A stretch of 64,000 bases of DNA from Akkermansia muciniphila. GTDB taxonomy: Bacteria > Verrucomicrobiota > Verrucomicrobiia > Limisphaerales > BJHT01. The DNA lies in the NCBI GenBank assembly GCA_945861535.1, contig CAMAUZ010000033.1:1-64000 (forward strand). Direction: 5' to 3'. Under the pieces are notes generated by a model. That model worked only from the letters and a program-made list of their open reading frames with translations, searched no databases and was not told the origin of the DNA. Shown here in pieces: positions 1 through 64,000 of the stretch. The stretch's first letter is position 1. Every line of letters starts with the position of its first letter. Made by a program: the position numbers and the translations under genes.

Positions 1-583
1 TCCAAGCCGAGAGCCTGCCCACCACCGCCAGCGCAGAGTTCGATTGCCGTGAATTTCATTTCTTGCAGGCAGTTAAACGGCCGAGCGGCCAAAACACAAG
101 AACAGCGCGGTACGAGAAAGAGAGCCGCTACGAAGCTGTTGGATTTGATGCCTTCGTGCATCTCCTCCGGGCATTTTTTGCGATTTCAATGGCGCGGTGT
201 TCGGTTTCACCCGACGGAATCATAGCAGGGTGAAAGAAGTAATCTATGCGCCCGGTGCAATTCTGGAGGTAGATGCCCGGACCCTCCATGCGGCCCAGAG
301 CACCCGGCACGCCGGACCGCTGGGTAGGCCGCGCCTGTCCGCAGCGCGGCGCCGGGGTGTTCGCACGGTCGGCGGCGCGCTGGGGACAGACGCGCCCTAC
401 CTTAACGCCCTCAAGCTCACCACGGCTCGCGTCCTCCGAGGGATGGATGACTGCGTTCGCTCCCGCCGGAGAATGTCGAACGTCGGGTCGAACCGGGAGG
501 CTGTGGGGCGAGTGCATGGGTCCGATGTGCCAGTTTGGCGCATATCCAACCCTGTTCAGTCGATTTTCTGGCCGGGACGGCAT
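1..583. other. Repeat-rich left edge, no convincing gene
   Basis: I see no complete gene here. Reading frames exist on both strands but look like overlapping shadows. The minus-strand frame ending near 128 has a protein-like C-terminal stretch (about 310 down to 128) with aromatic and charged residues, which could be the tail of a broken gene, but I do not recognise it. The middle of the stretch is an inverted repeat. Confidence 0.4.
321..403. repeat. Inverted repeat with ggtaggc...gccctacc ends
   Basis: The left end (GGTAGGCCGCGCCTGTCC) and right end (GGACAGACGCGCCCTACC) are imperfect reverse complements around a GC-rich centre. The structure resembles the other palindromic interspersed repeats of this window. 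Confidence 0.6.
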
Positions 584-682
584 CTGGACGGCAAAATGAA
601 TGAGCTAGACCATAAAATGGATCACCTCGACGGCGTCGAGGTCATCCATTTTGCCGTCTAGCTCATTCATTTTGCCGTCTAG
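584..682. repeat. 99-bp inverted repeat centred at 633
   Basis: The arms 584-631 and 635-682 pair around the central GGC. The innermost 8 bp are ACCTCGAC / GTCGAGGT, and pairing continues outwards with only a few mismatches or G-T pairs. Both strands therefore encode the same L-D-G-K-M heptads ending in a similar V-E-V-I-H-F tail. Confidence 0.8.
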
Positions 683-1003
683 CACTCCCATTTTGTGGTC
701 TAGCTCGTTCATTTTGCCGTCTAGCACCTCCATTTTACCGTCTAGCACGTTCGTTTTGCCGTCCAGCACGGCCATTTTGTGGTCTAGCCTGTTGATTTTG
801 CCGTCTAGCTTCTTAATTGGGTGGTTTAGGTCGTACAGCTTATGGTTCGGCTGGTTGATTTTTTGGTCCAGGTATTGGGCAGGATGGTTTGGATGCCATG
901 CCGGATGGTCTGGAAGGCAGCGTTGGTGGACGGCAGGAAAAAAAGTAAGCCCACCTGCTTGACAGAATAGTTCGGGTAATGCACTCTTCCACCGTTCCCG
1001 CAT
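605..1003 (-). CDS. Hypothetical protein with coiled-coil heptad repeats
   Basis: The 132-aa frame has an N-terminal half of no recognisable type and a C-terminal half made of about eight 7-residue units of the form L-D-G/H-K-M-x-x (residues 66-121). This regular i, i+3/i+4 hydrophobic pattern would form a coiled coil. More degenerate units precede it (residues 45-63). The 3' end lies inside the inverted repeat centred at 633. I see no clear ribosome binding site, so it could be a low-complexity open frame created by repeat expansion and not an expressed gene. Proteins with D-x-K-M/I heptads are known in bacteria, usually without assigned function. Confidence 0.35.
   Translation of the reverse strand: MRERWKSALPELFCQAGGLTFFPAVHQRCLPDHPAWHPNHPAQYLDQKINQPNHKLYDLNHPIKKLDGKINRLDHKMAVLDGKTNVLDGKMEVLDGKMNELDHKMGVLDGKMNELDGKMDDLDAVEVIHFMV
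641..808 (-). repeat. Eight tandem 21-bp units coding heptads
   Basis: The plus strand shows repeated GCCGTCTAGC(A/T)C blocks every 21 bp alternating with (T/G)CATTTTG. Read on the minus strand each unit gives one L-D-(G/H)-K-M-x-x heptad. Units are nearly identical at DNA level, which points to slippage or unequal crossing-over. Confidence 0.8.
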
Positions 1004-1041
1004 CCGTAAAACATCATGTAAAACTTAACCCCTAACTAATC

Positions 1042-1944
1042 ATGCCCTCCACCGAAGCTGTTATCCTCCGCGCGCAAGCCACCAGTGACACCCAGTCCGC
1101 CATTGCCGGCACTTGGGTTTGGGATGAAAAAACCGTGATCCAATGGGTCGCCAGCCTCACGGCCATTGACGTCAAGAAAATCGCCGTGTCGGATTTGGAG
1201 GGGGCGCAACTGCTGGCGCGCGCGGACTTCCAAACCACCATCGCCACGCTCCATGATCGCACCGTCGAGGGTCTCGGCATGGCGCGCGTGAAGTGGCGGA
1301 AGGACGCCGCGAAGAAGGCGATTCTCTCCAATCTCAGCGCGGCGGGCGGCGGACGCGAGACGGTGGAACGCGAGGCGCAGGCGTGGGAGAGCGTGTGGCA
1401 GAGTTTTGATGATGCTTGGGAACCCAGCGCGACCAACAATATCGCCGACTTCCGTATCCTGATCGCGAGCACCACGACGCAGGAGAAAGCCTATGGGAAT
1501 GCGCACACGCTCTGGCGCAAAGGGGTCGAGGAGCTCCAGGCGGATGCCGATGTGCTCTGGGATGACTGCGTGGCGTGGTATGAGGCGGCCACGACGCTTT
1601 TCAAGGAAGGCACGGCCATCGGCGACCTGATCCGCTCGACCATCCCCACCAGCCCGACCACCCCGGAACCGACCCCGGTGGAAATCGCCACGGCCACGCC
1701 GCAATCGCCAAGCCGCGTCGCCCTCGCCTACGCCCCCGGCGGCGGCGCACACTCGACCACGACGATGGTGCAATGGCAGATCGTGGACGTGGACGCCGAC
1801 TTTGGCCATGACACCACGCTTAATCCCGCCGGGCAGACGATCACGGTCGCCGCCGTCGCCGGTGCCACGGTGCGCTTCCGTATCCGCACCACCAACAGTT
1901 CAGGCACGACGTACGGGGCGGTGCAAACGGTGACGCTGGTTTGA
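1042..1944 (+). CDS. Hypothetical protein with C-terminal fibronectin III-like end
   Basis: 300 aa, no signal peptide. Residues 1-200 are mostly helical, rich in Trp and Ala, and match no family I know. A Pro/Thr-rich linker (about 203-225) leads to a C-terminal beta-rich segment of about 75 residues (V-Q-W-Q, T-V-x-F-R-I-R, Y-G-A-V-Q-T-V-T), which looks like a fibronectin III or similar Ig-like fold. It stands alone, divergent from the heptad-repeat frame and followed by an interspersed repeat. Function is unknown; a role in protein-protein or surface binding is only a guess from the C-terminal fold. Confidence 0.7.
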   Translation: MPSTEAVILRAQATSDTQSAIAGTWVWDEKTVIQWVASLTAIDVKKIAVSDLEGAQLLARADFQTTIATLHDRTVEGLGMARVKWRKDAAKKAILSNLSAAGGGRETVEREAQAWESVWQSFDDAWEPSATNNIADFRILIASTTTQEKAYGNAHTLWRKGVEELQADADVLWDDCVAWYEAATTLFKEGTAIGDLIRSTIPTSPTTPEPTPVEIATATPQSPSRVALAYAPGGGAHSTTTMVQWQIVDVDADFGHDTTLNPAGQTITVAAVAGATVRFRIRTTNSSGTTYGAVQTVTLV

Positions 1945-1952
1945 TCCGTATA

Positions 1953-2183
1953 AGTCTTTGCGAAAGTTCGCGCCGTCCGCACCGCGGCCTCCGGCTCCCT
2001 CTCCTCCGTTCGGAACGGAGGAGAGGGTCGGGGAGAGGAGGCGCTCCGTAATGTTGGGCCACTCGCCATGGTGAAGCACCCCTCTCCCCGCCCCTCTCCC
2101 CGTTCGTGCCTCACGGGGCGAGGGAGACGGACGCGCTACTGGTTACCGCAGTCCCAGCACGAACTTTCACAACAATTGATAAC
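1953..2183. repeat. Interspersed repeat family A, copy 1
   Basis: The element has inverted ends TTTGCGAAAGTTCG (about 1957) and CGAACTTTCACAACAATTGA (about 2160), with internal GGAGAGGG/CCCTCTCC palindromes. The same architecture occurs at 15460-15600 and 32551-32782. It codes nothing convincing. The layout resembles a non-autonomous, MITE-like element. Confidence 0.75.
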
Positions 2184-2267
2184 TATAGGCACCGCCCTGC
2201 GGCCGCCCGGATGGCTCCGCTGCCGGGCGAACGGCCGTCCGCCTCCTCACGTCGGCGGCTACGAGGT

Positions 2268-3932
2268 TCAGCGCATTTGCCCCGCAGCCCACACGGCGAG
2301 TTTTTCGCGGAAGATTTTGGCGTTGTGGCGGATGTCCACGGGGAAGGCGGGATGGAAGAGGAGGGTGCGGATGTCGCGGGTGAGCGCGTGGGCGGCACCG
2401 AGCGCGAGGAGTTCCTGGCGGAGTTGGGCGTGGTTGGCGGCGGGAGCACCGGGGGCGGCGGATTCCAACTCGACGCAGAGGACGGGCTGCATCTCCCCTG
2501 CCCTTTCCACGCCGACGAGGGCGGTGCGGAAGACGGCGGGGTGAGTGTTGAAGATCGCCTCGCACGGGATGGTGAAGAGGGTGCCGCGCGGGGTGATGAC
2601 GCGGTGGGCTTTGCGTCCGCAGAACCACACGCGGCCGGTCGGGTCGAGGTAGCCGACGTCGCCCATGCGATGGAAGAAGCCACCGCTCGCGGGGTCGGGA
2701 ATCTTGGCGCGCGCGGTGTGGTCGGGGCGCTGAAAATAGTCGCGCGTCACGTTGTCGCCGCGCACCGCGATCTCGCCGATCTCGCCGACGGGCAAGACGA
2801 GCGAGTCGCTCCAGGTGGCGATGGGTTCGTCGGTGATGCGGATGATGCGGAGGGTGATTCCGGGGACGGGTTGGCCGACGCAGACGCCCGCGCCCTGGGC
2901 GGTGCGGTGGCGGGTTTCGGCGAGGATTTCCGCGCTGCCGATGGAGGTGACGGGCAGGGATTCGGTCGCGCCGTAGGGCGTGAAGACCTGCGCGTCGGCG
3001 GGGAGCATCCGCGTGAAGCGTTCAAGCACGCTGGCGGCGACGGGCGCACCGGCGGAGATGACGCGGCGGAGCGAGGGGAGTTTGCTGCCGTGCGTTTCGC
3101 CGTGGCGGCCGAGGCGGTTGATGAGCGCGGGCGAGCCGAACATGTTGGTCACGCCGAAGTTCTCGACGGCTTCCAAAATTTTCACCGGGTCCACGTCGGC
3201 AGGCCGCGTGAAATCCATGTCGGGAATGATGGCGGTCATGCCGAGCGCGGGGGCGAACAGCGCGAACAGCGGGAAGGTGGGGAGATCAATCTCGCCGGGC
3301 TGGATGCCGTAGAGCTGGCGGAGTTTCTCAACCTGATCGGTGAAGATGCCGTGCGTGTACACGACGCCTTTCGGCGGGCCGGTGCTGCCGCTCGTGAAGA
3401 GGATCGCGGCGAGATCGGCGGGCGTGGTGCCGGGGAGCGCGAGGTTGCCGGCGGCGAGTCCGCGCTGGCGAAGGTCGGCGAGCGTGAGGCCGCCCCAGCA
3501 TTTGGGGCCGACGGTGACGAGCGTTTGCAGGGTGCGGCGTCCCCAGCCGAGCGCGAGGCGCGCGACGTGCGCGAGCGGGATGCCGATGAACGCGCCGGGT
3601 TCGGCTTCGTTCACGCAGTTCCCAAAATTCTTCACGCCGATGCCGGGGTCGATGAGCACGGGGACGGCGCGGGCCTTGAAGAGCGCGAAGGTGAGGGCGA
3701 AGAAATCGAGGCTGGGCTTCACCATCAGCACCGTGCGCACGCCGGGGCCGATGCCGGTGCTGAGGAGTCCGCGCGCGAGGACGTCGCTCTCGGTGTCGAG
3801 CTGGCGAAAGGTGTAGTGGGTGTAGGCGACGCGGCCCGCGCGGTCGCGGCCCGCGGGGAAGACAACGGCGGCGGTGTGCGGTTGCCGTCGCGCCATCGCG
3901 GGCAGGTGCGAAGCGATGTTGGCGGCGTCCAT
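2268..3932 (-). CDS. oleC: OleC-type AMP-dependent ligase (beta-lactone synthetase)
   Basis: 554 aa, an ANL-superfamily adenylate-forming enzyme. The AMP-binding P-loop is at residues 177-190 (ILFTSGSTGPPKGV), and the hinge region with G-D-V-G-Y-L-D and G-R-K-A-H lies about 430-450. OleC of the olefin pathway converts the beta-hydroxy acid made by OleA/OleD into a beta-lactone. Identity as OleC and not a generic acyl-CoA ligase rests on length, the overall sequence pattern and its position directly after oleA and oleB, with a 12-nt gap from oleB. The start ATG at 3932 was chosen because it follows the oleB stop and gives the normal length. No oleD follows; the next sequence downstream is an interspersed repeat. 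Confidence 0.88.
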   Translation of the reverse strand: MDAANIASHLPAMARRQPHTAAVVFPAGRDRAGRVAYTHYTFRQLDTESDVLARGLLSTGIGPGVRTVLMVKPSLDFFALTFALFKARAVPVLIDPGIGVKNFGNCVNEAEPGAFIGIPLAHVARLALGWGRRTLQTLVTVGPKCWGGLTLADLRQRGLAAGNLALPGTTPADLAAILFTSGSTGPPKGVVYTHGIFTDQVEKLRQLYGIQPGEIDLPTFPLFALFAPALGMTAIIPDMDFTRPADVDPVKILEAVENFGVTNMFGSPALINRLGRHGETHGSKLPSLRRVISAGAPVAASVLERFTRMLPADAQVFTPYGATESLPVTSIGSAEILAETRHRTAQGAGVCVGQPVPGITLRIIRITDEPIATWSDSLVLPVGEIGEIAVRGDNVTRDYFQRPDHTARAKIPDPASGGFFHRMGDVGYLDPTGRVWFCGRKAHRVITPRGTLFTIPCEAIFNTHPAVFRTALVGVERAGEMQPVLCVELESAAPGAPAANHAQLRQELLALGAAHALTRDIRTLLFHPAFPVDIRHNAKIFREKLAVWAAGQMR

Positions 3933-3944
3933 GCCGGGAGCCGG

Positions 3945-4847
3945 TCAGGCCGGGAGCGGATGGCGGGCGAGGAAATCCTGCACGAGCGGAATGATCTCGG
4001 CCGAGGCGTCCTCGAGCACGTAATGCCCGGCGTCGGGAAAGCGATGCACCTCGGCCTGCGGCAGGTGGCGCTGCCATTCGGCGAGGAAATGGTGGTCGAA
4101 GACAAAGTCGCGGTCGCCCCAGCAGATGAGCGTCGGGGTTTTCTGAAACTGCGGCAGCGCGCGTTCGGTGGCGGAGACGAGGTCGTAGCTGGGGTCGCCG
4201 GGCTTGAGCGGGATGTCCTGCACGAAGCGCAGGACGGCGACGCGGTTGCGCCACGAGTTGTAGGGCCGCAGGTAGGCCTCGCGGACGTTGCGCGGCATGG
4301 GCCGACGCGTGCAGCACCAGCGGGCGGCGGCGCGGCTGAAAATGTTCGCGCCGCGCACGAGGAGCGCGCCGAGGCTGGAGTCGCGGCAGAAGCCGATGGT
4401 CGGCGGGAGCGGTTTATTTTTCGGCAGATGAAACGCGCCGGTGTTAAGCAGCACGAGCCGGCGGATTTGCTCGGGATGTTTCGCGGCGAAGGCCATGCCG
4501 ATCATGCCGCCCCAGTCGTGCAGTACGAGCGTGAGATTTTTGTTGAGGCCGAGGTGTTTCAGCAGCGCTTCAAGGTCGGCGACGCGCTGCGCGAGCGTGT
4601 AGGAATAGCGCGTGTCGTCGGGCTTGTCGGAGAGGCCGCAGCCCATGTGATCGGGCACGATCAGGCGGCAGCGGTCACGCAGCGCGGGGATGAGGGAGCG
4701 GTAGTAAAAGGACCACGTCGGGTTGCCGTGGATCATCACGACGGGGTCGCCCGCGCCCTCGTCGAGGTAGTGGAGCGAGTTGCCGTCGAGGTTCAGGTAG
4801 GAACCGACGAAGGGGTAAAGCTGGCGGCGAAAATTCACCATTCCCAT
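3945..4847 (-). CDS. oleB: OleB-type alpha/beta hydrolase (beta-lactone decarboxylase)
   Basis: 300 aa, alpha/beta hydrolase of the haloalkane dehalogenase-like group. The oxyanion motif H-G-N-P-T-W is at 40-45, the nucleophile Asp111 sits in H-D-W-G-G, and the likely catalytic His is about residue 275 (G-H-Y-V-L-E-D). In the ole pathway OleB decarboxylates the beta-lactone to the long-chain cis-olefin. An Asp nucleophile, as opposed to Ser, agrees with this family. The reading frame is open far upstream through oleA, but the ATG at 4847 (or 4841) gives the family's usual N-terminus and overlaps the oleA stop by a few bases, suggesting translational coupling. Confidence 0.88.
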   Translation of the reverse strand: MGMVNFRRQLYPFVGSYLNLDGNSLHYLDEGAGDPVVMIHGNPTWSFYYRSLIPALRDRCRLIVPDHMGCGLSDKPDDTRYSYTLAQRVADLEALLKHLGLNKNLTLVLHDWGGMIGMAFAAKHPEQIRRLVLLNTGAFHLPKNKPLPPTIGFCRDSSLGALLVRGANIFSRAAARWCCTRRPMPRNVREAYLRPYNSWRNRVAVLRFVQDIPLKPGDPSYDLVSATERALPQFQKTPTLICWGDRDFVFDHHFLAEWQRHLPQAEVHRFPDAGHYVLEDASAEIIPLVQDFLARHPLPA

Positions 4848-5908
4848 CCGAGCATGAGGCAGTTGAGGCCGCTGCCGATGCCGAGAAAGGCAACGCGCTG
4901 GCCGGGTTGAAGGAAGCCCCGCTCGTCGGCGATGGCGGCGGTGAGCGGGAGCGAGACCGTGCCGATGTTGCCGAGGTGGGGATAGGTCGAGAAATCTTTC
5001 GCGGCCGAAATGCCGAGCACGTCGAGAATCTGGCGCTGATGCGCGGAGCCGACCTGATGGCAGCACACTCGGTCCACCTGGTCGGTGGTCCAGCCGAGTT
5101 CGGCGAGGAAGGCCGCCCAGGTTTTGCGGCCGAGATCGACGCCGTGTTTCATCACGGCGACGGAATCGGTGGACATGAACTGCTCGACGCCGCGCGGGGT
5201 GGGTTCGCTCGCGCTTCCGTGCGGATCGAGCGGAGCCAGCCCCCAGCGGCAGAGCGCGTGGTGTTGCGGCGCGGTGCAGGTGACGCCGCCGACGAGCCGA
5301 TGTCCGCGCGGGCAGGCGAAGGAGCCGTCGGTGAGCACCAGCGCGATCGCGCCCGATCCGCCGGTGAGCGTGGCGAGGCTCAGCGTGAAATTTTCCATCG
5401 TCGCCGTGGCGAGCATCCGCTGGATCATCACGTCGTTGATCTCGCGCGCGGATTCGCACGAGACGACCATGCCCGCGCGGATTTGGCCGAGCTGGATGCG
5501 GTTGGCGATGTCGAGGATGCCGTTCATCACCGCGAGACAGGCATTGCTCAAATCATACACGGCCGTGCGGCCCGAGACGCCTATGCCGTCGGCGACGCGA
5601 CAGGCGGTGGCGGGTTCAAATTGCTCACGGCAGACGCCCGCATAAATCAGTGCGCCGATTTCAGCAACCGGCACGCCCGAGGCCGCCAGCGCGCGGCGGG
5701 CGGCGACGGTGGCGCCGCGAGAGAGCGGCGTGCCGGGTTCCCACCAGCGGCGTTCAGTGATGCCGGTGAGGGCCTCGAGCTGGCCGGGTTGCACGCGGAG
5801 CCGCGTGTACAGGGGCGCGAGGCGTTCCTCCAGTTCAGCGGAGGACACCACGACGGGGGCCAGTTCATAACCAATGGAATTGAGAAAAACGCCCGAATAC
5901 TTCGGCAT
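4835..5908 (-). CDS. oleA: OleA-type thiolase (head-to-head acyl condensation)
   Basis: 357 aa, a thiolase-superfamily enzyme of the KAS III-like group. The catalytic triad is visible: Cys124 (S-N-A-C-L-A), His284 (C-C-H-Q-V-G) and Asn314 (G-N-I-G-T). Glu98 in F-E-P-A-T-A-C matches the glutamate characteristic of OleA, which condenses two fatty acyl-CoAs to a beta-keto acid. It is the first gene of an oleA-oleB-oleC transcription unit. The frame is open upstream to 6103, but the ATG at 5908 gives the N-terminus M-P-K-Y-S-G-V-F-L-N, which fits the family; the extra upstream residues are low-complexity. The product would be long-chain olefins or their precursors. Confidence 0.9.
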   Translation of the reverse strand: MPKYSGVFLNSIGYELAPVVVSSAELEERLAPLYTRLRVQPGQLEALTGITERRWWEPGTPLSRGATVAARRALAASGVPVAEIGALIYAGVCREQFEPATACRVADGIGVSGRTAVYDLSNACLAVMNGILDIANRIQLGQIRAGMVVSCESAREINDVMIQRMLATATMENFTLSLATLTGGSGAIALVLTDGSFACPRGHRLVGGVTCTAPQHHALCRWGLAPLDPHGSASEPTPRGVEQFMSTDSVAVMKHGVDLGRKTWAAFLAELGWTTDQVDRVCCHQVGSAHQRQILDVLGISAAKDFSTYPHLGNIGTVSLPLTAAIADERGFLQPGQRVAFLGIGSGLNCLMLGWEW

Positions 5909-6084
5909 CGCGGCGAAGCTAGGGATGCACCCGCGGGAATTCGAGAAGTTTCCCCGGAAGCGAGGAGATGTGGCAGGCGTGCGCGGTTGCGCGGCCGCCA
6001 TTTTTTCCAAACCACACGGCCGCCCGAAGTCCCCTCCGCCGTCACTGCCTTTGACCCAGCAGCCCAAATGCGTAGGCTCAGGGC

Positions 6085-6504
6085 ATGGGACGCACCTACG
6101 CAACGCTTGAAGTCATCAATGCCGGCGACGTCGTCGTCGCCCGCCGGAAGCTCATGCCCGAAGCTGACATCCGCCGCGCCCAAGTCCGCATGTTGGTGGA
6201 CAGCGGTGCGTACATGCTCTGCCTCAACGAGCATCTCCGCGCACAACTCGGATTGGACATCATCGACTCCATGGAGGGGGAGCTCGCCGATGGCACGGTC
6301 ATCACCATGCCGATCGCCGGCCCGGTGGATCTCCATTTCGGCAACCGCCAGACCTCCTGCCGCGCCGTCATTCTTCCCGGCACTTCCGAACCATTGCTCG
6401 GCACCATCCCGATGGAGGACATGGACGTGCTCATCAATCCGAAGAACCAGGAACTCATCATCAACCCCGCGAATCCCTACCTCGCCAAAAAGTCGCTGAA
6501 GTAG
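6085..6504 (+). CDS. Retropepsin-like aspartic protease family protein (clan AA)
   Basis: 139 aa. The segment V-R-M-L-V-D-S-G-A-Y (about residues 33-42) carries the D-(S/T)-G-A signature of single-domain aspartic proteases, followed by L-A-D-G-T-V and a conserved end L-L-G-T-I-P-M-E-D-M-D-V-L-I. Small proteins like this form dimers to build the active site. It lacks a signal peptide, so it would be cytoplasmic. Divergent from oleA with about 175 bp between starts. Bacterial members often have no known substrate. A ...K-K-S-L-K tail ends the protein. Confidence 0.8.
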   Translation: MGRTYATLEVINAGDVVVARRKLMPEADIRRAQVRMLVDSGAYMLCLNEHLRAQLGLDIIDSMEGELADGTVITMPIAGPVDLHFGNRQTSCRAVILPGTSEPLLGTIPMEDMDVLINPKNQELIINPANPYLAKKSLK

Positions 6505-6859
6505 CCGGCGACGACGACCCCGGGGCGGAACGATTCCTCCGCCGCGCAGCCGGTTCATCTCCCTTCATTGCGCCAATCAAGTTGGAAGAGCATCTGGCAC
6601 TACGGGAGTCATGAACCGCACGAAAGCAAGAGTGCCTGCGGCATCAGGAGCAGTCATCGGGCCGGTGACGGTGCCGACGGTCGCCAACCTCATCTCGGCC
6701 CGTTCCTCTCGTCGCGTTCGGTCTTTTCGCGATTCCGCCCAACCCCCATTTGCCGGGTTCAGCAACCAGCTCGCGCACCAATCCGCCCGGACGTGACAAT
6801 CGGCGGACCAGGAAAACGGACGGGACGCCAGCGCCCCAACGGAATGCCTACGACCAAAC

Positions 6860-7028
6860 CTACTGCGTCATCAGTCGAAAGAAGCGGGGCACCGGCTGGC
6901 CATCGGCCGAGACCGACTCAATCTGGAGCTTGCGCACATCGGCGGCGGGGTAGCTTGCGCGGGTGGCGGCGGTGGCTCCTTCAGCAGGGATGCGGAAGGA
7001 TTGGGTGGTCCATGTTTTGAGATCAGGC
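6860..7028 (-). pseudogene. C-terminal remnant of a surface-type protein
   Basis: Read on the minus strand this gives G-S-P-D-L-K-T-W-T-T-Q-S-F-R-I-P, then about 30 residues, then Q-P-V-P-R-F-F-R-L-M-T-Q and a stop. Endings of the form D-L-x-x-W ... R-F-F-R-L are typical of large secreted proteins in Verrucomicrobiota. A stop codon lies directly upstream in frame, so only the tail is left. Confidence 0.5.
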
Positions 7029-7115
7029 GAGCCTTATTGGGGCACAGGAGCGCCGCCTTCAGGCCGCTTCGAGGTCTTACTGGCGGACGGTGTCGTAAGT
7101 GCCAACGCTCCCTGC

Positions 7116-7212
7116 AATGTGCAGCCTGAAGCGGCGTGAACGCCGCGCTCCGCCGTGGTTGCGGCGCCGCCGCCCTTTCTTCATCGCGTCTCTTCGGTGA
7201 AACAATTCGGTT
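7116..7212. repeat. Fragment of interspersed repeat family B
   Basis: Contains GAAGCGGCGTGAACGCCGCG, also present near 15900, and ends in a CAATTCGGTTCGGCTGAATGG segment close to one near 16330. Family B recurs in longer form at 15606-16358 and 35390-35830. Confidence 0.6.
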
Positions 7213-7223
7213 CGGCTGAATGG

Positions 7224-7440
7224 TTACGGCTCAGGGCCTGGCCATATCGTGACGGTCTGCAGGACCAGTTCTCCTGCTGAACTGTTGGCCCGCGCGGGCA
7301 CCTCCCTCATTGGCGGCATCGCGGTTTTGGCGTCCGCCTCACGAACCGGCGAGCCTCCCCGCAATAAGATGTCATCGGCCCGCTGTCCGCCGGCGGCGAG
7401 CGCGCGGTATATCTCATCAGCTTCACCTAACTCAGCGTCA
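7224..7440 (-). pseudogene. Possible C-terminal gene remnant, unknown family
   Basis: The minus-strand frame ending at 7224 contains A-D-D-I-L-L-R-G-G, A-M-P-P-M-R-E-V-P and Q-T-V-T-I-W-P-G. The M-P-P motif recalls the end of c-type cytochrome-like domains, but this is weak. No start or upstream domain is intact. The rest of 6505-7896 holds no gene I can support. Confidence 0.2.
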
Positions 7441-7896
7441 CCCACCCCGCCGCCGTCCGCCGCGTGATGGCCCGGAGTGCGGCGACAAGAGGTTGAAGTC
7501 GCCGGGTCGGGAACTCCGCAGCGGGGTTCCCGCTGGCGCAGGTAGCACAGTTGACCCCGCCGGCCGTATCGGAGACTTCCAAATCCGCAATTGGTGGCAC
7601 GAGTTCGTGCGCCCAGTCCAAAAGGTGCAGGCCACGGAGATTCCCTCATTCCCGGTCCTCAAGTTCCCGTGGCAAAAACTTCTCGACGCCAACCCCCTAC
7701 CTTCCCTCCAGCCACGAGCGCACGGGCCTCCCTGTCGCCTGTTCCGCCGATCAAAAAATGTCCAGCCTCCGCCAAGGAACGGATAGCCTCCGCCGCCCTG
7801 TTCCCGCATGATTTTGCCAGCAAATGAAAACCGATTTAGGCATCGACTAACGCAAATATTTCCTGCCAACCTTTGACCGCACCCAACCTCATATTT

Positions 7897-8445
7897 ATGA
7901 AAGTAAAACCCTCCACCACCCCCGGAAACGTCGTCGTCGAAGTCGCCACCAAGGACACCGTACTGCTGGCCCAAGGCTCGCCCGGCCAGTTCCGCCTCAA
8001 GCAGATCCTCGTCCCCATCGACTTCTCGGACTGCTCGAAAAAGGCGCTGCAATACGCCCTCGCCTTCGCCAAACAATTCAACGCCTCGCTCGTCCTCCTC
8101 TACGTCGTCGAGGCCAACTACGCCGGCACGGAATACGGCGGCCTGGATTACGTGCTGCTCGAGAAGGAATCGCGGGAGAGCGGCCAGAAGCTCCTCGCCG
8201 AACTCGCCCAGACCATCGTCGGCGATCATGTGCCGGTCGAAACCCTCGTCCGCACCGGTCGCCCCGTCATGGAAATCACCGATGTCGCGAAAGAGAAAAA
8301 CGTGGACCTCATCATCATCTCCACTCACGGCCACACCGGCCTCAAGCACCTGCTCCTCGGCAGTGTCAGCGAGAACGTCGTGCGCCACGCCCCCTGCCCC
8401 GTACTCACCGTGCGCGAACGCGAACACGAATTCCTCGCGACCTGA
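7897..8445 (+). CDS. Universal stress protein, single UspA domain
   Basis: 182 aa. An N-terminal extension of about 35 residues precedes a single Usp domain (I-L-V-P-I-D-F-S-D start). The ATP-binding signature G-x2-G-x9-G-S is visible as S-T-H-G-H-T-G-L-K-H-L-L-L-G-S-V-S-E-N-V-V, followed by R-H-A-P-C-P-V-L. A TTG 24 nt upstream could also serve, but the ATG at 7897 is preferred. It is followed by a good terminator and then a two-domain paralogue. Usp proteins bind ATP and respond to starvation or oxygen limitation. Confidence 0.92.
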   Translation: MKVKPSTTPGNVVVEVATKDTVLLAQGSPGQFRLKQILVPIDFSDCSKKALQYALAFAKQFNASLVLLYVVEANYAGTEYGGLDYVLLEKESRESGQKLLAELAQTIVGDHVPVETLVRTGRPVMEITDVAKEKNVDLIIISTHGHTGLKHLLLGSVSENVVRHAPCPVLTVREREHEFLAT

Positions 8446-8475
8446 ACTCATCCCCACCGCCAACCCGCCCGCTCC

Positions 8476-8503
8476 AACCCCGCCTGCGCGCGGGGTTTTT
8501 TCT
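8476..8503 (+). terminator. Rho-independent terminator after the first usp gene
   Basis: An 8-bp stem (AACCCCGC / GCGGGGTT) around a 6-nt loop is followed by a run of T, 30 nt after the stop codon. Confidence 0.85.
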
Positions 8504-8604
8504 TTCGGCACCCCGAAACCGTGCGCGACGAAACATCAAAAAAGGGTCAACCTCAGCCAATGCCCGTGGAGAGATTTCCACCGCCGCAACTAACCTCACA
8601 ATCT

Positions 8605-9609
8605 ATGAACACCAACCCGCCCCGCCCCCAATCTCCCGCAGCCCCCGCCGGCACCACCGAACCCGCGGCGCCCACGACGCCGGCCGCGCTGCCGCTGCGC
8701 CATCTGCTCGTGCCCTTCGACTTCTCGGACGGAGCGCGCCAGACCGTTGCCGCCGCCGTCGCCCTCGCGCGCCCGGCCCGCGCCCGCCTCACCCTGCTCT
8801 ACGTGCTGCCCGTCACGCTGCCCGCCAACATCGGCCACGTCAGCGTCGTCCTCGACAACGGCAAGCTCCTCGCCAACGCCCGCGAACAACTCACCACCTT
8901 CGCGCACGCGGCCATCCCCGCCGAAATCCCCGTGGACATCCGAGTCGCCGAGGGCGGCCCGTATCACGAGATCAATGCCACGGCCCGCGCCCTCGGCACT
9001 GACCTCATCGTCATCGGCACTCGCGGCCTTTCCGGCGTGAAACTTCTCGTCCTCGGCAGCACCGCCGAACGCGTCGTCCGCCATGCCCCCTGCCCTGTCC
9101 TCACCTGGCACATCAGCGCCGACGCGCCCACGGCGGCCACGCCAGCCACGCCGTCCGTCCCGCCCGCGCCCGCGTTTCAGCACCTCCTCGTCCCCGTCGA
9201 TTTCTCGCCCGCCAACGACGAGGCCCTCCGCCACGCCGTGCGTTTCGCCAGCACGTTCGGCAGTCAGATCACCCTGCTCCATGTCATCGAACCGCCGCCC
9301 TATCCCGAATGGGGCTACGCCCACCTCACCCGCCGTGACGAAGCGCTGAAACTGGAAGCCCGAAAGAAACTCGACACCCTCGTCGCCGACCTTCAGCGCC
9401 AGGGCTGCCGGCTGAACCCCGCCCGCATCACGACCGGCGACGCCGACACGCAAATCGCTCACGTCACCGAGGAACTCCACCCCGACCTCATCATCCTGGC
9501 CACCCACGGCCACAGCGCCCTCACGCAGATGTTCCTCGGCGGCACCACCGAACGCGTCGTCCGCCACGCCGCCTGCCCCGTCCTCGTCGTGCGCGCCAAG
9601 ACCACCTGA
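8605..9609 (+). CDS. Tandem two-domain universal stress protein
   Basis: 334 aa made of two UspA domains. The first (about residues 30-170) ends with G-T-R-G-L-S-G-V-K-L-L-V-L-G-S-T-A and R-H-A-P-C-P-V-L. The second (about 188-334) ends with T-H-G-H-S-A-L-T-Q-M-F-L-G-G-T-T-E and R-H-A-A-C-P-V-L-V-V. Both keep the ATP-binding glycines. The first ~25 residues are Pro/Ala/Thr-rich. The frame is open upstream, but the ATG at 8605 follows the pattern of the neighbouring gene. It lies 63 bp upstream of ppsA in the same direction, suggesting common control with PEP synthase and the FNT channel. Confidence 0.92.
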   Translation: MNTNPPRPQSPAAPAGTTEPAAPTTPAALPLRHLLVPFDFSDGARQTVAAAVALARPARARLTLLYVLPVTLPANIGHVSVVLDNGKLLANAREQLTTFAHAAIPAEIPVDIRVAEGGPYHEINATARALGTDLIVIGTRGLSGVKLLVLGSTAERVVRHAPCPVLTWHISADAPTAATPATPSVPPAPAFQHLLVPVDFSPANDEALRHAVRFASTFGSQITLLHVIEPPPYPEWGYAHLTRRDEALKLEARKKLDTLVADLQRQGCRLNPARITTGDADTQIAHVTEELHPDLIILATHGHSALTQMFLGGTTERVVRHAACPVLVVRAKTT

Positions 9610-9672
9610 AGTTTCCCATCCCGTTCACCGCGTTCCTCCTGATCGTTTCTTTCAAAAAACATCCCGTAACCA

Positions 9673-12177
9673 ATGAAAACCCCACCCCCCGCCCGCTGGA
9701 TCAAATGGTTCGCCGACATCGCCATCGAGGATATCCCGCTCGTCGGCGGCAAGAACGCCTCGCTCGGCGAGATGTTCCGCGAACTCGCCCCGCAGGGCGT
9801 GAAAATCCCCGATGGCTTCGCCGTCACCGCCGAGGGTTACCGCCATTTCCTCAATGAAACCGGCCTCACCGCGCGCATCCGCGACCTCCTCGCCGGCCTC
9901 GACACCGACAACCTCGACAACCTCCGCACCCGCGGCCACAACGTCCGCCAGGCCATCGTCGCCGCTCCGCTCCCCGCCGATCTCGAACAGGAAATCCGCG
10001 CCGCCTACGATCACCTCAGCGCCAGCGCCGGCCTCGCCCTTGATGTCGCCGTCCGCAGCAGCGCCACCGCCGAGGATCTTCCCGACGCGAGTTTCGCCGG
10101 CCAGCAGGAAACTTATCTCAACGTCCAGGGCCACCTCGGACTCCTCGACACCTGCCGCCGCTGCTTCGCCTCGCTCTTCACCGACCGCGCCATTTCCTAC
10201 CGCGTGGACAAGGGTTTCGATCATTTCAAAATCGCCCTGTCCATCGGCGTCCAGCGCATGGTCCGCGCCGACCTCGCGTCGAGCGGCGTCATGTTCACCA
10301 TCGACACCGAGACTGGCTTCCGCGACGCCGTCCTCATCAACGCCGCCTACGGTCTCGGCGAAAATGTCGTGCAAGGCTCCGTCAATCCCGACGAATTCTA
10401 CGTCTTCAAACCCACGCTCAAAACCGGCTTCCGCCCCATCCTGCAAAAAATCGTCGGCACCAAAGAATTCAAACTCATCTACGACATCGGCGGCGGCAAA
10501 ATGGTGAAGAACGTCCCCGTGCCGCCCGGCGACCGCGCCAAGTTCGCGATCACCGACGACGAAATCCTCCAACTCGCCCGCTGGGCCTGCATCATCGAGG
10601 ACCACTACTCCGCCAAAAAAGGGCACGCCAGCCCCATGGATATTGAGTGGGCCAAGGATGGCCAGACCGGCGAACTCTTCATCGTCCAGGCCCGCCCCGA
10701 GACCGTGCAGTCCCGCAAGCAGCTCGACACCATCGAGACCTATCAGATCAAACAACGCGGCCGCGTGCTGGTCACCGGCCGCAGCGTCGGCGAACGCATC
10801 GCCACCGGTCCCGTGCACGTGATCCCGAGCGTCCAGTTCATCAGCCAGTTCCGCCCCGGCGAAATCCTTGTCACCGACAAGACCGACCCCGACTGGGAGC
10901 CGATCATGAAACAGGCCGCCGCCATCATCACCAACCGCGGCGGCCGCACCTGCCACGCCGCCATCGTCAGCCGCGAACTCGGCGTCCCCGCCATCGTCGG
11001 CACCGAACACGGCACCGAACTCCTCCGCGACGGCCAGCTCGTCACCGTCTCCTGCGCCGAGGGCGACACCGGTTTTGTGTACGAAGGCAAACTCCCTTTC
11101 ACCGTGCAAAAGACCGACCTCAAAAACCTCGGCCAGCCCAAGACCAAAGTGATGATGAACGTCGGCAATCCCGAGGAAGCCTTCTCCCTCTCCTTCATCC
11201 CCAACGACGGCGTCGGCCTCGCCCGCATGGAATTCATCATCACCACCTACATCAAAGCCCATCCCCTCGCGCTGCTCGATTACGACAAACTCACGCCCTC
11301 CTCCCTCGCCCCTGCCGCAGGGGAGAGGGCCGGGGTGAGGGGGCCGTCCGACAGTCCAGCTACCGCCCTCACCCCGGCCGCCGCCGCCGCCCTCAAAGCC
11401 CAACTCGACGCCCTCACCACCGGCTACCCCGACAAGCCCCAGTTCTTCGTCGATAAACTCGCGCAAGGCGTCGCCATGATCGCCGCCGCCTTCTATCCGA
11501 AAGACGTCATCCTCCGCCTCAGCGACTTCAAATCCAACGAATACGCCAACCTCATCGGCGGCCGCGCGTACGAGCCGACCGAGGAAAATCCGATGATCGG
11601 TTTCCGCGGCGCCAGCCGCTACTACCACCCGCGCTACCAGGCCGGCTTCGCCCTCGAATGTCGCGCCGTGAAAAAAGTGCGCGCCGACATGGGCCTCACC
11701 AACCTCAAGCTCATGATCCCCTTCTGCCGCACCGTAGCCGAAGGCCGGCGCGTCCAGGCCGAGATGGAAAAGCACGGCCTCAAGCGCGGCGAACGCGGCC
11801 TCGAGATTTACGTCATGTGCGAAATCCCCAGCAACGTCATCCTCGCCGACGAATTCGCCGAGATCTTCGACGGCTTCAGCATCGGCTCCAACGACCTCAC
11901 CCAGCTCATCCTCGGCGTGGACCGCGACAGCGCCATCGTCGCCCCCATCTTCGACGAGCGGAACGCCGCCGTGAAAAAAATGATCGCCCAGGTCATCGCC
12001 ACCTGCCGCGCCCGCGGACGCAAGATCGGCATCTGCGGCCAGGCCCCCAGCGACTACCCCGACTTCGCGCAATTCCTCGTCGAGCAGGGCATCCACAGCA
12101 TCTCCCTCAACCCCGACACCGTCCTCAAAACCACGCTCGCCATTTTGGAAAAAGAACGCGCCCTCGGAAAAACCTGA
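9673..12177 (+). CDS. ppsA: Phosphoenolpyruvate synthase
   Basis: 834 aa. Domain order is the N-terminal ATP-grasp domain (V-G-G-K-N-A-S-L-G-E at the start, S-S-A-T-A-E-D motif), then the swivelling phosphohistidine domain with G-G-R-T-C-H-A-A-I-V-S-R-E (catalytic His), then the C-terminal PEP/pyruvate TIM barrel with G-F-R-G-A-S-R-Y, D-M-G-L-T-N, G-S-N-D-L-T-Q and C-G-Q-A-P-S-D. This matches PpsA (pyruvate + ATP + water to PEP + AMP + Pi), not pyruvate phosphate dikinase. It is about 40 residues longer than the common ~790; much of the excess is a repeat-derived insertion near residues 545-565. It serves gluconeogenesis from pyruvate or lactate. Confidence 0.95.
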   Translation: MKTPPPARWIKWFADIAIEDIPLVGGKNASLGEMFRELAPQGVKIPDGFAVTAEGYRHFLNETGLTARIRDLLAGLDTDNLDNLRTRGHNVRQAIVAAPLPADLEQEIRAAYDHLSASAGLALDVAVRSSATAEDLPDASFAGQQETYLNVQGHLGLLDTCRRCFASLFTDRAISYRVDKGFDHFKIALSIGVQRMVRADLASSGVMFTIDTETGFRDAVLINAAYGLGENVVQGSVNPDEFYVFKPTLKTGFRPILQKIVGTKEFKLIYDIGGGKMVKNVPVPPGDRAKFAITDDEILQLARWACIIEDHYSAKKGHASPMDIEWAKDGQTGELFIVQARPETVQSRKQLDTIETYQIKQRGRVLVTGRSVGERIATGPVHVIPSVQFISQFRPGEILVTDKTDPDWEPIMKQAAAIITNRGGRTCHAAIVSRELGVPAIVGTEHGTELLRDGQLVTVSCAEGDTGFVYEGKLPFTVQKTDLKNLGQPKTKVMMNVGNPEEAFSLSFIPNDGVGLARMEFIITTYIKAHPLALLDYDKLTPSSLAPAAGERAGVRGPSDSPATALTPAAAAALKAQLDALTTGYPDKPQFFVDKLAQGVAMIAAAFYPKDVILRLSDFKSNEYANLIGGRAYEPTEENPMIGFRGASRYYHPRYQAGFALECRAVKKVRADMGLTNLKLMIPFCRTVAEGRRVQAEMEKHGLKRGERGLEIYVMCEIPSNVILADEFAEIFDGFSIGSNDLTQLILGVDRDSAIVAPIFDERNAAVKKMIAQVIATCRARGRKIGICGQAPSDYPDFAQFLVEQGIHSISLNPDTVLKTTLAILEKERALGKT
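11297..11345. repeat. Palindromic repeat inserted in frame in ppsA
   Basis: The sequence CCTCGCCCCTGCCGCAGGGG followed by AGAGGGCCGGGGTGAGGG resembles the CCCTCTCC/GGAGAGGG repeats of the intergenic regions. It encodes S-L-A-P-A-A-G-E-R-A-G-V-R-G between the A-L-L-D-Y-D segment and the G-Y-P-D-K-P segment, a place where other PEP synthases are shorter. Confidence 0.7.
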
Positions 12178-12227
12178 CCTCGGCCACCTTCCTGTCCCCA
12201 AGTCCCTGTCTTTAATCACCCTGCCCT

Positions 12228-13055
12228 ATGCCCGAAGTCTTCGGCTTTGATTGCTACTCACCCAAGGAAATCGCCGAGCGCGTCGAAAACGTCGGCGTCA
12301 CCAAGGCCAACCTCCCCCTGCTCTCCATGGCCGCGCTCGGCGTACTGGCCGGCGGCTTCATTGGGCTTGGCGCCCTCTACTTCACCATCGTCGCCAGCGA
12401 TCCCACGCTGCCCTTCGCCGTCACCCGCTTGCTCGGTGGACTTGTCTTTTCCCTCGGCCTCATCCTCGTCGTGATCGCCGGGGCCGAACTCTTCACCGGC
12501 AACAACCTGCTCGTCATGGCCTGGGTCTCCCGCCGCATCTCCACCGCCAAACTCGTCGAAAACCTCGTCGTCGTGCTCCTCGCCAACTTCATCGGTGCCG
12601 CCGGCCTCGCTTGGCTCGTGTCCCTCTCCGGCCACGCCAGTCTGAACGGCGGCGCGATCGGCCGCACGGCCATCGCCATTGCCACCACCAAATGCGCGCT
12701 GCCCTTCGGCGAAGCCTTTTGCAAAGGGATCCTGTGCAACCTCCTCGTCTGCCTCGCCGTCTGGCTCGCGCTGGCCGGCCGCACCGTCACCGACAAAATC
12801 CTCGCCATCATCTTCCCCATCTCCGCCTTCGTCGCCGCCGGCTTCGAACACAGCGTCGCCAACCTCTACTTCATCCCGCTCGGCATCTTCCTCTCGCCCG
12901 CCAACGCTCCCGCGCCCAACTGGGCCGGACTCCTTCACAACCTCCTCCCCGTCACCCTCGGTAACCTCGTCGGCGGCGCGGGCCTCGTGGGCCTCGTCTA
13001 TTGGGTGATTTACCGCCGCCAACCCGCCCCACCGCCGGCAAATCCGCCCCGTTAA
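12228..13055 (+). CDS. Formate/nitrite transporter family channel
   Basis: 275 aa with six predicted membrane helices. FNT hallmarks are L-F-T-G-N-N (Thr of the central constriction), T-K-C-A-L-P-F, and F-E-H-S-V-A-N-L-Y with the central His, followed by N-L-V-G-G. These channels form pentamers and move formate, nitrite, lactate or similar monovalent anions with protons. It follows ppsA by 50 nt and probably shares its transcript. Substrate cannot be told from sequence; the association with PEP synthase makes a fermentation acid plausible. Confidence 0.92.
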   Translation: MPEVFGFDCYSPKEIAERVENVGVTKANLPLLSMAALGVLAGGFIGLGALYFTIVASDPTLPFAVTRLLGGLVFSLGLILVVIAGAELFTGNNLLVMAWVSRRISTAKLVENLVVVLLANFIGAAGLAWLVSLSGHASLNGGAIGRTAIAIATTKCALPFGEAFCKGILCNLLVCLAVWLALAGRTVTDKILAIIFPISAFVAAGFEHSVANLYFIPLGIFLSPANAPAPNWAGLLHNLLPVTLGNLVGGAGLVGLVYWVIYRRQPAPPPANPPR

Positions 13056-13193
13056 TCCGCGCCCCCGCCCTTGTGCCGGATGCCCGCCCGGGGCCGGTCG
13101 CATCCGGGGTGCCGGTCGCCCGCTCACTTGCTTTTCACGGAGTGCCCCGCTTAACCTCCGGGCACTGAACGCCGCCCAAGCCACCATCGCGTA

Positions 13194-15449
13194 ATGGAAT
13201 CGCCCGCCGAAATCCGCATCTTCCTCTCGTGCGTCGCCGATGAATTTGTGCGGACCGATCCGAACAACCGCCTGGCCTTCGAATCCTACCGCGAATACCT
13301 CGCGCGCGAACTGCGCGACACCCGCGCCCGAGTGATCGTCAAGGAGGACCTCGTCCCCACCACGGGCGACCGCCTGCAAACGCTCGACGAGGCCGTGTCC
13401 AACGCCCAGTTGGTCGTGCATCTCATCGGCGACATGACCGGCGAGAACGCCGGCACCGAAGAGGTCGGGCGCCTGCGCCTCCGCCACGCCGCGCTCTTCG
13501 CGGATCAGCGCGCGCTGGCCGCCCGCCTCGAGGACCCCGCGCCGATCAGCTACACCCAGTGGGAATGCTACCTGGCGATCGAGCATCAGTCCCAGTTGCT
13601 GATCCTGGTGCCGGAGCCGGAATCGCTACGCTCGCCGTTTCATCAGCAAATGGAGGAGCAGGTTTTTTCCCAGGCCGGCCACCGGCGGCTCATCGCCATG
13701 CTCGGCAAACCGTGGGACACCTTCCTCGGCCATGACAGCCTCTGCCGCAAAGTGCTCGGCGCGCTCCTGCGCCACGGCCTCGTGCCGCTGGCCACCGAAG
13801 TCCCCGCCCGCCGCGATGGCCGCTCGCCCACGGCGGCCTTGCAGGCGGTCCTCGGCCTGATCGGCGTCAAGGGACCGGGCGTCCGCACGCCCCTGCCGCA
13901 AGACCCGGCCGCCGTCGCCAAGGCGGTCGCCGACACCCTGAAAAACGGCGGCGGCGAGAGCGGCACCGAACGCTTTCTGCGCGCGCTCCGGGCGGTCGGG
14001 ACGGACCGCCGCCTCACCCTGCAAAAACTGCTGCTGCTGCTCGATCAGCAGGTGACGAAAATGCAGGCCGCCGTGCAGGGCGAATCCACCGTCACCACGT
14101 TGTGCGACCTCGCCCTGGCCCAGCTCGCCGCCGGGGAATTCGAGGACGCCATGCAAACCTGCGTCGAGGCCGCGGAACTCGCCGAGCAGGCGATGAAAGA
14201 CGAGCCCGCAAAAGCGATCGAACACCGCCAGCAGGCCCTCAACGCCTACCTCCTCTGCGCCGACGCCGCCCGCGCCGCGCATCAGGCCGTGGCCGCCCAG
14301 GAGGCCGTGTTGCGCGGCTGCCGCCTCATCTCGCTGGCGCGGGAACCGCAGTTCTGGGCGGACTATTACTCGACTCTCGCCGACCTCCTGCTCTCGTTCG
14401 GCAAGGCCCAGGAAGCCGAGCCGTACATCCGCACCATCATGGCCCTGCAGGAGCAGCACGCCGGCCCGGCCAGCCCGCAGATGGCGACCGCGCTGGCCCT
14501 GCGCGCGCGCTGGTTTTACACCCGGCGCAAATGGCTGGAACTGGAGGCCGTCGCCGAACGCATCATCGGCATCCAGAATTCCCTGCCCGAGGCCGACCGC
14601 CCGCTCCTGCCCACCGCGCTAAACCACCTCGGCTCGGCGCTGTTGAATCAGGGGCTGCGCGAAAAGGCCGGCCCCGTCCTGCGCCAGGCCCTCGCCGAGT
14701 GCGAAGCCCGCCGCGGTCCCGACCACCCGGACACGCTGACCAGCGTGAACAATCTGGCCGGCTGGCTCTACTCTCATGGAGAAATGTCGGAGGCCGAACC
14801 GCTGCTGCGCCGCGCGCTCGCGGGCTTCGAGCGCGTGCTCGGCCCCGACCACCCGGACACCCTCAACAGCGTGAGCAATCTGGTGTACCTCCTGAATGCG
14901 AAAGGCGACCTGAAGGGAGCCGAACCCCTGCTACGCCGCGCCTTGGCCGGCCAGGAACGCGTGCTCGGCCTCGAACACCCCGACACCCTCACGACCCTGA
15001 ACAATCTCGCCTTCCTGCTCCGCACCAAAGGCGACCTCGGCGGCGCCGAACCCCTCTATCGCCGCGCCCTCGCCGGCTGCGAACGCGTGCTCGGCAAAGA
15101 CCATCCCGACACCCTCGGCAGCCTCCACAATCTGGCCGGCCTGCTCGATGCCAAGGGCGACCTCGCCGGCGCCGAAGCCCTGCTGCGCCGCGCCCTCGCC
15201 GGCCGCGAGCGCGCCCTCGGCCCCGACCATCCCAACACCCTCGGCACCCTCAACAATCTCGCCCGCCTCTTGCAGGACAAAGGCGACCTCGCCGAGGCCG
15301 AAACTCTCGCCCTCCGCGCCGCCGAAGGCGCGCGCACGACCCTCGGCGCCCAGCATGCCGAAACCAAACTCTTCGAGGAAAACCTCGCCGACATCCGCCG
15401 CGCCCTGGCCTTGCCGCCGGAGAAGGAAGTCGGGGCGAAGGGGAAGTAA
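13194..15449 (+). CDS. DUF4062/TIR-like N-terminus fused to kinesin light-chain TPRs
   Basis: 751 aa. Residues about 5-200 begin I-R-I-F-L-S-C-V-A-D-E-F, followed by a Y-R-E-Y-L segment, V-K-E-D-L-V and V-V-H-L-I-G-D-M-T-G. This pattern is like the DUF4062/TIR-related domains found at the N-terminus of bacterial signalling or conflict proteins. Residues about 200-490 are helical. The C-terminus holds five nearly identical 42-residue TPRs of the kinesin light-chain type (G-P-D-H-P-D-T-L-x-S-x-N-N-L). No NB-ARC/STAND ATPase lies between. It is soluble, with no signal peptide. The architecture suggests a sensor/effector protein, but the function is inferred. Confidence 0.75.
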   Translation: MESPAEIRIFLSCVADEFVRTDPNNRLAFESYREYLARELRDTRARVIVKEDLVPTTGDRLQTLDEAVSNAQLVVHLIGDMTGENAGTEEVGRLRLRHAALFADQRALAARLEDPAPISYTQWECYLAIEHQSQLLILVPEPESLRSPFHQQMEEQVFSQAGHRRLIAMLGKPWDTFLGHDSLCRKVLGALLRHGLVPLATEVPARRDGRSPTAALQAVLGLIGVKGPGVRTPLPQDPAAVAKAVADTLKNGGGESGTERFLRALRAVGTDRRLTLQKLLLLLDQQVTKMQAAVQGESTVTTLCDLALAQLAAGEFEDAMQTCVEAAELAEQAMKDEPAKAIEHRQQALNAYLLCADAARAAHQAVAAQEAVLRGCRLISLAREPQFWADYYSTLADLLLSFGKAQEAEPYIRTIMALQEQHAGPASPQMATALALRARWFYTRRKWLELEAVAERIIGIQNSLPEADRPLLPTALNHLGSALLNQGLREKAGPVLRQALAECEARRGPDHPDTLTSVNNLAGWLYSHGEMSEAEPLLRRALAGFERVLGPDHPDTLNSVSNLVYLLNAKGDLKGAEPLLRRALAGQERVLGLEHPDTLTTLNNLAFLLRTKGDLGGAEPLYRRALAGCERVLGKDHPDTLGSLHNLAGLLDAKGDLAGAEALLRRALAGRERALGPDHPNTLGTLNNLARLLQDKGDLAEAETLALRAAEGARTTLGAQHAETKLFEENLADIRRALALPPEKEVGAKGK
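14679..15308 (+). repeat. Five tandem 126-bp TPR-coding repeats
   Basis: Each unit encodes 42 residues of the form L-R-R-A-L-A-G-x-E-R-V-L-G-P-D-H-P-D-T-L. Strong identity between neighbouring units at DNA level suggests copy-number change by recombination. Confidence 0.85.
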
Positions 15450-15459
15450 TAAGCGGTAG

Positions 15460-15600
15460 CTATCAATCGTTGCGAAAGTTCGTGCCGGGATCGCAGTAAC
15501 AAGCAGCGCGTCCGGCTCCCTCGCCCCGTAAGGCACGAACGGAGGAGAGGGAGACTGAGGCCACGGTGCGGACGGAACGAACTTTCGCAAAGACTGATAC
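15460..15600. repeat. Interspersed repeat family A, short copy
   Basis: Ends are ATCGTTGCGAAAGTTCGTGC and CGAACTTTCGCAAAGACTGA, inverted relative to each other. The core is shorter than in the copies at 1953 and 32551, so it may be an internally deleted form. Confidence 0.8.
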
Positions 15601-15605
15601 GCAGT

Positions 15606-16358
15606 CGGGCCGAGGTTTTTGACCACCGAGACACGATGTCCACGGCGCGGCGCAGCCGCAACCCACGGAGCGCGGCGGTGTCCGCCGAGGACCAACCGCA
15701 GCAGCCCCGAAACGTCGTGGGCGCCCGTTGAAATCAGACGTTTCCCGTGCGGCCAACCGGCTGCGGCTGGTGCTCCGCGCACACAGCCGCGCTCCGGGAG
15801 AAATCCTCGCGTGGCGCGAGGAATTCGGAGCGCGGCATTTATGCCGCTTCAGCATGAGAGGCGCAGGCATGGTCGGACCCGTGACGACGTTCGAACGTTG
15901 AAGCGGCGTGAACGCCGCGCTCCGCTGGGTTTGCGGCTGCTCCGCCGTGTACTACAACCCTGCAAATTCTTTACGTGCCGCGAGGATTTTTCATGCCACG
16001 CCCGCCCCGTCGTTACTCCGTCACTTTCCCATTCCCCTGCCCCAAATTCCCCTGCCAAACTCGCCTGTGCCCCCCGAAGACGGAGGCGCCCGCCGCACAA
16101 AAGCGGTCCGAAAATTCCGCGCCCCTCTCCCGCTTCCCGCGCTGCGACCGTGGACCGGTCGCGCTCCTTCGGTTGCGACGCTGCCGCTCGCAGCGGCTCC
16201 GCACCTGCGACAACGCCAGAAATTCTCAGCGCCCCGACTCCGCTGTTGCCGCTGCGGCCAGGACGGCCGCGCTCCGCTTGCGCTGCGGCGCCGCCGCCCT
16301 GTGTTCAGCGCGTCTCCGTGGTCGAACAGTTCGGTTCGACTGGATGATCACGGACTAG
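15606..16358. repeat. Composite interspersed repeat block, family B
   Basis: A mosaic of repeat pieces. One part (about 16010-16060, a CCCCAAATTCCCCTGCC stretch) occurs in reverse complement near 35550-35590. Another (GCGACAACGCCAGAAATTCTC near 16215, with CCGCTGCGGCC nearby) occurs in the same orientation near 35690. So two copies share pieces in different relative orientation. The remainder to 16640 shows no gene. Confidence 0.65.
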
Positions 16359-16640
16359 TAATTCTTGATCAGTAAGCAGCCTACCCAGTCCTCGTCGCCG
16401 CCGGTTTGCTGATCCGCACCGATTTGGCAATCACTCAGCCGTCACTATTCAATGACCGGAGCGTGGGGGTCCCGCCCGCTCACGGAGCACTGGGAACGGA
16501 AACCGGCACTTAGACATTGAAGCCCCGCCGATTAGATGGAATAGAATGCGCAACTAAATCCACCACCACCCGACCCGAAGCAACCCGACGCGCCCGCGAC
16601 ATAACGAAACGAATAGCAACCCGAACCCGAACACCCCCTT

Positions 16641-17933
16641 ATGAAAAACTGCCACTACGCCTGCGCCTCCCCCGAGCACCAGATCGCCCGCCGCAGCTTC
16701 CTCGGGTCCCTTGCCGCCAGCACCGGCGCGGTGGTCGGCGGCCTCGGCTGGTTCGCGCAACCCGCCATCGCCGGCGCGCTCGCCAAGGACCAGAAACGCA
16801 TGATCGTCATCAACATGGCCGGCGGCCTCAGCCAGCTCGAAAGCTGGGACCCCAAGCCCGGCACCGACACCGGCGGCCCCTTCCGCGCCATCCCCACTTC
16901 CGTCCCCGGCATCCACATCTCCGAACTCCTCCCCCACACCGCCAAGGTGATGCACCACCTGGCGCTCGTGCGCGGCATCAACACCAAGACCGACGACCAC
17001 GGCAAAGGCGCCTACATGATGCTCACCGGCCGCCGCCAGATGCCCGGCCAGACCTATCCCGAGATCGGCGCGGTCGTCGCCAAATGCCTCGACTCCGACG
17101 AACGCTCCCTGCCCGGCCACATCCGCGTCACTGCGGGCGGCGGCGGCGGACGCGGCAGCGACTCCGCCTACCTCGGCCCGAAATACGCCAGCATCTCCCT
17201 CGGCAACGGCAACCCGCCGCAACACACCGCGCGCCCCGAGAGCCTCAGCGAACTGGCCCTCGCGCAGCAGAACGAATTCCGCCGCCTCGCCAACACCCAC
17301 TTCCTCTCCCGCCGCCGTACCGCGATGACCGACGCCTACGTCCAGAGCTACGAACAGGCCCTCGAACTGATGAAACAACGCGAAGTCTTCGACCTCACCA
17401 AGGAGCCGCAGAAAGACCACGACCGCTACGGCAAACACGACTTCGGCCGCCACTGCCTCCTCGCGCGCCGCCTGATCGAAAAAGGCGTCACCTTCGTGCA
17501 GGTCGCCCACTCGAACTACGACACCCACAACGAAAATTTTAACTTCCACTTCGAGCAGCTCGGCGAGTTCGACAAACCCTTCGCCACCCTCGTCACCGAC
17601 CTCGCCGAACGCGGCCTGCTCGACAGCACCCTCATCGTCGTCCTCTCCGAATTCGGACGCACCCCGAACATCAACCAGTACTACGGTCGCGATCACTGGG
17701 GCAAAGCGTGGAGCGTCTGCCTCGGCGGCGCGGGCATCGCGCGCGGCGCCGTCATCGGCAAGACCGGCCCCAAAGGCACCGAAGTCACCGAGCGCGAAGT
17801 CGATGCCGGCCACCTCTTCCACACCTACCTCCGCGCCCTCGGCGTCGGCTCCAAAGGCGCCTTCGACATCGCCGGACGTCAGGTGTTAATGGCCGATCCG
17901 GCATGTGGGCCGATCAAGGAGTTGCTGGGGTAG
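16641..17933 (+). CDS. DUF1501 (sulfatase-like) protein with Tat signal
   Basis: 430 aa. The N-terminus has a twin-arginine motif (A-R-R-S-F-L-G-S, residues 17-24) and a hydrophobic stretch to about residue 46, so export by Tat is likely. The body matches DUF1501, a member of the alkaline phosphatase/sulfatase-like fold: N-M-A-G-G-L-S-Q-L-E-S-W-D-P-K, L-V-R-G-I-N-T, then S-E-F-G-R-T-P with a following D-H-W-G. In Planctomycetota and Verrucomicrobiota DUF1501 genes usually follow a DUF1549/DUF1553 cytochrome-like gene; that partner is absent here. A WD40 gene, another common partner, lies 2.4 kb downstream beyond inserted cassettes. Confidence 0.9.
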   Translation: MKNCHYACASPEHQIARRSFLGSLAASTGAVVGGLGWFAQPAIAGALAKDQKRMIVINMAGGLSQLESWDPKPGTDTGGPFRAIPTSVPGIHISELLPHTAKVMHHLALVRGINTKTDDHGKGAYMMLTGRRQMPGQTYPEIGAVVAKCLDSDERSLPGHIRVTAGGGGGRGSDSAYLGPKYASISLGNGNPPQHTARPESLSELALAQQNEFRRLANTHFLSRRRTAMTDAYVQSYEQALELMKQREVFDLTKEPQKDHDRYGKHDFGRHCLLARRLIEKGVTFVQVAHSNYDTHNENFNFHFEQLGEFDKPFATLVTDLAERGLLDSTLIVVLSEFGRTPNINQYYGRDHWGKAWSVCLGGAGIARGAVIGKTGPKGTEVTEREVDAGHLFHTYLRALGVGSKGAFDIAGRQVLMADPACGPIKELLG

Positions 17934-18003
17934 CTGCGGGTATCGGATGGGATCACGCCCGCGATGACCGCGAACTTCAAAACCTTGGCACCGCTCAGTA
18001 TCT

Positions 18004-18010
18004 GTTAGGC
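18004..18010 (+). other. Integron-type core site GTTAGGC before a cassette gene
   Basis: GTTAGGC fits the GTTRRRY crossover core of integron attachment sites and lies 13 nt before the ATG of the next gene. I do not see the matching RYYYAAC half upstream, so this may be an attI-like or secondary insertion point. If so, recombination between G18004 and T18005 would define the left edge of a 592-bp cassette ending at 18596. Confidence 0.5.
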
Positions 18011-18023
18011 TGCTTCATACGCC

Positions 18024-18515
18024 ATGCGCAATGTCACCAGCATTTTTGAGAGATACCGCGAGTGTGCTCGCCATTTGCGTAATACGTTTTTTTCTACCGT
18101 GGAGTCGAAAGACTGGGAAGTTATTGAGGACTTTGACGCCTTTGCTCATGTACTGTTTGATCGTTTAGTTCTCTTCAGGCTGGAGGACGGTAGGTCTGAG
18201 CGATTGTGCGAAGCGCGGATGCCAGAGTTTCTTAGGTTAGTGCCGAATTCAGTTCATGGAGTGCCGGTCATGATTTCGCGGGAGCGTGCGAACGCCGGTT
18301 CTTGGGATCACCCGATCGAGCGGCTTGCTCCAGGCGACGCCGAGATTGTATTCAGCGATTACTTTGACTGGGACGATCATGCTCTAATCGATTATCGCTA
18401 TTATCGCGGAGAGATTTTACAGTCGCAGAAGTATCCCGAGATTGTTGGGCACGAGCTATTCATCGAGACACAGTATGCAGATGTTTTTTACATTCCCGAA
18501 AATCCATTAGCCTAA
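18024..18515 (+). CDS. Hypothetical protein, single-gene integron-like cassette
   Basis: 163 aa, acidic and aromatic, with no signal peptide or membrane segment. Notable segments are E-D-F-D-A-F-A-H-V-L-F-D-R-L and a Tyr/Asp-rich second half. Base composition is visibly lower in GC than the neighbouring genes. I do not recognise the family; size and character recall immunity or antitoxin-like proteins, but that is a guess. Its stop codon TAA lies inside the RYYYAAC half of the attC-like site, as is typical of cassette genes. Together with the core site at 18004 this makes a classic one-gene cassette layout. Confidence 0.75.
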   Translation: MRNVTSIFERYRECARHLRNTFFSTVESKDWEVIEDFDAFAHVLFDRLVLFRLEDGRSERLCEARMPEFLRLVPNSVHGVPVMISRERANAGSWDHPIERLAPGDAEIVFSDYFDWDDHALIDYRYYRGEILQSQKYPEIVGHELFIETQYADVFYIPENPLA

Positions 18516-18602
18516 CTATGCGCTGCTGCGATCCCGGCGCGAGCACCGTGGTTGCAATCCACACGGCGCGAGAGCCGGATCGCTAAGCTTGGGTCGTTAG
18601 AC
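18510..18602 (+). other. attC-like recombination site (93 bp)
   Basis: GCCTAAC (18510-18516, R'' consensus RYYYAAC) and GTTAGAC (18596-18602, R' consensus GTTRRRY) bound an imperfect palindrome. The inner arms CTGCGATCC (about 18525-18533) and GGATCGCTAAGC (about 18577-18588) pair with unpaired bases, as expected for the folded bottom strand of attC. The gene before ends in the left core; the next gene starts 11 nt after the right core. Confidence 0.72.
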
Positions 18603-18613
18603 CACTACGCGTC

Positions 18614-19174
18614 ATGACACTCGACGGCTTTTGGACAACGATCTCTGATGCGCGCCAAGGAACTAGGAAGCTGGTTGATATTCCGTCGCACCTTCTTGAC
18701 GTCCTCAGCCAAACAGAAGAACGCGAGATTATCGACTATGCTACTCACTTCCGCGACTGCCTCCACCGGGCGTATGACGCGAATCTTTGGCTTGGCGCAG
18801 TGGTGATTTTTGGGGGCTGTGGCGATGACAAGTTCTCCGACTTTCGTTGCTGGCTGGTCGCCCAAGGTCGCGACGCTTTCGAGTCAGCACTCGCTGACCC
18901 GGACTCGATGGCCGACTTAGAGATCGCCGACGGTGATTACGGCTACCCAATTTTGTTCAACCTGAGTTCAGTGGCGCAGCGAGCGTTCTGCAAGCGAGCG
19001 GCTGGAGACCCGGATGATTTCGCCGCATGTGAAAGGTTTGAGTCGTTGTTTCCGCCGGGCGAACATCCGGCCCTGAAGAATGAGGAGTTGGTAAATACGA
19101 GCGACGAGGATGCGAAGTTGTTGCTTCCGAAACTTGCGGCAAGGTTTCCGGATGGCATACGAGGAGTGAGGTAG
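18614..19174 (+). CDS. DUF4240 domain protein, second cassette gene
   Basis: 186 aa. F-W-T-T-I-S-D-A-R near the N-terminus, then A-Y-D-A-N-L-W-L-G-A, G-G-C-G-D-D-K-F-S-D-F-R-C-W-L-V-A-Q-G-R and F-E-S-A-L-A-D-P-D-S match DUF4240. Such proteins are small, soluble and often found among immunity-type or mobile genes; no biochemical role is established. Start chosen at the ATG 11 nt after the attC core. GC is lower than in the chromosomal neighbours. I see no attC after its stop, so the right side of this cassette seems lost. Confidence 0.85.
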   Translation: MTLDGFWTTISDARQGTRKLVDIPSHLLDVLSQTEEREIIDYATHFRDCLHRAYDANLWLGAVVIFGGCGDDKFSDFRCWLVAQGRDAFESALADPDSMADLEIADGDYGYPILFNLSSVAQRAFCKRAAGDPDDFAACERFESLFPPGEHPALKNEELVNTSDEDAKLLLPKLAARFPDGIRGVR

Positions 19175-19237
19175 AAATGACGTGGACTAAACAACCAAAA
19201 TTGGAATCGGGCGCAGCTCCGATCCTAATTCCCGCCC

Positions 19238-19395
19238 ATGAAAACACTCTCGCTTGCCGAAGCCGGTCCCCATCTCTCCGAGTTGGTCGCCACCACGCCC
19301 TCGGCATCGACTCCAAAATCGCCTTCGCCATCGCCGTCCTCCAGGTCCTCATGGCCGCCCCCGCGTGCGTCCCGATCAAGGAATTGCTGGCCTGA
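19238..19395 (+). pseudogene. Chimeric remnant: Phd-like start joined to DUF1501 C-terminus
   Basis: From 19238 one frame reads M-K-T-L-S-L-A-E-A-G-P-H-L-S-E-L-V-A, like the start of a Phd/YefM antitoxin. From 19297 another frame gives A-L-G-I-D-S-K ... P-I-K-E-L-L-A and a stop, colinear with the last 33 codons (17835-17933) of the intact DUF1501 gene but diverged. It is therefore the tail of a second DUF1501 homologue, not a fresh duplicate. The two pieces are out of frame with each other. Confidence 0.6.
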
Positions 19396-19495
19396 GGTGC
19401 GGCGGAACCGACGGAACCGCACTCCCATGTTCGCGAACTTCTCAGCGCTGGTGCCGATGAAGACGTATTAGCCCACAACTCACCCTTTCCAATTT

Positions 19496-19753
19496 ATGAA
19501 CATTCTCTACGAGTCAACCGAACAGATTGAGGCGGTTTTCCCACGCGCCAAGGAGCGGATAGAATATCGGGGGTTGCTTTGCGTGCGAAGCTCTGGTGCG
19601 ACGCCAGTGACCTTGACGTTAAAATTTGTGCCGCCATACCCGTTTTGTGTCGAGGTGCCAGAAACTCACACCATCAAAGGCCGGAGCGTCACCGAGGTTT
19701 ATGCCAAACTCGTCCGCTTTTTCCATAAGTTTGGTTTTGAGTTTAGTCTCTGA
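19496..19753 (+). CDS. Small hypothetical protein
   Basis: 85 aa, beginning M-N-I-L-Y-E-S-T-E-Q-I and rich in aromatic and basic residues, with Y-P-F-C-V-E-V-P and F-F-H-K-F-G-F-E-F-S-L at the end. No signal or membrane segment. Base use is less GC-rich than the surroundings, as for the two cassette genes. Family unknown. Confidence 0.5.
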   Translation: MNILYESTEQIEAVFPRAKERIEYRGLLCVRSSGATPVTLTLKFVPPYPFCVEVPETHTIKGRSVTEVYAKLVRFFHKFGFEFSL

Positions 19754-19756
19754 GTC

Positions 19757-19897
19757 ATGACACCGCAGCCTGACGAGGATTCGCCCGAACTGGAGTCCGA
19801 ACTTCTTAAAGCCGTTCGCAGCCCGCACACCGATTACTCGCGCGGCGAACTGGAGCAATCGCTCGCCCGCCTGATCCGGGAGGAAAGCCCGCCCACC
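19757..19897 (+). pseudogene. Small charged ORF running into a repeat
   Basis: The ATG lies 3 nt after the preceding stop. About 45 residues (M-T-P-Q-P-D-E-D-S-P-E-L-E-S-E-L-L) are charged and helical, then the frame runs straight into an interspersed repeat, so the C-terminus seems replaced. It could be a truncated antitoxin-like protein; unclear. Confidence 0.35.
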
Positions 19898-19899
19898 CC

Positions 19900-20245
19900 T
19901 CGTCCCGGAGGGACACCGCAGGAAATTAGCCGGGGGCAAGTCCGCCCCTGCGGACGCCGCCCCCGGATCGTGCACCAAAAAAACTCCCTGCCCCAGCGGG
20001 GCATCGAAGAAGCGGACCCCGGACCTCATTGTCCAGCGCATCAGCTCTCAGTCTGTTCATCTACCGCCCGCCCGTTACGGCGAATGAAACGCTCGCCCCA
20101 AGTCTCTCGGAAAAATTCTTCGATGCCCCGCCGGGGCAACGGCCCCACTTCCCGCGTCCACCGGGGGCCGCGTCCGCTCGCGCGGCCTTGCCCCAGGCTA
20201 ATTTCCTGCGGCGTCCCTCCGGGACCAGGAACCGCCCGCCTCGCG
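19900..20245. repeat. Inverted pair of family D repeats
   Basis: The first copy (from about 19901) begins CGTCCCGGAGGGACACCGCA and GGAAATTAGC and includes a CCCCAGCGGGGCATCGAAGAA. The second (about 20113-20232) is its reverse complement, with TTCTTCGATGCCCCGCCGGGG and GCTAATTTCCTGCGGCGTCC. Together they form a long imperfect palindrome. A further common piece (TTTGCGTCTCTTTGCGTTC) follows at about 20273. No gene lies here. Confidence 0.75.
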
Positions 20246-20360
20246 CAATTTGTCCGCCTGCCCTCCCCCTTTTTGCGTCTCTTTGCGTTCTTTGCGGCCA
20301 TTCCTCCTTCCCCACTCCGGCTGAACGCTTCCTCCGCCCTCCCCGTCCACCACCCGCCGC

Positions 20361-21383
20361 ATGAAACCCGACCCCAAAGCCGCCCACCTCGCCGAGACCT
20401 TCGCCCACGACGCCCCGCTCATCACCTGCCGCTTCGATCCCAAGGGCCTCTACATCTTCGCCACCGCCGAGGATCGCAGCGTGCTCCGCTGGGAACTGGC
20501 CACCGGCAAAAAGACCGTGCTCAAGGCCCACGACTCCTGGGTCGGCGCGCTCGCCTTCTCGCCCGACGGCGCGACCCTCGTCAGCGGCGGCTACGATGAC
20601 ACCCTCATCTGGTGGCCCGTCGCCGCGGAAAAACCCGAACCGATCCGCAAGGTCAAAGCCCACAACGGCTGGATTCGCGCCCTCGCCGTCAGCCCCGACG
20701 GCAAGCTCCTCGCCAGCGGCGGCAACGACCGCATCGTGAAACTCTGGTCCCTCGCCGACGGCACACCCGTCCGCGAACTGCCCGGTCACGAACTCGACAT
20801 CTACAGCGCCCTCTTCCACCCGACCGGGAAATTCCTCCTCACCGGCGACCTCATGGGCAAGATCAACCAATGGGATCTCGCCACCGGCAAACTCGCGCGA
20901 ACCTTTGAATCCAAAGACCTGCACCACTACGACGGCGGCCAGCAGGTACATTTCGGCGGCGTGCGCTCACTCGCCCTCAGCCCCGACGGCAAACACCTCG
21001 CGTGCGGCGGCCTGCACAAAGCCACCAACCCGCTCGGCAGCGTCCACGAACCCCTCGTCGTGCGCTTCGACTGGGAAACGCAGAAAATTCTGAAAAGCCA
21101 CCTCAGCAACGACATCAAGGGCGGCGGCGTCTGGAATGTCGTGTTTCATCCCGAAGGCCATCTCATCGCCTGCTGCGGCGGCACCACCGGCGGCTTCCTC
21201 CTGTTCTGGGGACCGGCCGATGACAAGCCCGCGCACCAGTTCAACCTCACCGCCCTCGCTCGCGGAATGGACCTCCATCCCGACGGCCTCCGCCTCGCCA
21301 CCGCCCACTACGACCGCAAACTCCGCCTCACCAAACTCACACCCAAAGCGCCGGAGAAACCCGCCGAGAAACCCAAGTCGTAG
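20361..21383 (+). CDS. WD40 repeat protein
   Basis: 340 aa forming a predicted seven-bladed beta-propeller. Blades carry W-V-G-A-L-A-F-S-P-D-G, W-I-R-A-L-A-V-S-P-D-G, S-G-G-N-D-R-I-V-K-L-W and V-R-S-L-A-L-S-P-D-G. No signal peptide, so it is likely cytoplasmic. The end is Pro/Lys-rich. WD40 genes commonly accompany DUF1501 genes in this phylum, so it probably belonged next to the DUF1501 gene before the intervening insertions. Its role is a scaffold; the substrate is unknown. Confidence 0.88.
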   Translation: MKPDPKAAHLAETFAHDAPLITCRFDPKGLYIFATAEDRSVLRWELATGKKTVLKAHDSWVGALAFSPDGATLVSGGYDDTLIWWPVAAEKPEPIRKVKAHNGWIRALAVSPDGKLLASGGNDRIVKLWSLADGTPVRELPGHELDIYSALFHPTGKFLLTGDLMGKINQWDLATGKLARTFESKDLHHYDGGQQVHFGGVRSLALSPDGKHLACGGLHKATNPLGSVHEPLVVRFDWETQKILKSHLSNDIKGGGVWNVVFHPEGHLIACCGGTTGGFLLFWGPADDKPAHQFNLTALARGMDLHPDGLRLATAHYDRKLRLTKLTPKAPEKPAEKPKS

Positions 21384-21733
21384 GCGCGCTCCCACCACCG
21401 ATCTGCGCACGTTTACGCGGCCCGCGGGTTGCCCACCGCCCCGACCGCGTCAACCCGGAACTCCGAACCGGAGTTTTCAAACCGGCTCTCAGATGGATCC
21501 AAACGGATGCAACCTTAGCGCCCCGCGTGAAACATCGCCCTTCGCCGCGGAGTTCCGGTTGAAATACCCCCCCGACCAGTGCAACAGTGACGGCCGGTTT
21601 TTTTTGGTGGTGGGTGCCCCCTCGCACAATCCAAAATCGGGCAGGTGCAGAATGAGAAGTTCGGCACAGGCAGCGCCCGCAGACAACCGATGACCAATTA
21701 AGCCGCCAGCGAGTGCGGCCGCCGACCTTGTTA
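21384..21733. other. Intergenic region with a short inverted repeat
   Basis: Contains CAACCCGGAACTCCG (about 21448) and CGGAGTTCCGGTTG (about 21548), which can pair, and a run of eight T near 21598. I find no gene. Confidence 0.4.
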
Positions 21734-23041
21734 ATGATCAAGTCCTTCTTTGCGGATTTTCTGGTGGACCCGCGCAAACTGCTGGTCGCGGGCTTTGTCC
21801 TGTCCCTGGCGACGATGGTCGCGCATGTGATGGACTGTGAGTTCAGCCTCACCGATTACCTGTTCGTCGTCCTGTGCCTGGCGCTGCTGCTGCCGCTGTT
21901 CAGCCTCGGAAAAGTCGATCCGGTGGTGGACATCACGATTTCCAACCGGCTGGCCCTGATCTTTCTTGGGAGCTCGGTCGTCCTGGTGGCGTACAACATT
22001 TCCCAGATCGGCGCGCCACTGCTGCTGCAAAAGATTCTCCAAGGCGAGAGCCTCGAGAAACAGTACGGGTTCTACTATCACCACCAGTTCAAGCTCAGCT
22101 TTCTGGTCTGGTCGCTGTTCACCGTCCTGATCCCGATGGCCTTCTTCGTCCAGTCCCGGTGGCTGGCGGTGGTGATGGTCGGCTGGAGCGTGATCATGAG
22201 CACGCTGATCCAGATCAAGCTGCCGTTTCTGTTCGGCTTTCTGTATGCCGCGCTGTTGTTCCGGTTGACGCGGCGGAAGCTCCGGGTGGTGCCCCTGGCC
22301 ATCGTTGGCGCGTTGCTGATGCTCCTGTTCATCTTCGTCAACTCGACCCGCACGTCCCAGGACCTGACCGAGGCCACCTACGATGTCGGGCTGTCGGAAA
22401 CCTGGTCGCGCATTGATCCCATCGTCTGGGGACCGGTAGCCTACCTGGCCACGCCGGTCGCCAACGCGCTGCTGACCATCCAATACGACCCCTTCCGGTT
22501 CGACATCGACGGCATCCTCAAGATACTGCCGGCGATCATCGTCGAGCCGATGGGCCTGCGGTACAACACCGCCGAAAAATTTCCACGTTTGCAATATGTA
22601 CGCTGGTACGAGGCCTCGAACATCATCGCCGGCTGGGGGCATCTGGCCAACAACCTCGGCGTGATCGGGATGCTCACCTTCAATGCCGGCGTGGCAGCTT
22701 TGCTGGTGATGGTGGCGCGGAAGAGTTTCTTCGCGCAGCCGTTCCTGCTGGCCTTCTTCGTCGTCGGCTGCCGCTGTTGCGCCCTGTATGCCGTCGAGGA
22801 CTACTTTTTTGAGCCGACCACGCTCTCGGAGTTCCTGCTGCTGACCGCATGTTTTCACTGGGCTCAGGTAAACTATCGCGCGGCAGCGCTGCCCGCCGCC
22901 GACGAAACGGTGGAGCCCGTCGCGGTTCCGGCCGCACCGCTTCCAGTCGTACCCGCGCCGGCGACCAGCATCCTTTCCATGAAGATGAGTCGCCCGAAGT
23001 CTCCATCCTTCCCGAAGGCCGGAGCGCCCCAAGAAAAGTAA
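21734..23041 (+). CDS. Multi-spanning polysaccharide polymerase-like membrane protein
   Basis: 435 aa with about ten hydrophobic segments and a ~55-residue Pro/Ala-rich cytoplasmic tail. Spacing of helices, a large loop with T-R-T-S-Q-D-L-T-E, and I-A-G-W-G-H-L-A-N-N-L-G are like oligosaccharide repeat-unit (Wzy/O-antigen) polymerases. These join lipid-linked repeat units at the outer face of the inner membrane. No glycosyltransferases lie next to it, so the call rests on topology only. The ATG at 21734 was preferred to an upstream ATG at 21713. Confidence 0.6.
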   Translation: MIKSFFADFLVDPRKLLVAGFVLSLATMVAHVMDCEFSLTDYLFVVLCLALLLPLFSLGKVDPVVDITISNRLALIFLGSSVVLVAYNISQIGAPLLLQKILQGESLEKQYGFYYHHQFKLSFLVWSLFTVLIPMAFFVQSRWLAVVMVGWSVIMSTLIQIKLPFLFGFLYAALLFRLTRRKLRVVPLAIVGALLMLLFIFVNSTRTSQDLTEATYDVGLSETWSRIDPIVWGPVAYLATPVANALLTIQYDPFRFDIDGILKILPAIIVEPMGLRYNTAEKFPRLQYVRWYEASNIIAGWGHLANNLGVIGMLTFNAGVAALLVMVARKSFFAQPFLLAFFVVGCRCCALYAVEDYFFEPTTLSEFLLLTACFHWAQVNYRAAALPAADETVEPVAVPAAPLPVVPAPATSILSMKMSRPKSPSFPKAGAPQEK

Positions 23042-23183
23042 CACCGGCGCAATCCGGTCGTCTCCGCAATCCACACCTCGCGGCCCGATCTGCCGCTGCG
23101 CGGTGAACATTCGGCACCCTCGCATTGTCTGACCCCGACCAAATCGACCAACCGCCTCATCACACGCCCAATCCAACTTCTCC

Positions 23184-26100
23184 ATGCCCGCCCCATCCGC
23201 CCGCACCCGCGCCTCCCGCTCCCCGCTCACCATCGCTCTCATCCTCACCGCCGCCCTGCTGGGCAGCGGGATCGCCGCCCCGAAACCCAGCCCGCTCACC
23301 CTCCCCGCCAACGCCAAGTCATTTTCCCAACCTACCTTCCTCGGCCTCGGAGTCCTCGACGCGACCCAGGACACCTACTCACTCGCCAAGAAAGGCTACG
23401 GCGCACTCCTCCTCAACCAACCGCTCGGTCCCGGCCAGGCCGTCGAGTTCAATGTCACCTTCGCCGCCGGCGGCACGCTCCACTTCCGCCCCGGCGTCAA
23501 CGGCGCACCTACGGGCAATTACAATCAGGACACCGCCCGTTACTCCATCGGTATCACCTGCGACAAAACCGGCTGGTCCCTCGCCATCAACGGCGGCGTC
23601 CTCACCACGGTGGATGGCAAACCCCGCTGGGCCTTCGATAAGCGCCGCGATGTCCTGACCTACTGGCCTGCCCTCGAAAAGGCGCAGCAAAAACTCACCG
23701 CCGAAAAAATCGCCCCGATCAGCCTCTTCAACCGGCCGCTCCCCGTGCGCGTCGAGTACCATCCCGACTCACTGACTGTCTATGTGGACGGCACTCTCGC
23801 CATCGTCGTGCCTGGCTCTGACTTCTCCGGCCCGGCGGGTATCTATCCCTACCAAAGCACCCAATTCTCTGCGCTTAAAGTCACCGCCACACCGACCACC
23901 AGTCCATTTCTCCAAGTTACCCTCGATCCGCTGGCCAATGACCGTTTCAGTAACTCAGCGCTCCCCGCCGCCCAAGTCACCGAGTCAGCCGGCATCCCTT
24001 TCCGCCTCAGTCCCGGCGCAAAAAACATGCTCAATCTCAAGGACGCCCGCTGGATCGATGCCGCGCTCAATCCCAGCAGCTACTATGAGGAATACGACAA
24101 CGGAGCGCCCTTCATGCACGACGCCCGCCAGCCCATGCTCCGCGTGCCCGTCGCCGATTACACCGCCGCCCATGTGCTCGCCTATGCTGTCACCGACCCA
24201 CAGACTACCCCCGTCGTTACCTTCCGCGCCGGATCCTACGATGTCCGCGGCCAGACCTTGCAGCATGACTTCGCCGCCGTAATTCCTACCACCGCCGACC
24301 TATCAAATCCCAGCGCGCGCCTCGTTGACACCCCGCTGGGCAAACTCGCGCACACGGTCATCCCATTTTCCGCCGCCTTTGCTCAAGACCTTGCCGCCCG
24401 ACCCACCATGGAAATCGAAATCACCAAGGAAGTCCGGCTCCAACGCCGCAGCCCCGATCCCAACCGCTTCCGCTACCGGCCCCAGGGATTGCCCTCCGGC
24501 GTCCGCATTGCCGCCATCACCCTTGAGAAATCCCCGTTGCAACTCAAACTCACCAGCGGCGTCCCCGGCCATGTCTTTGAACTCCCCGAGCAACCGGGTT
24601 TCTCCCTCGCCCTGCAAAACATCACTGCCTCGCCCCAATCCTACCACCTCACCATCCGCACCCGTCATCTCGACGGTGATAACTCGACTCTCACGGCCGA
24701 CAAACTCCCCGCCCTCAAAGGCACCGTCGCACCGGGCCAGACCCGAACCATTCCATTTCCCCCCGGCTTCACCAAACTCGGCTACTACGATCTCGCTGTG
24801 GATGTCCAGATGCCTGGAGTGACACCGGGTAATGACCGTACTCTCACCCGGCGCACCACCTACTGCGTCCTCCCGCCCGACACCCGCAAACATCGCGCGA
24901 CCTCCCCCTTTGGCGTGTGGGACTTCACCGGCGGTCACTACAGCAGCGCCGATCCCGATCAAGTCGGCCCGCTCTACAAAAAGGCCGGCATCCGCTACGG
25001 CATGTTCAGTTTCAAGCCCGAGGACCGCGCGAAATACGGCGTGCTCTGCGGCAACGAACCCAAGATCATCTACAGCGAAAAGGACAAGACTTACACCTCG
25101 GGCATCGACAAATACTTCGAGCGCAACACCGACACTCTGAAGAAGGTCGCGCTGATCCTCCATGAGGACTCCATCTCGGGAAACCATGTCCAGCGGGTGC
25201 CCGACATCTTCCACGACCGGCCGCCCTACAAACTCCAGACCCACGAAAATCCGGCACTAGACGAGCAGAAGCGCTTCAACAACCTTCTGGCAAAATGCCT
25301 CGACGGTGCCAAAGCGGTGAAGGCGAAATATCCCGGTATCCACCTGCGCCTCGGCAACGGACCGCTCCCCACCAAGGAAGAATTCCTGCGCGCCAAATTC
25401 CCCGCCGAACTCTTCGACTCCCTCGGCAATGAGTCCGGCACCTATGGCCGCATGCCCGAGACCCAGCCGCCCGACTACGTCGGCTTCGGCTCCAGCCTCT
25501 GGATGGACCGCCAGCTCCTCGATCACTACGGTTACAAAGACAAGCCCGTCACCCAGTGCTACGAAATCTGCTATCCCAACACCAACCCCGGCAATCTCAC
25601 CCCGGAGACTCAGGCCAATTACTTCATCCGTCACGCCATGCACTCACTCATCTGGGGTGTGCCCGAAATCCGCATGGGCTGCATCTCCGATGTCGGCAAC
25701 AGCTATCGTTTCAGCAACTGGGGCGCCTCCGGCATTCTCTATAAAATGCCCGAACTGAACGCCAAACCCTCCTATGTCGCCTACGCCACCCTGACCCGCA
25801 TGTTGGATGGTGCCAGTAAACCACGCCTGCTCGAGACCGGCTCCACCAGTGTCTATGCCGTCGAGTTCGAGCGCACCGAACCCGACACCTATGTCACCTG
25901 TGTCTGGAATGTGAACGGCACTCGCGAGACTGTCTTTTCGTTTGCCGGCGACCCGGCCACCGAAGTCATCGACGCCCAAGGCAATCCGCCCGCCAGTCTC
26001 CGCCGCGAACCGGGCGGCAAACTGACGCTCACCGCCGGCGAGCGTCCGTGCTTCCTGGTAGCTCACTCCCGAATCAAGACCATCCAAACTCTCGCACCCA

Positions 26101-26981
26101 TTGCGCCGCTGACCCGACCCGAGGGTCAGATTCAAGTGCTGGTCCCCAATCCTACGGGTAACTCGGATAGCTGGCAGACTACCTGGAACCTGGTCACCGC
26201 CCGCGATCCGGAACTCGAGGCCTACAATTTCATGAACCCCCGCCGCAAAGGCGACTACCGCGTCGAGACCGTTCCCACCGAAGGCCTCATCCCTCCGCCT
26301 GTCACGCCAGTCTCCGTCGTGAAAGTAACTCCCCTGCCCCTAACCACCGGCAAAGCGACCATGCCGATGTACTCGACCTTCACCCTGCGACAGCCAGTAA
26401 CTCTCACCGGACAACCCACCAGCCTCGGTATCCTGATCAAAGGTAACTCTGGCTGGGGCCGCATCCTCTTCGAGCTGCGCGACGCCACCGGACAAGTCTG
26501 GCGCTCCATTGGCGCACCGCAGCGCGGCGAACTCTCCCCGTGGCTCCTCGATTGGATGCCCAAGGAAATGCAGCAACAGAACACCAACAACCCGTCCCTC
26601 AAGAAACAAGCCGACTGGAACACCGACGATGTCTGGGGCAAGGCCCGGATTAATTTCGATGGCTGGAAGTATCTCGACTTTGCCCTGCCCGGAACTGTCC
26701 CCGGCGACCGCACCGTCTGGCCGGGGAACAGTCAATGGAAGTTCGACAAGGACGGCCTCGTCCACTACCCGCTCACCCTTACCGGCATCACCGTGGAGCT
26801 TCCTGAGAAAGTCCTGAAGCTTCACCAATTCGAGCCGGTGACAGACCCCGCCATCCAGTTCGGCGAAATCCTCGCCGTCACCCGCGCCGAGCGCTGGCTC
26901 CTCCCCCGCTCCGCCAGCGCCGGCACCACCCCCGGCTTCGACCGACTCCCCCTCGCCCTCACCCCGCGTGAGTCGGATTAA
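23184..26981 (+). CDS. Large secreted protein with glycoside hydrolase-like middle
   Basis: 1265 aa with an N-terminal Sec signal peptide (hydrophobic core about 14-30, A-A-L-L-G-S-G-I-A-A). Residues 40-250 look like a concanavalin-type or family 16-like beta-sandwich (V-E-F-N-V-T-F, Y-V-D-G-T-L). A middle segment (about 570-880) starts G-V-W-D-F-T-G-G-H-Y and has L-R-L-G-N-G and G-N-E-S-G-T, reminiscent of a TIM-barrel glycosidase of clan A type. C-terminal beta domains follow. I cannot name the family. Probably acts on polysaccharide in the periplasm or outside. Monocistronic, convergent with the ABC operon. Confidence 0.7.
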   Translation: MPAPSARTRASRSPLTIALILTAALLGSGIAAPKPSPLTLPANAKSFSQPTFLGLGVLDATQDTYSLAKKGYGALLLNQPLGPGQAVEFNVTFAAGGTLHFRPGVNGAPTGNYNQDTARYSIGITCDKTGWSLAINGGVLTTVDGKPRWAFDKRRDVLTYWPALEKAQQKLTAEKIAPISLFNRPLPVRVEYHPDSLTVYVDGTLAIVVPGSDFSGPAGIYPYQSTQFSALKVTATPTTSPFLQVTLDPLANDRFSNSALPAAQVTESAGIPFRLSPGAKNMLNLKDARWIDAALNPSSYYEEYDNGAPFMHDARQPMLRVPVADYTAAHVLAYAVTDPQTTPVVTFRAGSYDVRGQTLQHDFAAVIPTTADLSNPSARLVDTPLGKLAHTVIPFSAAFAQDLAARPTMEIEITKEVRLQRRSPDPNRFRYRPQGLPSGVRIAAITLEKSPLQLKLTSGVPGHVFELPEQPGFSLALQNITASPQSYHLTIRTRHLDGDNSTLTADKLPALKGTVAPGQTRTIPFPPGFTKLGYYDLAVDVQMPGVTPGNDRTLTRRTTYCVLPPDTRKHRATSPFGVWDFTGGHYSSADPDQVGPLYKKAGIRYGMFSFKPEDRAKYGVLCGNEPKIIYSEKDKTYTSGIDKYFERNTDTLKKVALILHEDSISGNHVQRVPDIFHDRPPYKLQTHENPALDEQKRFNNLLAKCLDGAKAVKAKYPGIHLRLGNGPLPTKEEFLRAKFPAELFDSLGNESGTYGRMPETQPPDYVGFGSSLWMDRQLLDHYGYKDKPVTQCYEICYPNTNPGNLTPETQANYFIRHAMHSLIWGVPEIRMGCISDVGNSYRFSNWGASGILYKMPELNAKPSYVAYATLTRMLDGASKPRLLETGSTSVYAVEFERTEPDTYVTCVWNVNGTRETVFSFAGDPATEVIDAQGNPPASLRREPGGKLTLTAGERPCFLVAHSRIKTIQTLAPIAPLTRPEGQIQVLVPNPTGNSDSWQTTWNLVTARDPELEAYNFMNPRRKGDYRVETVPTEGLIPPPVTPVSVVKVTPLPLTTGKATMPMYSTFTLRQPVTLTGQPTSLGILIKGNSGWGRILFELRDATGQVWRSIGAPQRGELSPWLLDWMPKEMQQQNTNNPSLKKQADWNTDDVWGKARINFDGWKYLDFALPGTVPGDRTVWPGNSQWKFDKDGLVHYPLTLTGITVELPEKVLKLHQFEPVTDPAIQFGEILAVTRAERWLLPRSASAGTTPGFDRLPLALTPRESD

Positions 26982-27084
26982 CCACTAAAGCCGCAATGGA
27001 ATGGCCGCAAAAGAGCGCAAAGAGACGCAAAGCGGGGAACAGGAGGCAAGGATTAGCCCTGCCGGAACTAGACTGAAACTGTTC

Positions 27085-27197
27085 AAAACCACTAACCGGC
27101 ACTAACCGGCACTAATAGGAAAACCTGTGCGAGATTACGAGCCTGATGCCGCTTGAATTGGTTTTATTAGTGCCAGTTAGTGCCGGTTAGTGGTTTT
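27085..27197. terminator. Long hairpin between convergent genes
   Basis: Two 33-nt arms (27085-27117 and 27165-27197) are reverse complements with one mismatch, around a 47-nt loop. Each arm contains the tandem unit ACTAACCGGC twice (once altered in the right arm). The right arm ends in TTTTT. It sits between convergent genes and could terminate both, although the loop is long for a canonical terminator. Confidence 0.6.
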
Positions 27198-27241
27198 TAT
27201 CTTTTCCGGGCTATTTTGTGTATCCGCCGTGCCAGGTCTCC

Positions 27242-28561
27242 CTACCGCTGCCGGATTTTGTCGAGCAGTACCGCACCAAGGATGACCAACCCGAGCACGA
27301 CCTTCTGCGTGTAACTCTCGACGTTGGTCAGATTCATGCCGTTTTGGATCACGGCGATGGTGAAGGCGCCAGTGAGCGTGCCGAACATCTTGCCTTCGCC
27401 GCCGCTGAGACTGGTGCCACCCACCACGACCGCCGCGATGACATATAGCTCGTACATATTCCCGTACGTCGCCGAACCGCTCTTGAGTTGCGAGGCCATG
27501 ATCACGCCGCCGAGGCCCGCGAGCAGCGCGCTGGCGATGTAGGCGAACAGGAGCACGCGTTGCACGGGCACGCCGGAAAGCCGCGCCGCCTCACGATTGC
27601 CGCCGACGGCGTAGAGATAACGCCCCAGCTTCATGCGCGACATGAGGACATGCGCCAGCCCATAGAGCACGAGCATGAGCACCACGGCGTTGGGCATGCG
27701 CAGCAGGTCGGCACCGCGCCCCAGCCACACGAACGAGTCGGGGATTTGGTAAATCGACTGTCCCTTCGCGAGGATGTACGCGCAGCCGCTGCCCACGAGC
27801 ATCATCGCCAGCGTCACGATGAAGGGCGGGATGCCGAACCGCGTGATCATCGCGCCCGAGAACCCGCCGATGAAGCCGCACAGCACCACGGCCGCGGCGC
27901 ACGCGAGGAACATCCCGAACGCCGACGCCTCCGCGCCGCCCGCAAAATCGCGGATGAACTTCGCCGTCAGCACCGCCGAGAGCGCGAGCAGGCTGCCGAC
28001 CGAGAGATCAATGCCGCCGGTGATGATGACCATCGTCATGCCGATCGCGACGATGGCGATCACCGCGATTTGATTGGCGATGTTCAGCAAATTCTCGGAC
28101 TTGAGAAAGTTCGGCCAGCGGTAGCTGCGCGGCGTGAGGACGCGCGGTTCGCCCAGCGCGGGGAAGTCCGTCTTCAGGTCGGAGAACACCAGCCACGCGC
28201 CCGTGACCTGCGTGCAGGCGATGGCGTCGAGCTTGCCGCCGGACGCAGCGATTTTCTGCAACGCCTCGCGGGCGTCCTTGGGCTGGCCCTTCACGACGGC
28301 GTGGATGGTTGCGCCGGCTGAGGCGAGGTCGCGCTCGAGTTTCGCAGCAAAGGCCGCGTCGTCGGGCTGATCGCTGGCCGCGATGAGCACGCGTGCGGTC
28401 TTCCCAAACTGTTCGCCAATGGCTGCGCCGACCTGCTTCGCGGCCGCCTCACCGGTCGGCGACTGCTCGCTGTAAGTCACCACGCTGAAAAACGCGCACA
28501 GCAACAGCAGCACAAAGATCATGCCGTAATCGGCGAGCCAGCGGGTGACGGAGGGCTTCAT
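27242..28561 (-). CDS. Ribose/xylose-type ABC transporter permease
   Basis: 439 aa. After the first helix (about 10-30) there is an unusual ~115-residue periplasmic region (R-V-L-I-A-A-S-D-Q-P-D-D, Q-P-K-D-A-R-E-A-L). Then comes the normal BPD_transp_2 permease: G-M-T-M-V-I-I-T-G-G-I-D-L-S-V-G-S, G-N-R-E-A-A-R-L-S-G coupling loop, and G-G-T-S-L-S-G-G-E-G. It is the last gene of an importer operon with an ATPase and binding protein upstream. The likely substrate is a sugar or cyclic polyol. The extra periplasmic domain makes it about 110 residues longer than RbsC. Confidence 0.92.
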   Translation of the reverse strand: MKPSVTRWLADYGMIFVLLLLCAFFSVVTYSEQSPTGEAAAKQVGAAIGEQFGKTARVLIAASDQPDDAAFAAKLERDLASAGATIHAVVKGQPKDAREALQKIAASGGKLDAIACTQVTGAWLVFSDLKTDFPALGEPRVLTPRSYRWPNFLKSENLLNIANQIAVIAIVAIGMTMVIITGGIDLSVGSLLALSAVLTAKFIRDFAGGAEASAFGMFLACAAAVVLCGFIGGFSGAMITRFGIPPFIVTLAMMLVGSGCAYILAKGQSIYQIPDSFVWLGRGADLLRMPNAVVLMLVLYGLAHVLMSRMKLGRYLYAVGGNREAARLSGVPVQRVLLFAYIASALLAGLGGVIMASQLKSGSATYGNMYELYVIAAVVVGGTSLSGGEGKMFGTLTGAFTIAVIQNGMNLTNVESYTQKVVLGLVILGAVLLDKIRQR

Positions 28562-28634
28562 GTCAGGCGATTTGTTTTAACCACGGATGGACACGGATGG
28601 GAAGGGGGAGATTGCGAGGGGCGCGGTTGTGCCC

Positions 28635-28771
28635 GTAGCGCAGGTTTCCAAACCTGCTGTGTCGCCGACTTCCAAGTCGGCGGGGCGTCGGCGAGTCCGA
28701 GCGCACTCGAAGCCGCCAGCGGCTGCAGGTTTGGAAACCTGCGACACAGCAGGCTTGGAAGCCTGCGCTAC
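28635..28771. repeat. 137-bp palindromic repeat, family C copy 1
   Basis: Begins GTAGCGCAGGTTTCCAAACC and ends in CTTGGAAGCCTGCGCTAC, with TGTGTCGCCGACTTCCAAG and its counterpart inside. The copy at 63454-63590 has the same length and design. It separates the permease gene from the ATPase gene. Confidence 0.85.
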
Positions 28772-28814
28772 AGGCATCAACCGGCCACCATCTTTGGTTT
28801 TCTGTCGCATCACT

Positions 28815-30305
28815 TCACGCCACCGCGAGCTGCATGATCTGTTCCTGCGTCGCCCGGCGCGCGTCGGCGATCTCGCCGGTCACGCGGCCTTCGTGCAGGA
28901 CGAGGATGCGGTCGGCCATGCCGAGCACCTCGGGCAGTTCGGAACTGATCATCACGACGGCTTTGCCCGCGGCGGCCAGTTCGTTCAGCAGCAGATAGAT
29001 TTCGTATTTCGCGCCGACGTCGATACCGCGCGTCGGCTCGTCAAAAATCAGGACATCGCAATTGCGCGCGAGCCATTTCGCCAACACCACCTTCTGCTGA
29101 TTGCCGCCCGAGAGATTGCCGGCGCGCTGCTCCTGGTCCGGCACCTTGATTTTCAACCGCTCCACGTAACGACCAAACTCCTCGCGCTCGGTCCCGAGCT
29201 GCACGAAGCCCCGCCGCGAAAGCCAATCGAGATTCGGCAGGCCGAAGTTCTCGCGCACCGAATGGCCGAGCACAAGTCCCTGCAATTTGCGGTCCTCGGT
29301 CAACAGCCCGATCCCGGCCGCGATGGCGTTCTGCGGCGAGCGGATGGCGACGACGCGGCCATCCACGAGAACGTCGCCCGCCTCGCGCGCGTCGGCTCCG
29401 AAGATGAGCCGGACCGTCTCCGTGCGGCCCGCGCCGACGAGGCCGGTGAGCGCGAGGATTTCGCCACGGCGCACGGTGAACGAGACATCGCGCACCGCGC
29501 GGCCACGCCGCAGTCCGCGGACTTCGAGCCGCACCGCGCCGGGCGTCACGGAGCGCGCGGGGAATTCATCCTTCAACTCGCGGCCGACCATCAGCTCGAT
29601 CATCTCGTTGCGCGTGATCCGCTGAATCGGCCGCTCGCCGACATTGCGCCCGTCACGCAACACCGTCACGCGATCCGCGATGGCGAAGACCTCCTCAAGG
29701 CGATGGCTGATGTAAATGATGCCAATGCCCTGCCGCTTGAGTTCGCGGATGATCTCGAACAGGCGCGCGACCTCGTGCGCCGTGAGCGCGGCGCTCGGTT
29801 CATCCATGACAATGATCCGCGCCTCGAACGCGAGCGCCTTGGCGATTTCAACCAGTTGCTGCTGCGCGGTGGTGAGCCGCCGGCAGGGCGCGTCGAGATC
29901 GATCTCGACGCCGAGCCGTTGGAACAAGGCGGCGGCGCGCGCGCGTTCCTGTCGCCGCGCCACGAAGCCGGCGCGCGTCACCTCCTGGCCGAGGAAAATA
30001 TTTTCCACCGCGGTGAGACCGGGGACGAGGTTGAACTCCTGATAGATCACCGCCACGCCCGCGCGCCGCGAATCCTGCGGCGAGTCGAAGGGCGTCTCGC
30101 GTCCGTCAATCGCCAGCACCCCCGCATCCGCGCGATGCGCGCCGCCGAGCACTTTGATCAGCGTGCTCTTGCCCGCGCCGTTTTCCCCGAGCAACGCGAG
30201 CACCTCGCCCGCGCAGAGACTGAGGTCCACGCCGCGCAACGCCTGCACGCCGGGGAAAGACTTCACGATCCCGCGCATCTCCAGGAGCGGCGGGGTGGTG
30301 GTCAT
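28815..30305 (-). CDS. Ribose-type ABC transporter ATP-binding protein (two domains)
   Basis: 496 aa, RbsA/XylG type with two nucleotide-binding domains. The first has Walker A G-E-N-G-A-G-K-S-T and a degenerate signature (L-T-T-A-Q-Q-Q-L-V-E-I-A). The second keeps the signature L-S-G-G-N-Q-Q-K-V and Walker B V-L-I-F-D-E-P-T-R-G-I-D-V-G, but its Walker A is reduced (G-L-V-G-A-G-R-T-E). This asymmetry is normal in the family. The start overlaps the stop of the upstream shikimate dehydrogenase gene by 4 nt. Confidence 0.95.
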   Translation of the reverse strand: MTTTPPLLEMRGIVKSFPGVQALRGVDLSLCAGEVLALLGENGAGKSTLIKVLGGAHRADAGVLAIDGRETPFDSPQDSRRAGVAVIYQEFNLVPGLTAVENIFLGQEVTRAGFVARRQERARAAALFQRLGVEIDLDAPCRRLTTAQQQLVEIAKALAFEARIIVMDEPSAALTAHEVARLFEIIRELKRQGIGIIYISHRLEEVFAIADRVTVLRDGRNVGERPIQRITRNEMIELMVGRELKDEFPARSVTPGAVRLEVRGLRRGRAVRDVSFTVRRGEILALTGLVGAGRTETVRLIFGADAREAGDVLVDGRVVAIRSPQNAIAAGIGLLTEDRKLQGLVLGHSVRENFGLPNLDWLSRRGFVQLGTEREEFGRYVERLKIKVPDQEQRAGNLSGGNQQKVVLAKWLARNCDVLIFDEPTRGIDVGAKYEIYLLLNELAAAGKAVVMISSELPEVLGMADRILVLHEGRVTGEIADARRATQEQIMQLAVA

Positions 30306-31156
30306 AAGCCCATCGCGGCTTCGAGCGCCTTGCGCATTACGTCCGCATCCGGGGTGAGGCCGGTCCAGTACTGCACGCCGACGATGCCTTGGTTCACGAG
30401 CATCCCCAGCCCGTCGATCGCGCGGCAGCCGCGAGCGGCGGCATCGTCGAGAAAACGCGTGCGAACGGGGCTGAAGACCACGTCAGCCACGACCATGCCC
30501 GGCTGGAGCGAACCCAAGTCCAGCGCCAGCCGCGCCTCCGGGGCGTAGAGTCCGATCGAGGTGCCATTGATAACAATGTCCGTGCCCGCGGGCACCGCGT
30601 AGTCGCCGCGCCACACGACGAGTTCGGCTTCGAGCTTCAGCTTGTCGCGCAGCAGGGCGACGAGTTCCGCGCCGCGCGGTTCGGAGCGGTTCACGATGGT
30701 GATTTGCTTGGTGCCCGCGAGGCCGAGTTCCACCGCGATCGCGCGCGCCGCGCCGCCCGCGCCGAAGAGCACGACGGACTTCTCTTTCGCCGCGACCACG
30801 GACTCCAGTGATTTCAGGAAACCTTTCCCGTCGGTGTTCTCGCCGATGAACTGATCGCCGCGGCGCACGACGCAATTCACCGCGCCCATCACGGCGGCGG
30901 ATTCGCCGAGGCCGTCGAGATGCGGAATGACCGTGACCTTGTGCGGCAGGCTGCAATTGAAGCCGCGGAAGCCCATTGCCTTCGCCCCGCGCACGGCCGC
31001 GCCGAGGTCCGGAGGCGTGACCTCCATGTTGATGTAGCGCCAGTGCAAGCCGTGATGTGCGAAGGCGGCCTCGATCATCGCGACGGTCGGATTGCCCGCC
31101 GCGCCTTGCGACATCGAGCCGGTGAGTTGGTGGAGGAAGTTCTGTGATTCGCTCAT
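30302..31156 (-). CDS. Shikimate/quinate dehydrogenase family protein
   Basis: 284 aa. The N-terminal catalytic half has N-C-S-L-P-H-K-V (catalytic Lys) and G-E-N-T-D-G (catalytic Asp). The Rossmann half has V-L-F-G-A-G-G-A-A-R-A and N-R-S-E-P-R, which suggests NADP or NAD use. The C-terminus has G-L-G-M-L-V-N-Q-G. It could be aroE itself (3-dehydroshikimate to shikimate) or a quinate/shikimate or amino-shikimate paralogue. Placement inside an ABC importer operon, overlapping the ATPase gene by 4 nt, favours a catabolic or dedicated role over housekeeping biosynthesis. Confidence 0.88.
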   Translation of the reverse strand: MSESQNFLHQLTGSMSQGAAGNPTVAMIEAAFAHHGLHWRYINMEVTPPDLGAAVRGAKAMGFRGFNCSLPHKVTVIPHLDGLGESAAVMGAVNCVVRRGDQFIGENTDGKGFLKSLESVVAAKEKSVVLFGAGGAARAIAVELGLAGTKQITIVNRSEPRGAELVALLRDKLKLEAELVVWRGDYAVPAGTDIVINGTSIGLYAPEARLALDLGSLQPGMVVADVVFSPVRTRFLDDAAARGCRAIDGLGMLVNQGIVGVQYWTGLTPDADVMRKALEAAMGL

Positions 31157-31204
31157 AGGTCAGGAGGGGTGGTGGTGATGGCGGTGGAATTCTGGGGAGG
31201 GGAA

Positions 31205-31423
31205 AATTTTAACCACGGATGGACACGGATGAACACGGATGGGGAGCCCACGCGGCCCGCGTGCCGGTTTGGGCGGCTCGCCCAAACCTTCGTTCCCCAG
31301 TCTGCGATCGCCGCTGCCGGAGAAAGTTTGTGGAACGAGGTTTTCGGCGGGCCGCCGAAAACAGCACGCCGGCGGCGTGCGCTCCCCATCCGTGTTCATC
31401 CGTGTCCATCCGTGGTTAAAAAA
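31205..31423. repeat. Perfect-armed palindrome, accacggatgg family
   Basis: The 39-nt arms 31209-31247 and 31381-31419 are exact reverse complements and contain GGATGGACACGGATGAACAC. The inside holds further inverted pieces (GCGGCCCGCGTGC, TTTGGGCGG). A partial copy of the arm is near 28580. It lies between the binding-protein gene and the shikimate dehydrogenase gene. Confidence 0.85.
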
Positions 31424-31444
31424 ATCCCCCGTTTCGCCCACGGC

Positions 31445-32422
31445 CTACTTCAGTTCGGGGTCTTTAAGCGCGTCGGCTTTTTTGTAGAGGCTGGTGGGGA
31501 TGAGCATCTGCGGCGGCAGCGTCTCGCCTTTCGAGTGGCGGACAATCGCATCCACGATCTGCACGCCCATCTTGTCCGGGAACTGGATCGGGTCAGCGTA
31601 GATTTTTCCGTCCTTGATTGCCTGCTTTCCCTCCGGCTGGCCATCGAAGCCGACGATCAGCACCTGCGTCTTGCCGGCCTTTTCGAGCGCGGCGCGCGCA
31701 CCGAGCGCCGCGGGATCGTTGATCGCGAAGATGCCGCGCAAATCCCCGTGCGCCTGCAACGCGTCCTCGGCGGCCTTGTAGCCCGCGTCCTTCGCGCCAC
31801 CGCTCTCAAGTTCGGTGACGATGTCGATCTTCGCCTTGCCGCCGGCGTTGTGCGCGGCAATCACTTCGCGAAAGCCCTTCACGCGAAGCTGGCACGACTC
31901 GGCCTGTTTGAAATGCAGCACGGCCACCTTGCCGCCCGCTTCGCCGAGCGCCTCGATCATTGCCCGGCCCGCCTCCTTGCCGCCGCCGAAATTGTCCGTC
32001 GCGATCTGCGTCACGATTTTCACGCCGGGTTCGTTGCACGGGATGTCCACGGTGAACACCGGGATGCCCGCCGCATTCGCCTCCTGAATTACCGGGATGA
32101 TCGACTTCGAATCGCACGGACTCAGCACGATGGCGCTGACCTTCTTCACGATGAAGTCCTTGATCTGATTGCTCTGCTTCGCCACGTCCTTGTCGCCGCT
32201 CACGACGATGGTTTCGTAGCCCCGCTTCTTGCCCTCAGCGGTGATGTGGTCGCCGATGACCTTGAAGAACGGGTTGTCGAGCGTGAGCAGCGAGACGCCG
32301 ATGGTGCCTTTGGCCTTGGCGGCCGGGGGCGGCGGCGGCGTGGTGGGCGCGGGAGCCGGCTTGTCGCAACCGAGCAGGAGCGCAAGCGAGCAGGCGAGGA
32401 GGGCGAGGGCGGAGGTTTTCAT
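31445..32422 (-). CDS. ABC transporter sugar-binding lipoprotein (RbsB type)
   Basis: 325 aa. The lipobox A-L-L-L-G-C (Cys19) is followed by a Pro/Ala linker and a Peripla_BP_4 domain: I-G-V-S-L-L-T-L-D-N-P-F-F, V-V-S-G-D-K-D, I-P-V-F-T-V-D-I-P-C, A-T-D-N-F-G-G-G and V-G-F-D-G-Q-P-E. It captures the substrate for the downstream ABC genes. D-N-P-F-F and the D-N-x-x-G motifs match ribose/xylose/inositol-type binders. The first gene of the operon, lying 288 bp upstream of the dehydrogenase gene with a large palindrome between them. Confidence 0.93.
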   Translation of the reverse strand: MKTSALALLACSLALLLGCDKPAPAPTTPPPPPAAKAKGTIGVSLLTLDNPFFKVIGDHITAEGKKRGYETIVVSGDKDVAKQSNQIKDFIVKKVSAIVLSPCDSKSIIPVIQEANAAGIPVFTVDIPCNEPGVKIVTQIATDNFGGGKEAGRAMIEALGEAGGKVAVLHFKQAESCQLRVKGFREVIAAHNAGGKAKIDIVTELESGGAKDAGYKAAEDALQAHGDLRGIFAINDPAALGARAALEKAGKTQVLIVGFDGQPEGKQAIKDGKIYADPIQFPDKMGVQIVDAIVRHSKGETLPPQMLIPTSLYKKADALKDPELK

Positions 32423-32469
32423 AAGAGGTGAATCAGAGATGGATCGGGTTTGGGTTGAGCGCAGAGAAA

Positions 32470-32858
32470 GCAGGTGAAACCACGAAAGGCACGAACCACA
32501 AGAAAGCCAAATCCGAGGCGGCGAGGGTTCGGTTCACCGGGAGGGCCGGCATCAGTCGTTGCGAAAGTTCGTGCGAGAACTGCCGAAACGAGGAGCGCGT
32601 CGGTCTCCCTCTCCCCGTGAGGCACGAACGGGGAGAGGGCCGGGGAGAGGGGTACTCTACCACTGCTGGCGATCCAACATTGCGGAGCGCCTCCTCTCCC
32701 CATCCCTCTCCTCCGTTCCGAACGGAGGAGAGGGAGACCAAAGCCCCGGTGCGGACGGCACGAACCTTCGCAACGACTGATGTCCACAGGGACGCGCAAC
32801 CCCCGGTTCCACGCCGTATTTTCGCGCCTTTCGTGTCTTTCGTGGTTCATCTCAATTG
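32470..32858. repeat. Nested repeats with family A copy 3 at 32551-32782
   Basis: Outer flanks AACCACGAAAGGCACGAA (about 32478) and CTTTCGTGTCTTTCGTGGTT (about 32828) are inverted. The interior 32551-32782 is a full family A element (ATCAGTCGTTGCGAAAGTTC ... CTTCGCAACGACTGAT). This looks like one repeat placed inside another. Confidence 0.75.
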
Positions 32859-32900
32859 CCGTCGCAAGGCTAAGAAAACTGCCGGGCGCGGGCGGTAGTT

Positions 32901-34175
32901 CTACAGCCTGCCGGTTTTCAAAAACTCATGCCGCACGGGGGCGGTGACGCGCTGGCCGGTGGTCGAGATGAAAGTCACCGCGCCGGGCGCAAATTCGAGC
33001 GAGCGCACATTCTCGAAGCCGGCGGGGATTTTCACCACGCCCTGGATGTAGTTCACGGCAGTCGGCTGGTCGGCGCGCAGGGTGAAGGCGGTGTCCACGC
33101 CTTCTTTCGTGAGCAGGTTCTCGCGGGTCGAGGCGGCGAGGCCGTCGGCGAAAAAGGCGGTGACATCCTCGAGGCCGAGGCAGTTGTTGCGGCCATTCCA
33201 CGGATGCCCATGCCGGCCGTGGTTCTCCATCCAGAAGACCGTGCTGTTGAGGACAGCGGGATCTTTCAGCGCGAACCAGAGGTAGCCAGCTTCCGCAAAG
33301 GTCGCCGTCGTCCACGCGGGGCCGCCGGTTTTCTCCCACGATTCGTTGGCGAGCTGGATGAGGTCCGCATGGCCGTAGCGGCCGGGCAGGCGCGTGAGGT
33401 CGGCGTCGGGCGCGCCCTTCCACGCGGCGGGAACTTTCGCGAGGTCGGTCCACTTCGCGCCGGGCAGCAGCGCCTGATATTCGCGCTGCTTCGGATCACT
33501 GAAGAGCGACGGACACGTCATCCCAAAACGAAACGCACTCGTGGCGATCCGCACCGCGCCATCCTTCTCCGGCATCGCGAGTGTTGCGTGGTGACCGAGC
33601 GGCACGCGCCCGGCGAAGCCCTCGATGAGGTGGCGCGAGTAAACGACGTTCTGGCCCGTGACGAGGGAGAGTTCCTTCGTCACGCGCCCGGTGCGGACCT
33701 TTGTCTCGAGGCCGAGCGTGAGCGTCGTCACGTCGGCGGCGATCTTGGTGCCGACGAGCCGCCACGATTCACCGGCGGTCTCGCCGTGCGGCGGATGTTT
33801 CTCGCCCGCGACTTCCTCCGAGTTTCCGCCGAACGGCAGGCAGAAAAAATCACCGCGCAATGAAACCAGCACGGGCACGGGCATTTTCGTCGGCGGCTCG
33901 TCCTGCCACGGGCTGACGTAATACGGGCGCACCGGCGCGGCGCTGTCGCGAAAGAAGGTGACCGGCGCCAAGTGCCCGCCCGCCTGTGTGATCGCGACCT
34001 CGACCTGCTTGGAGGCGACGACGAAGCACGGCTGCGCGTGGAAGCTGCGAAGCTCGGCGGCGTGGGCGGCGTTGGTCTCGCCGACGGCGAATGCGGTGAA
34101 CAGGGTGGTCATCGAGAGGAGACAGGATTGGGCGACGCGACGGTGCGAGGCGCAGGGTTTTTCCACGAGGTTCAT
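32901..34175 (-). CDS. Secreted protein of unknown family, aldose epimerase-like fold possible
   Basis: 424 aa. The N-terminus has a signal-like segment ending near A-H-A-A-E-L. The body is beta-rich with H-P-P-H-G-E-T-A-G-E-S-W, H-L-I-E-G-F-A-G-R-V-P-L-G-H-H-A and W-M-E-N-H-G-R-H-G-H-P-W. Conserved His residues in such contexts recall aldose-1-epimerase-like (galactose mutarotase-fold) proteins, but I cannot assign the family firmly. The frame is open upstream; the ATG at 34175 was chosen because it puts the hydrophobic segment near the N-terminus. Monocistronic between repeat blocks. Confidence 0.65.
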   Translation of the reverse strand: MNLVEKPCASHRRVAQSCLLSMTTLFTAFAVGETNAAHAAELRSFHAQPCFVVASKQVEVAITQAGGHLAPVTFFRDSAAPVRPYYVSPWQDEPPTKMPVPVLVSLRGDFFCLPFGGNSEEVAGEKHPPHGETAGESWRLVGTKIAADVTTLTLGLETKVRTGRVTKELSLVTGQNVVYSRHLIEGFAGRVPLGHHATLAMPEKDGAVRIATSAFRFGMTCPSLFSDPKQREYQALLPGAKWTDLAKVPAAWKGAPDADLTRLPGRYGHADLIQLANESWEKTGGPAWTTATFAEAGYLWFALKDPAVLNSTVFWMENHGRHGHPWNGRNNCLGLEDVTAFFADGLAASTRENLLTKEGVDTAFTLRADQPTAVNYIQGVVKIPAGFENVRSLEFAPGAVTFISTTGQRVTAPVRHEFLKTGRL

Positions 34176-34234
34176 GGCCGGGGAGTGTGCGTACGCGCGG
34201 ACGGAAACCAAGCTCCGTTTCGGACTGCGGCGGC

Positions 34235-34380
34235 CCTGCCTGTGGGTCAGGCTTCCAGCCTGACAGTTCGGGCGGCATCCGTACCGCCCGTTTCCACGGC
34301 GGACCATCGGCGCGGCGCAACCCGGGAACACGGGGCAGGGATGCCCCGTGAACCGGCAGGCAAGGATGCCTGCCCCACGC
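34235..34380. repeat. Cluster of short hairpin repeats
   Basis: Successive small hairpins: GTCAGGCTTCCAGCCTGAC, GGGCGGCATCCGTACCGCCC, ACGGGGCAGGGATGCCCCGT and AGGCAAGGATGCCT. They abut one another between the two secreted-protein genes. Confidence 0.75.
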
Positions 34381-34384
34381 CCCG

Positions 34385-34975
34385 CTACTTCTGCTGCGCC
34401 GCCGCTTTCTCCGTCACCACCACGCCCGCCAGATCCACCGTGCCCACCTCGGGCTTCGTGAACATCACCACGCCCTCCTTCTCATCGGTGAAGGAGAAGT
34501 TGAACGTGAAGCGCTTCCACTGCGGGGTCGTGTCCAAATCCTGCTCGGCGTAGAACTCATACGGATCGCCCTGCTGCCGGATGCCGACCTTCAGGCCCGC
34601 CGCGTCCTTGCTGCGCACCCAACCCTCCACGACATACTTCACGCCCGCCTTGCACTTCAGCTTGCCCGCCCAGCTCGTCAGTTGCATCTGGCCGTCGTCC
34701 GCCTTCACCACCTGGATGCGCACCGCGCCCACGCCCTCGGCCGGCGCGTCCGTGAGCTTGGTGTAATTGATCGTGACCGCGGCCCACTCCGAGTTGTCCA
34801 CCCAGTCATTCGGGAGCCAGCCGGTAATCTTGTGACCGTCCTTGGCCTTGAGCGTGTGCTCCTTGCCCGCTGTGCCGAACGCGGGCACGAGGCTCTTGGT
34901 TTCCACCGCCGAGACAGTCATCGCCGCGGCCAGCAGGCCGACGACACCGGTGAGAAGAGAGGGGATCAGTTTCAT
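34385..34975 (-). CDS. Secreted carbohydrate-binding-like protein
   Basis: 196 aa with a Sec signal peptide (residues 1-22, V-S-A cleavage). The remainder resembles a CBM4/9-type jelly roll: V-T-I-N-Y-T-K-L, L-K-C-K-A-G-V-K-Y-V-V-E-G-W-V-R-S and W-K-R-F-T-F-N-F-S-F-T. It has no catalytic domain. Probably binds sugar or glycan in the periplasm or at the surface. Start chosen at the ATG followed by the signal peptide; the frame is open upstream. Confidence 0.75.
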   Translation of the reverse strand: MKLIPSLLTGVVGLLAAAMTVSAVETKSLVPAFGTAGKEHTLKAKDGHKITGWLPNDWVDNSEWAAVTINYTKLTDAPAEGVGAVRIQVVKADDGQMQLTSWAGKLKCKAGVKYVVEGWVRSKDAAGLKVGIRQQGDPYEFYAEQDLDTTPQWKRFTFNFSFTDEKEGVVMFTKPEVGTVDLAGVVVTEKAAAQQK

Positions 34976-35389
34976 AACGAGGGGAGGGAGGGGTTGAACG
35001 GTTGAATTGGTGAACGGTTGACGGGTTAATGGGTTGAACGGTGGCGGATGATTCGGCGCACGCTCTCCGAGTGTCAAGCGCACGGCACGGGCGACGAGGC
35101 GCAACGGACGTAGCCGCGCACTGCCCGCCGGGTGCGGTGTTCAGGCCCTCAGATAAGTCCGCATGAAACAGCAACCGCTGGTAAATCGTGTGCCCCGTGC
35201 CATGTCCGGGGATTTCCGCGCCGCCGCATCCCCGCCACAATGCGCGCGCTCCGACCCGGCACGAAAACGTGCGCTACGCCCCTGCGGCGGCGAAATGGAA
35301 ACGGGGGCCTTCCGCCAAACTCCCGCAGATTCGAGCCGACCATCGATAAATTTCCCCGCTGCGGTCGCCTTGGCCGCAATCATCCAGTC

Positions 35390-35830
35390 GCACCAAATTT
35401 CTGACCACCGAGACGGGATGAACACGGGGCGGCGCAGCCGCACCCCAAGCGGAGCGCGACCGGACTCCGGTCGCAGCGCGGGAGGGGGAGAAGGGCGTGG
35501 AATATTCGGACCGCTTTCGTGCGGCGGGCGCCGCCGTCTTGGGGGGGGAAAGTCGAGTTTGGCAGGTGAATTTGGGGCAGTGGAATGGGAAGGTGCTGAA
35601 CTGGGGGACAGGGCGGGCGTGGCATGAAAAACCCTCGCGCGCCCCGAGGATTGAGGCGCGCGGGCGTCCCGCCCGCAGCGGCTCCGCACCCGCGACAACG
35701 CCAGAAATTCTCCGCACGCCGGCTCCGGTGTTGCCGCTGCGGCCGGGACGGCCGCGCTCCGTCGGTTGCGGCTCTGCCGCGCTGTGTCCATTGTGTCTCT
35801 GCGGTTCTCGCATCGGTTTTCACTGCACAG
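35390..35830. repeat. Composite interspersed repeat block, family B copy 2
   Basis: Contains ACCACCGAGACGGGATGAAC (about 35402), GGCGGCGCAGCCGCA, a block that is the reverse complement of 16010-16060, and CGACAACGCCAGAAATTCTC (about 35694) in the same orientation as at 16215. The stretch 34976-35389 shows no gene beyond short GGTTGAACGGTTGA-type direct repeats near 34995. Confidence 0.65.
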
Positions 35831-36057
35831 ATACGCCTTAGATCTGCGGAAAATCCGCGACGGTTCACGGGCCTGATGACCCTTCGGAATTCGCGTGAGA
35901 CGAGCGTCCAAAAACCGCCGCCGCCGTCCCGATGGCGCGGCGGGAGCTGGGCGCGCGTCGCCGGCGGCCTGCCAACGCACCCCCACCGCCAGCGGATACC
36001 ATTGCCGTTATTTGCCATAAAAATGCCAATGCTTTACACCCTGCCAGCAGGCGGCCT

Positions 36058-36093
36058 GACAAAACTTTGTCGCATATGCGACAAAGTTTTGTC
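36058..36093. repeat. Perfect 36-bp palindrome
   Basis: The two 18-nt halves are exact reverse complements around CGCATATGCG. Each half also holds a smaller inverted motif (ACAAA-AC-TTTGT). It lies 190 bp beyond the 3' end of the YqgE gene. It could be an operator with four half-sites or a recombination or structural site. There is no T-tract typical of a terminator. Confidence 0.8.
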
Positions 36094-36282
36094 GTGGTCC
36101 AGGCGGGGTTTTCCGGACGGCTATGGGTAAATTCGCAGGCGTGGGGAAAGGGGCAGAGACGGGTCATCTCCCCCGCTGGGCCTTCTGAGTATGATGGCCC
36201 CAAGCTGAGACGTTTCGGCGCGCGGGTTCTCCTCACTTCGGCGGCGGGGGAACACTGGCGCGGATGTCGGCGGGACGTCCCG

Positions 36283-36843
36283 TCAGTTGTTCTCCAAATC
36301 CTCGGGCGAATCGGCGAGCAGGCGGAATTCCCAACCCTTCTGTCGCAGGATCGCGGACCAAAGCGTCGCGGTGTCGGGATGGAACACGAGGTCGAGGGAG
36401 GCCGGATGCGTGACCCACGCGGCACGTTTCATCTCGTCCTCGAGCTGGCCGGCGGACCAGCCGGCGTACCCGGCGAACACCTTGAGCTGCTGCGTGCCGG
36501 AAAAGGACGCGCCCAGTTCGAGCAGGTCGTCGAGCGCGTGACCGAGGTTGAGATTATCCATCACGTTGCCGAACGGCAGAAAATCATCCGCGTGCAGGAA
36601 GCTGAGCGCGGGCGTCTGCACGGGGCCGCCGAGGTAGAGCAGTCGCTCGCGCAGTGAGGCGGGGGGATCGCCCAGCAACACGTCGCCGACTTTCTTGTCC
36701 GTCGGGCGGTTCAGGACGAGGCCGAACGCACCCTGCGCATCATGCTGGCAGATGAGCACGACGCTGCGGTGAAACACCGAGCCGCCCAGCTTGCCGCCGT
36801 CGAGCAGCAACATCCCCTTCAGTGATTTGAACGCGTCAGACAT
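36283..36843 (-). CDS. YqgE/AlgH family protein
   Basis: 186 aa. L-K-G-M-L-L-L-D-G-G-K-L, F-H-R-S-V-V-L-I-C-Q-H, G-A-F-G-L-V-L-N-R-P-T and F-A-G-Y-A-G-W-S-A-G-Q-L-E-D-E are the family signature (DUF179). Cytoplasmic, no membrane segment. AlgH was linked to alginate regulation in Pseudomonas, but the general role is unknown. The ATG at 36843 gives the usual length; the frame is open further upstream. Confidence 0.93.
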   Translation of the reverse strand: MSDAFKSLKGMLLLDGGKLGGSVFHRSVVLICQHDAQGAFGLVLNRPTDKKVGDVLLGDPPASLRERLLYLGGPVQTPALSFLHADDFLPFGNVMDNLNLGHALDDLLELGASFSGTQQLKVFAGYAGWSAGQLEDEMKRAAWVTHPASLDLVFHPDTATLWSAILRQKGWEFRLLADSPEDLENN

Positions 36844-36965
36844 GGTGGCGAAACTCGGCCGACAGGAAAAACCCGCGGGCCATTCCGGGAATTGGTCGGC
36901 AGTCCTTCGACCGCGGAAAAGTGCAACAGGCTTGCCCATCTGACAACGCTGTTTAACATGACGGC

Positions 36966-37076
36966 ATGAAATTTTTCCTCCTGCTCGTGCTCGCGGTTTG
37001 CCTGCTCGGCGTCGGCTGCAAAACCAAGGAAGGCAGCCGCCAATTCATCCCCGGCCGCGGCTGGGTGCCGAACTGA
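36966..37076 (+). CDS. 36-aa lipoprotein
   Basis: M-K-F-F-L-L-L-V-L-A-V-C then L-L-G-V-G-C (lipobox), then K-T-K-E-G-S-R and I-P-G-R-G-W-V-P-N, stop. Signal peptide and lipobox are clear, leaving a mature peptide of about 18 residues. Divergent from the YqgE gene. Function unknown; very small lipoproteins may modulate the envelope. Confidence 0.65.
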   Translation: MKFFLLLVLAVCLLGVGCKTKEGSRQFIPGRGWVPN

Positions 37077-37582
37077 GGGGTGCAGCCCTTGGCGTGCGGT
37101 GGCTGATCCTGCCCGTTCTACGCGGTTCCAGACGCCGAACCAATCCGCCGTCCCACCGCCGACCTCGGCCATGAACCAACCGGTCGGCGATGTGGGCAAA
37201 GCCTTCACGCCCGAACCCCTGCCCGACCGCTACGCCCTCCGGGCGGCCCAGCAAAGTCACCCACGCCCCCACGCTCGGCGCTGCCCGCAACTGATTTCCC
37301 CCCCGGCCGCCCGGTCGTCGCCATCTCCCAGATGGCCCGGCACCAACCCGCGCAACCCGGTCTGCCGGCCCCTGACAGATGGCTCCGGCGCGCCGCCGAC
37401 TGGCGATCCGCCACCGCATTTCATGAAACCAAAGGCGTATCAAGAGCAGGACCAGTCAGCGCACTCCAAAGTCAGTGATCCTGCGGTCGCGGCATGGCTG
37501 CGGTGAGTTCCTGCGTGCTCATCCCTGCCGCGATTTCGGCATTCGAGATGAAGCGGTCGGGGCAGGACGCGGCGATGAGAAA
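37077..37582. other. Intergenic region without a supported gene
   Basis: Open frames exist on both strands but have no recognisable motif and compete with each other. I see no clear repeat. A decayed gene is possible. Confidence 0.3.
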
Positions 37583-37609
37583 CAAAAAGGGTCTCGCGAG
37601 GAGACCCTT
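37583..37609 (-). terminator. Rho-independent terminator of the DUF4197-like gene
   Basis: On the minus strand a 9-bp stem (AAGGGTCTC / GAGACCCTT) with a 5-nt loop is followed by TTTTGTTT, about 26 nt after the stop codon at 37635. Confidence 0.85.
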
Positions 37610-37634
37610 CGTAAAACTGCCGCGGGCGCGGGCG

Positions 37635-38699
37635 CTATTTGAACGCGTTCTGCAGCACGGTCGTGGTGCGGGCGGAGGGCGTGGTGCGGATGACGCGCTC
37701 CTGGTCGGAGATGTTCTTGATGACGGCGGCGAGGAGACCGCGCGTGACGTGGGAGTCGATGTCCACCGTGGGGCCGGCACCGAGCAACCCGCCGAGGAGT
37801 CCGCCGCCTTTGAGCATCGCATTTTGATAGGCGTCAGGCAGGCCCGCGACCACGCCGGAGCGCTTGACGATGGCGAGGGTCTGGTTGGAGAGGTTCTGGC
37901 CTTCGGTGGCGAGGAGCAGCTTGGTTGCGGCGTCGGTGCTGCCTTTGAGAATCGAGGAGGGGTCAGTGATGATGAGGCGCGTAATGGCGGTTTGAATGAG
38001 CTGCGTCGTTTCGGAAATGGACTTCTCGGCGGTCGCATTCATCGCGGTGAGCAGGCGGCTAGCTTTGGCGCGGTCGAAGACGGTCATGCCCTCGGGAATT
38101 TGGATTTGGTGCGCGGGATCGTTGAAGCTGCCGGCGGCGGAGAGCTTTTTGCTGGCGGTGACGACACTCTGGGTGAGCAAGTCTTTTACAGCGAGTTGCT
38201 GATTGGCGAGGACGACCTTCGGGTCGGGGCCGGACGGCGGTCTCGGGGCGACGGGCGCGACGGGCGTGACGGGCGTGATGGGGATGAGGCCGGGGATGGG
38301 CGGCGGAGCCACAGGTTGGACGGGTTGGAGATATTGGCCCTGGGCGTTGTAAAAATTGGTCACGACCACCGCGCGGGTGCTGACAACGTAGTTGGTGACG
38401 ATGACCGGGTTGGTGACAGTGACGTAGTTGGTGGCCATCGCCATGAACGCGGGCCGGGTGTCGAAGACGACGGGCGGGGTGATCGGCGCGGCTTGGGCGG
38501 TCTGCACCGGCGTGTTGCTGTAAATGATGATGGTCTGCGTGTTGGTCACGACCGTCGGCGGGGGCGCAGGTTGGGCGGGGGCGGCCTGACCCGGTTGAAT
38601 GGTCTTGAGCAGGTCCAGAAGCGTTTGGCCGTGGGTGGTTGCGGGAGCGGTCAGGGCCACGACAGTGACCGCCGAAAGCAGGAGGGTGAGATGTTTCAT
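37635..38699 (-). CDS. Exported protein with DUF4197-like C-terminal domain
   Basis: 354 aa. Signal peptide at 1-24 (cleavage near T-H-G-Q). Residues 25-160 are low-complexity and rich in Pro, Thr, Val and Asn (T-N-Y-V-V-x-T-R, V-T-N-x-x). Residues about 160-354 resemble DUF4197: M-N-A-T-A-E-K-S, D-P-S-S-I-L-K-G-S-T-D-A-A-T and V-K-R-S-G-V-V-A-G-L-P-D-A-Y. A glycine-rich G-G-G-L-L-G-G-L-L-G-A loop is present. Located in the periplasm. Known DUF4197 proteins have no established function. Confidence 0.75.
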   Translation of the reverse strand: MKHLTLLLSAVTVVALTAPATTHGQTLLDLLKTIQPGQAAPAQPAPPPTVVTNTQTIIIYSNTPVQTAQAAPITPPVVFDTRPAFMAMATNYVTVTNPVIVTNYVVSTRAVVVTNFYNAQGQYLQPVQPVAPPPIPGLIPITPVTPVAPVAPRPPSGPDPKVVLANQQLAVKDLLTQSVVTASKKLSAAGSFNDPAHQIQIPEGMTVFDRAKASRLLTAMNATAEKSISETTQLIQTAITRLIITDPSSILKGSTDAATKLLLATEGQNLSNQTLAIVKRSGVVAGLPDAYQNAMLKGGGLLGGLLGAGPTVDIDSHVTRGLLAAVIKNISDQERVIRTTPSARTTTVLQNAFK

Positions 38700-38877
38700 G
38701 GTAATAAAATCTGGTTCTTGGATGAAACATTCGCCACGTGGGCAGTTAGGAACAAGCCTTTTCGCGCAACCGCCGGTGCGCGTGGGGGCAAAGACCGGGC
38801 GGCGGTGCCGGGAGGCGAGAATTTGCTTCTTCTCCGGCGCGCTTCGGATGACGCTGTCGCGCCTTGTTGCTCAAGTC

Positions 38878-39333
38878 ATGAACGCCGCACATTTACATCT
38901 GGCCCTGAACCATCTGCCCGTGGTCGGCAGTCTTTTCGTCGTGCTGTTGTTGGGTTGGGCGTTGTTTCGGCGCAGTGATGAACTCCTGCGCACGGCCTTG
39001 GGCGGCATCGTGCTGGTGACCATGCTGTGCTTTCCCGCCTACTTCACCGGCGAGCCGGCCGAAGAATTGGTGCGCACTATCCCGGGAATCACCGCCGAGC
39101 CGGTTAAGGCGCACGAGGAAGCAGCCGAGAAAGCATTCACGGTCCTGTTTGTCGTGGGGGTGGCGGCGCTGGGGGTGCTGGTGTGGCGGCGGCGGCAACC
39201 AATCCCGCGGTGGGTCGGTGGGAGCCTGCTGGCGGCGCTGATCGCGGCGGGGACGATGCTCGGCTGGACCGCCAATCTCGGCGGGAAGATCCGGCATCCG
39301 GAGATCACGGCGGAACGGACGGCGGGGAACTGA
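38878..39333 (+). CDS. Small four-helix membrane protein (DUF2231-like)
   Basis: 151 aa with four hydrophobic segments (about 12-28, 38-54, 82-98, 107-124) and a short His-containing start (A-A-H-L-H-L-A-L-N-H-L-P-V). The H-x(5)-H-x-P start and G-W-T-A-N-L-G-G-K-I-R-H-P-E end are typical of DUF2231-like membrane proteins, proposed to bind heme or metal. The ATG at 38878 was chosen because it starts the conserved region; the frame is open upstream. It lies 121 bp before yajC, likely a separate unit. Confidence 0.7.
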   Translation: MNAAHLHLALNHLPVVGSLFVVLLLGWALFRRSDELLRTALGGIVLVTMLCFPAYFTGEPAEELVRTIPGITAEPVKAHEEAAEKAFTVLFVVGVAALGVLVWRRRQPIPRWVGGSLLAALIAAGTMLGWTANLGGKIRHPEITAERTAGN

Positions 39334-39454
39334 CCGGACGGCTTCCGGCGGTGGAAATGGGGGAGCTGGCGTGGCGCCAAACCGTGCAACCAACGGTTAT
39401 GCTTGCCAAAGAAGGTCCCAACCCTAAGTTTGCGCGCTCAATTTAATCGGAAAT

Positions 39455-39787
39455 ATGTTTTCACTCTCAGTTCACGCTTTTCTGGCGCAGGCCGCCACGC
39501 CAACGCAGCCGCCCTTCTGGGTCAACATGGTGCCGTTGGTGTTGCTCATGGTGGTCTTCTATCTCGCCATCCTGCGTCCCCAGCAAAAGAAGGCGAAGGA
39601 TCTCGCGACGCTGCTGGAGAGCCTGCGCTCGGGTGACAAGATTGTCTCCACCTCGGGCATTGTCGGGATCGTGGTGGGCGTGAAGGACAAGAACGTCTCG
39701 ATCCGTTCCGGCGACGCGAAGTTCGAAATTCTCAAATCGTCGGTGGCTGAAATCATCGAGCGGAGCGCCCCTGCGTCCGCAAATTGA
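39455..39787 (+). CDS. yajC: Preprotein translocase subunit YajC
   Basis: 110 aa. One membrane helix (about 24-42), followed by Y-L-A-I-L-R-P-Q-Q-K-K-A-K and the cytoplasmic domain with L-R-S-G-D-K-I-V-S-T-S-G-I-V-G. This is a typical YajC. It associates with SecDF and YidC at the Sec channel. Only 49 nt separate it from secDF, so the two form an operon. Confidence 0.96.
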   Translation: MFSLSVHAFLAQAATPTQPPFWVNMVPLVLLMVVFYLAILRPQQKKAKDLATLLESLRSGDKIVSTSGIVGIVVGVKDKNVSIRSGDAKFEILKSSVAEIIERSAPASAN

Positions 39788-39836
39788 GTCACCGTTCAGT
39801 CACCGTCAAGCCACCGTCCGGGGAACCCCTAGCTGC

Positions 39837-42380
39837 ATGAAGCGCAATAACACTTGGAGAGTAGTCTCAATTATCTTTGTTCTCGTCTGGGCCTTGTATG
39901 AGTTGTATCCGCCCACGCCGCGGCCGCTCATCGGGGAGTTCACCCGCCGCGCCAGCAGCAAGGACACCAATTTCACCGGCATCGTCGAGCGCGCCCAGGC
40001 GCTGCAGAAGCAGTCGCTCGAAAAGCAGGTCGGCGAAAACAACGCCTACAAGAACCTGTTCGAGGCGATCGGCACCAACTCGATCACCGGCTATTTCCCC
40101 ATCTTCAATGTCGCCGCCGAGAAGGAGCCGACCCGCGCGATTTTGAACCGTCTTCAGCGGGAAGGGGCCGGCAAGATCAAGCTCGGCCTCGATCTTCAGG
40201 GCGGCACGTCGTTCCTGGTGTTCATGGACAGCTCCAAGCTCCTCTCCGACACCAACCGCACGGACAAGGTGGCGGTAAAAGAGACCGCCCTCTCCCACGC
40301 CGTCGAAGTGCTCCGCAAGCGCATCGACAAGTTCGGCGTCGCGGAACCCGTCATCCAACCCTCCGGCGAAGACCGCATCCTCATCATGATGCCCGGCCTC
40401 TCGGAATCGGAGAATCAAAGCGTCCGCAACCAGATCGAAAAAGCCGCCTTCCTCGAGTTCCGCATGGTGCATCCTGAATCCGACACCCTCGTCCGCGACG
40501 GCCGCCTCGCGCCGGGCTACGAGTTGCTGAAGGAAAAACGCAAGGGCCGCGACGGCAAAGATGTCCTCGTCGCCTACCTCGTGAAGCGCTCTTCCGAACT
40601 GGGCCTCACCGGCAGAAACGTGAAACGCGCCGGCGTCAACCGCGACCCGATCACAATGCGCCCCGAGATTCACTTCACGCTCGATGACGAGGGCAGTGCG
40701 AAGTTCGCCAAAATTACCCGCGATAACATCGGTCGGCAGATGGCCATCGTGCTGGACGGCGAACTTTATTCCGCGCCCACCATTCAGGGCGAAATCCCCG
40801 GCGGCAGCGGCCAGATCACCGGGAACTTCGACCTCAAGGAAGCTTTGGAACTGGCGAGCGTTTTGGAAAACCCGCTCGAAGCGCCGGTCAAAATCATGGA
40901 GGAACGCCGGGTCGATCCGTCGCTCGGCAAAGACTCGATCAAGAGCGGCATCACGGCGGTGCTCATCGGCACGGCGGCGGTGGTCGTGTTCATGCTCGTC
41001 TATTACATGCTCGCGGGGGCCGTCGCCATCGTCGCCCTGCTGCTCAACATCATCGTCATGCTCGGCGTGATGTGCTCCATCGACACCACGCTCACGCTGC
41101 CGGGCATCGCGGGCATCGTGCTGACCATCGGCATGGCGGTGGACGCCAACGTGCTGATCTACGAGCGCATCCGCGAGGAACTGGCGGCGGGCAAATCCAT
41201 CCGTGGCGCAGTTTCGGCCGGCTATGACAAGGCGTTCAGCACCATCTTCGATTCCAACCTCACCACGTTGATCGCCTCGGTGCTGCTGATTTATCTCGGC
41301 ACCGGCCCGGTCAAGGGCTTCGGCGTCACGCTCACCATCGGCGTGAGTGTGAGCATGTTCTCGGCCCTCATCGTGACCCGCCTGATCTTCGACTGGTTGC
41401 TGGAGAAAAACCTGGTCCAGAGCCTGCCCATGCTGCAGCTCGTCAAAGGCGGCGGGATCGATTTCATGAAGGTGGCGAAGGCCGCGTTCATCGCGTCGTG
41501 GGTTCTGATTGTGATCGGCAACGGCTACGGCCTCTATCGCGGCACCAAGGTGCTCGGCCCGGATTTCATTGGCGGCGACAGCCTGACCATCCGATTCGAT
41601 CAAGCCCAGAAGGCGGCCATTCCCATCGACAAACTGCGCGACTCGGTCAGCGCAATGAAGGCCGGCGATCCGGCGATTCAGTTCCAGAAAGATCTGTCCA
41701 CGGGCGTGGAAACCCTGCGCGTGACGGTGGCGTTCAACGAGGGTGCCCGCGTGTTCGAGGCCATCAAGAAACAATTCACCGCCGCCAATCTCACGTTGCT
41801 CAGCCTGGACAAAGTCGGACCGACCGTCGGCAAGGAAATCACCAAAACGGCCGTGATGGCGGCCTTGTTCGCCATGTTCGGCATCCTGGTCTATGTCGCC
41901 TTCCGCTACGAATTCTCCTTCGCCGTCGGGGCCGTGGTGGCCATCATCCACGACATCCTCATGACCATGGGTTGGTTTTTCCTCACCGACCGGGAACTCA
42001 GCGCGCCCATCGTCGCCGCCGTGCTCACCATCATCGGCTTCTCCATCAACGACACCATCGTCATCTTCGACCGCATCCGCGAGGACTTGAAACTCGGCGT
42101 GCGCGGCAGCTTCAAGGAAGTAATGAACCAGGCGCTCAACCAGACCCTCAGCCGCACGATCATCACCTCCGGCACGGTCTTCCTCGCCACCCTGTCGCTC
42201 TATCTGTTCGGCGGCGGCGTGATCAACGACTTCGCCTTCACCTTCCTCGTCGGCATCGTCACCGGCACCTACTCGAGCATCTACATCGCCAGCGCGCTGG
42301 TGCTCTGGTGGCACAAGGGCCAGCGCCCGACCCTCTCGGCGGCGGCCGCGCCGGTCCCGGCCCAGCCCATTCGCGCGTAA
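39837..42380 (+). CDS. secDF: SecD-SecF fusion, protein-export membrane protein
   Basis: 847 aa. The SecD half has the first helix (about 10-24), a periplasmic domain with L-G-L-D-L-Q-G-G-T-S-F and a conserved G-M-A-V-D-A-N-V-L-I-Y-E-R-I-R-E-E motif in helix 4. The SecF half (from about 545) has D-F-I-G-G-D-S, then G-F-S-I-N-D-T-I-V-I-F-D-R-I-R-E-D. Both halves keep the acidic residues used for proton-driven protein release on the outer side of the membrane. Fused SecDF is common in Verrucomicrobiota, Planctomycetota and Bacillota. Overlapping long minus-strand ORF is a shadow. Confidence 0.97.
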   Translation: MKRNNTWRVVSIIFVLVWALYELYPPTPRPLIGEFTRRASSKDTNFTGIVERAQALQKQSLEKQVGENNAYKNLFEAIGTNSITGYFPIFNVAAEKEPTRAILNRLQREGAGKIKLGLDLQGGTSFLVFMDSSKLLSDTNRTDKVAVKETALSHAVEVLRKRIDKFGVAEPVIQPSGEDRILIMMPGLSESENQSVRNQIEKAAFLEFRMVHPESDTLVRDGRLAPGYELLKEKRKGRDGKDVLVAYLVKRSSELGLTGRNVKRAGVNRDPITMRPEIHFTLDDEGSAKFAKITRDNIGRQMAIVLDGELYSAPTIQGEIPGGSGQITGNFDLKEALELASVLENPLEAPVKIMEERRVDPSLGKDSIKSGITAVLIGTAAVVVFMLVYYMLAGAVAIVALLLNIIVMLGVMCSIDTTLTLPGIAGIVLTIGMAVDANVLIYERIREELAAGKSIRGAVSAGYDKAFSTIFDSNLTTLIASVLLIYLGTGPVKGFGVTLTIGVSVSMFSALIVTRLIFDWLLEKNLVQSLPMLQLVKGGGIDFMKVAKAAFIASWVLIVIGNGYGLYRGTKVLGPDFIGGDSLTIRFDQAQKAAIPIDKLRDSVSAMKAGDPAIQFQKDLSTGVETLRVTVAFNEGARVFEAIKKQFTAANLTLLSLDKVGPTVGKEITKTAVMAALFAMFGILVYVAFRYEFSFAVGAVVAIIHDILMTMGWFFLTDRELSAPIVAAVLTIIGFSINDTIVIFDRIREDLKLGVRGSFKEVMNQALNQTLSRTIITSGTVFLATLSLYLFGGGVINDFAFTFLVGIVTGTYSSIYIASALVLWWHKGQRPTLSAAAAPVPAQPIRA

Positions 42381-42389
42381 TCAGCGGCC

Positions 42390-43364
42390 ATGCCGCCGGA
42401 AGTGCCAACCCACCCCCTCATCTGGGTGGGTTTTGTCGTTTTCATCCTCGCCCTGCTGTCGCTGGACCTCGGCGTGTTCCATCGCAAAGCCCACGTCGTC
42501 AGCTTCCGCGAGGCGCTCGGCTGGTCGGTGGTCTGGTTCACCCTCGCGATGGCGTTTGCCCTCGGCCTCGTCCCCACGCGCGGCCGCGAGGACGCCCTCG
42601 AGTTTGTCACCGGCTATCTCGTCGAGCTGTCCCTCTCGATGGACAACGTGTTCGTCATCGCGCTGCTCTTTGCCTATTTCCGCGTCCCCGCCCAATACCA
42701 GCATCGCGTCCTGTTCTGGGGCATCCTCGGCGCCTTGGTGATGCGCGGGGCGATGATCGGGGCCGGCGTGGCGCTCATCCATCGCTTCCACTGGATGCTC
42801 TATGTCTTCGGCGGCTTCCTCGTCTTCACCGGCATCAAGATGATGGTGGTGGATGACGAGGGCGTGCATCCGGAGCGCAACCCCGTCCTCCGCCTTGCGC
42901 GCCGTTTTTTCCCCGTCACCACGGAGTTCGAAGGCGACCGCTTCTTCACCCGCTTGAACGGCCGGCGCGCCCTCACACCGCTGGCGTTGGTGCTCCTCCT
43001 GGTGGAAACGACCGACCTCATTTTCGCCCTCGATTCCATCCCGGCGATCTTCTCCGTCACGCAGAAGGGATTCATCATTTTCACCTCCAATGTGTTCGCC
43101 ATCCTCGGCCTGCGCTCGCTCTACTTTCTGCTGGCGGGCGCCATCGCCGCTTTTCGTTATCTGAAAATCGGCCTGTCCATCGTGCTGATTTTCATCGGAG
43201 CCAAGATGTTGCTGCCGCTGGTCGCCGCGCGCGTTCCCGCGCTGGCGGGCCTCACCATTTCCACGGCGGCCTCCCTCGGCGTCGTGGTGGTGATCCTCCT
43301 CGTGTCGATCGGCATCTCGATCGCCGTATCACATCGGGACAAGGAACCGCCGGCCGTGGAATAA
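42390..43364 (+). CDS. TerC family integral membrane protein
   Basis: 324 aa with about nine membrane helices. TerC signatures are L-D-L-G-V-F-H-R-K-A, E-L-S-L-S-M-D-N-V-F-V-I-A, and V-E-T-T-D-L-I-F-A-L-D-S-I-P. Members of this (Alx/TerC) group export Mn2+ or take part in tellurite resistance and in metal loading of secreted proteins. The start lies 10 nt after secDF, so co-transcription with the export genes is likely, in line with reports linking TerC proteins to metalation of exported enzymes. Confidence 0.94.
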   Translation: MPPEVPTHPLIWVGFVVFILALLSLDLGVFHRKAHVVSFREALGWSVVWFTLAMAFALGLVPTRGREDALEFVTGYLVELSLSMDNVFVIALLFAYFRVPAQYQHRVLFWGILGALVMRGAMIGAGVALIHRFHWMLYVFGGFLVFTGIKMMVVDDEGVHPERNPVLRLARRFFPVTTEFEGDRFFTRLNGRRALTPLALVLLLVETTDLIFALDSIPAIFSVTQKGFIIFTSNVFAILGLRSLYFLLAGAIAAFRYLKIGLSIVLIFIGAKMLLPLVAARVPALAGLTISTAASLGVVVVILLVSIGISIAVSHRDKEPPAVE

Positions 43365-43493
43365 GGAATCAGGCCGGCAGGCCGGTAGGAAACCGGAAAA
43401 CTGAGCACGCCTTCACACCGATCTTTTTCTGCCTTCCTGCTAAACCTCGTTCCCGCAGCCGTGGCTAAAACCTCCAGTCCGATTGCCGCCGCC

Positions 43494-44123
43494 ATGACCT
43501 CGCAACCGCTGTCCGAGCGACTCCGCGAAATCCTCGCCGATCCCGCGGGGGCATCCGATCTCACGATCAATCAATTGCTCGCGCGCACCGAGGGGCGGGG
43601 CGTTTACCTCGTCATCATCGTGTTCAGCGCGCCGTTCATCTCGCCCATCCCGCTGATCGGGTTGAGCTCCATTCTGGGTCCGGTGATCGTCTTCCTCGCG
43701 GTGCGGCTGGCGCTCGGCCGTTCGGCGTGGGTGCCGCGGTCCGTGGGCGAACGGGCGTTGCCGCCCGGCCTCCGTCAGTTCATCAGCGGCGGCGGCGTGC
43801 GGGCGCTGCTCTGGATCGAGCGGTTTGTGCGGCCGCGCCGGAGTGCGTGGATGGCCTGGCCGGCCACGCGGATCGCCCATTGCTCGCTCATCGCCCTCAT
43901 GGCCGTGCTCCTGACCCTGCCGCTGCCCGTCCCGTTCACCAATTCCCTGCCCACGCTGACCGTGATCGTCATGGCCGCCAGCATGATGGAATCCGATGGC
44001 GTCACCGTGTTCGTCGGCTACGCGCTGGCGCTCGCCACGCTGGTTTATTTCGCGCTCTTCGCCGGGGCAATTGCCGCCGCGCTTCGCCAAATGCTCCACG
44101 TGATTCAGCAAGGCTGGCAGTGA
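43494..44123 (+). CDS. ExoD family membrane protein
   Basis: 209 aa from the ATG at 43494; a GTG at 43461 would add 11 residues. S-E-R-L-R-E-I-L, L-L-A-R-T-E-G-R-G-V-Y-L-V-I, a hydrophobic P-I-P-L-I-G-L-S-S-I-L-G and P-L-P-V-P-F-T-N-S-L-P-T form the ExoD (exopolysaccharide synthesis) signature with three to four membrane segments. ExoD of Rhizobium affects exopolysaccharide and alkali tolerance; its biochemistry is unknown. It precedes recJ by 18 nt. Confidence 0.85.
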   Translation: MTSQPLSERLREILADPAGASDLTINQLLARTEGRGVYLVIIVFSAPFISPIPLIGLSSILGPVIVFLAVRLALGRSAWVPRSVGERALPPGLRQFISGGGVRALLWIERFVRPRRSAWMAWPATRIAHCSLIALMAVLLTLPLPVPFTNSLPTLTVIVMAASMMESDGVTVFVGYALALATLVYFALFAGAIAAALRQMLHVIQQGWQ

Positions 44124-44141
44124 ATAGGAGTTGAACCGGCC

Positions 44142-45917
44142 ATGAACCCACCCAAATTCCGCTGGACCCTCGCCCCGCCGCTGCCGCTGCCGGCGGATGT
44201 CCTGATCCGCGAACTGCGCGTCTCGCCCCTGCTCGCGCAATGCCTGCTTAACCGCGGCCTCAGCACCACCGCCGATTGCGGCCGCTTCCTCGACCCCCGC
44301 CTGCGCCAGCTCGCTGATCCGTTTCTCCTGCCGAACATGGGGCGCGCCATCGACCGCCTCTTCCAAGCCCGCGAACGCGGCGAACGCCTCGTGATTTTCG
44401 GCGACTACGACGTGGACGGTGTCACCTCGACCGCGCTGCTGACCGAGGTGCTCCGGCACTTCGGCTGGCAGGTGGAGCATTACCTCCCGCACCGCATGGA
44501 AGAAGGCTACGGCCTGAGCCGCGAGGCCGCCGCCAATTGCCTCGAAAAATTTCCCGTCACCCTGCTGCTCGCCGTGGACTGCGGCTCGACCGCCGCCGCC
44601 AGCATCGCGTGGCTGCGCGGACGCGGCGTCGAGGTCATCGTGCTGGATCATCATCAGGTCTCGGACCCGCTGCCCGACGCGGTGGCCGTGGTGAATCCGC
44701 AGCTCGGGTTCGGAGTTCCGCCTTCCGGCGGTTCGGCGACGGCGCCCCAGCCGCCTGAAGGCGGATCTCCCAACTTTCGCGAACTCTGCTCCGCCGGCCT
44801 CGCCTTCAAGCTCGCCCACGCCCTCGTTAAGCGTGCCCGCGACCTCGGCCTGCCGGGCGCGGCGGAGTTTGACCTGCGCCCGCTGCTCGATCTTGTCGCG
44901 CTCGGCACCATCGCCGATCTCGTCCCGCTCACCGGCGAAAACCGCATCCTCGTCGCCGTCGGTCTCGAGCGCCTGCGTGCGACACAGCGCCCCGGATTGC
45001 TGGCCTTGAAAAAGGTTGCGCAGATCGCCGACGACATCGGCACTTACGAAGTCGGCTTCCAACTCGCCCCGCGCCTCAACGCCGCCGGGCGCCTCGAGAA
45101 CGCCGCCGAAGCCCTCGAACTCGTTCTCGCCACCGACCCCGCCATCGCCGAGCGCCTGGCCCGCACGCTCGACACGCGCAACCGCGACCGCCAGCACGTC
45201 GAGCGCGGCATCCTCGACGACGTGGTCGGCGCGGTGCGCGCGCGCTTCGATCCGCTGCGCGACTACGCGATTGTCGAGGGCCAGTTGCTGTGGCACATCG
45301 GCGTCGTCGGGATCGTCGCCTCGCGCGTGCTCCAGCAATTCTACCGGCCCACGTTCATCCTTGGCGGCGACAGCGCGGAATGGCGCGGCTCCGGGCGCAG
45401 CATCGCCGGCTTCGATCTCGCGGCCGCGCTGCGCGAGTGCGACGACCTCCTCGTCAAGCACGGCGGCCACGCCATGGCCGCCGGCGTCACCATTCACCCG
45501 GACAAGGTCGATGCCTTCCGCGAGCGCCTGAACACCATCGCCCGCCGCACGTTGCGCCCCGAAGACCTCGTGCCGTTCCTCCGCCTCGACGCCACCGTCG
45601 CGCTCGCCGAACTCACCGTCGCGCGCCTCGACGAACTCGCCCGCCTCGCGCCGATGGGACAGGGAAATCCCGCCGTGCAAGTCGTCGTGCCGAACCTCCA
45701 GCAACAACGCCCCGCCCAGCGCATGGGCCGCGAACAACAGCACGCCAAACTCGTCGTCACCGACGGCGCAGCCACCGCCGAAGCCGTCTGGTGGAATGCG
45801 CCCAAGGATGGCCTGCCCACCGGCCGCTTCCAGCTCGCCTGCACGCCGCAGATCAATGAATACAACGGTCGCCGCACCGTGCAGCTCAAAGTCCTCGACT
45901 GGCGCGCGTCCGAGTGA
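44142..45917 (+). CDS. recJ: Single-stranded-DNA-specific exonuclease RecJ
   Basis: 591 aa. DHH phosphoesterase domain: F-G-D-Y-D-V-D-G-V-T-S-T-A (residues about 86-98), A-V-D-C-G, V-L-D-H-H-Q-V. DHHA1 domain contains G-R-S-I-A-G-F-D-L and K-H-G-G-H-A-M-A-A-G. C-terminal RecJ OB-like domain has M-G-Q-G-N-P and W-W-N-A-P. It degrades ssDNA 5' to 3' in recombination and mismatch repair. About 20 residues (G-V-P-P-S-G-G-S-A-T-A, then P-P-E-G-G) interrupt the catalytic domain after V-N-P-Q-L and derive from a palindromic repeat. Confidence 0.95.
   Translation: MNPPKFRWTLAPPLPLPADVLIRELRVSPLLAQCLLNRGLSTTADCGRFLDPRLRQLADPFLLPNMGRAIDRLFQARERGERLVIFGDYDVDGVTSTALLTEVLRHFGWQVEHYLPHRMEEGYGLSREAAANCLEKFPVTLLLAVDCGSTAAASIAWLRGRGVEVIVLDHHQVSDPLPDAVAVVNPQLGFGVPPSGGSATAPQPPEGGSPNFRELCSAGLAFKLAHALVKRARDLGLPGAAEFDLRPLLDLVALGTIADLVPLTGENRILVAVGLERLRATQRPGLLALKKVAQIADDIGTYEVGFQLAPRLNAAGRLENAAEALELVLATDPAIAERLARTLDTRNRDRQHVERGILDDVVGAVRARFDPLRDYAIVEGQLLWHIGVVGIVASRVLQQFYRPTFILGGDSAEWRGSGRSIAGFDLAAALRECDDLLVKHGGHAMAAGVTIHPDKVDAFRERLNTIARRTLRPEDLVPFLRLDATVALAELTVARLDELARLAPMGQGNPAVQVVVPNLQQQRPAQRMGREQQHAKLVVTDGAATAEAVWWNAPKDGLPTGRFQLACTPQINEYNGRRTVQLKVLDWRASE
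44711..44771. repeat. Palindromic repeat in frame inside recJ
   Basis: GGAGTTCCGCCTTCCGGCGG and CCGCCTGAAGGCGGATCTCC are inverted copies. They encode P-P-S-G-G ... P-P-E-G-G between the conserved V-N-P motif and C-S-A-G-L-A-F-K. Confidence 0.75.
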
Positions 45918-45964
45918 TTTGTAGGAGTCGAGGTGACGAGACTCTCGTTTTTTCCCCGAGGCTT

Positions 45965-46055
45965 GTAGGAGACGACGTAAGGAGGCTCTAACTTTTTCCG
46001 CACGAGCAGGGTCGCGGGCAGAAGGAGGTTAGAGTCTCCTCACGTCGTCTCCTAC
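45965..46055. repeat. Palindrome downstream of recJ
   Basis: Arms GTAGGAGACGACGTAAGGAG (45965) and CTCCTCACGTCGTCTCCTAC (to 46055) are reverse complements with about two mismatches over 28 nt; a related GTAGGAGTCGAGGTGACGAG piece precedes it at 45921. Possibly helps end recJ transcription. Confidence 0.75.
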
Positions 46056-46104
46056 AAAGTTGGGCGGAAAAATTTAGCGCCGCGGCGCATCGATTCCGGC
46101 AAGC

Positions 46105-46758
46105 ATGCGTCCCGTGTTCCTGAATATTCATCCTGGTGTTCCGTTGCTCGCAGCGCTCGCGCTGTGGTGGCTGGGCTGTGCGCGTCCGCCGGACTACGCC
46201 AACTTTCCCCCGCAAAATCCGGGCGAGTGGGTCGCATTCGGCGACAGCCTCACGGCGGGTTACGAGATGAGTCCTGAGCAGGATTATCCGACGCAACTGG
46301 CGGCCCGGCTCGGCGTGCCCATCCGCAACGAAGGTGTGAGCGGGAACACCACGGCGGACGGTCTGCAACGCGTGGCGGCGCTGGCGGCGACGCGTCCGCG
46401 CGTGGTGCTGCTGTGCCTGGGCGGCAACGACGGACTGCGGCAGGTGCCGCGGGCCGAGACGTTCGGCAATCTGTCGGCGATCATCGAGCAGTTGCAGGGC
46501 GCGGGCGCGTTTGTCGTGCTGATCGGCGTGCGCAGCGCGACGATCCGCGACAAGTATGCGGAGGAATTCGAGCGGCTGGCGAAAGCGCGGCGCACTTTGT
46601 ACGTGCCGAACATCCTTGATGGATTGCTCGCGAAACCGGCGCTGATGCTCGACCAGGTGCATCCGAACGCGGCCGGCTATGCGGTGATCGCGGAGCGGCT
46701 GGAGAAAATGTTGCGCCCGCTCTTGCCACAACTCGTCGCGGCACCGGCGGGCGGGTAG
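46105..46758 (+). CDS. GDSL-type lipase/esterase lipoprotein
   Basis: 217 aa. N-terminal helix with lipobox-like W-L-G-C (Cys25). SGNH hydrolase blocks: F-G-D-S-L-T-A-G-Y (catalytic Ser), G-V-S-G-N-T-T-A-D-G (Gly), L-G-G-N-D-G-L-R (Asn) and D-Q-V-H-P-N-A-A-G-Y (Asp/His). This matches TesA-like esterases. It would act in the envelope on acyl or acetyl esters. Monocistronic, preceded by a palindrome. Confidence 0.93.
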   Translation: MRPVFLNIHPGVPLLAALALWWLGCARPPDYANFPPQNPGEWVAFGDSLTAGYEMSPEQDYPTQLAARLGVPIRNEGVSGNTTADGLQRVAALAATRPRVVLLCLGGNDGLRQVPRAETFGNLSAIIEQLQGAGAFVVLIGVRSATIRDKYAEEFERLAKARRTLYVPNILDGLLAKPALMLDQVHPNAAGYAVIAERLEKMLRPLLPQLVAAPAGG

Positions 46759-46903
46759 CCGCCACCGCCGGAGCGCGACCGGTCCCCGGTCGCAGCGCGG
46801 GCGCATCCGCGTGGGCGACCTGGATTGTCCTGGCACCTCCGCGAGTTCGCTGCCGCTGCGGGCGGGGACCGCCCGCGCGCCTCGAAAAACGTTCAGAATC
46901 CAG

Positions 46904-47224
46904 CCTAGCGGGAATGCCTTTCGGTAATTCCAACGCAGAATCCCAACGGGATTCCGGCCTCCAGCCCAGGGTTGCGAGGAACGAGCTACCCTGGGAAAGG
47001 GGTTCACAATTCAACAACCCCAACGGGGTTGCGGCCCCACGGCGAGAGCGTGCCGCAACCCCGTTGGGGTTGAAAAACCTTTCCGCTGCAGGCCCAGGGT
47101 AGCTCGTTCCTCGCAACCCTGGGCTGGAGGACCCAACCCCGTTGGGGTTGCCGAGTGCTGCGGCACGCGCGCTTGGCGGCACCGCGTCCAGCGGAGTGGA
47201 ATTACCGAAAGGCATTCATCCTAG
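46904..47224. repeat. About 320-bp nested palindrome at the sigma factor 3' end
   Basis: Outer arms CTAGCGGGAATGCCTTTCGG and CCGAAAGGCATTCATCCTAG; middle arms CAGCCCAGGGTTGCGAGGAA and TTCCTCGCAACCCTGGGCTG; inner arms AACCCCAACGGGGTTGC and GCAACCCCGTTGGGGTT. The right edge provides the stop codon (47221-47223) of the sigma factor gene. 46759-46903 shows only short repeat pieces. Confidence 0.85.
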
Positions 47225-47937
47225 CGAGCGAGCACCCGGATCAGGTGTTCCAGTTCGGCGCGCTGCTCGGCGGCGTCCGCGACGGTCTGGGCGATCTCGG
47301 ATTTCACCAGTTCGCGAAAGCGTCGGCGCAGGCGGTGGATGGCCACCTTCACCGCGTTTTCATTGAGTCCAAGCTGGGCGGCGACCGCGGACTGCGGAGT
47401 GCCGGGTTCGCCGGTGAGCCAGGGCTTGAGCGCCTCGAACTGCGCGCGTTCGGCGGCGCTGGTGAACTCGGCCCCGAGTGCGAGCAGCGAACGATCAAGC
47501 AGCGTGAGCGCCCACTGACGGTCGAAGATCAGGTCGGACGGCGGGGTGGAAGGATCGGGAATCTCGATGCCCGGCGAGGTGTCGGTGCCGGGCCCGAGCG
47601 GCACGGAAACGATGCCCCCGCCGCGCTTGACGGCCGCGGCGCGTGACCGCTGGTCGCCGAGAAAATGTTTGAGCGCGCCGAGCAGATACGAACGGAAACG
47701 TCCGCGCGCCCGATCGACGCCGGCGAGCGACTGGCGCTCCAGCACGCGGGCAAAAAACTCGTGGGCCAGTTCGCGGGCCGCGTCCTCCTCCCGTCCGTCG
47801 GCGCGCAGGAACGCCACGACTGGCGCGTAGTACGCGGCGCAGAGATCGGAGAGCGCCGTCTTCGCGGCCACGGATTCGCCGCGCGAGGCGATCACTTGTG
47901 TCCAGCGCGTGGTGCGAAAGTCGGCGGGGGAACTCAT
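47221..47937 (-). CDS. ECF-like RNA polymerase sigma factor
   Basis: 238 aa. R-T-T-R-W-T-Q-V-I-A-S at the start is typical of planctomycete/verrucomicrobial ECF sigma factors. Region 2 has L-C-A-A-Y-Y-A-P-V-V-A-F-L-R and D-A-A-R-E-L-A-H-E-F-F; region 4 has L-K-P-W-L-T-G, then a helix-turn-helix with L-G-L-N-E-N-A-V-K-V-A-I-H-R-L-R-R-R-F-R-E-L. A spacer of about 60 residues separates them. It directs RNA polymerase to unknown promoters. Paralogue of the sigma gene at 63710. The ATG overlaps the upstream lipoprotein stop by 4 nt. No anti-sigma factor is seen. Confidence 0.93.
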   Translation of the reverse strand: MSSPADFRTTRWTQVIASRGESVAAKTALSDLCAAYYAPVVAFLRADGREEDAARELAHEFFARVLERQSLAGVDRARGRFRSYLLGALKHFLGDQRSRAAAVKRGGGIVSVPLGPGTDTSPGIEIPDPSTPPSDLIFDRQWALTLLDRSLLALGAEFTSAAERAQFEALKPWLTGEPGTPQSAVAAQLGLNENAVKVAIHRLRRRFRELVKSEIAQTVADAAEQRAELEHLIRVLAR

Positions 47938-48329
47938 CGGTTGGTTCGGGACGGGGGCGTTTGGCCGCGGCGCTTGAGTGCTTCCACCGTCAGTTCCTGG
48001 CGCGTGCCGACGAGGTCTTGCCGTTGCGCCGCCGCGCATTCCGCGCAGACGAAGACCCGGGCACGGCGCTCGCCGTGGACGTTGATGCTCGTCGCCGGGA
48101 GGCAGTCACCCGGGTGTGGGAAGGAGTCCATCCGCCGCCGCCATTCACCCTGCTCCGCCGCCGCTTGGCTCATGGGAATCATCCCGTAGGCGATGGGCAC
48201 GACCCGCTGGGTCATCGCCACGCGATGCACGGGACAACGGTCCGGCTGGTGGCGGGTGTAGTCCGGCGTGCGGCAGGCGGCAAGGAGCAGGAGCGCGAGG
48301 AGCAGAGGCTGTTGCATGGCGGAAGGCAT
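47934..48329 (-). CDS. Lipoprotein with Cys/His motif, upstream of a sigma factor
   Basis: 131 aa (start at 48317 possible). Signal peptide with lipobox L-L-A-A-C (Cys about 23). The mature part has R-C-P-V-H-R-V-A-M-T and V-F-V-C-A-E-C-A-A-A, which may bind metal. Its stop overlaps the sigma factor start (ATGA), so expression is coupled. As an outer-membrane-anchored protein it might act as a signal input, but this is only inferred. Confidence 0.7.
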   Translation of the reverse strand: MPSAMQQPLLLALLLLAACRTPDYTRHQPDRCPVHRVAMTQRVVPIAYGMIPMSQAAAEQGEWRRRMDSFPHPGDCLPATSINVHGERRARVFVCAECAAAQRQDLVGTRQELTVEALKRRGQTPPSRTNR

Positions 48330-48333
48330 CGTT

Positions 48334-49110
48334 CTACTTGCCGGGGCTGCCGGCTGGCGGGCGGGGAGGAGCGGAGGTTTTCGTCGCGGCCTGCTTCCAA
48401 ATTCGCACCGCACGGCCGTTGGCGAATTTGAGTTCGAGCGAATCCTGCTCCCCGCGGTTCACCTCCAGCTTCTGTTCGCCAGTCGCCTCGCGCAGTCGCA
48501 CGGTCGAGCCGGCGAAGTCCCACCGAAACGCTTCCGGTTTTTCCAGCGGCCCGAAAGGGTCCTTCACCAGCCACGCGCCGGTGCCGTCCGCCGCAAGGTT
48601 GAACCCGATGCACGGGCCGGTCCACTCGCCGACGAGTTCGTTCGTGGTTAGCGCGGCGCTGGCCTTGAGTGCTGGCCCTTTGACCTCCGGTAGATAAAGG
48701 TCCGGCAGCTTGACGCGCTCGGATTTGAGGTTCACGCGAACGTGGAAGCTGTTCGCGTGCGCGTCATGCGAGACGAACCAGTCGCATTGCCCGTCGTCTC
48801 GGGGCACCGGATCGGTCGTGAAGCTGACGTGGAGCGTGATGCCGGGGCATTTCGCGAGCGCTTCGAGGAACTGGTTCAACGCCTTCGTCTCGCCGGCATA
48901 GAGCAGGGTGGTGTGCCAGTTGATGAACGAGCCTTTGAGGAACTTGCAGTCGGGCTGCTTCAGCGCGGCCATGACCTGCACCTGCGCTGCCTTCGGATAA
49001 TCTTGGGGCAAGGCGACGCCGGGTTCCTTCAAATCCCCGGCGAGGGCGAAGGCGTTGGTAGCGGTGGCGATCAGGGCGGCACAGAGAAGCGGGGCGAGAA
49101 AGGATTTCAT
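48334..49110 (-). CDS. Exported protein, paralogue of the gene at 55979
   Basis: 258 aa with a signal peptide (M-K-S-F-L-A-P-L-L-C-A-A-L, cleavage near residue 20). Residues 20-155 align with the protein at 55979: D-Y-P-K-A-A-Q-V, Q-P-D-C-K-F-L, A-L-N-Q-F-L-E-A-L-A-K-C-P-G, C-D-W, V-R-V-N-L-K-S. The C-terminal ~100 residues (W-x-F-A-G-S-T-V-R-L-R) are absent from the paralogue. Function unknown. Between the 71-aa membrane protein and the lipoprotein/sigma genes, all minus strand. Confidence 0.7.
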   Translation of the reverse strand: MKSFLAPLLCAALIATATNAFALAGDLKEPGVALPQDYPKAAQVQVMAALKQPDCKFLKGSFINWHTTLLYAGETKALNQFLEALAKCPGITLHVSFTTDPVPRDDGQCDWFVSHDAHANSFHVRVNLKSERVKLPDLYLPEVKGPALKASAALTTNELVGEWTGPCIGFNLAADGTGAWLVKDPFGPLEKPEAFRWDFAGSTVRLREATGEQKLEVNRGEQDSLELKFANGRAVRIWKQAATKTSAPPRPPAGSPGK

Positions 49111-49164
49111 GGTGCGGAGTTGGACGGTGGTGGGTGGCAAAAACTCCCGGCTATTCCCCCCGGG

Positions 49165-49380
49165 CTATCGTTGACTCGAATCGTTCGTAGCCTCGCCGCT
49201 CGCCTTCGAGAGCAATTTGTTCGAGGCGAGCATCGGTCCCACGAGCAGGAGGGGGAGAATCAGCGGCCACGGGAACTTGGTGGAGCTGAGGCCGAAGTGG
49301 AGGATGACCGGCAGGGCGATGGCTCCGAGCCAGCAAAGCGTGTTTTGTTTCAGGAGATTGCTCCTTTCGGATTGGGTCAC
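49165..49380 (-). CDS. 71-aa two-helix membrane protein
   Basis: Two hydrophobic helices (about 14-29 and 37-52). Nearly identical in layout to the 71-aa gene at 56486: L-I-L-P-L-L-L-V-G-P-M-L-A-S-N-K-L and H-F-G-L-S-S-T-K-F-P-W-P. Function unknown; part of a duplicated module. Confidence 0.75.
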   Translation of the reverse strand: MTQSERSNLLKQNTLCWLGAIALPVILHFGLSSTKFPWPLILPLLLVGPMLASNKLLSKASGEATNDSSQR

Positions 49381-49689
49381 GGTGTTTGTTGGGGTTGTCG
49401 GGAATATTTGTTTGGACGGTGGTTCTGACTGGCTGCCTCGGATTTTACCAACTCAACTGTGTCCATGCAGTTGAAAACTGCCGAGTGAACCACAGAGACA
49501 CGATGAACACAGAGAAAAACAGGGACTGGCATCTGCTGCGGGACACATCCAAGCGAAGATATTCGAACACGAGGCTAGCAAAGATGCACTCGACTGGTTC
49601 GATGGCTGGCGGCCCCTGTGACAAGCGTGCTGTACTGGTTCAAACTCAGCGAAGGGCGCAGCGTGCCGGCTGGCGCAGACCCGCAGGTA

Positions 49690-49890
49690 GTCGGCATTCA
49701 TGTCCAGCGCGATGATCCGGCGCACGATGGCAGCGTCAACAAGCTCCAAACCACTGCCTCCTGCTGCGCCGAGGATTGCCAGCGAACGCGGGTGAAAGCG
49801 GCTAACGATGCTTTGCAATGTGGTGGCGAGCCGCAGTGACTGCGCGCCGGATGGCCGCGCCATGTGCGCCTCGTAGTCAGCCAGTGGAAC
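49690..49890 (-). pseudogene. N-terminal fragment of a SAM-dependent methyltransferase
   Basis: The minus strand reads P-L-A-D-Y-E-A-H-M-A-R-P-S-G-A-Q-S-L-R-L, then S-L-A-I-L-G-A-A-G-G-S-G-L-E (SAM-binding motif I) and I-I-A-L-D-M-N-A-D-Y-L-R. The homology then fades into unrelated sequence, and the start codon seems lost next to the GNAT stop. The rest of 49381-49690 holds only a piece of the accacagagacac repeat type near 49495. Confidence 0.6.
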
Positions 49891-49896
49891 TCGGAG

Positions 49897-50424
49897 TCAC
49901 GGATTGGGCGCGGTCAATCGCTTGGACATCACCACGCTCCGGTAGTTCGTCTCGTCCCACGAGACATGCTGGATGAGACGAAAGCCAAGTCGCTCATACC
50001 AGCGGATGAGATGGGTGGCGCCCTCGGCCGTATCGAGTGCGAGTTCCGTCGCGCCATGCTGGAGCGCGCTTTCCTCAATCACGCTCATCAACCGTGTCCC
50101 AAGGCCGTTTCGTGCCAGATCGGGCCGCACGGCAAACTGACCGAACGACCAGACGCCCGACTGCGAATACCAGGCACATCGAGACTCGGCCTTCGGAGCA
50201 CGCAACGTCACCGTTCCGACGATGACGCCATCTAGCTCCGCGACGATGGAGATGCCGCTTTGCAATCGCCGCTGCGTTGTCGCCTCATCCTGGTGCGTCG
50301 CGAGATATTTGAAGCCCATTGCCGCCAATGGCGCGTAGGCGACGTGCAGCAACTCGGTAATGGCCGTGACGGAATCTTCGGGCTGCAATCCCCGAATGCG
50401 AATGCGCTCGGTGTTCGCGTTCAT
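49897..50424 (-). CDS. GNAT family N-acetyltransferase
   Basis: 175 aa. GNAT core: V-G-T-V-T-L-R, F-A-V-R-P-D-L-A-R-N-G-L-G-T-R-L (acetyl-CoA pyrophosphate loop), A-L-D-T-A-E-G-A, and W-Y-E-R-L-G-F-R. The substrate is unknown. The start overlaps the VOC gene stop by 4 nt. Last intact gene of a DUF5069-VOC-GNAT set. Confidence 0.9.
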   Translation of the reverse strand: MNANTERIRIRGLQPEDSVTAITELLHVAYAPLAAMGFKYLATHQDEATTQRRLQSGISIVAELDGVIVGTVTLRAPKAESRCAWYSQSGVWSFGQFAVRPDLARNGLGTRLMSVIEESALQHGATELALDTAEGATHLIRWYERLGFRLIQHVSWDETNYRSVVMSKRLTAPNP

Positions 50425-50846
50425 GGGGTTTTGGGCTGAAGCAGATCCCAAAGGTTTCCATACAGATCTCTGAACACGGCCACGGTGCCGTAGCATTCCT
50501 CCTTTGGCTCCCGGACAAAGACGACGCCCTTGGCCTTGTAATCGCGAAAGTCGCGCCAGAAGTCATCCGTGAAGAGAAACAGAAACACCCGGCCTCCGGT
50601 TTGATTTCCTATGCGTGACACCTGCTCTCCGCTGGTCGCCCGCGCGAGCAGCAATCGAGATTCCGTTGAGCCTGGCGGGGCGATGACGACCCAACGTTTG
50701 TCCTGCTCTGGAATGAAGGTGTCCTCCACCAAAATGAAGCCGAGCTTTCCGACGTAGAAATCAATGGCCTCATCGTAGTCGCGCACGACCAGCGCGATTT
50801 GTCCGATCGACTGCTTCATGGCAGCGCATGGCGATTCCGAGTTCAT
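50421..50846 (-). CDS. Glyoxalase/bleomycin-resistance (VOC) superfamily protein
   Basis: 141 aa (an ATG at 50819 would give 132). I-A-L-V-V-R-D-Y-D-E-A-I-D-F-Y-V-G-K-L-G-F opens a typical VOC domain with the second half ending F-R-D-L-Y-G-N-L-W-D-L-L. Metal-binding residues are partly kept. The best relatives are single-domain VOC proteins of unknown substrate. The ATG at 50846 overlaps the DUF5069 gene stop by 4 nt. Confidence 0.9.
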   Translation of the reverse strand: MNSESPCAAMKQSIGQIALVVRDYDEAIDFYVGKLGFILVEDTFIPEQDKRWVVIAPPGSTESRLLLARATSGEQVSRIGNQTGGRVFLFLFTDDFWRDFRDYKAKGVVFVREPKEECYGTVAVFRDLYGNLWDLLQPKTP

Positions 50847-51277
50847 GGTTTGCGGCCCTCGTCCACCTCGTAGTAATCGAAGAAGGTGAGCAAGTCTGTG
50901 CGATGCGCGAGTCCGCTGGCAGCCTTGTAGGATTCCAGTGCCTGAGTCGAGCCGTCGTCCTCGTCTCGCCAGCCGCGCTTGAGCATGAACTTGTTCCAAA
51001 CAAGGATTTGTTCGTCGTCAGGGCGCGTGCCGGTAGAGTAACACCATGCAAGGATGTCGTCATCGGAGCCGCCAGCGAGAACGCGTTGGCGTAGGGCGGG
51101 GTATTCGACGCCGAGGAAGCGGCAGCAATCAGCATCGAAGCTGGAGCCAAGGTTAGGATGAAAGTCAGCGCGGAGACGGCCTGCTGAGTGAAGCCGCATC
51201 TTGTCGAGCATACGGGCGAAATAGACGATGCCGCCGGTGCTCTCGAATGCAGTGCCTGGAGTTTGGTCTTCGTTCAT
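50843..51277 (-). CDS. DUF5069 domain protein
   Basis: 144 aa. V-Y-F-A-R-M-L-D-K-M-R-L-H-S-A-G-R-L, H-P-N-L-G-S-S-F-D-A-D-C-C-R-F-L-G-V and W-N-K-F-M-L-K-R-G-W-R-D are the DUF5069 signature. Soluble and of unknown function, common in this phylum. First gene after the half attC-like site, with its ATG 18 nt beyond the core. Confidence 0.9.
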   Translation of the reverse strand: MNEDQTPGTAFESTGGIVYFARMLDKMRLHSAGRLRADFHPNLGSSFDADCCRFLGVEYPALRQRVLAGGSDDDILAWCYSTGTRPDDEQILVWNKFMLKRGWRDEDDGSTQALESYKAASGLAHRTDLLTFFDYYEVDEGRKP

Positions 51278-51294
51278 AGGATGTGCGAGGAAAC

Positions 51295-51312
51295 GACTAA
51301 CGCCCAAGCGTT
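51295..51312 (-). other. Half attC-like site (L'-R')
   Basis: On the minus strand this reads GCTTGGGCGTTAGTC, matching the GCTTGGGTCGTTAGAC end of the site at 18510. The core deviates from GTTRRRY at one position. The partner half is not visible between it and the PhzF stop only about 10 nt away, so the site may be truncated. Confidence 0.5.
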
Positions 51313-51320
51313 CGCCGAGT

Positions 51321-52103
51321 TCACGAGACGTGTAAGAATCCTGTTGAGTAAGTCACCGCACGGCCAGCAATACCGACCCGCTCGCCGCGATGCTCACAAA
51401 ACAACTCGCCGCCACGCGGAGAGATTTGCAAAGCGCGCATGCGAGAGCGGCCCAATCGCTCTGCCCAGTATGGAATCAGTGTGCAGTGAGCGGAGCCGGT
51501 CACCGGGTCTTCGGGAACGCCCGCCCGTGGGGCGAAGAATCGCGAGACAAAGTCGCAGTGATCTCCGGGCGCGGTCGCAATGATCCCCAGACAGTCGAGA
51601 CGCATCAGAGCCGACATGTCCGGGCGAAGCTCGCGGACCGCACGCTCCGTGTCGAGGATGGCGAGATAATCGCGGGCTTTGGCGGTGGCTGCCGGGGAGA
51701 GGCCAAGACCCTCCCGCAATTCTGCGGGCGTGGGACAGGCGGCGGCAGGCCGGGCTGGAAAGTCGAGGGTCAGGAGATCTTCGTTGGCGGTGACAGTAAG
51801 CTCGCCGGCACGGGTCTGAAAACGCACCACGGCGTCACGATAGCCGAGATGCCGGAAAATGACATGGGCGGAAGCGAGCGTCGCATGACCGCACAAGTCC
51901 ACTTCGAGCGCGGGCGTGAACCAGCGAAGATTGAAGAATGAGTCTCGCTGCACCACGAACGCCGTCTCAGCGAGGTTGTTCTCAGCGGCAATGGACTGAA
52001 GCACAGGGTCAGGCAGCCAGTCAGCAAGGATGCAAACACCAGCGGGGTTGCCGGAGAAGAGGCTGCCTGTGAAGGCATCAATCTGGTAATACGGGATGCT
52101 CAT
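51321..52103 (-). CDS. PhzF family isomerase-like protein
   Basis: 260 aa. Start M-S-I-P-Y-Y-Q-I-D-A-F-T; then F-S-G-N-P-A-G-V, N-N-L-A-E-T-A-F-V (catalytic Glu region), F-T-P-A-L-E-V-D-L-C-G-H-A-T-L-A-S-A-H and F-A-P-R-A-G-V-P-E-D-P-V-T-G-S-A-H. All are PhzF/DapF-fold hallmarks. PhzF isomerises dihydro-hydroxyanthranilate in phenazine synthesis, but most homologues have other unknown substrates, and no phenazine genes are near. It lies alone between an attC-like site and a half site, as a one-gene cassette of about 830 bp. Confidence 0.92.
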   Translation of the reverse strand: MSIPYYQIDAFTGSLFSGNPAGVCILADWLPDPVLQSIAAENNLAETAFVVQRDSFFNLRWFTPALEVDLCGHATLASAHVIFRHLGYRDAVVRFQTRAGELTVTANEDLLTLDFPARPAAACPTPAELREGLGLSPAATAKARDYLAILDTERAVRELRPDMSALMRLDCLGIIATAPGDHCDFVSRFFAPRAGVPEDPVTGSAHCTLIPYWAERLGRSRMRALQISPRGGELFCEHRGERVGIAGRAVTYSTGFLHVS

Positions 52104-52123
52104 GTGGGCAAAACGCGAGAAAC

Positions 52124-52217
52124 GCCTAACGTCTCGGAGCAGGCGGCGAACGGGGAGCGTTGATGACACGACAGATGCCATACGAGCCGTTGCCTGCATC
52201 CGTTTGGTTCATTAGGC
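52124..52217 (-). other. attC-like recombination site (94 bp)
   Basis: Reading the minus strand: GCCTAAT (52217-52211, R''-like; consensus has C last) and GTTAGGC (52130-52124, perfect GTTRRRY). Inner arms GGATGCAGGC and GCCTGCTCC pair with an extra unpaired T, like the extrahelical bases of attC. The upstream gene's TAA stop lies in the left core and PhzF starts 21 nt after the right core. Confidence 0.65.
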
Positions 52218-52922
52218 GTTGCGGTCATTCTGAGTTGCGTTGAGAAAGCCAAGGATAAGTGGGTGCGGACTCTCGGCCTGCGAGCGAAGCTGAGGGACAA
52301 AGAGCGTGCCGACAAAGAAGGGATGGCTGCGCAGCTCGACCACTCGCACCTCGCCCTCGGCATCTGAGCCGACGATGGCTAGGTCGCCGGAGGCGAGCGT
52401 GGCGCTGTGGTCGGGGTTGACGCCGAAGTTGCAATAATACTGCTCGGTGACAGATGTTGCGCCGTAGGTGCGCGCGACCAAACTGCCCGGCTGTAACGAG
52501 ATGACCAGTGCCCGACCGGCCAGGGAACATGCCAATCGGGAAATGAAAAGGCTGGAAGCATAGGGGTCATATTCGGCGTGGGTCGCGTCCGAGAAGTCAA
52601 GGACATGGCGGGCATACTCCAGAATGACATGCTGAAAGCCGCCGCAGGTGCCAAGTAACGGCAAGCCAGACTCACGAGCAAACCTGATGGCAGAGAGCGC
52701 GCCGCTCATGCTCTGGTAGGGACTGCCGGGAGCCACCCAAAGACCGCCGAATGAAGCGAGCGACTGAATCGCATCGGGCGCGTCGAGTGAAGTAGTGGGC
52801 AGCCAGACAGCCTCGATGCCGAGCGACAATGCGGTGGCGGCATGGGTGAGAGCCGCGTCTGTGGCGCGGTGTGGCTCGAAGCTGGCGTTGTAATCGCCTA
52901 TGATTCCGATTCGTGTCGTCAT
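52212..52922 (-). CDS. CTP-synthase-like class I glutamine amidotransferase domain protein
   Basis: 236 aa. I-G-I-I-G-D-Y-N start, G-L-W-V-A-P-G-S-P-Y and L-G-T-C-G-G-F-Q-H with the nucleophile Cys; the C-terminal half has H-P-F-F-V-G-T-L-F-V-P-Q, resembling the glutaminase end of CTP synthase (H-P-x-F and nearby Glu). It lacks the synthetase domain, so it is a free-standing paralogue of unknown substrate. The stop codon lies in the attC-like left core. ATGA overlap with the NIPSNAP gene. Confidence 0.87.
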   Translation of the reverse strand: MTTRIGIIGDYNASFEPHRATDAALTHAATALSLGIEAVWLPTTSLDAPDAIQSLASFGGLWVAPGSPYQSMSGALSAIRFARESGLPLLGTCGGFQHVILEYARHVLDFSDATHAEYDPYASSLFISRLACSLAGRALVISLQPGSLVARTYGATSVTEQYYCNFGVNPDHSATLASGDLAIVGSDAEGEVRVVELRSHPFFVGTLFVPQLRSQAESPHPLILGFLNATQNDRNA

Positions 52923-53245
52923 TTGGGAGAGAGCGTAGCAACGCCTGACATTGGCCGCATGAAGCTGCGTTCGTAGCTAAGGATGGAGCGGTTGGCCTGC
53001 TCCATGGCATAGGCGGCGATGCAGTCGGGGTCGGACTGGCTCTTGATGCGATAGTCTTCGTAGGCAGCGAGGCTTGGAAAACTGAAAAGGGCAACCGCGA
53101 TATTGTTCGCACCTTCGTGGGGCAGAAAGTAACCGTGATGAGTGCCGCCGAACTTTTCCACCAATGCCGGCCAGCGGCGAGCATACTCCTCAAACTCGGC
53201 GAGTTTGTGGGGATCAATCGTGTAACGCAGGTAGCAAGTGATCAT
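52919..53245 (-). CDS. NIPSNAP family protein
   Basis: 108 aa. M-I-T-C-Y-L-R-Y-T-I-D-P-H-K-L-A-E-F-E-E, then G-G-T-H-H-G-Y-F-L-P-H-E-G-A and Y-E-D-Y-R form a dimeric alpha/beta-barrel (NIPSNAP) domain. Start chosen at the ATG giving this conserved start; the frame is open upstream. Starts 4 nt after the cupin gene stop. Function unknown. Confidence 0.9.
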   Translation of the reverse strand: MITCYLRYTIDPHKLAEFEEYARRWPALVEKFGGTHHGYFLPHEGANNIAVALFSFPSLAAYEDYRIKSQSDPDCIAAYAMEQANRSILSYERSFMRPMSGVATLSPK

Positions 53246-53249
53246 AGAT

Positions 53250-53588
53250 TCAGCATTTTGACGCGACAACCTCCTCAACAAGGAAAAGGAGGGCATGGGC
53301 GGTGACTGCCCGTGCCTTGTGGGCGTGTGTTGCTCCTGATGGAATCAAGAGCGCCGATCCCTGCGGAAAACGAACAACACGACCTGAGAAATCGATTTCC
53401 AGTTCGCCCTCCACCACGAAGCCCACATGTTCCTTCTCGCACCACTCGGTCTCCACAAACTCAGGCGTCAACTCCAGCAGCCTCACCTGCCGCGTTCCAT
53501 CGCGAAAGACTTTGAAGCGTGCGCCGGGGTGCGGCGATTGCCACTCGATCTCGTCGAAGAGGATTCGGTGCTGTTCCATCGTCTTCAT
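53250..53588 (-). CDS. Cupin domain protein
   Basis: 112 aa. E-H-V-G-F-V-V-E-G-E-L-E-I-D-F and I-P-S-G-A-T-H-A-H-K-A form the two cupin motifs; metal-binding His/Glu are partly conserved. Small enzyme or binding protein of unknown substrate. The ATG at 53588 overlaps the hotdog gene stop by 4 nt. Confidence 0.88.
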   Translation of the reverse strand: MKTMEQHRILFDEIEWQSPHPGARFKVFRDGTRQVRLLELTPEFVETEWCEKEHVGFVVEGELEIDFSGRVVRFPQGSALLIPSGATHAHKARAVTAHALLFLVEEVVASKC

Positions 53589-54043
53589 TCGCGAATGGTT
53601 TCCGTGGGTGATGCGCTCCGTATGGCGACAAACCACTCTACCGATGCCGACAGGACGCAGGACGCCGACTCGTCGCAGACCTCGACAGCAATGGCTATCG
53701 TGGCCCGGCCTTTGGAGCGCAGGGTGGAGATGAAATCGCCAATGGCGTCGGCGGATATCACGCCTTTCGACCGGATCGCACCCCTCGCTGCTTTGCGAAA
53801 TTTGCACTCGAAGCGGCGGACGACGGGGATGACGTCCATTCCGATGTCGCCCATCGCGCGGAGAAGAAGTTCACCACTGCTCGCCTCGGCGAGGGCCATG
53901 AGGGCGCTCGCGTGAACGGTGCCGACATGATTGGTGTATCGCGCACCGCCGGGCAACTGAAGCAGCCACCCATCCTCCGCGGCGGGCTGCAAACCGATGA
54001 GTTCATTGAATGGCAGTTTGGTGATGTTCATGGTCGCTGTCAT
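53585..54043 (-). CDS. Hotdog-fold protein, DUF4442/thioesterase-like
   Basis: 152 aa. N-H-V-G-T-V-H-A-S-A-L-M-A-L-A-E-A-S-S-G matches the central helix of hotdog-fold thioesterase-like proteins (Asn/His plus Glu), then R-F-E-C-K-F-R-K-A-A-R-G. Likely acts on an acyl thioester. The start overlaps the GNAT-fusion gene stop by 4 nt. Confidence 0.83.
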   Translation of the reverse strand: MTATMNITKLPFNELIGLQPAAEDGWLLQLPGGARYTNHVGTVHASALMALAEASSGELLLRAMGDIGMDVIPVVRRFECKFRKAARGAIRSKGVISADAIGDFISTLRSKGRATIAIAVEVCDESASCVLSASVEWFVAIRSASPTETIRE

Positions 54044-54972
54044 GATGGTGAGGACGGGACCACGGCAGTGGCGGCGTCGCGCCGCAGCACCATCCAGTCC
54101 TCCGGCCTGCTTGCCGGATCAACAACGGGCAGGAAACCCAGCGGGGCATAAACCGTGTGCGCGTCGCGGGTGGTGAGCATCCAGGCGCTGACGGTGGCAA
54201 AATCGGGATGCTCCAACAGATGCCGCACCATCGCACGCCCGATGCCGCGCCCACGGTGGGCTTCATCCACAACGACATCGGCCAGGTAGGCGAAGCGGCT
54301 CTTGTCGGAAACCAGACGGGCGTAGCCGATTTGAGAGCCATCCGTATCAAAAGCACCGACCACCAGCGCCGAATGCAAAGCGGCACGCTCCACGGCTTCG
54401 CGGGTGATGCCGGGCGTCCAATACGTGGCCGTCAGCCAGGCATGGACACGCTGGAAGTCCATGGCGGCGATTCCTTCGCGGATGATGCAGCCCGGTGCGT
54501 TCGCATCACTCGTGGGCAACGCTCCCGTCTCATCCAAATGCGTGGCGAGATAACCCTCGAAGTCCGGCTGCGGCGCGCGACGCAGCACATGCGCGACCCA
54601 CGCATCGCGCTCGAACGACTGCAATCGCAGATCCCACACGCAGGCCGACAGTCCAGTGCCCGTCACGCAGCGCAGCGCGTCCGGCTGCCCGACTGGTGAG
54701 ACGAAGACATGGTGGTGCAGTTCGTTCTCGTCCGCCCAAAAATCCAGGAAGACAAAGTCCGCCGTCTTGCCTTCATGCACACCGACAAAGCCGACGCAGT
54801 AGTTTGGCTCCGCCGCCGTCGCGAGCACCGGCTCGAACACACGCTTCGCCGCCGCGACCAGCTCCGCGTTCGGTCGCTCTTTGCGATACGCGATGCCATA
54901 CAGCTTCAGCCGCCAGCCTGATGGTTGCCAGATTTCCAGAAAGCGGATGGGGCGTGGTTCGTAGGGCGTCAT
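54040..54972 (-). CDS. Fusion of an unknown domain with a GNAT acetyltransferase
   Basis: 310 aa. Residues 1-150 (R-P-I-R-F-L-E-I-W-Q-P-S-G-W-R-L-K-L-Y-G, D-E-N-E-L-H-H-H-V-F-V-S and A-C-V-W-D-L) form a conserved-looking domain I cannot name. Residues 165-300 are a GNAT domain with Y-L-A-D-V-V-V-D-E-A-H-R-G-R-G-I-G-R-A-M and Y-A-P-L-G-F. The two halves may work on the same substrate. 4-nt overlaps on both sides. The ATG at 54972 fits the overlap; the frame is open upstream. Confidence 0.85.
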   Translation of the reverse strand: MTPYEPRPIRFLEIWQPSGWRLKLYGIAYRKERPNAELVAAAKRVFEPVLATAAEPNYCVGFVGVHEGKTADFVFLDFWADENELHHHVFVSPVGQPDALRCVTGTGLSACVWDLRLQSFERDAWVAHVLRRAPQPDFEGYLATHLDETGALPTSDANAPGCIIREGIAAMDFQRVHAWLTATYWTPGITREAVERAALHSALVVGAFDTDGSQIGYARLVSDKSRFAYLADVVVDEAHRGRGIGRAMVRHLLEHPDFATVSAWMLTTRDAHTVYAPLGFLPVVDPASRPEDWMVLRRDAATAVVPSSPS

Positions 54973-55517
54973 TCGGATTTGAAGCTCTTGACCATCCGCA
55001 CCACGGGGAGCATGAGGCCGTCGGGAAGTGGAACGTCGTAACGCTCGGCCACGGAGTAGCCGAATGATGAGTAAAGCGGCTCGCCTGCAAGCGTGGCGAC
55101 GAGAACGACGTCGCGGAAGCCAGCGGCGCAGATCGCGGACTCGCAGGCGGAAAGAATGGAGCGGCCAATGCCGCGTCGTGCCCAATCGGGATGCACGAAG
55201 AAGGCTCGGATGCGAGCGGGGTCGTGAGCCGGGTCGAGAGCGGCGTCTTCTGCGCATCGTGTCTGGTCGCCACCGAACTCTGCGCGGCGGCGACTCCAGC
55301 CGCCGCACCCGACGATGTGCCCGGAGTGCTCGACGACGAAATAAGTGCCATCGCTGATAAGCTGCCGGTCCACGCTAAAGACGGGGCCAAGAGCCGCTTC
55401 CATTTGCGCGGGCGAATAGAACGGAGCCTGCAAGACACGCACGGAAAGTGGAATGAGAACCTCCAAAGCCGGGATGTCATCCTCTCGCGCAAGACGGATT
55501 GAAAATGCATCGCTCAT
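54969..55517 (-). CDS. GNAT family N-acetyltransferase
   Basis: 182 aa. R-L-A-R-E-D-D-I-P-A-L start, V-G-C-G-G-W-S-R-R, F-F-V-H-P-D-W-A-R-R-G-I-G-R-S-I-L (acetyl-CoA loop) and S-S-F-G-Y. Single GNAT domain, substrate unknown. 4-nt overlap with both neighbours. Confidence 0.92.
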   Translation of the reverse strand: MSDAFSIRLAREDDIPALEVLIPLSVRVLQAPFYSPAQMEAALGPVFSVDRQLISDGTYFVVEHSGHIVGCGGWSRRRAEFGGDQTRCAEDAALDPAHDPARIRAFFVHPDWARRGIGRSILSACESAICAAGFRDVVLVATLAGEPLYSSFGYSVAERYDVPLPDGLMLPVVRMVKSFKSE

Positions 55518-55870
55518 GTTGGGTTCTGTTTGCCGTAGGCGCGCTCTACTTTGGCGATGCGCACCTGATAGTTGGCATACCAGTCACGTTTCCCGGTTTC
55601 CTGGGCAATGCGATGCTCGGTGTTCGCTTTCCAGTCGGCGATGGCCCGAGTGCTGGCCCAATAGGAAACCGTGATTCCCACGCCGTCGGCTCCGCGAACG
55701 CTCTCGACGCCGAGATAGCCGGGCTGGCTGGCGGCGAGTTTGACCATGCGATCCGCCATGTCGCCATAGCCTTGATCGCCATCGGTGCGCTGTGAGGTGA
55801 AAATGACCGCGTAATACGGCGGCTCAGGTGTCGCGGCGAAGCTTGAATGACTGGGTGTATCGTTGTTCAT
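55514..55870 (-). CDS. Antibiotic biosynthesis monooxygenase-like protein
   Basis: 118 aa. Y-A-V-I-F-T-S-Q-R-T, G-D-M-A-D-R-M-V-K-L-A-A-S-Q-P-G-Y-L-G-V-E-S, and V-S-Y-W-A-S-T-R-A-I-A-D-W-K match the ABM/dimeric alpha-beta barrel family, close to heme-degrading or quinone-oxidising small monooxygenases. It opens the minus-strand run; its stop overlaps the GNAT start. Confidence 0.88.
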   Translation of the reverse strand: MNNDTPSHSSFAATPEPPYYAVIFTSQRTDGDQGYGDMADRMVKLAASQPGYLGVESVRGADGVGITVSYWASTRAIADWKANTEHRIAQETGKRDWYANYQVRIAKVERAYGKQNPT

Positions 55871-55978
55871 GGTGTGCGCGCAGATGATGCGGTTCGGCGG
55901 GGAGGAGAGAAGCGGAGACGATTCAATCCCAGGCAGCGTTTGAGAATGGCGAGGGTTCAGGCATCCGCGTGTGGTTGG

Positions 55979-56434
55979 TCACGGTTTGTCGGGCAGCCTC
56001 GGTCCCATCGTGACCGGCACCGCCAAATCGTCCAGCTTGACGAGCTTGGAGTTAAGATTAACGCGGACACAAATGTGGGTCGGCTCCCGAATACCGGAGT
56101 GCTGCACCGTCCAGTCGCACTTCTCGTCCTCGCGATAGCGGTAGAAGCGCATGGAGAGGGTGAGGCCGGGGCATTTCGTGAGGGCATCGAGGAAGAGGTT
56201 CAAGGCCAGCGTGTCGCCGCCGTATTTCAGGTGCGTGTCGGAGTTGAAGCCCTTGCCGCCGAGGAATGTGCAGTCTGGCCGCTGTAGCACTGCCATCAGG
56301 TTGGTGCGCGTGGCGGCGGGGAAATCCTTGGGGAACGCCAGGCCCGGCCTGTCCAACTCGAAGGTGAGAGCGAACGAATCGGTAGCGGTGGCGAGCAGCG
56401 CGGCGCAGAACAGCGGGGCGAGGAGGTTTTTCAT
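55979..56434 (-). CDS. Exported protein, short paralogue of the gene at 48334
   Basis: 151 aa with a signal peptide (M-K-N-L-L-A-P-L-F-C-A-A-L-L-A-T-A-T, cleavage after about residue 22). Shares D-F-P-A-A-T-R, R-P-D-C-T-F-L, A-L-N-L-F-L-D-A-L-T-K-C-P-G, C-D-W and V-R-V-N-L-N-S with the first 150 residues of the 258-aa protein at 48334, which has an extra C-terminal domain. Function unknown. Follows the 71-aa membrane protein and the kinase in the same direction. Confidence 0.7.
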   Translation of the reverse strand: MKNLLAPLFCAALLATATDSFALTFELDRPGLAFPKDFPAATRTNLMAVLQRPDCTFLGGKGFNSDTHLKYGGDTLALNLFLDALTKCPGLTLSMRFYRYREDEKCDWTVQHSGIREPTHICVRVNLNSKLVKLDDLAVPVTMGPRLPDKP

Positions 56435-56485
56435 GGTGTGAAGAGGGACGGTGGTGGGTGGCCGATGCTCCCCGTCATTTCCCGG

Positions 56486-56701
56486 CTATTTGTGGCTCGC
56501 ATCGTCTGTGGCCTTGCCGATGGCCTGCGAGAGCAGGTTGTTCGAGGCGAGCATCAGTCCGAAGAGCAGGAAGGGGAGAATGAGCGGCCAGGGGAATTTG
56601 GTGGAGCTGAGGCCGAAGTGGAGGATAAGCGGCAGGATGAGCGCGCCGACCCAGCAGAGTGAGTTCTTTTTGATCAGGTTGGTCTTTTCGGAGGTGGTCA
56701 T
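56486..56701 (-). CDS. 71-aa two-helix membrane protein, second copy
   Basis: Two helices (about 15-30 and 37-52). The core S-S-T-K-F-P-W-P-L-I-L-P is identical to the gene at 49165. Follows the large kinase gene by 83 bp. Function unknown. Confidence 0.75.
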   Translation of the reverse strand: MTTSEKTNLIKKNSLCWVGALILPLILHFGLSSTKFPWPLILPFLLFGLMLASNNLLSQAIGKATDDASHK

Positions 56702-56784
56702 GGTTTTGATGAGTTGGATGAGTTGGGCGTTGAGGTGAAGCGCATGAGTTTACGCGCCGAATCAACAGCAACTCAACCCCCGTG

Positions 56785-59700
56785 TCACGGCTGGTCCTTG
56801 AAGATGCGTTCATAGGCCGCGACCGAGAGGAAGAGCAGCCGTTTGTCCGCGGGCAGCGGCTCTTTCAAGTCGAAGTAGGTCTTGGGGTCCACGTTCTTGT
56901 CCGGCGCGAAGCCGATGAGAATCATCCACGCACCGTCCTCGGATTCCCACTCCTTGAGGTTGATGAAGTGGGCCGCCCCGCGCGCTTTCGCGATGTCGTA
57001 GGCCCCGCGGGTGATGAACATCGCGGAGCCCACCGATCCGCCGCCCACGGATTTGACCGTGGCGACGGAGGTCTTCGCGTCGCGTCGCAGCTCCGCGAAG
57101 GTCATGGCGACGTCCCTGCCGTCGGGAGTCTTCTCCTTCACCTCGCGGCGAACGAGCGGGGCAACCGCCGGAGCGGCTTTGGCAGGCGGCGCCGGCTTGG
57201 GTGCCAAAGTGGGCATTTGAAAGGCCGGCACGGGGCGTTCGGCGGCGGGGCTGATGTGGGTGACTTCGGCATGGATATCCCACCAGGCCGTGATGGGCAC
57301 GCCGGGCGCGGCGGGTTGTTCAACGCGGATCAAATGGAAGGACGTGTAGGTTCCCGGCCCGGCCAGGAGGTGGCTTTTGTTTTTTGCAGGGAGCGGAAGA
57401 TGATCGGGGGACGTGAGGTTCAGGCCGCTGCCAAAGCCGCCCTCCATGCGGTGTAAGATGACTCCAGTGTCCGGATCGACGAGATGCACGAGCACCTCAT
57501 TGGCCTGCTGCGGATGCTTGTCGCCGTAGGCATGCCAGCGGAGCACAAACCCGGTCGCCCGGTCCGTCGCGGTCTTGAAGATTATTTCTTCGTCGAGCCG
57601 CTGCTTGTTACCGTCTTTGGCGGCGAGCACGAGCCGCACGCGCACCGTCGCATCGCCCGGCAACACGACTGGTTTTTCAGCACTGAAGAGCGCACCGGGC
57701 GGCGCGGGGGCTTCGGACTTGCGCACCTGCGCAGATGAAGGCCGGGCAGCCCCCGACGGCACATCCGTCTCATCCTCGCCACCAGTCCGCGTTTGCCGAA
57801 GGAGCAGTTCGATCTGGCCTGCGATTTCGACCCTCTTTGGCACTGGCGCAAAGGCGAAAGGGGGCACAAATATCGCACCCTTTTCATCAGAATTCTCGGG
57901 GATGGCAGTCAGCTCTTGCAGCTTGGTGGCGATGGCGAGGCGGGCGGCGAGCACGCCATCCAACGGAGCATCGGATACAGCTAGATTCGCCTCCAAACTC
58001 AATGGCGTGAGCAGCGCGTCCAGCTTCGCCTCGGCGGTGGCTCGAAGCTCGAGAAAATAGTTTGGCGCACCGGTTCGGGAGTTTGCCGCCACCGGCGTGC
58101 TGATGGGTGCGGAACGCATGATTTCCTCTCCGTCGCGCAGGACCACGATCTCCCACGGACGGTCTGGCGGAGCACCGAGCGCGTGGACGAAGCCCATGTC
58201 GTCCGTCAGGCCCGACGCGACACGGTCTTGAGTTTTGGTTTTGCTGACTCTCCCTCCGACCTCCACGAGCGCGAGCGTCGTCCGTGGCATCTGTTTCCCG
58301 TCGGTGCCCAGCAGGAAAAGGGTCACTGAGGCACGCGCGAGGCCCTGCTCCCTTGCCGCAGCGTCTTTGGCTGTTTGTAATTCCTCCGTCGCGCTTCCAG
58401 TTCGCATGGACAAATACCCGACCAGGACGACGGCCAGCAGCAGCATCGGCACAATGCAGAGCACCGCCACCACCTTGCCAGCGGTCCCGCCTTTGCGCAC
58501 GAGCCAGACGAGCAGCACAATGCCGCCGATGACGCACAGTCCGATGACTCCAATTCCAAGAATCGGAAACGACCAACTAACCATCTTCACTGGCGCAAGA
58601 GTTGTGATTGAGCTTGGGGACGCAGCGCGCGGCTGCGTGGCTTGGTCGGCGACGAACTGCACCGCGAGTGGCAGAGGCTCGCCCGTGTCGGGCCGAAACT
58701 CGCCGATGACACACAAGCCTTCTGCATCGGGACGCGCCGTGCCGGGATGGAAGACCAGCTTGCCGAGCATCGGCCCCGGCGGGCCATCGAGCCGGTAGTT
58801 CATGTGGATGCCGTGCCGGGGCTGGATGACATGACGGGCACCGCTCTTAGTCGAGGGCCACTCCAGCGTGACATTGAACAGTCCGTCGAGAAACAGGCCC
58901 GAAGGAGTCCAGCGATTGGTTCCCGTGCCGAAGGTGATGAGCAGTCCGGAGCCATCGTAGTTCGCCGAGTGGGCGACCGCTCTGTCCCGGGAGATTTCAA
59001 CCCGCGAAATCGCTGGGCTGGTCGCGGTCTTAGACGTCGTGACGGTGGAGACTGGGACATCCACTTGCACGGTGAATGGTTTCCCTTGGAACTGGCATAG
59101 TTCGATGCGCGTGCCGCTCGTCGCCTTCGCGCCAAAAGTGGCGGTGCGGAGCAGTTCGTCGGCGAGTTCGCGAAAGTTGCCGACCAGCTCTTCGCGAATG
59201 GGGTCCCCGCCGATGTGCCGGACAAACTGGACGCGATTCGCGCCGGCTTGGATCAGTTCCAGTCGGACGGTGACGCCGTGAAGCATCGTCTGCGGGTTGT
59301 GTCGCAGGGCGAGGATGGGGCTGCCGACGCGGGAGAAATGGGCCAGGCCGGAGCCGGACGCGAGCACTTGCCAGGTCAGAGTCACGACCGACTCAGTATT
59401 CTGACAGTGGCCGAAGACAGATACCCGGTTTGGGTCATTCGAGGTGAAGGGCAGCGCGACCTGCAGTGTGGCGTGAAATTCCTGGCCGTTGGCATCGCGC
59501 ACCTCAAAGACCGTGCCGGCCATTGTGCGATCTCCCACCGCAGGGAGCGCGCCGATGGGGCGGATGTCTTCAAAGGCTTCCTTCGCAAGTGCCGCGTTGG
59601 GCAGCACGAAAGCGAGCCGCCACCTTTGCCGGCCCGGCCAGAGGATGCGGAAGGGATGGTTGACCGCGTTCTGCGCCGGTTTGACCAAGGTGCCAGCAAA

Positions 59701-62700
59701 CAACGGGACCATGTTCGTGGCGTGTGATTCCGGTCCGTCCAGCACCGCGCGCAACTCGGCATTGCCGCGTCCGACCTCGGTGGTCACGTCCACGATGACG
59801 ACGTTGTTGCTCACGCCCACGGGCACAATGTCGAACTGCGTGACGCCGGAAGAGGCCGACGCCCGCCAGAGCACGCTGATGACTTTGCCGATGACATCCG
59901 CGCGCGGCAGTTTCTCCTCGGGCCACTGGTTGCGATGTAAGACAAGCTGCTCCTTCTCCGCGCGCACCACGCGGCTCAGCCACACTCGCTCGCCGTGCTT
60001 GTGCGCGATGATGTCGCCCGGCGCGAATTGTCGCGTGAGCTTCCAGACCAGCACGCGGCTGCCTGCGGGCAGCTCTGGCTCCATGGATTTCACCGGGATG
60101 ACAAAAGCCTGCAGCACCCAGGCTTGCAGCGGGATGGCGATGGCGATGGCGAGGAGCACGTTGATGAGCACTTTGTGCCACCATTTGCGAACCGGGAGCG
60201 AACCGTCCAACTGCCGGCGGCGAAACCACCACTCGGTCAAACGCGCGAAGGCCATGAACACGAAGACAACGCTGCACACCGCCATGAATTCCAGCCCCGG
60301 CACGAAGCCGAGAAAACCTAGCAGCCCGATGGTCCACACATCCCAGCCTTGCCAGCGCGACTGCGTGGGTGGTTCCGGCTCTGGACTGGCGGATGGATCG
60401 TCCATTGCACGCATCGTCCGCCGCAAATTCCGCGTGATCTCCATTGCGCCTCCCACAACAAGAACCAGCACCAAGCCCCATAGGACCCACTCGGTGGAAT
60501 TCATGAGAGCGCTTCGGCTCGGATCGGCGCGGAGAGTCTCCCAATGGAGTCGTTCCGCCGAAGTCCCGACGAACTGCCCAATGGCGAAGGGCGCAGTGAT
60601 CAGCAGGAGCGGCCAGAGTAACGACAGCGCGACCAGCGCTTCGGGATGCCGCGGCCAGGGATTTGCCGCATTCGCGGGCTTCGGCCAAACCACTCGCAGT
60701 AGCGCCCAAATCATCAGCGCCAAGCCCAACCCAACCCCGAGCACCTTCGCGAAAACAGTCACCATTTGCTCGATCGTCGCTGCCTCCATTGCCTTTTCGC
60801 CCCCTCGCCCGAGTGCTACGAACAGTGCCAATGCGAAGAACGTCATGGGGAGGATACCGCCGCCGACAATCAGCCAGACGATGCGTTTCCTCCAGTCCGC
60901 TCTGCGGGCTTTGGCGTCCTCAGCCCCGTCCGTTTTCGACAGGTCCACTCCGCTCCGAGCGGTGGCTTCACTGAGGTATGCCGCGCTGATCATTCCAAAC
61001 ATCCCTAGGAAGCCGAACGCGGGCCAGCACCAGCGCCAACCCGGCAGGATCGCCAGCGGGGCAAGGATCCCGATGAAGCCGATGCGGGAGAGATTGAGTG
61101 CATTGATGGCCCCGGGCGAATTGACGCTGCCGAACAGGCTCTCCCAAAAGCGGACGTAGCCGGTTTTGATGGCGGGGCCGGGCGTGATCCGGAAGCCCCA
61201 CGAGGAGACGTATTCGGATGCGGATGCACTGGGGAAAGGCGGTGCTTCGGCGGCCATTGTTTGAGGCTCGACCGCAGCCGCGGCGGAAGGAGCCGGGGGA
61301 ATGGACACGCCTGAATCGGCTGCCGGCCTGCTTGCCGCACCCCACCCAGAGCCGATGATGAGAAAGTCCACCACCACCGAGACAACTATCGCGGCGAAGA
61401 CCGCGATCCCCGGATGCTCTGCGAGAAGGTTCGCTAGCTTGGTGATGAAGGCGGGATCGATGTTCGATCTTCCCGCCAGGGCGGGATTGGCGAAAAAGTC
61501 CGTGAGCAGCCGCGCCGCGATCAGGACCATCGAGATGATCATCCCGTTCAGCAACAATAGCATCAGCAGCACGGCGGGCGTGACGCGCTTGGCGGGTTCC
61601 CCGCCGGGCTGGCCATTGGCCTGGCTGGGCCGACGCGTCAGGAACCAGACCAGAAGAAGCGGAACGAATCCGATGGCGATGGAAGCCAGGAACCAGCCGC
61701 TTTGCCACCACGGTTCGGGATTATCCGCGACTTGCCGGAGGTGTATGAACGCGGCAGCGATGAGGCACAGCGGCAGGCCGAAGGTGAGGCCCACGCCGAC
61801 GAGTTCGCCTGCGGTGGGGCGATGGGGCGGCGCAGGCGTTTCCGCCGGGGCCTTGCCTGTCGCCGTGGTGACGGCGGCGCGGAGGGCTTGGTGCCATTCG
61901 ATAACGACGGGGTTGGTTTCCCACACGGGCATGAACCAGCCGCGATTGGGGGTGAAGTAGCGGCAGCGTGTGAGGCCGTTTTCCACCCATGTGACGCTCA
62001 GGTAGTGGAGCGGGGCGGGCTTCGCGAGCCACGGGTAGTTGCCCAAGCTCACGTCGCGAATCGCCGCGAGCGGGATGCTGGTGGTCGCGCCGGTCTTTTC
62101 ATCGGTGAAGGCGAGTTGGTCGCGCGTGAGGACGAGCGTGCCCTTGCCGGTGTAGGCCCAGAATTTGCCGCGCGCGCTGGCGAGCCACTCGGGCGTGCTG
62201 AGGTAGGCGTTGGCGGTTTTGAGGAGCGGCGGGGGAGGAGAGGATAGCGGAGAGCGGATAGAAGATAGAGCGGGCGGCTGTTTGTTCTTCCCTATCTTCT
62301 CTTCTCCATCCTCTATCCTCTTCTCTCTATCCTCTCGCTCGAAGGTCTCCACCTGCGTGCGGAATTCTCCGGCGGTCTGGAAGCGCAGTTCGGGCGTGTG
62401 CTCCAGCGCGCGCAGGACGATTTCGTCGAGGCGCACGTCGATTTGCACTTTGCGCGACGGCGGCTGGAGTTTGTCGGCGGGGAGTTCGCCGGTGAGGAGT
62501 TCGTAGAGGACGACGCCGAGGGAGTAGATGTCGGCACGGTGATCGGTGACGCGGTGGGCCTTTTGCTCCGGGGCCATGTATTGCGGCGTGCCGGCGACGG
62601 AGGCGTGGGTGGGATCGGTTTGGAGCGCCGAGCATTGCTCGGCAGAAGTGTTCGCGGGTTCTCCGGCCGAGCAATGCTCGGCGCTCCGCGCGGCCGGGCC

Positions 62701-63348
62701 GGAGGCCGGCGCTCCGAGCATTTTGGCGATACCGAAGTCGGCGATTTTCACGCGGCCTTCTTTGTCGAGCAGCAGGTTCTCCGGCTTGATGTCGCGATGC
62801 ACGATGCCGTGCTCATGGGCGTATTGGAGCGCCTCGCACACGGGCGGCACCACGGCCAGCGCCTGCTCCGGCGTGAAGCGGCCGGCCTTCATGGCTTGCC
62901 GGAGGTTCACGCCGTCCACGAACTCCATGAGCAGAAAGTAGAACCCGCCCGCCTGCCCGAAGTCGTAAATGGTAACGATGCTCGGGTGGTTCAACGCCGC
63001 GAGCGCCTGCGCCTCCTGGGTGAAGCGCTGCGCGAACTGCGCGTCCGCCACGCGCTCCGGGGCCAGCAGCTTCAGCGCGGCGAAGCGGTTCAACGATTTC
63101 TGCCGCACCTGGTAAACCACGCCCATGCCGCCGCGCCCGAGGCATTCAAGGATTTCGAGCTGCGGAAAATGCGGCGCGAGTTCCGCCGGCGACAGGACCT
63201 TGCGCGACGCGACCGGCTCCGCATCCGGCTGTGTCGGCTGCATCGCTTCGGACATGAGGCAGCGCGGGCACAGCCCCGCCGTGGCCGCCGAGGGCAGCGC
63301 CGCGCCGCACTTGGGGCAGGAGTTCGGTGAAGCAGATGGTTCGCTCAT
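56785..63348 (-). CDS. Giant Ser/Thr kinase with membrane and signal peptidase-like regions
   Basis: 2187 aa. A zinc ribbon (C-P-K-C ... C-P-R-C, residues 11-30) precedes a kinase domain (about 65-335): L-G-R-G-G-M-G loop at 70-76, Lys93, H-R-D-I-K-P-E-N at 184-191, D-F-G 204-206, A-P-E 259-261. Then a beta domain (about 385-480), several groups of membrane helices (about 510-1070), and a signal peptidase I-like stretch near 1085 (P-V-K-S-M-E-P-E-L-P-A-G-S). More globular parts and a helix pair near 1510-1570 follow. The activation loop carries a repeat-derived insertion at about 212-245. The start follows the ECF sigma gene (63710) by about 360 bp. It probably transduces an envelope signal; the target is unknown. 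Confidence 0.88.
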   Translation of the reverse strand: MSEPSASPNSCPKCGAALPSAATAGLCPRCLMSEAMQPTQPDAEPVASRKVLSPAELAPHFPQLEILECLGRGGMGVVYQVRQKSLNRFAALKLLAPERVADAQFAQRFTQEAQALAALNHPSIVTIYDFGQAGGFYFLLMEFVDGVNLRQAMKAGRFTPEQALAVVPPVCEALQYAHEHGIVHRDIKPENLLLDKEGRVKIADFGIAKMLGAPASGPAARSAEHCSAGEPANTSAEQCSALQTDPTHASVAGTPQYMAPEQKAHRVTDHRADIYSLGVVLYELLTGELPADKLQPPSRKVQIDVRLDEIVLRALEHTPELRFQTAGEFRTQVETFEREDREKRIEDGEEKIGKNKQPPALSSIRSPLSSPPPPLLKTANAYLSTPEWLASARGKFWAYTGKGTLVLTRDQLAFTDEKTGATTSIPLAAIRDVSLGNYPWLAKPAPLHYLSVTWVENGLTRCRYFTPNRGWFMPVWETNPVVIEWHQALRAAVTTATGKAPAETPAPPHRPTAGELVGVGLTFGLPLCLIAAAFIHLRQVADNPEPWWQSGWFLASIAIGFVPLLLVWFLTRRPSQANGQPGGEPAKRVTPAVLLMLLLLNGMIISMVLIAARLLTDFFANPALAGRSNIDPAFITKLANLLAEHPGIAVFAAIVVSVVVDFLIIGSGWGAASRPAADSGVSIPPAPSAAAAVEPQTMAAEAPPFPSASASEYVSSWGFRITPGPAIKTGYVRFWESLFGSVNSPGAINALNLSRIGFIGILAPLAILPGWRWCWPAFGFLGMFGMISAAYLSEATARSGVDLSKTDGAEDAKARRADWRKRIVWLIVGGGILPMTFFALALFVALGRGGEKAMEAATIEQMVTVFAKVLGVGLGLALMIWALLRVVWPKPANAANPWPRHPEALVALSLLWPLLLITAPFAIGQFVGTSAERLHWETLRADPSRSALMNSTEWVLWGLVLVLVVGGAMEITRNLRRTMRAMDDPSASPEPEPPTQSRWQGWDVWTIGLLGFLGFVPGLEFMAVCSVVFVFMAFARLTEWWFRRRQLDGSLPVRKWWHKVLINVLLAIAIAIPLQAWVLQAFVIPVKSMEPELPAGSRVLVWKLTRQFAPGDIIAHKHGERVWLSRVVRAEKEQLVLHRNQWPEEKLPRADVIGKVISVLWRASASSGVTQFDIVPVGVSNNVVIVDVTTEVGRGNAELRAVLDGPESHATNMVPLFAGTLVKPAQNAVNHPFRILWPGRQRWRLAFVLPNAALAKEAFEDIRPIGALPAVGDRTMAGTVFEVRDANGQEFHATLQVALPFTSNDPNRVSVFGHCQNTESVVTLTWQVLASGSGLAHFSRVGSPILALRHNPQTMLHGVTVRLELIQAGANRVQFVRHIGGDPIREELVGNFRELADELLRTATFGAKATSGTRIELCQFQGKPFTVQVDVPVSTVTTSKTATSPAISRVEISRDRAVAHSANYDGSGLLITFGTGTNRWTPSGLFLDGLFNVTLEWPSTKSGARHVIQPRHGIHMNYRLDGPPGPMLGKLVFHPGTARPDAEGLCVIGEFRPDTGEPLPLAVQFVADQATQPRAASPSSITTLAPVKMVSWSFPILGIGVIGLCVIGGIVLLVWLVRKGGTAGKVVAVLCIVPMLLLAVVLVGYLSMRTGSATEELQTAKDAAAREQGLARASVTLFLLGTDGKQMPRTTLALVEVGGRVSKTKTQDRVASGLTDDMGFVHALGAPPDRPWEIVVLRDGEEIMRSAPISTPVAANSRTGAPNYFLELRATAEAKLDALLTPLSLEANLAVSDAPLDGVLAARLAIATKLQELTAIPENSDEKGAIFVPPFAFAPVPKRVEIAGQIELLLRQTRTGGEDETDVPSGAARPSSAQVRKSEAPAPPGALFSAEKPVVLPGDATVRVRLVLAAKDGNKQRLDEEIIFKTATDRATGFVLRWHAYGDKHPQQANEVLVHLVDPDTGVILHRMEGGFGSGLNLTSPDHLPLPAKNKSHLLAGPGTYTSFHLIRVEQPAAPGVPITAWWDIHAEVTHISPAAERPVPAFQMPTLAPKPAPPAKAAPAVAPLVRREVKEKTPDGRDVAMTFAELRRDAKTSVATVKSVGGGSVGSAMFITRGAYDIAKARGAAHFINLKEWESEDGAWMILIGFAPDKNVDPKTYFDLKEPLPADKRLLFLSVAAYERIFKDQP
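62225..62345. repeat. Low-complexity repeat after the kinase domain
   Basis: Contains an imperfect inverted arrangement of GGATAGCGGAGAGCGGATAG on one side and CTATCCTCTTCTCTCTATCC on the other. It encodes a charged and then Ser/Pro-rich linker (E-D-R-E-K-R-I-E-D-G ... S-P-L-S-S-P-P-P-P-L) at about residues 335-377. Confidence 0.65.
62616..62716. repeat. Palindromic repeat within the kinase activation loop
   Basis: Inverted copies GCGCCGAGCATTGCTCGGC and GCCGAGCAATGCTCGGCGC, next to GGGCCGGAGGCCGGCGCTCC. Read in frame they encode A-P-A-S-G-P-A-A-R-S-A-E-H-C-S-A-G and S-A-E-Q-C-S-A-L between the DFG and APE motifs. Confidence 0.8.
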
Positions 63349-63453
63349 GCCGGTGTCCTGACGTGGGGGTGGCGATTGGTTACACCGGAAAACGTTTTCC
63401 AGACGCTCGCATCCGCGGCGAGCCAAGGGGAGGTGCCGCTTGCGAACACGCGG

Positions 63454-63590
63454 GTAGCGCAGGCTTCCAAGCCTGCTGTGTCGCGGGTTTCCAAACCCGC
63501 AGGGCGTTCGCCGGTCCACGCGCACTGGGGTTTTCCACGCGCCGCCGATTTGGAAATCGGCGACACAGCAGGTTTGGAAACCTGCGCTAC
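63454..63590. repeat. 137-bp palindromic repeat, family C copy 2
   Basis: GTAGCGCAGGCTTCCAAGCC at the left and GGTTTGGAAACCTGCGCTAC at the right, same length as the copy at 28635. Located between the sigma factor gene and the kinase gene. Confidence 0.85.
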
Positions 63591-63709
63591 GGGGGGCGGC
63601 GAGCTGCGCCTGCGAATGGGGCTGGCGAACAATTCCTTCGCAGCCCGATTCGTTTGCCCCCATTCGATTGCCAGCGCTGAGTGTTTTGCCAATGCCTGCA
63701 TGTTCCTCC

Positions 63710-64000
63710 TCAACTTCCCAGCGCTGCAAACAGCGCGCGCATCTCCTCCTCGACCGCGCCGGGATCCTCCAGCGTCCCGGCGACCTCCGCCTTCAACAGC
63801 TCGCGGAAGCGCCGCTTCAGCCGATGCACCGCGACCTTCAGTGCGTTGGCGTTCATTCCGCAACGGGCCGCCAGCGCGGTCTGGTCGCCGTGCGCGGCCT
63901 CGCCGGTGAGCCACGGTTTCACGCCCTCGAAAAACTCCCCGCGCCCTGCGGCGACACATTCGGCGCGCAGCGCTTCGAGCGCGCGGGCCAGCACGGTGAG
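63710..64000 (-). CDS. ECF sigma factor, C-terminal part (runs off the window)
   Basis: Partial gene, 5' end beyond 64000. The visible ~96 residues contain G-V-K-P-W-L-T-G-E-A and a region 4 helix-turn-helix, M-N-A-N-A-L-K-V-A-V-H-R-L-K-R-R-F-R-E-L-L-K, closely like the sigma gene at 47221. It would be the first gene of the kinase module and may be the regulator whose activity the kinase controls, as suggested by adjacency. Confidence 0.88.
   Translation of the reverse strand, partial: LTVLARALEALRAECVAAGRGEFFEGVKPWLTGEAAHGDQTALAARCGMNANALKVAVHRLKRRFRELLKAEVAGTLEDPGAVEEEMRALFAALGS

Follow-up and report, generated by a model that had tools for sequence, protein, structure and literature searches.

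Behind a DUF1501 gene in a lake Verrucomicrobiota genome lies a genuine integron cassette, followed by a second cassette that lacks an attC site, and both are located outside any integron; the arrangement is of a known kind. The locus maps 18 kb inside a 73-kb contig (C33), of which we analyzed a stretch of 64,000 nucleotides, from here on referred to as the window. We consider it probable that the cassette at 18005-18596 and its attC-less neighbor were inserted at a secondary (attG-type) site in the chromosome by an integrase supplied in trans. The features of the locus are as follows, with a slash marking the cut point within a core.

16641..17933, + strand, DUF1501 host gene, upstream (PF07394, E 6e-95; 97% identical in the sister species)
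17934..18004, + strand, left target flank, putatively attG-type, ending in ctcagtatctG/TT (homologous flank and same core in the sister species)
18004..18010, + strand, left core GTTAGGC, expected cut 18004/18005, the exact reverse complement of the cassette's own R'' (GCCTAAC)
18005..18596, + strand, cassette 1, bounded by the cut points of both cores, 51% GC
18024..18515, + strand, cassette 1 gene, 163 aa, no known family, a short ORF from core to attC
18510..18602, + strand, attC, 93 bp (covariance model and identity to the attC of genome G195), with R'' at 18510-18516, L'' at about 18522-18531, L' at about 18580-18588 and R' (GTTAGAC) at 18596-18602
18597..19200, right end approximate, + strand, cassette 2, own attC lost (homology to a DUF4240 cassette of genome G227)
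18614..19174, + strand, cassette 2 gene, DUF4240, 186 aa (PF14024, E 8e-31)
19290..19473, + strand, decayed second copy of the DUF1501 tail plus the stretch that follows it, with the core-like ATTAGCC at its end (blastn, alignment)
19496..19753, + strand, small conserved gene, 85 aa (homology to the sister species resumes from 19462, 90% identity)
20361..21383, + strand, WD40-repeat host gene, downstream, the ancestral neighbor of DUF1501

The attC site resembles those of integrons in the order

We trained a covariance model on ten attC sites from integrase-bearing contigs of six genomes of the order, with the window excluded. At E values up to 10, this model had one match in the window, the 93-bp palindrome at 18510-18602 that the earlier note had called attC-like (56.7 bits, E 2.1e-13, far above background). 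No other pair of RYYYAAC and GTTRRRY motifs on the + strand of the window has a spacing of 40 to 160 bp. It is identical to the attC of G195, a genome from another family, at 75 of 93 positions (81% over the full 93 bp) and 74-80% identical to the attC sites of G077, with the same length of 93 bp in both genomes; core-preserving shuffles of the element reached at most 54/93 identities. Because two pairs in its L stem are mismatched relative to the sites of G195 and G077, the element looks slightly decayed. A whole-genome pattern search for perfect cores returned no match, as the right core deviates at one position. Based on these comparisons, the element is a genuine attC, apparently slightly decayed, and akin to the attC sites of real integrons.

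Cassette 1 encodes an apparent orphan

The layout of cassette 1 agrees to the base with what the earlier note had read from the letters. Its single short ORF (18024-18515) runs from the core into the attC, with the ATG 13 nt past the GTTAGGC core and with the TAA stop codon (18513-18515) falling within GCCTAAC at 18510-18516, the RYYYAAC motif. The lower GC content also held (the cassette is at 51%, below the 67% of the DUF1501 gene and the 64% of the window), as did the start of the next gene (ATG 18614) straight after the right core.

The cassette 1 protein matched nothing in Pfam or NCBIfam, and neither the 319 other genomes of the order nor the genome_contigs collection contained a relative. 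The sole relative found was a 26% match on a Hymenobacter plasmid, and the cargo thus seems to be an orphan. An AlphaFold model made without an alignment was unusable (pLDDT 36). A simple scan detected no promoter of its own for the cassette, a search of Rfam with 16-21 kb of the window returned nothing relevant, and the phage collection contained no match to the locus.

A second cassette starts at the right core

The right core has the form GTTAGAC because the second cassette starts there, with a short leader before its ATG. In G227, a DUF4240 protein 61% identical to the cassette 2 protein is encoded directly behind a GTTAGGC core, and the DNA homology between the window and this cassette begins exactly at the core (18596), even though the query included 295 bases upstream. 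Another homologue of cassette 2 is located within a multi-attC array of G096. The covariance model detected no second attC in the window, and the DUF4240 gene is a second cassette minus its attC. Thus, the integron cassette that the earlier note had described as a one-gene unit was confirmed, while the number was not: DUF4240 homology from the core makes it two cassettes rather than one.

Behind cassette 2, an ORF starting at 19238 runs into the decayed DUF1501 tail; it has no Pfam match, and its start (19238-19300) resembles the N-terminus of a Phd-type antitoxin. The 85-aa gene farther downstream is possibly an older cassette gene.

The locus has no integrase, and cassettes are scattered across the genome

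As the criterion for an integron integrase, we used the TIGR02249 cut-off (265 bits). Contig C33 contains neither a match to TIGR02249 nor an integrase remnant, and no intI adjoins the cassettes to form a complete integron. Nor does an attI precede the first cassette: the motif present on contigs C26 and C129 of this genome and on C327 of the sister species G001 is absent, and the flank at 17934..18004 contains neither an attC palindrome nor an attI-like motif before the core. Cassette 1 is instead joined to ordinary chromosomal DNA behind the DUF1501 gene at G/TT (18004/18005). This supports the suggestion in the earlier note of an integrase-free cluster or a trapped cassette.

Elsewhere in this draft MAG, the search for an intact integron integrase found broken copies only, i.e., fragments on C24 and C144 (the latter with stop codons) and a copy on C121 that is missing its middle; recombinases on C20 and C90 are without the integron-specific stretch and look Xer-like. 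G001 was identified through the 97% match of the DUF1501 gene as record BJHT01, 'Verrucomicrobiota bacterium LBMAG_Verrucomicrobia_hypo.bin2', and contains an intact integrase on C327 (274 bits) with cassettes behind it. An IS110-family element lies inside the first attC of the G001 integron (L075:1629-3592, C327), and in the window's genome, sequence related to it (L009) adjoins the broken integrase. Across the order, integron integrases over the cut-off were present in 79 of 245 sampled genomes, and attC sites matching the model in 41 of 58 genomes (30 in G045 and 24 in G047).

At E values up to 0.1, the model matched 20 attC sites on 12 contigs of this genome and 13 in G001. In this genome, C121, C141 and C17 carry arrays, and single cassettes or short runs lie beside ordinary genes on C26, C85, C30, C4 and C129 as well as at the window locus. 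The left core of cassette 1 is complementary to its own R'' (GTTAGGC and GCCTAAC), and at most loci with a single cassette or a short run the left core is likewise the exact complement of the R'' of the attC. The left flanks on C26 and C129 are attI-like, with no integrase alongside, and the window site is not attI-like.

We note that attI-like left ends, in which GTTCGTATATT or a variant stands right before GTTAGGC or GTTAGAC, were observed with no integrase seen alongside at L125 (C26), L131 (C129), L139 (C97 of G001), L137 (C317 of G001), L243 and L244. Stray cassette loci were also observed at L133:4978-5670 (C4) and L130:5564-6600 (C30). One of the stray C4 and C30 cassettes encodes a weakly SUKH/SMI1-KNR4-like protein, and at another locus a zinc-ribbon-like gene precedes a macro-domain gene.

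Where an attC precedes the left end, the base before GTT is mostly C. Among left ends that are neither attI-like nor behind an attC, T preceded GTT in 10 of 10 picked by eye in the two species. With fully automatic choice of the core, the preceding bases of the 19 cases comprised ten T, six A, two C and one G. Restricted post hoc to GTTAG(G/A)C cores and after removal of five attI-like sites, T was present at 10 of 11 loci from six genomes, against a background of about 20% for T before any GTT in the same kind of loci. A recurring T/GTT left half-site is possible.

Sister species carry different genes at the same addresses

Behind its DUF1501 gene, G001 has the same GTTAGGC core and next to it another gene, of 120 aa, and homology to the window resumes at 19462. 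Both small genes of the window are missing there; with the attC score far above background, neither of the refuting outcomes named in the earlier note occurred. The 120-aa gene has the core and no recognizable attC. Similar observations were made at other loci. Between C129 and its counterpart C97 in G001, homology stops at the core, and each side has a different cassette with an attC. Between C30 and C410, the core is in the same place (GGTAGGC in G001) and the genes differ. Between C4 and C481, the cassette is present in this genome only, and the orthologous gap in G001 holds another gene pair with no core. Because one and the same core is followed by different genes in the two species, integron cassettes appear to be seeded and exchanged at ordinary chromosome sites. 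The natural evidence for this reuse of addresses between sister species is unusually clear.

The distance between the DUF1501 and WD40 genes is 2.4 kb here, 1.35 kb in G001 and 6-745 bp outside the genus, where both genes were found. Relatives beyond the genus are without the whole insert, and the closest relative, G001, has another gene there. The DUF1501 tail and the sequence following it are duplicated on either side of the cassettes (17868-18010 and 19290-19473), and the decayed second copy is also present in the sister species (L034, at about 2100-2185). This direct repeat around the cassettes in both species is not accounted for by a simple attC x attG insertion.

Origin of the cassettes

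The reading that we favor is insertion at a secondary site. An integrase encoded elsewhere would have carried out recombination between a G/TT site of the attG type and the folded attC of a free cassette; the site behind the DUF1501 gene is neither attI nor attC. We infer this action of IntI in trans, and likewise the order of events and any present mobility of the cassettes. The cassette 1 gene, 90 bp behind DUF1501 and with no obvious promoter, would be expressed by read-through. Speaking against such an insertion are the lack of a clean empty site at the locus, in G001 or otherwise, the 120-aa gene of G001 with no recognizable attC, and the direct repeat of the DUF1501 tail. Both genomes are draft MAGs.

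A decayed CALIN is a less probable origin, though one to be taken seriously. A complete integron would once have been located here and lost intI and attI by deletion, leaving two cassettes; the attI-like left ends without an integrase on C26 and C129 are in agreement with such a history, as is the decay visible in the several integrase fragments of this genome. At the window locus, however, the core is located 71 bp past the DUF1501 stop codon with no attI-like motif and with no integrase remnant on the contig, the sister species kept its integrase on another contig while having the core at the same place, and no insert lies between the host genes in more distant relatives.

Still less likely, and in our estimate distinctly so, is that the region came in with its cassettes already in place, through homologous recombination or aboard a different mobile element, so that the integrase never acted here. 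The direct repeats of the DUF1501 tail that flank the cassettes do indicate some duplication at the locus; yet no transposase or phage gene was present among the ORFs scanned in 17934-20361, no phage match was obtained, and at several unlinked loci the left end coincides precisely with a core. Finally, a chance palindrome or assembly artefact is refuted on present evidence. One could cite in its favor a free energy only modestly better than that of shuffles (z -1.9) and alone not convincing; against it stand the model score, the 81% identity to a known attC, the complementary cores, the second cassette with its homologue, the position of the site deep within its contig and a DUF1501 gene that the sister species shares at 97% identity.

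Relation to known systems

Insertion at secondary sites, to which we return as the preferred reading, has precedents. Loot et al. (2024, Nat Microbiol, as cited in PMC11023631 and PMC12444791) reportedly obtained insertion at attG sites in Escherichia coli. From these citing articles, a cassette occupies a chromosomal position other than attI or attC in that system as in the window; it differs in being experimental, whereas the window case is natural, old and known from its sequence. An off-target origin has already been proposed for CALINs (PMC8618304). With an attC and no nearby integrase, the window locus resembles a CALIN; with one attC, it falls short of the at least two attC sites in the default of IntegronFinder 2. 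Single-attC cases can be real and are not reported by default in that version, while version 1 counted them (PMC9024848, PMC8618304). A single-attC CALIN is likewise an attC-bearing cassette with no integrase nearby; here, however, the same address holds another gene in the sister species, and many sites are scattered in one genome. Xanthomonas is known to have CALINs whose positions, distant from the integron, are conserved (PMC12444791); these are also integrase-free cassettes at recurring chromosomal addresses, but each cluster has at least two attC sites, and they belong to another phylum. The integrons of G077 and G195, from other families of the order, share the 93-bp attC type (74-81% identical) and have an intact integrase and an array, neither of which is present at the window locus.

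Because single attC sites are filtered by default, natural insertions outside integrons are easily missed. Such insertion is known experimentally; here, two sister species share non-integron addresses with different genes, and many further single insertions accompany them in the same genomes. We tentatively suggest, at somewhat less than even confidence, that the integron of this order may be a dispersed system in which an integrase acting in trans seeds single cassettes at many addresses behind ordinary genes, with a half-site that is A/T-rich followed by T/GTT, and in which addresses are reused so that different cassettes occupy them in sister species. Genome comparison thereby offers a test of whether the whole chromosome is edited by an integron integrase in nature.
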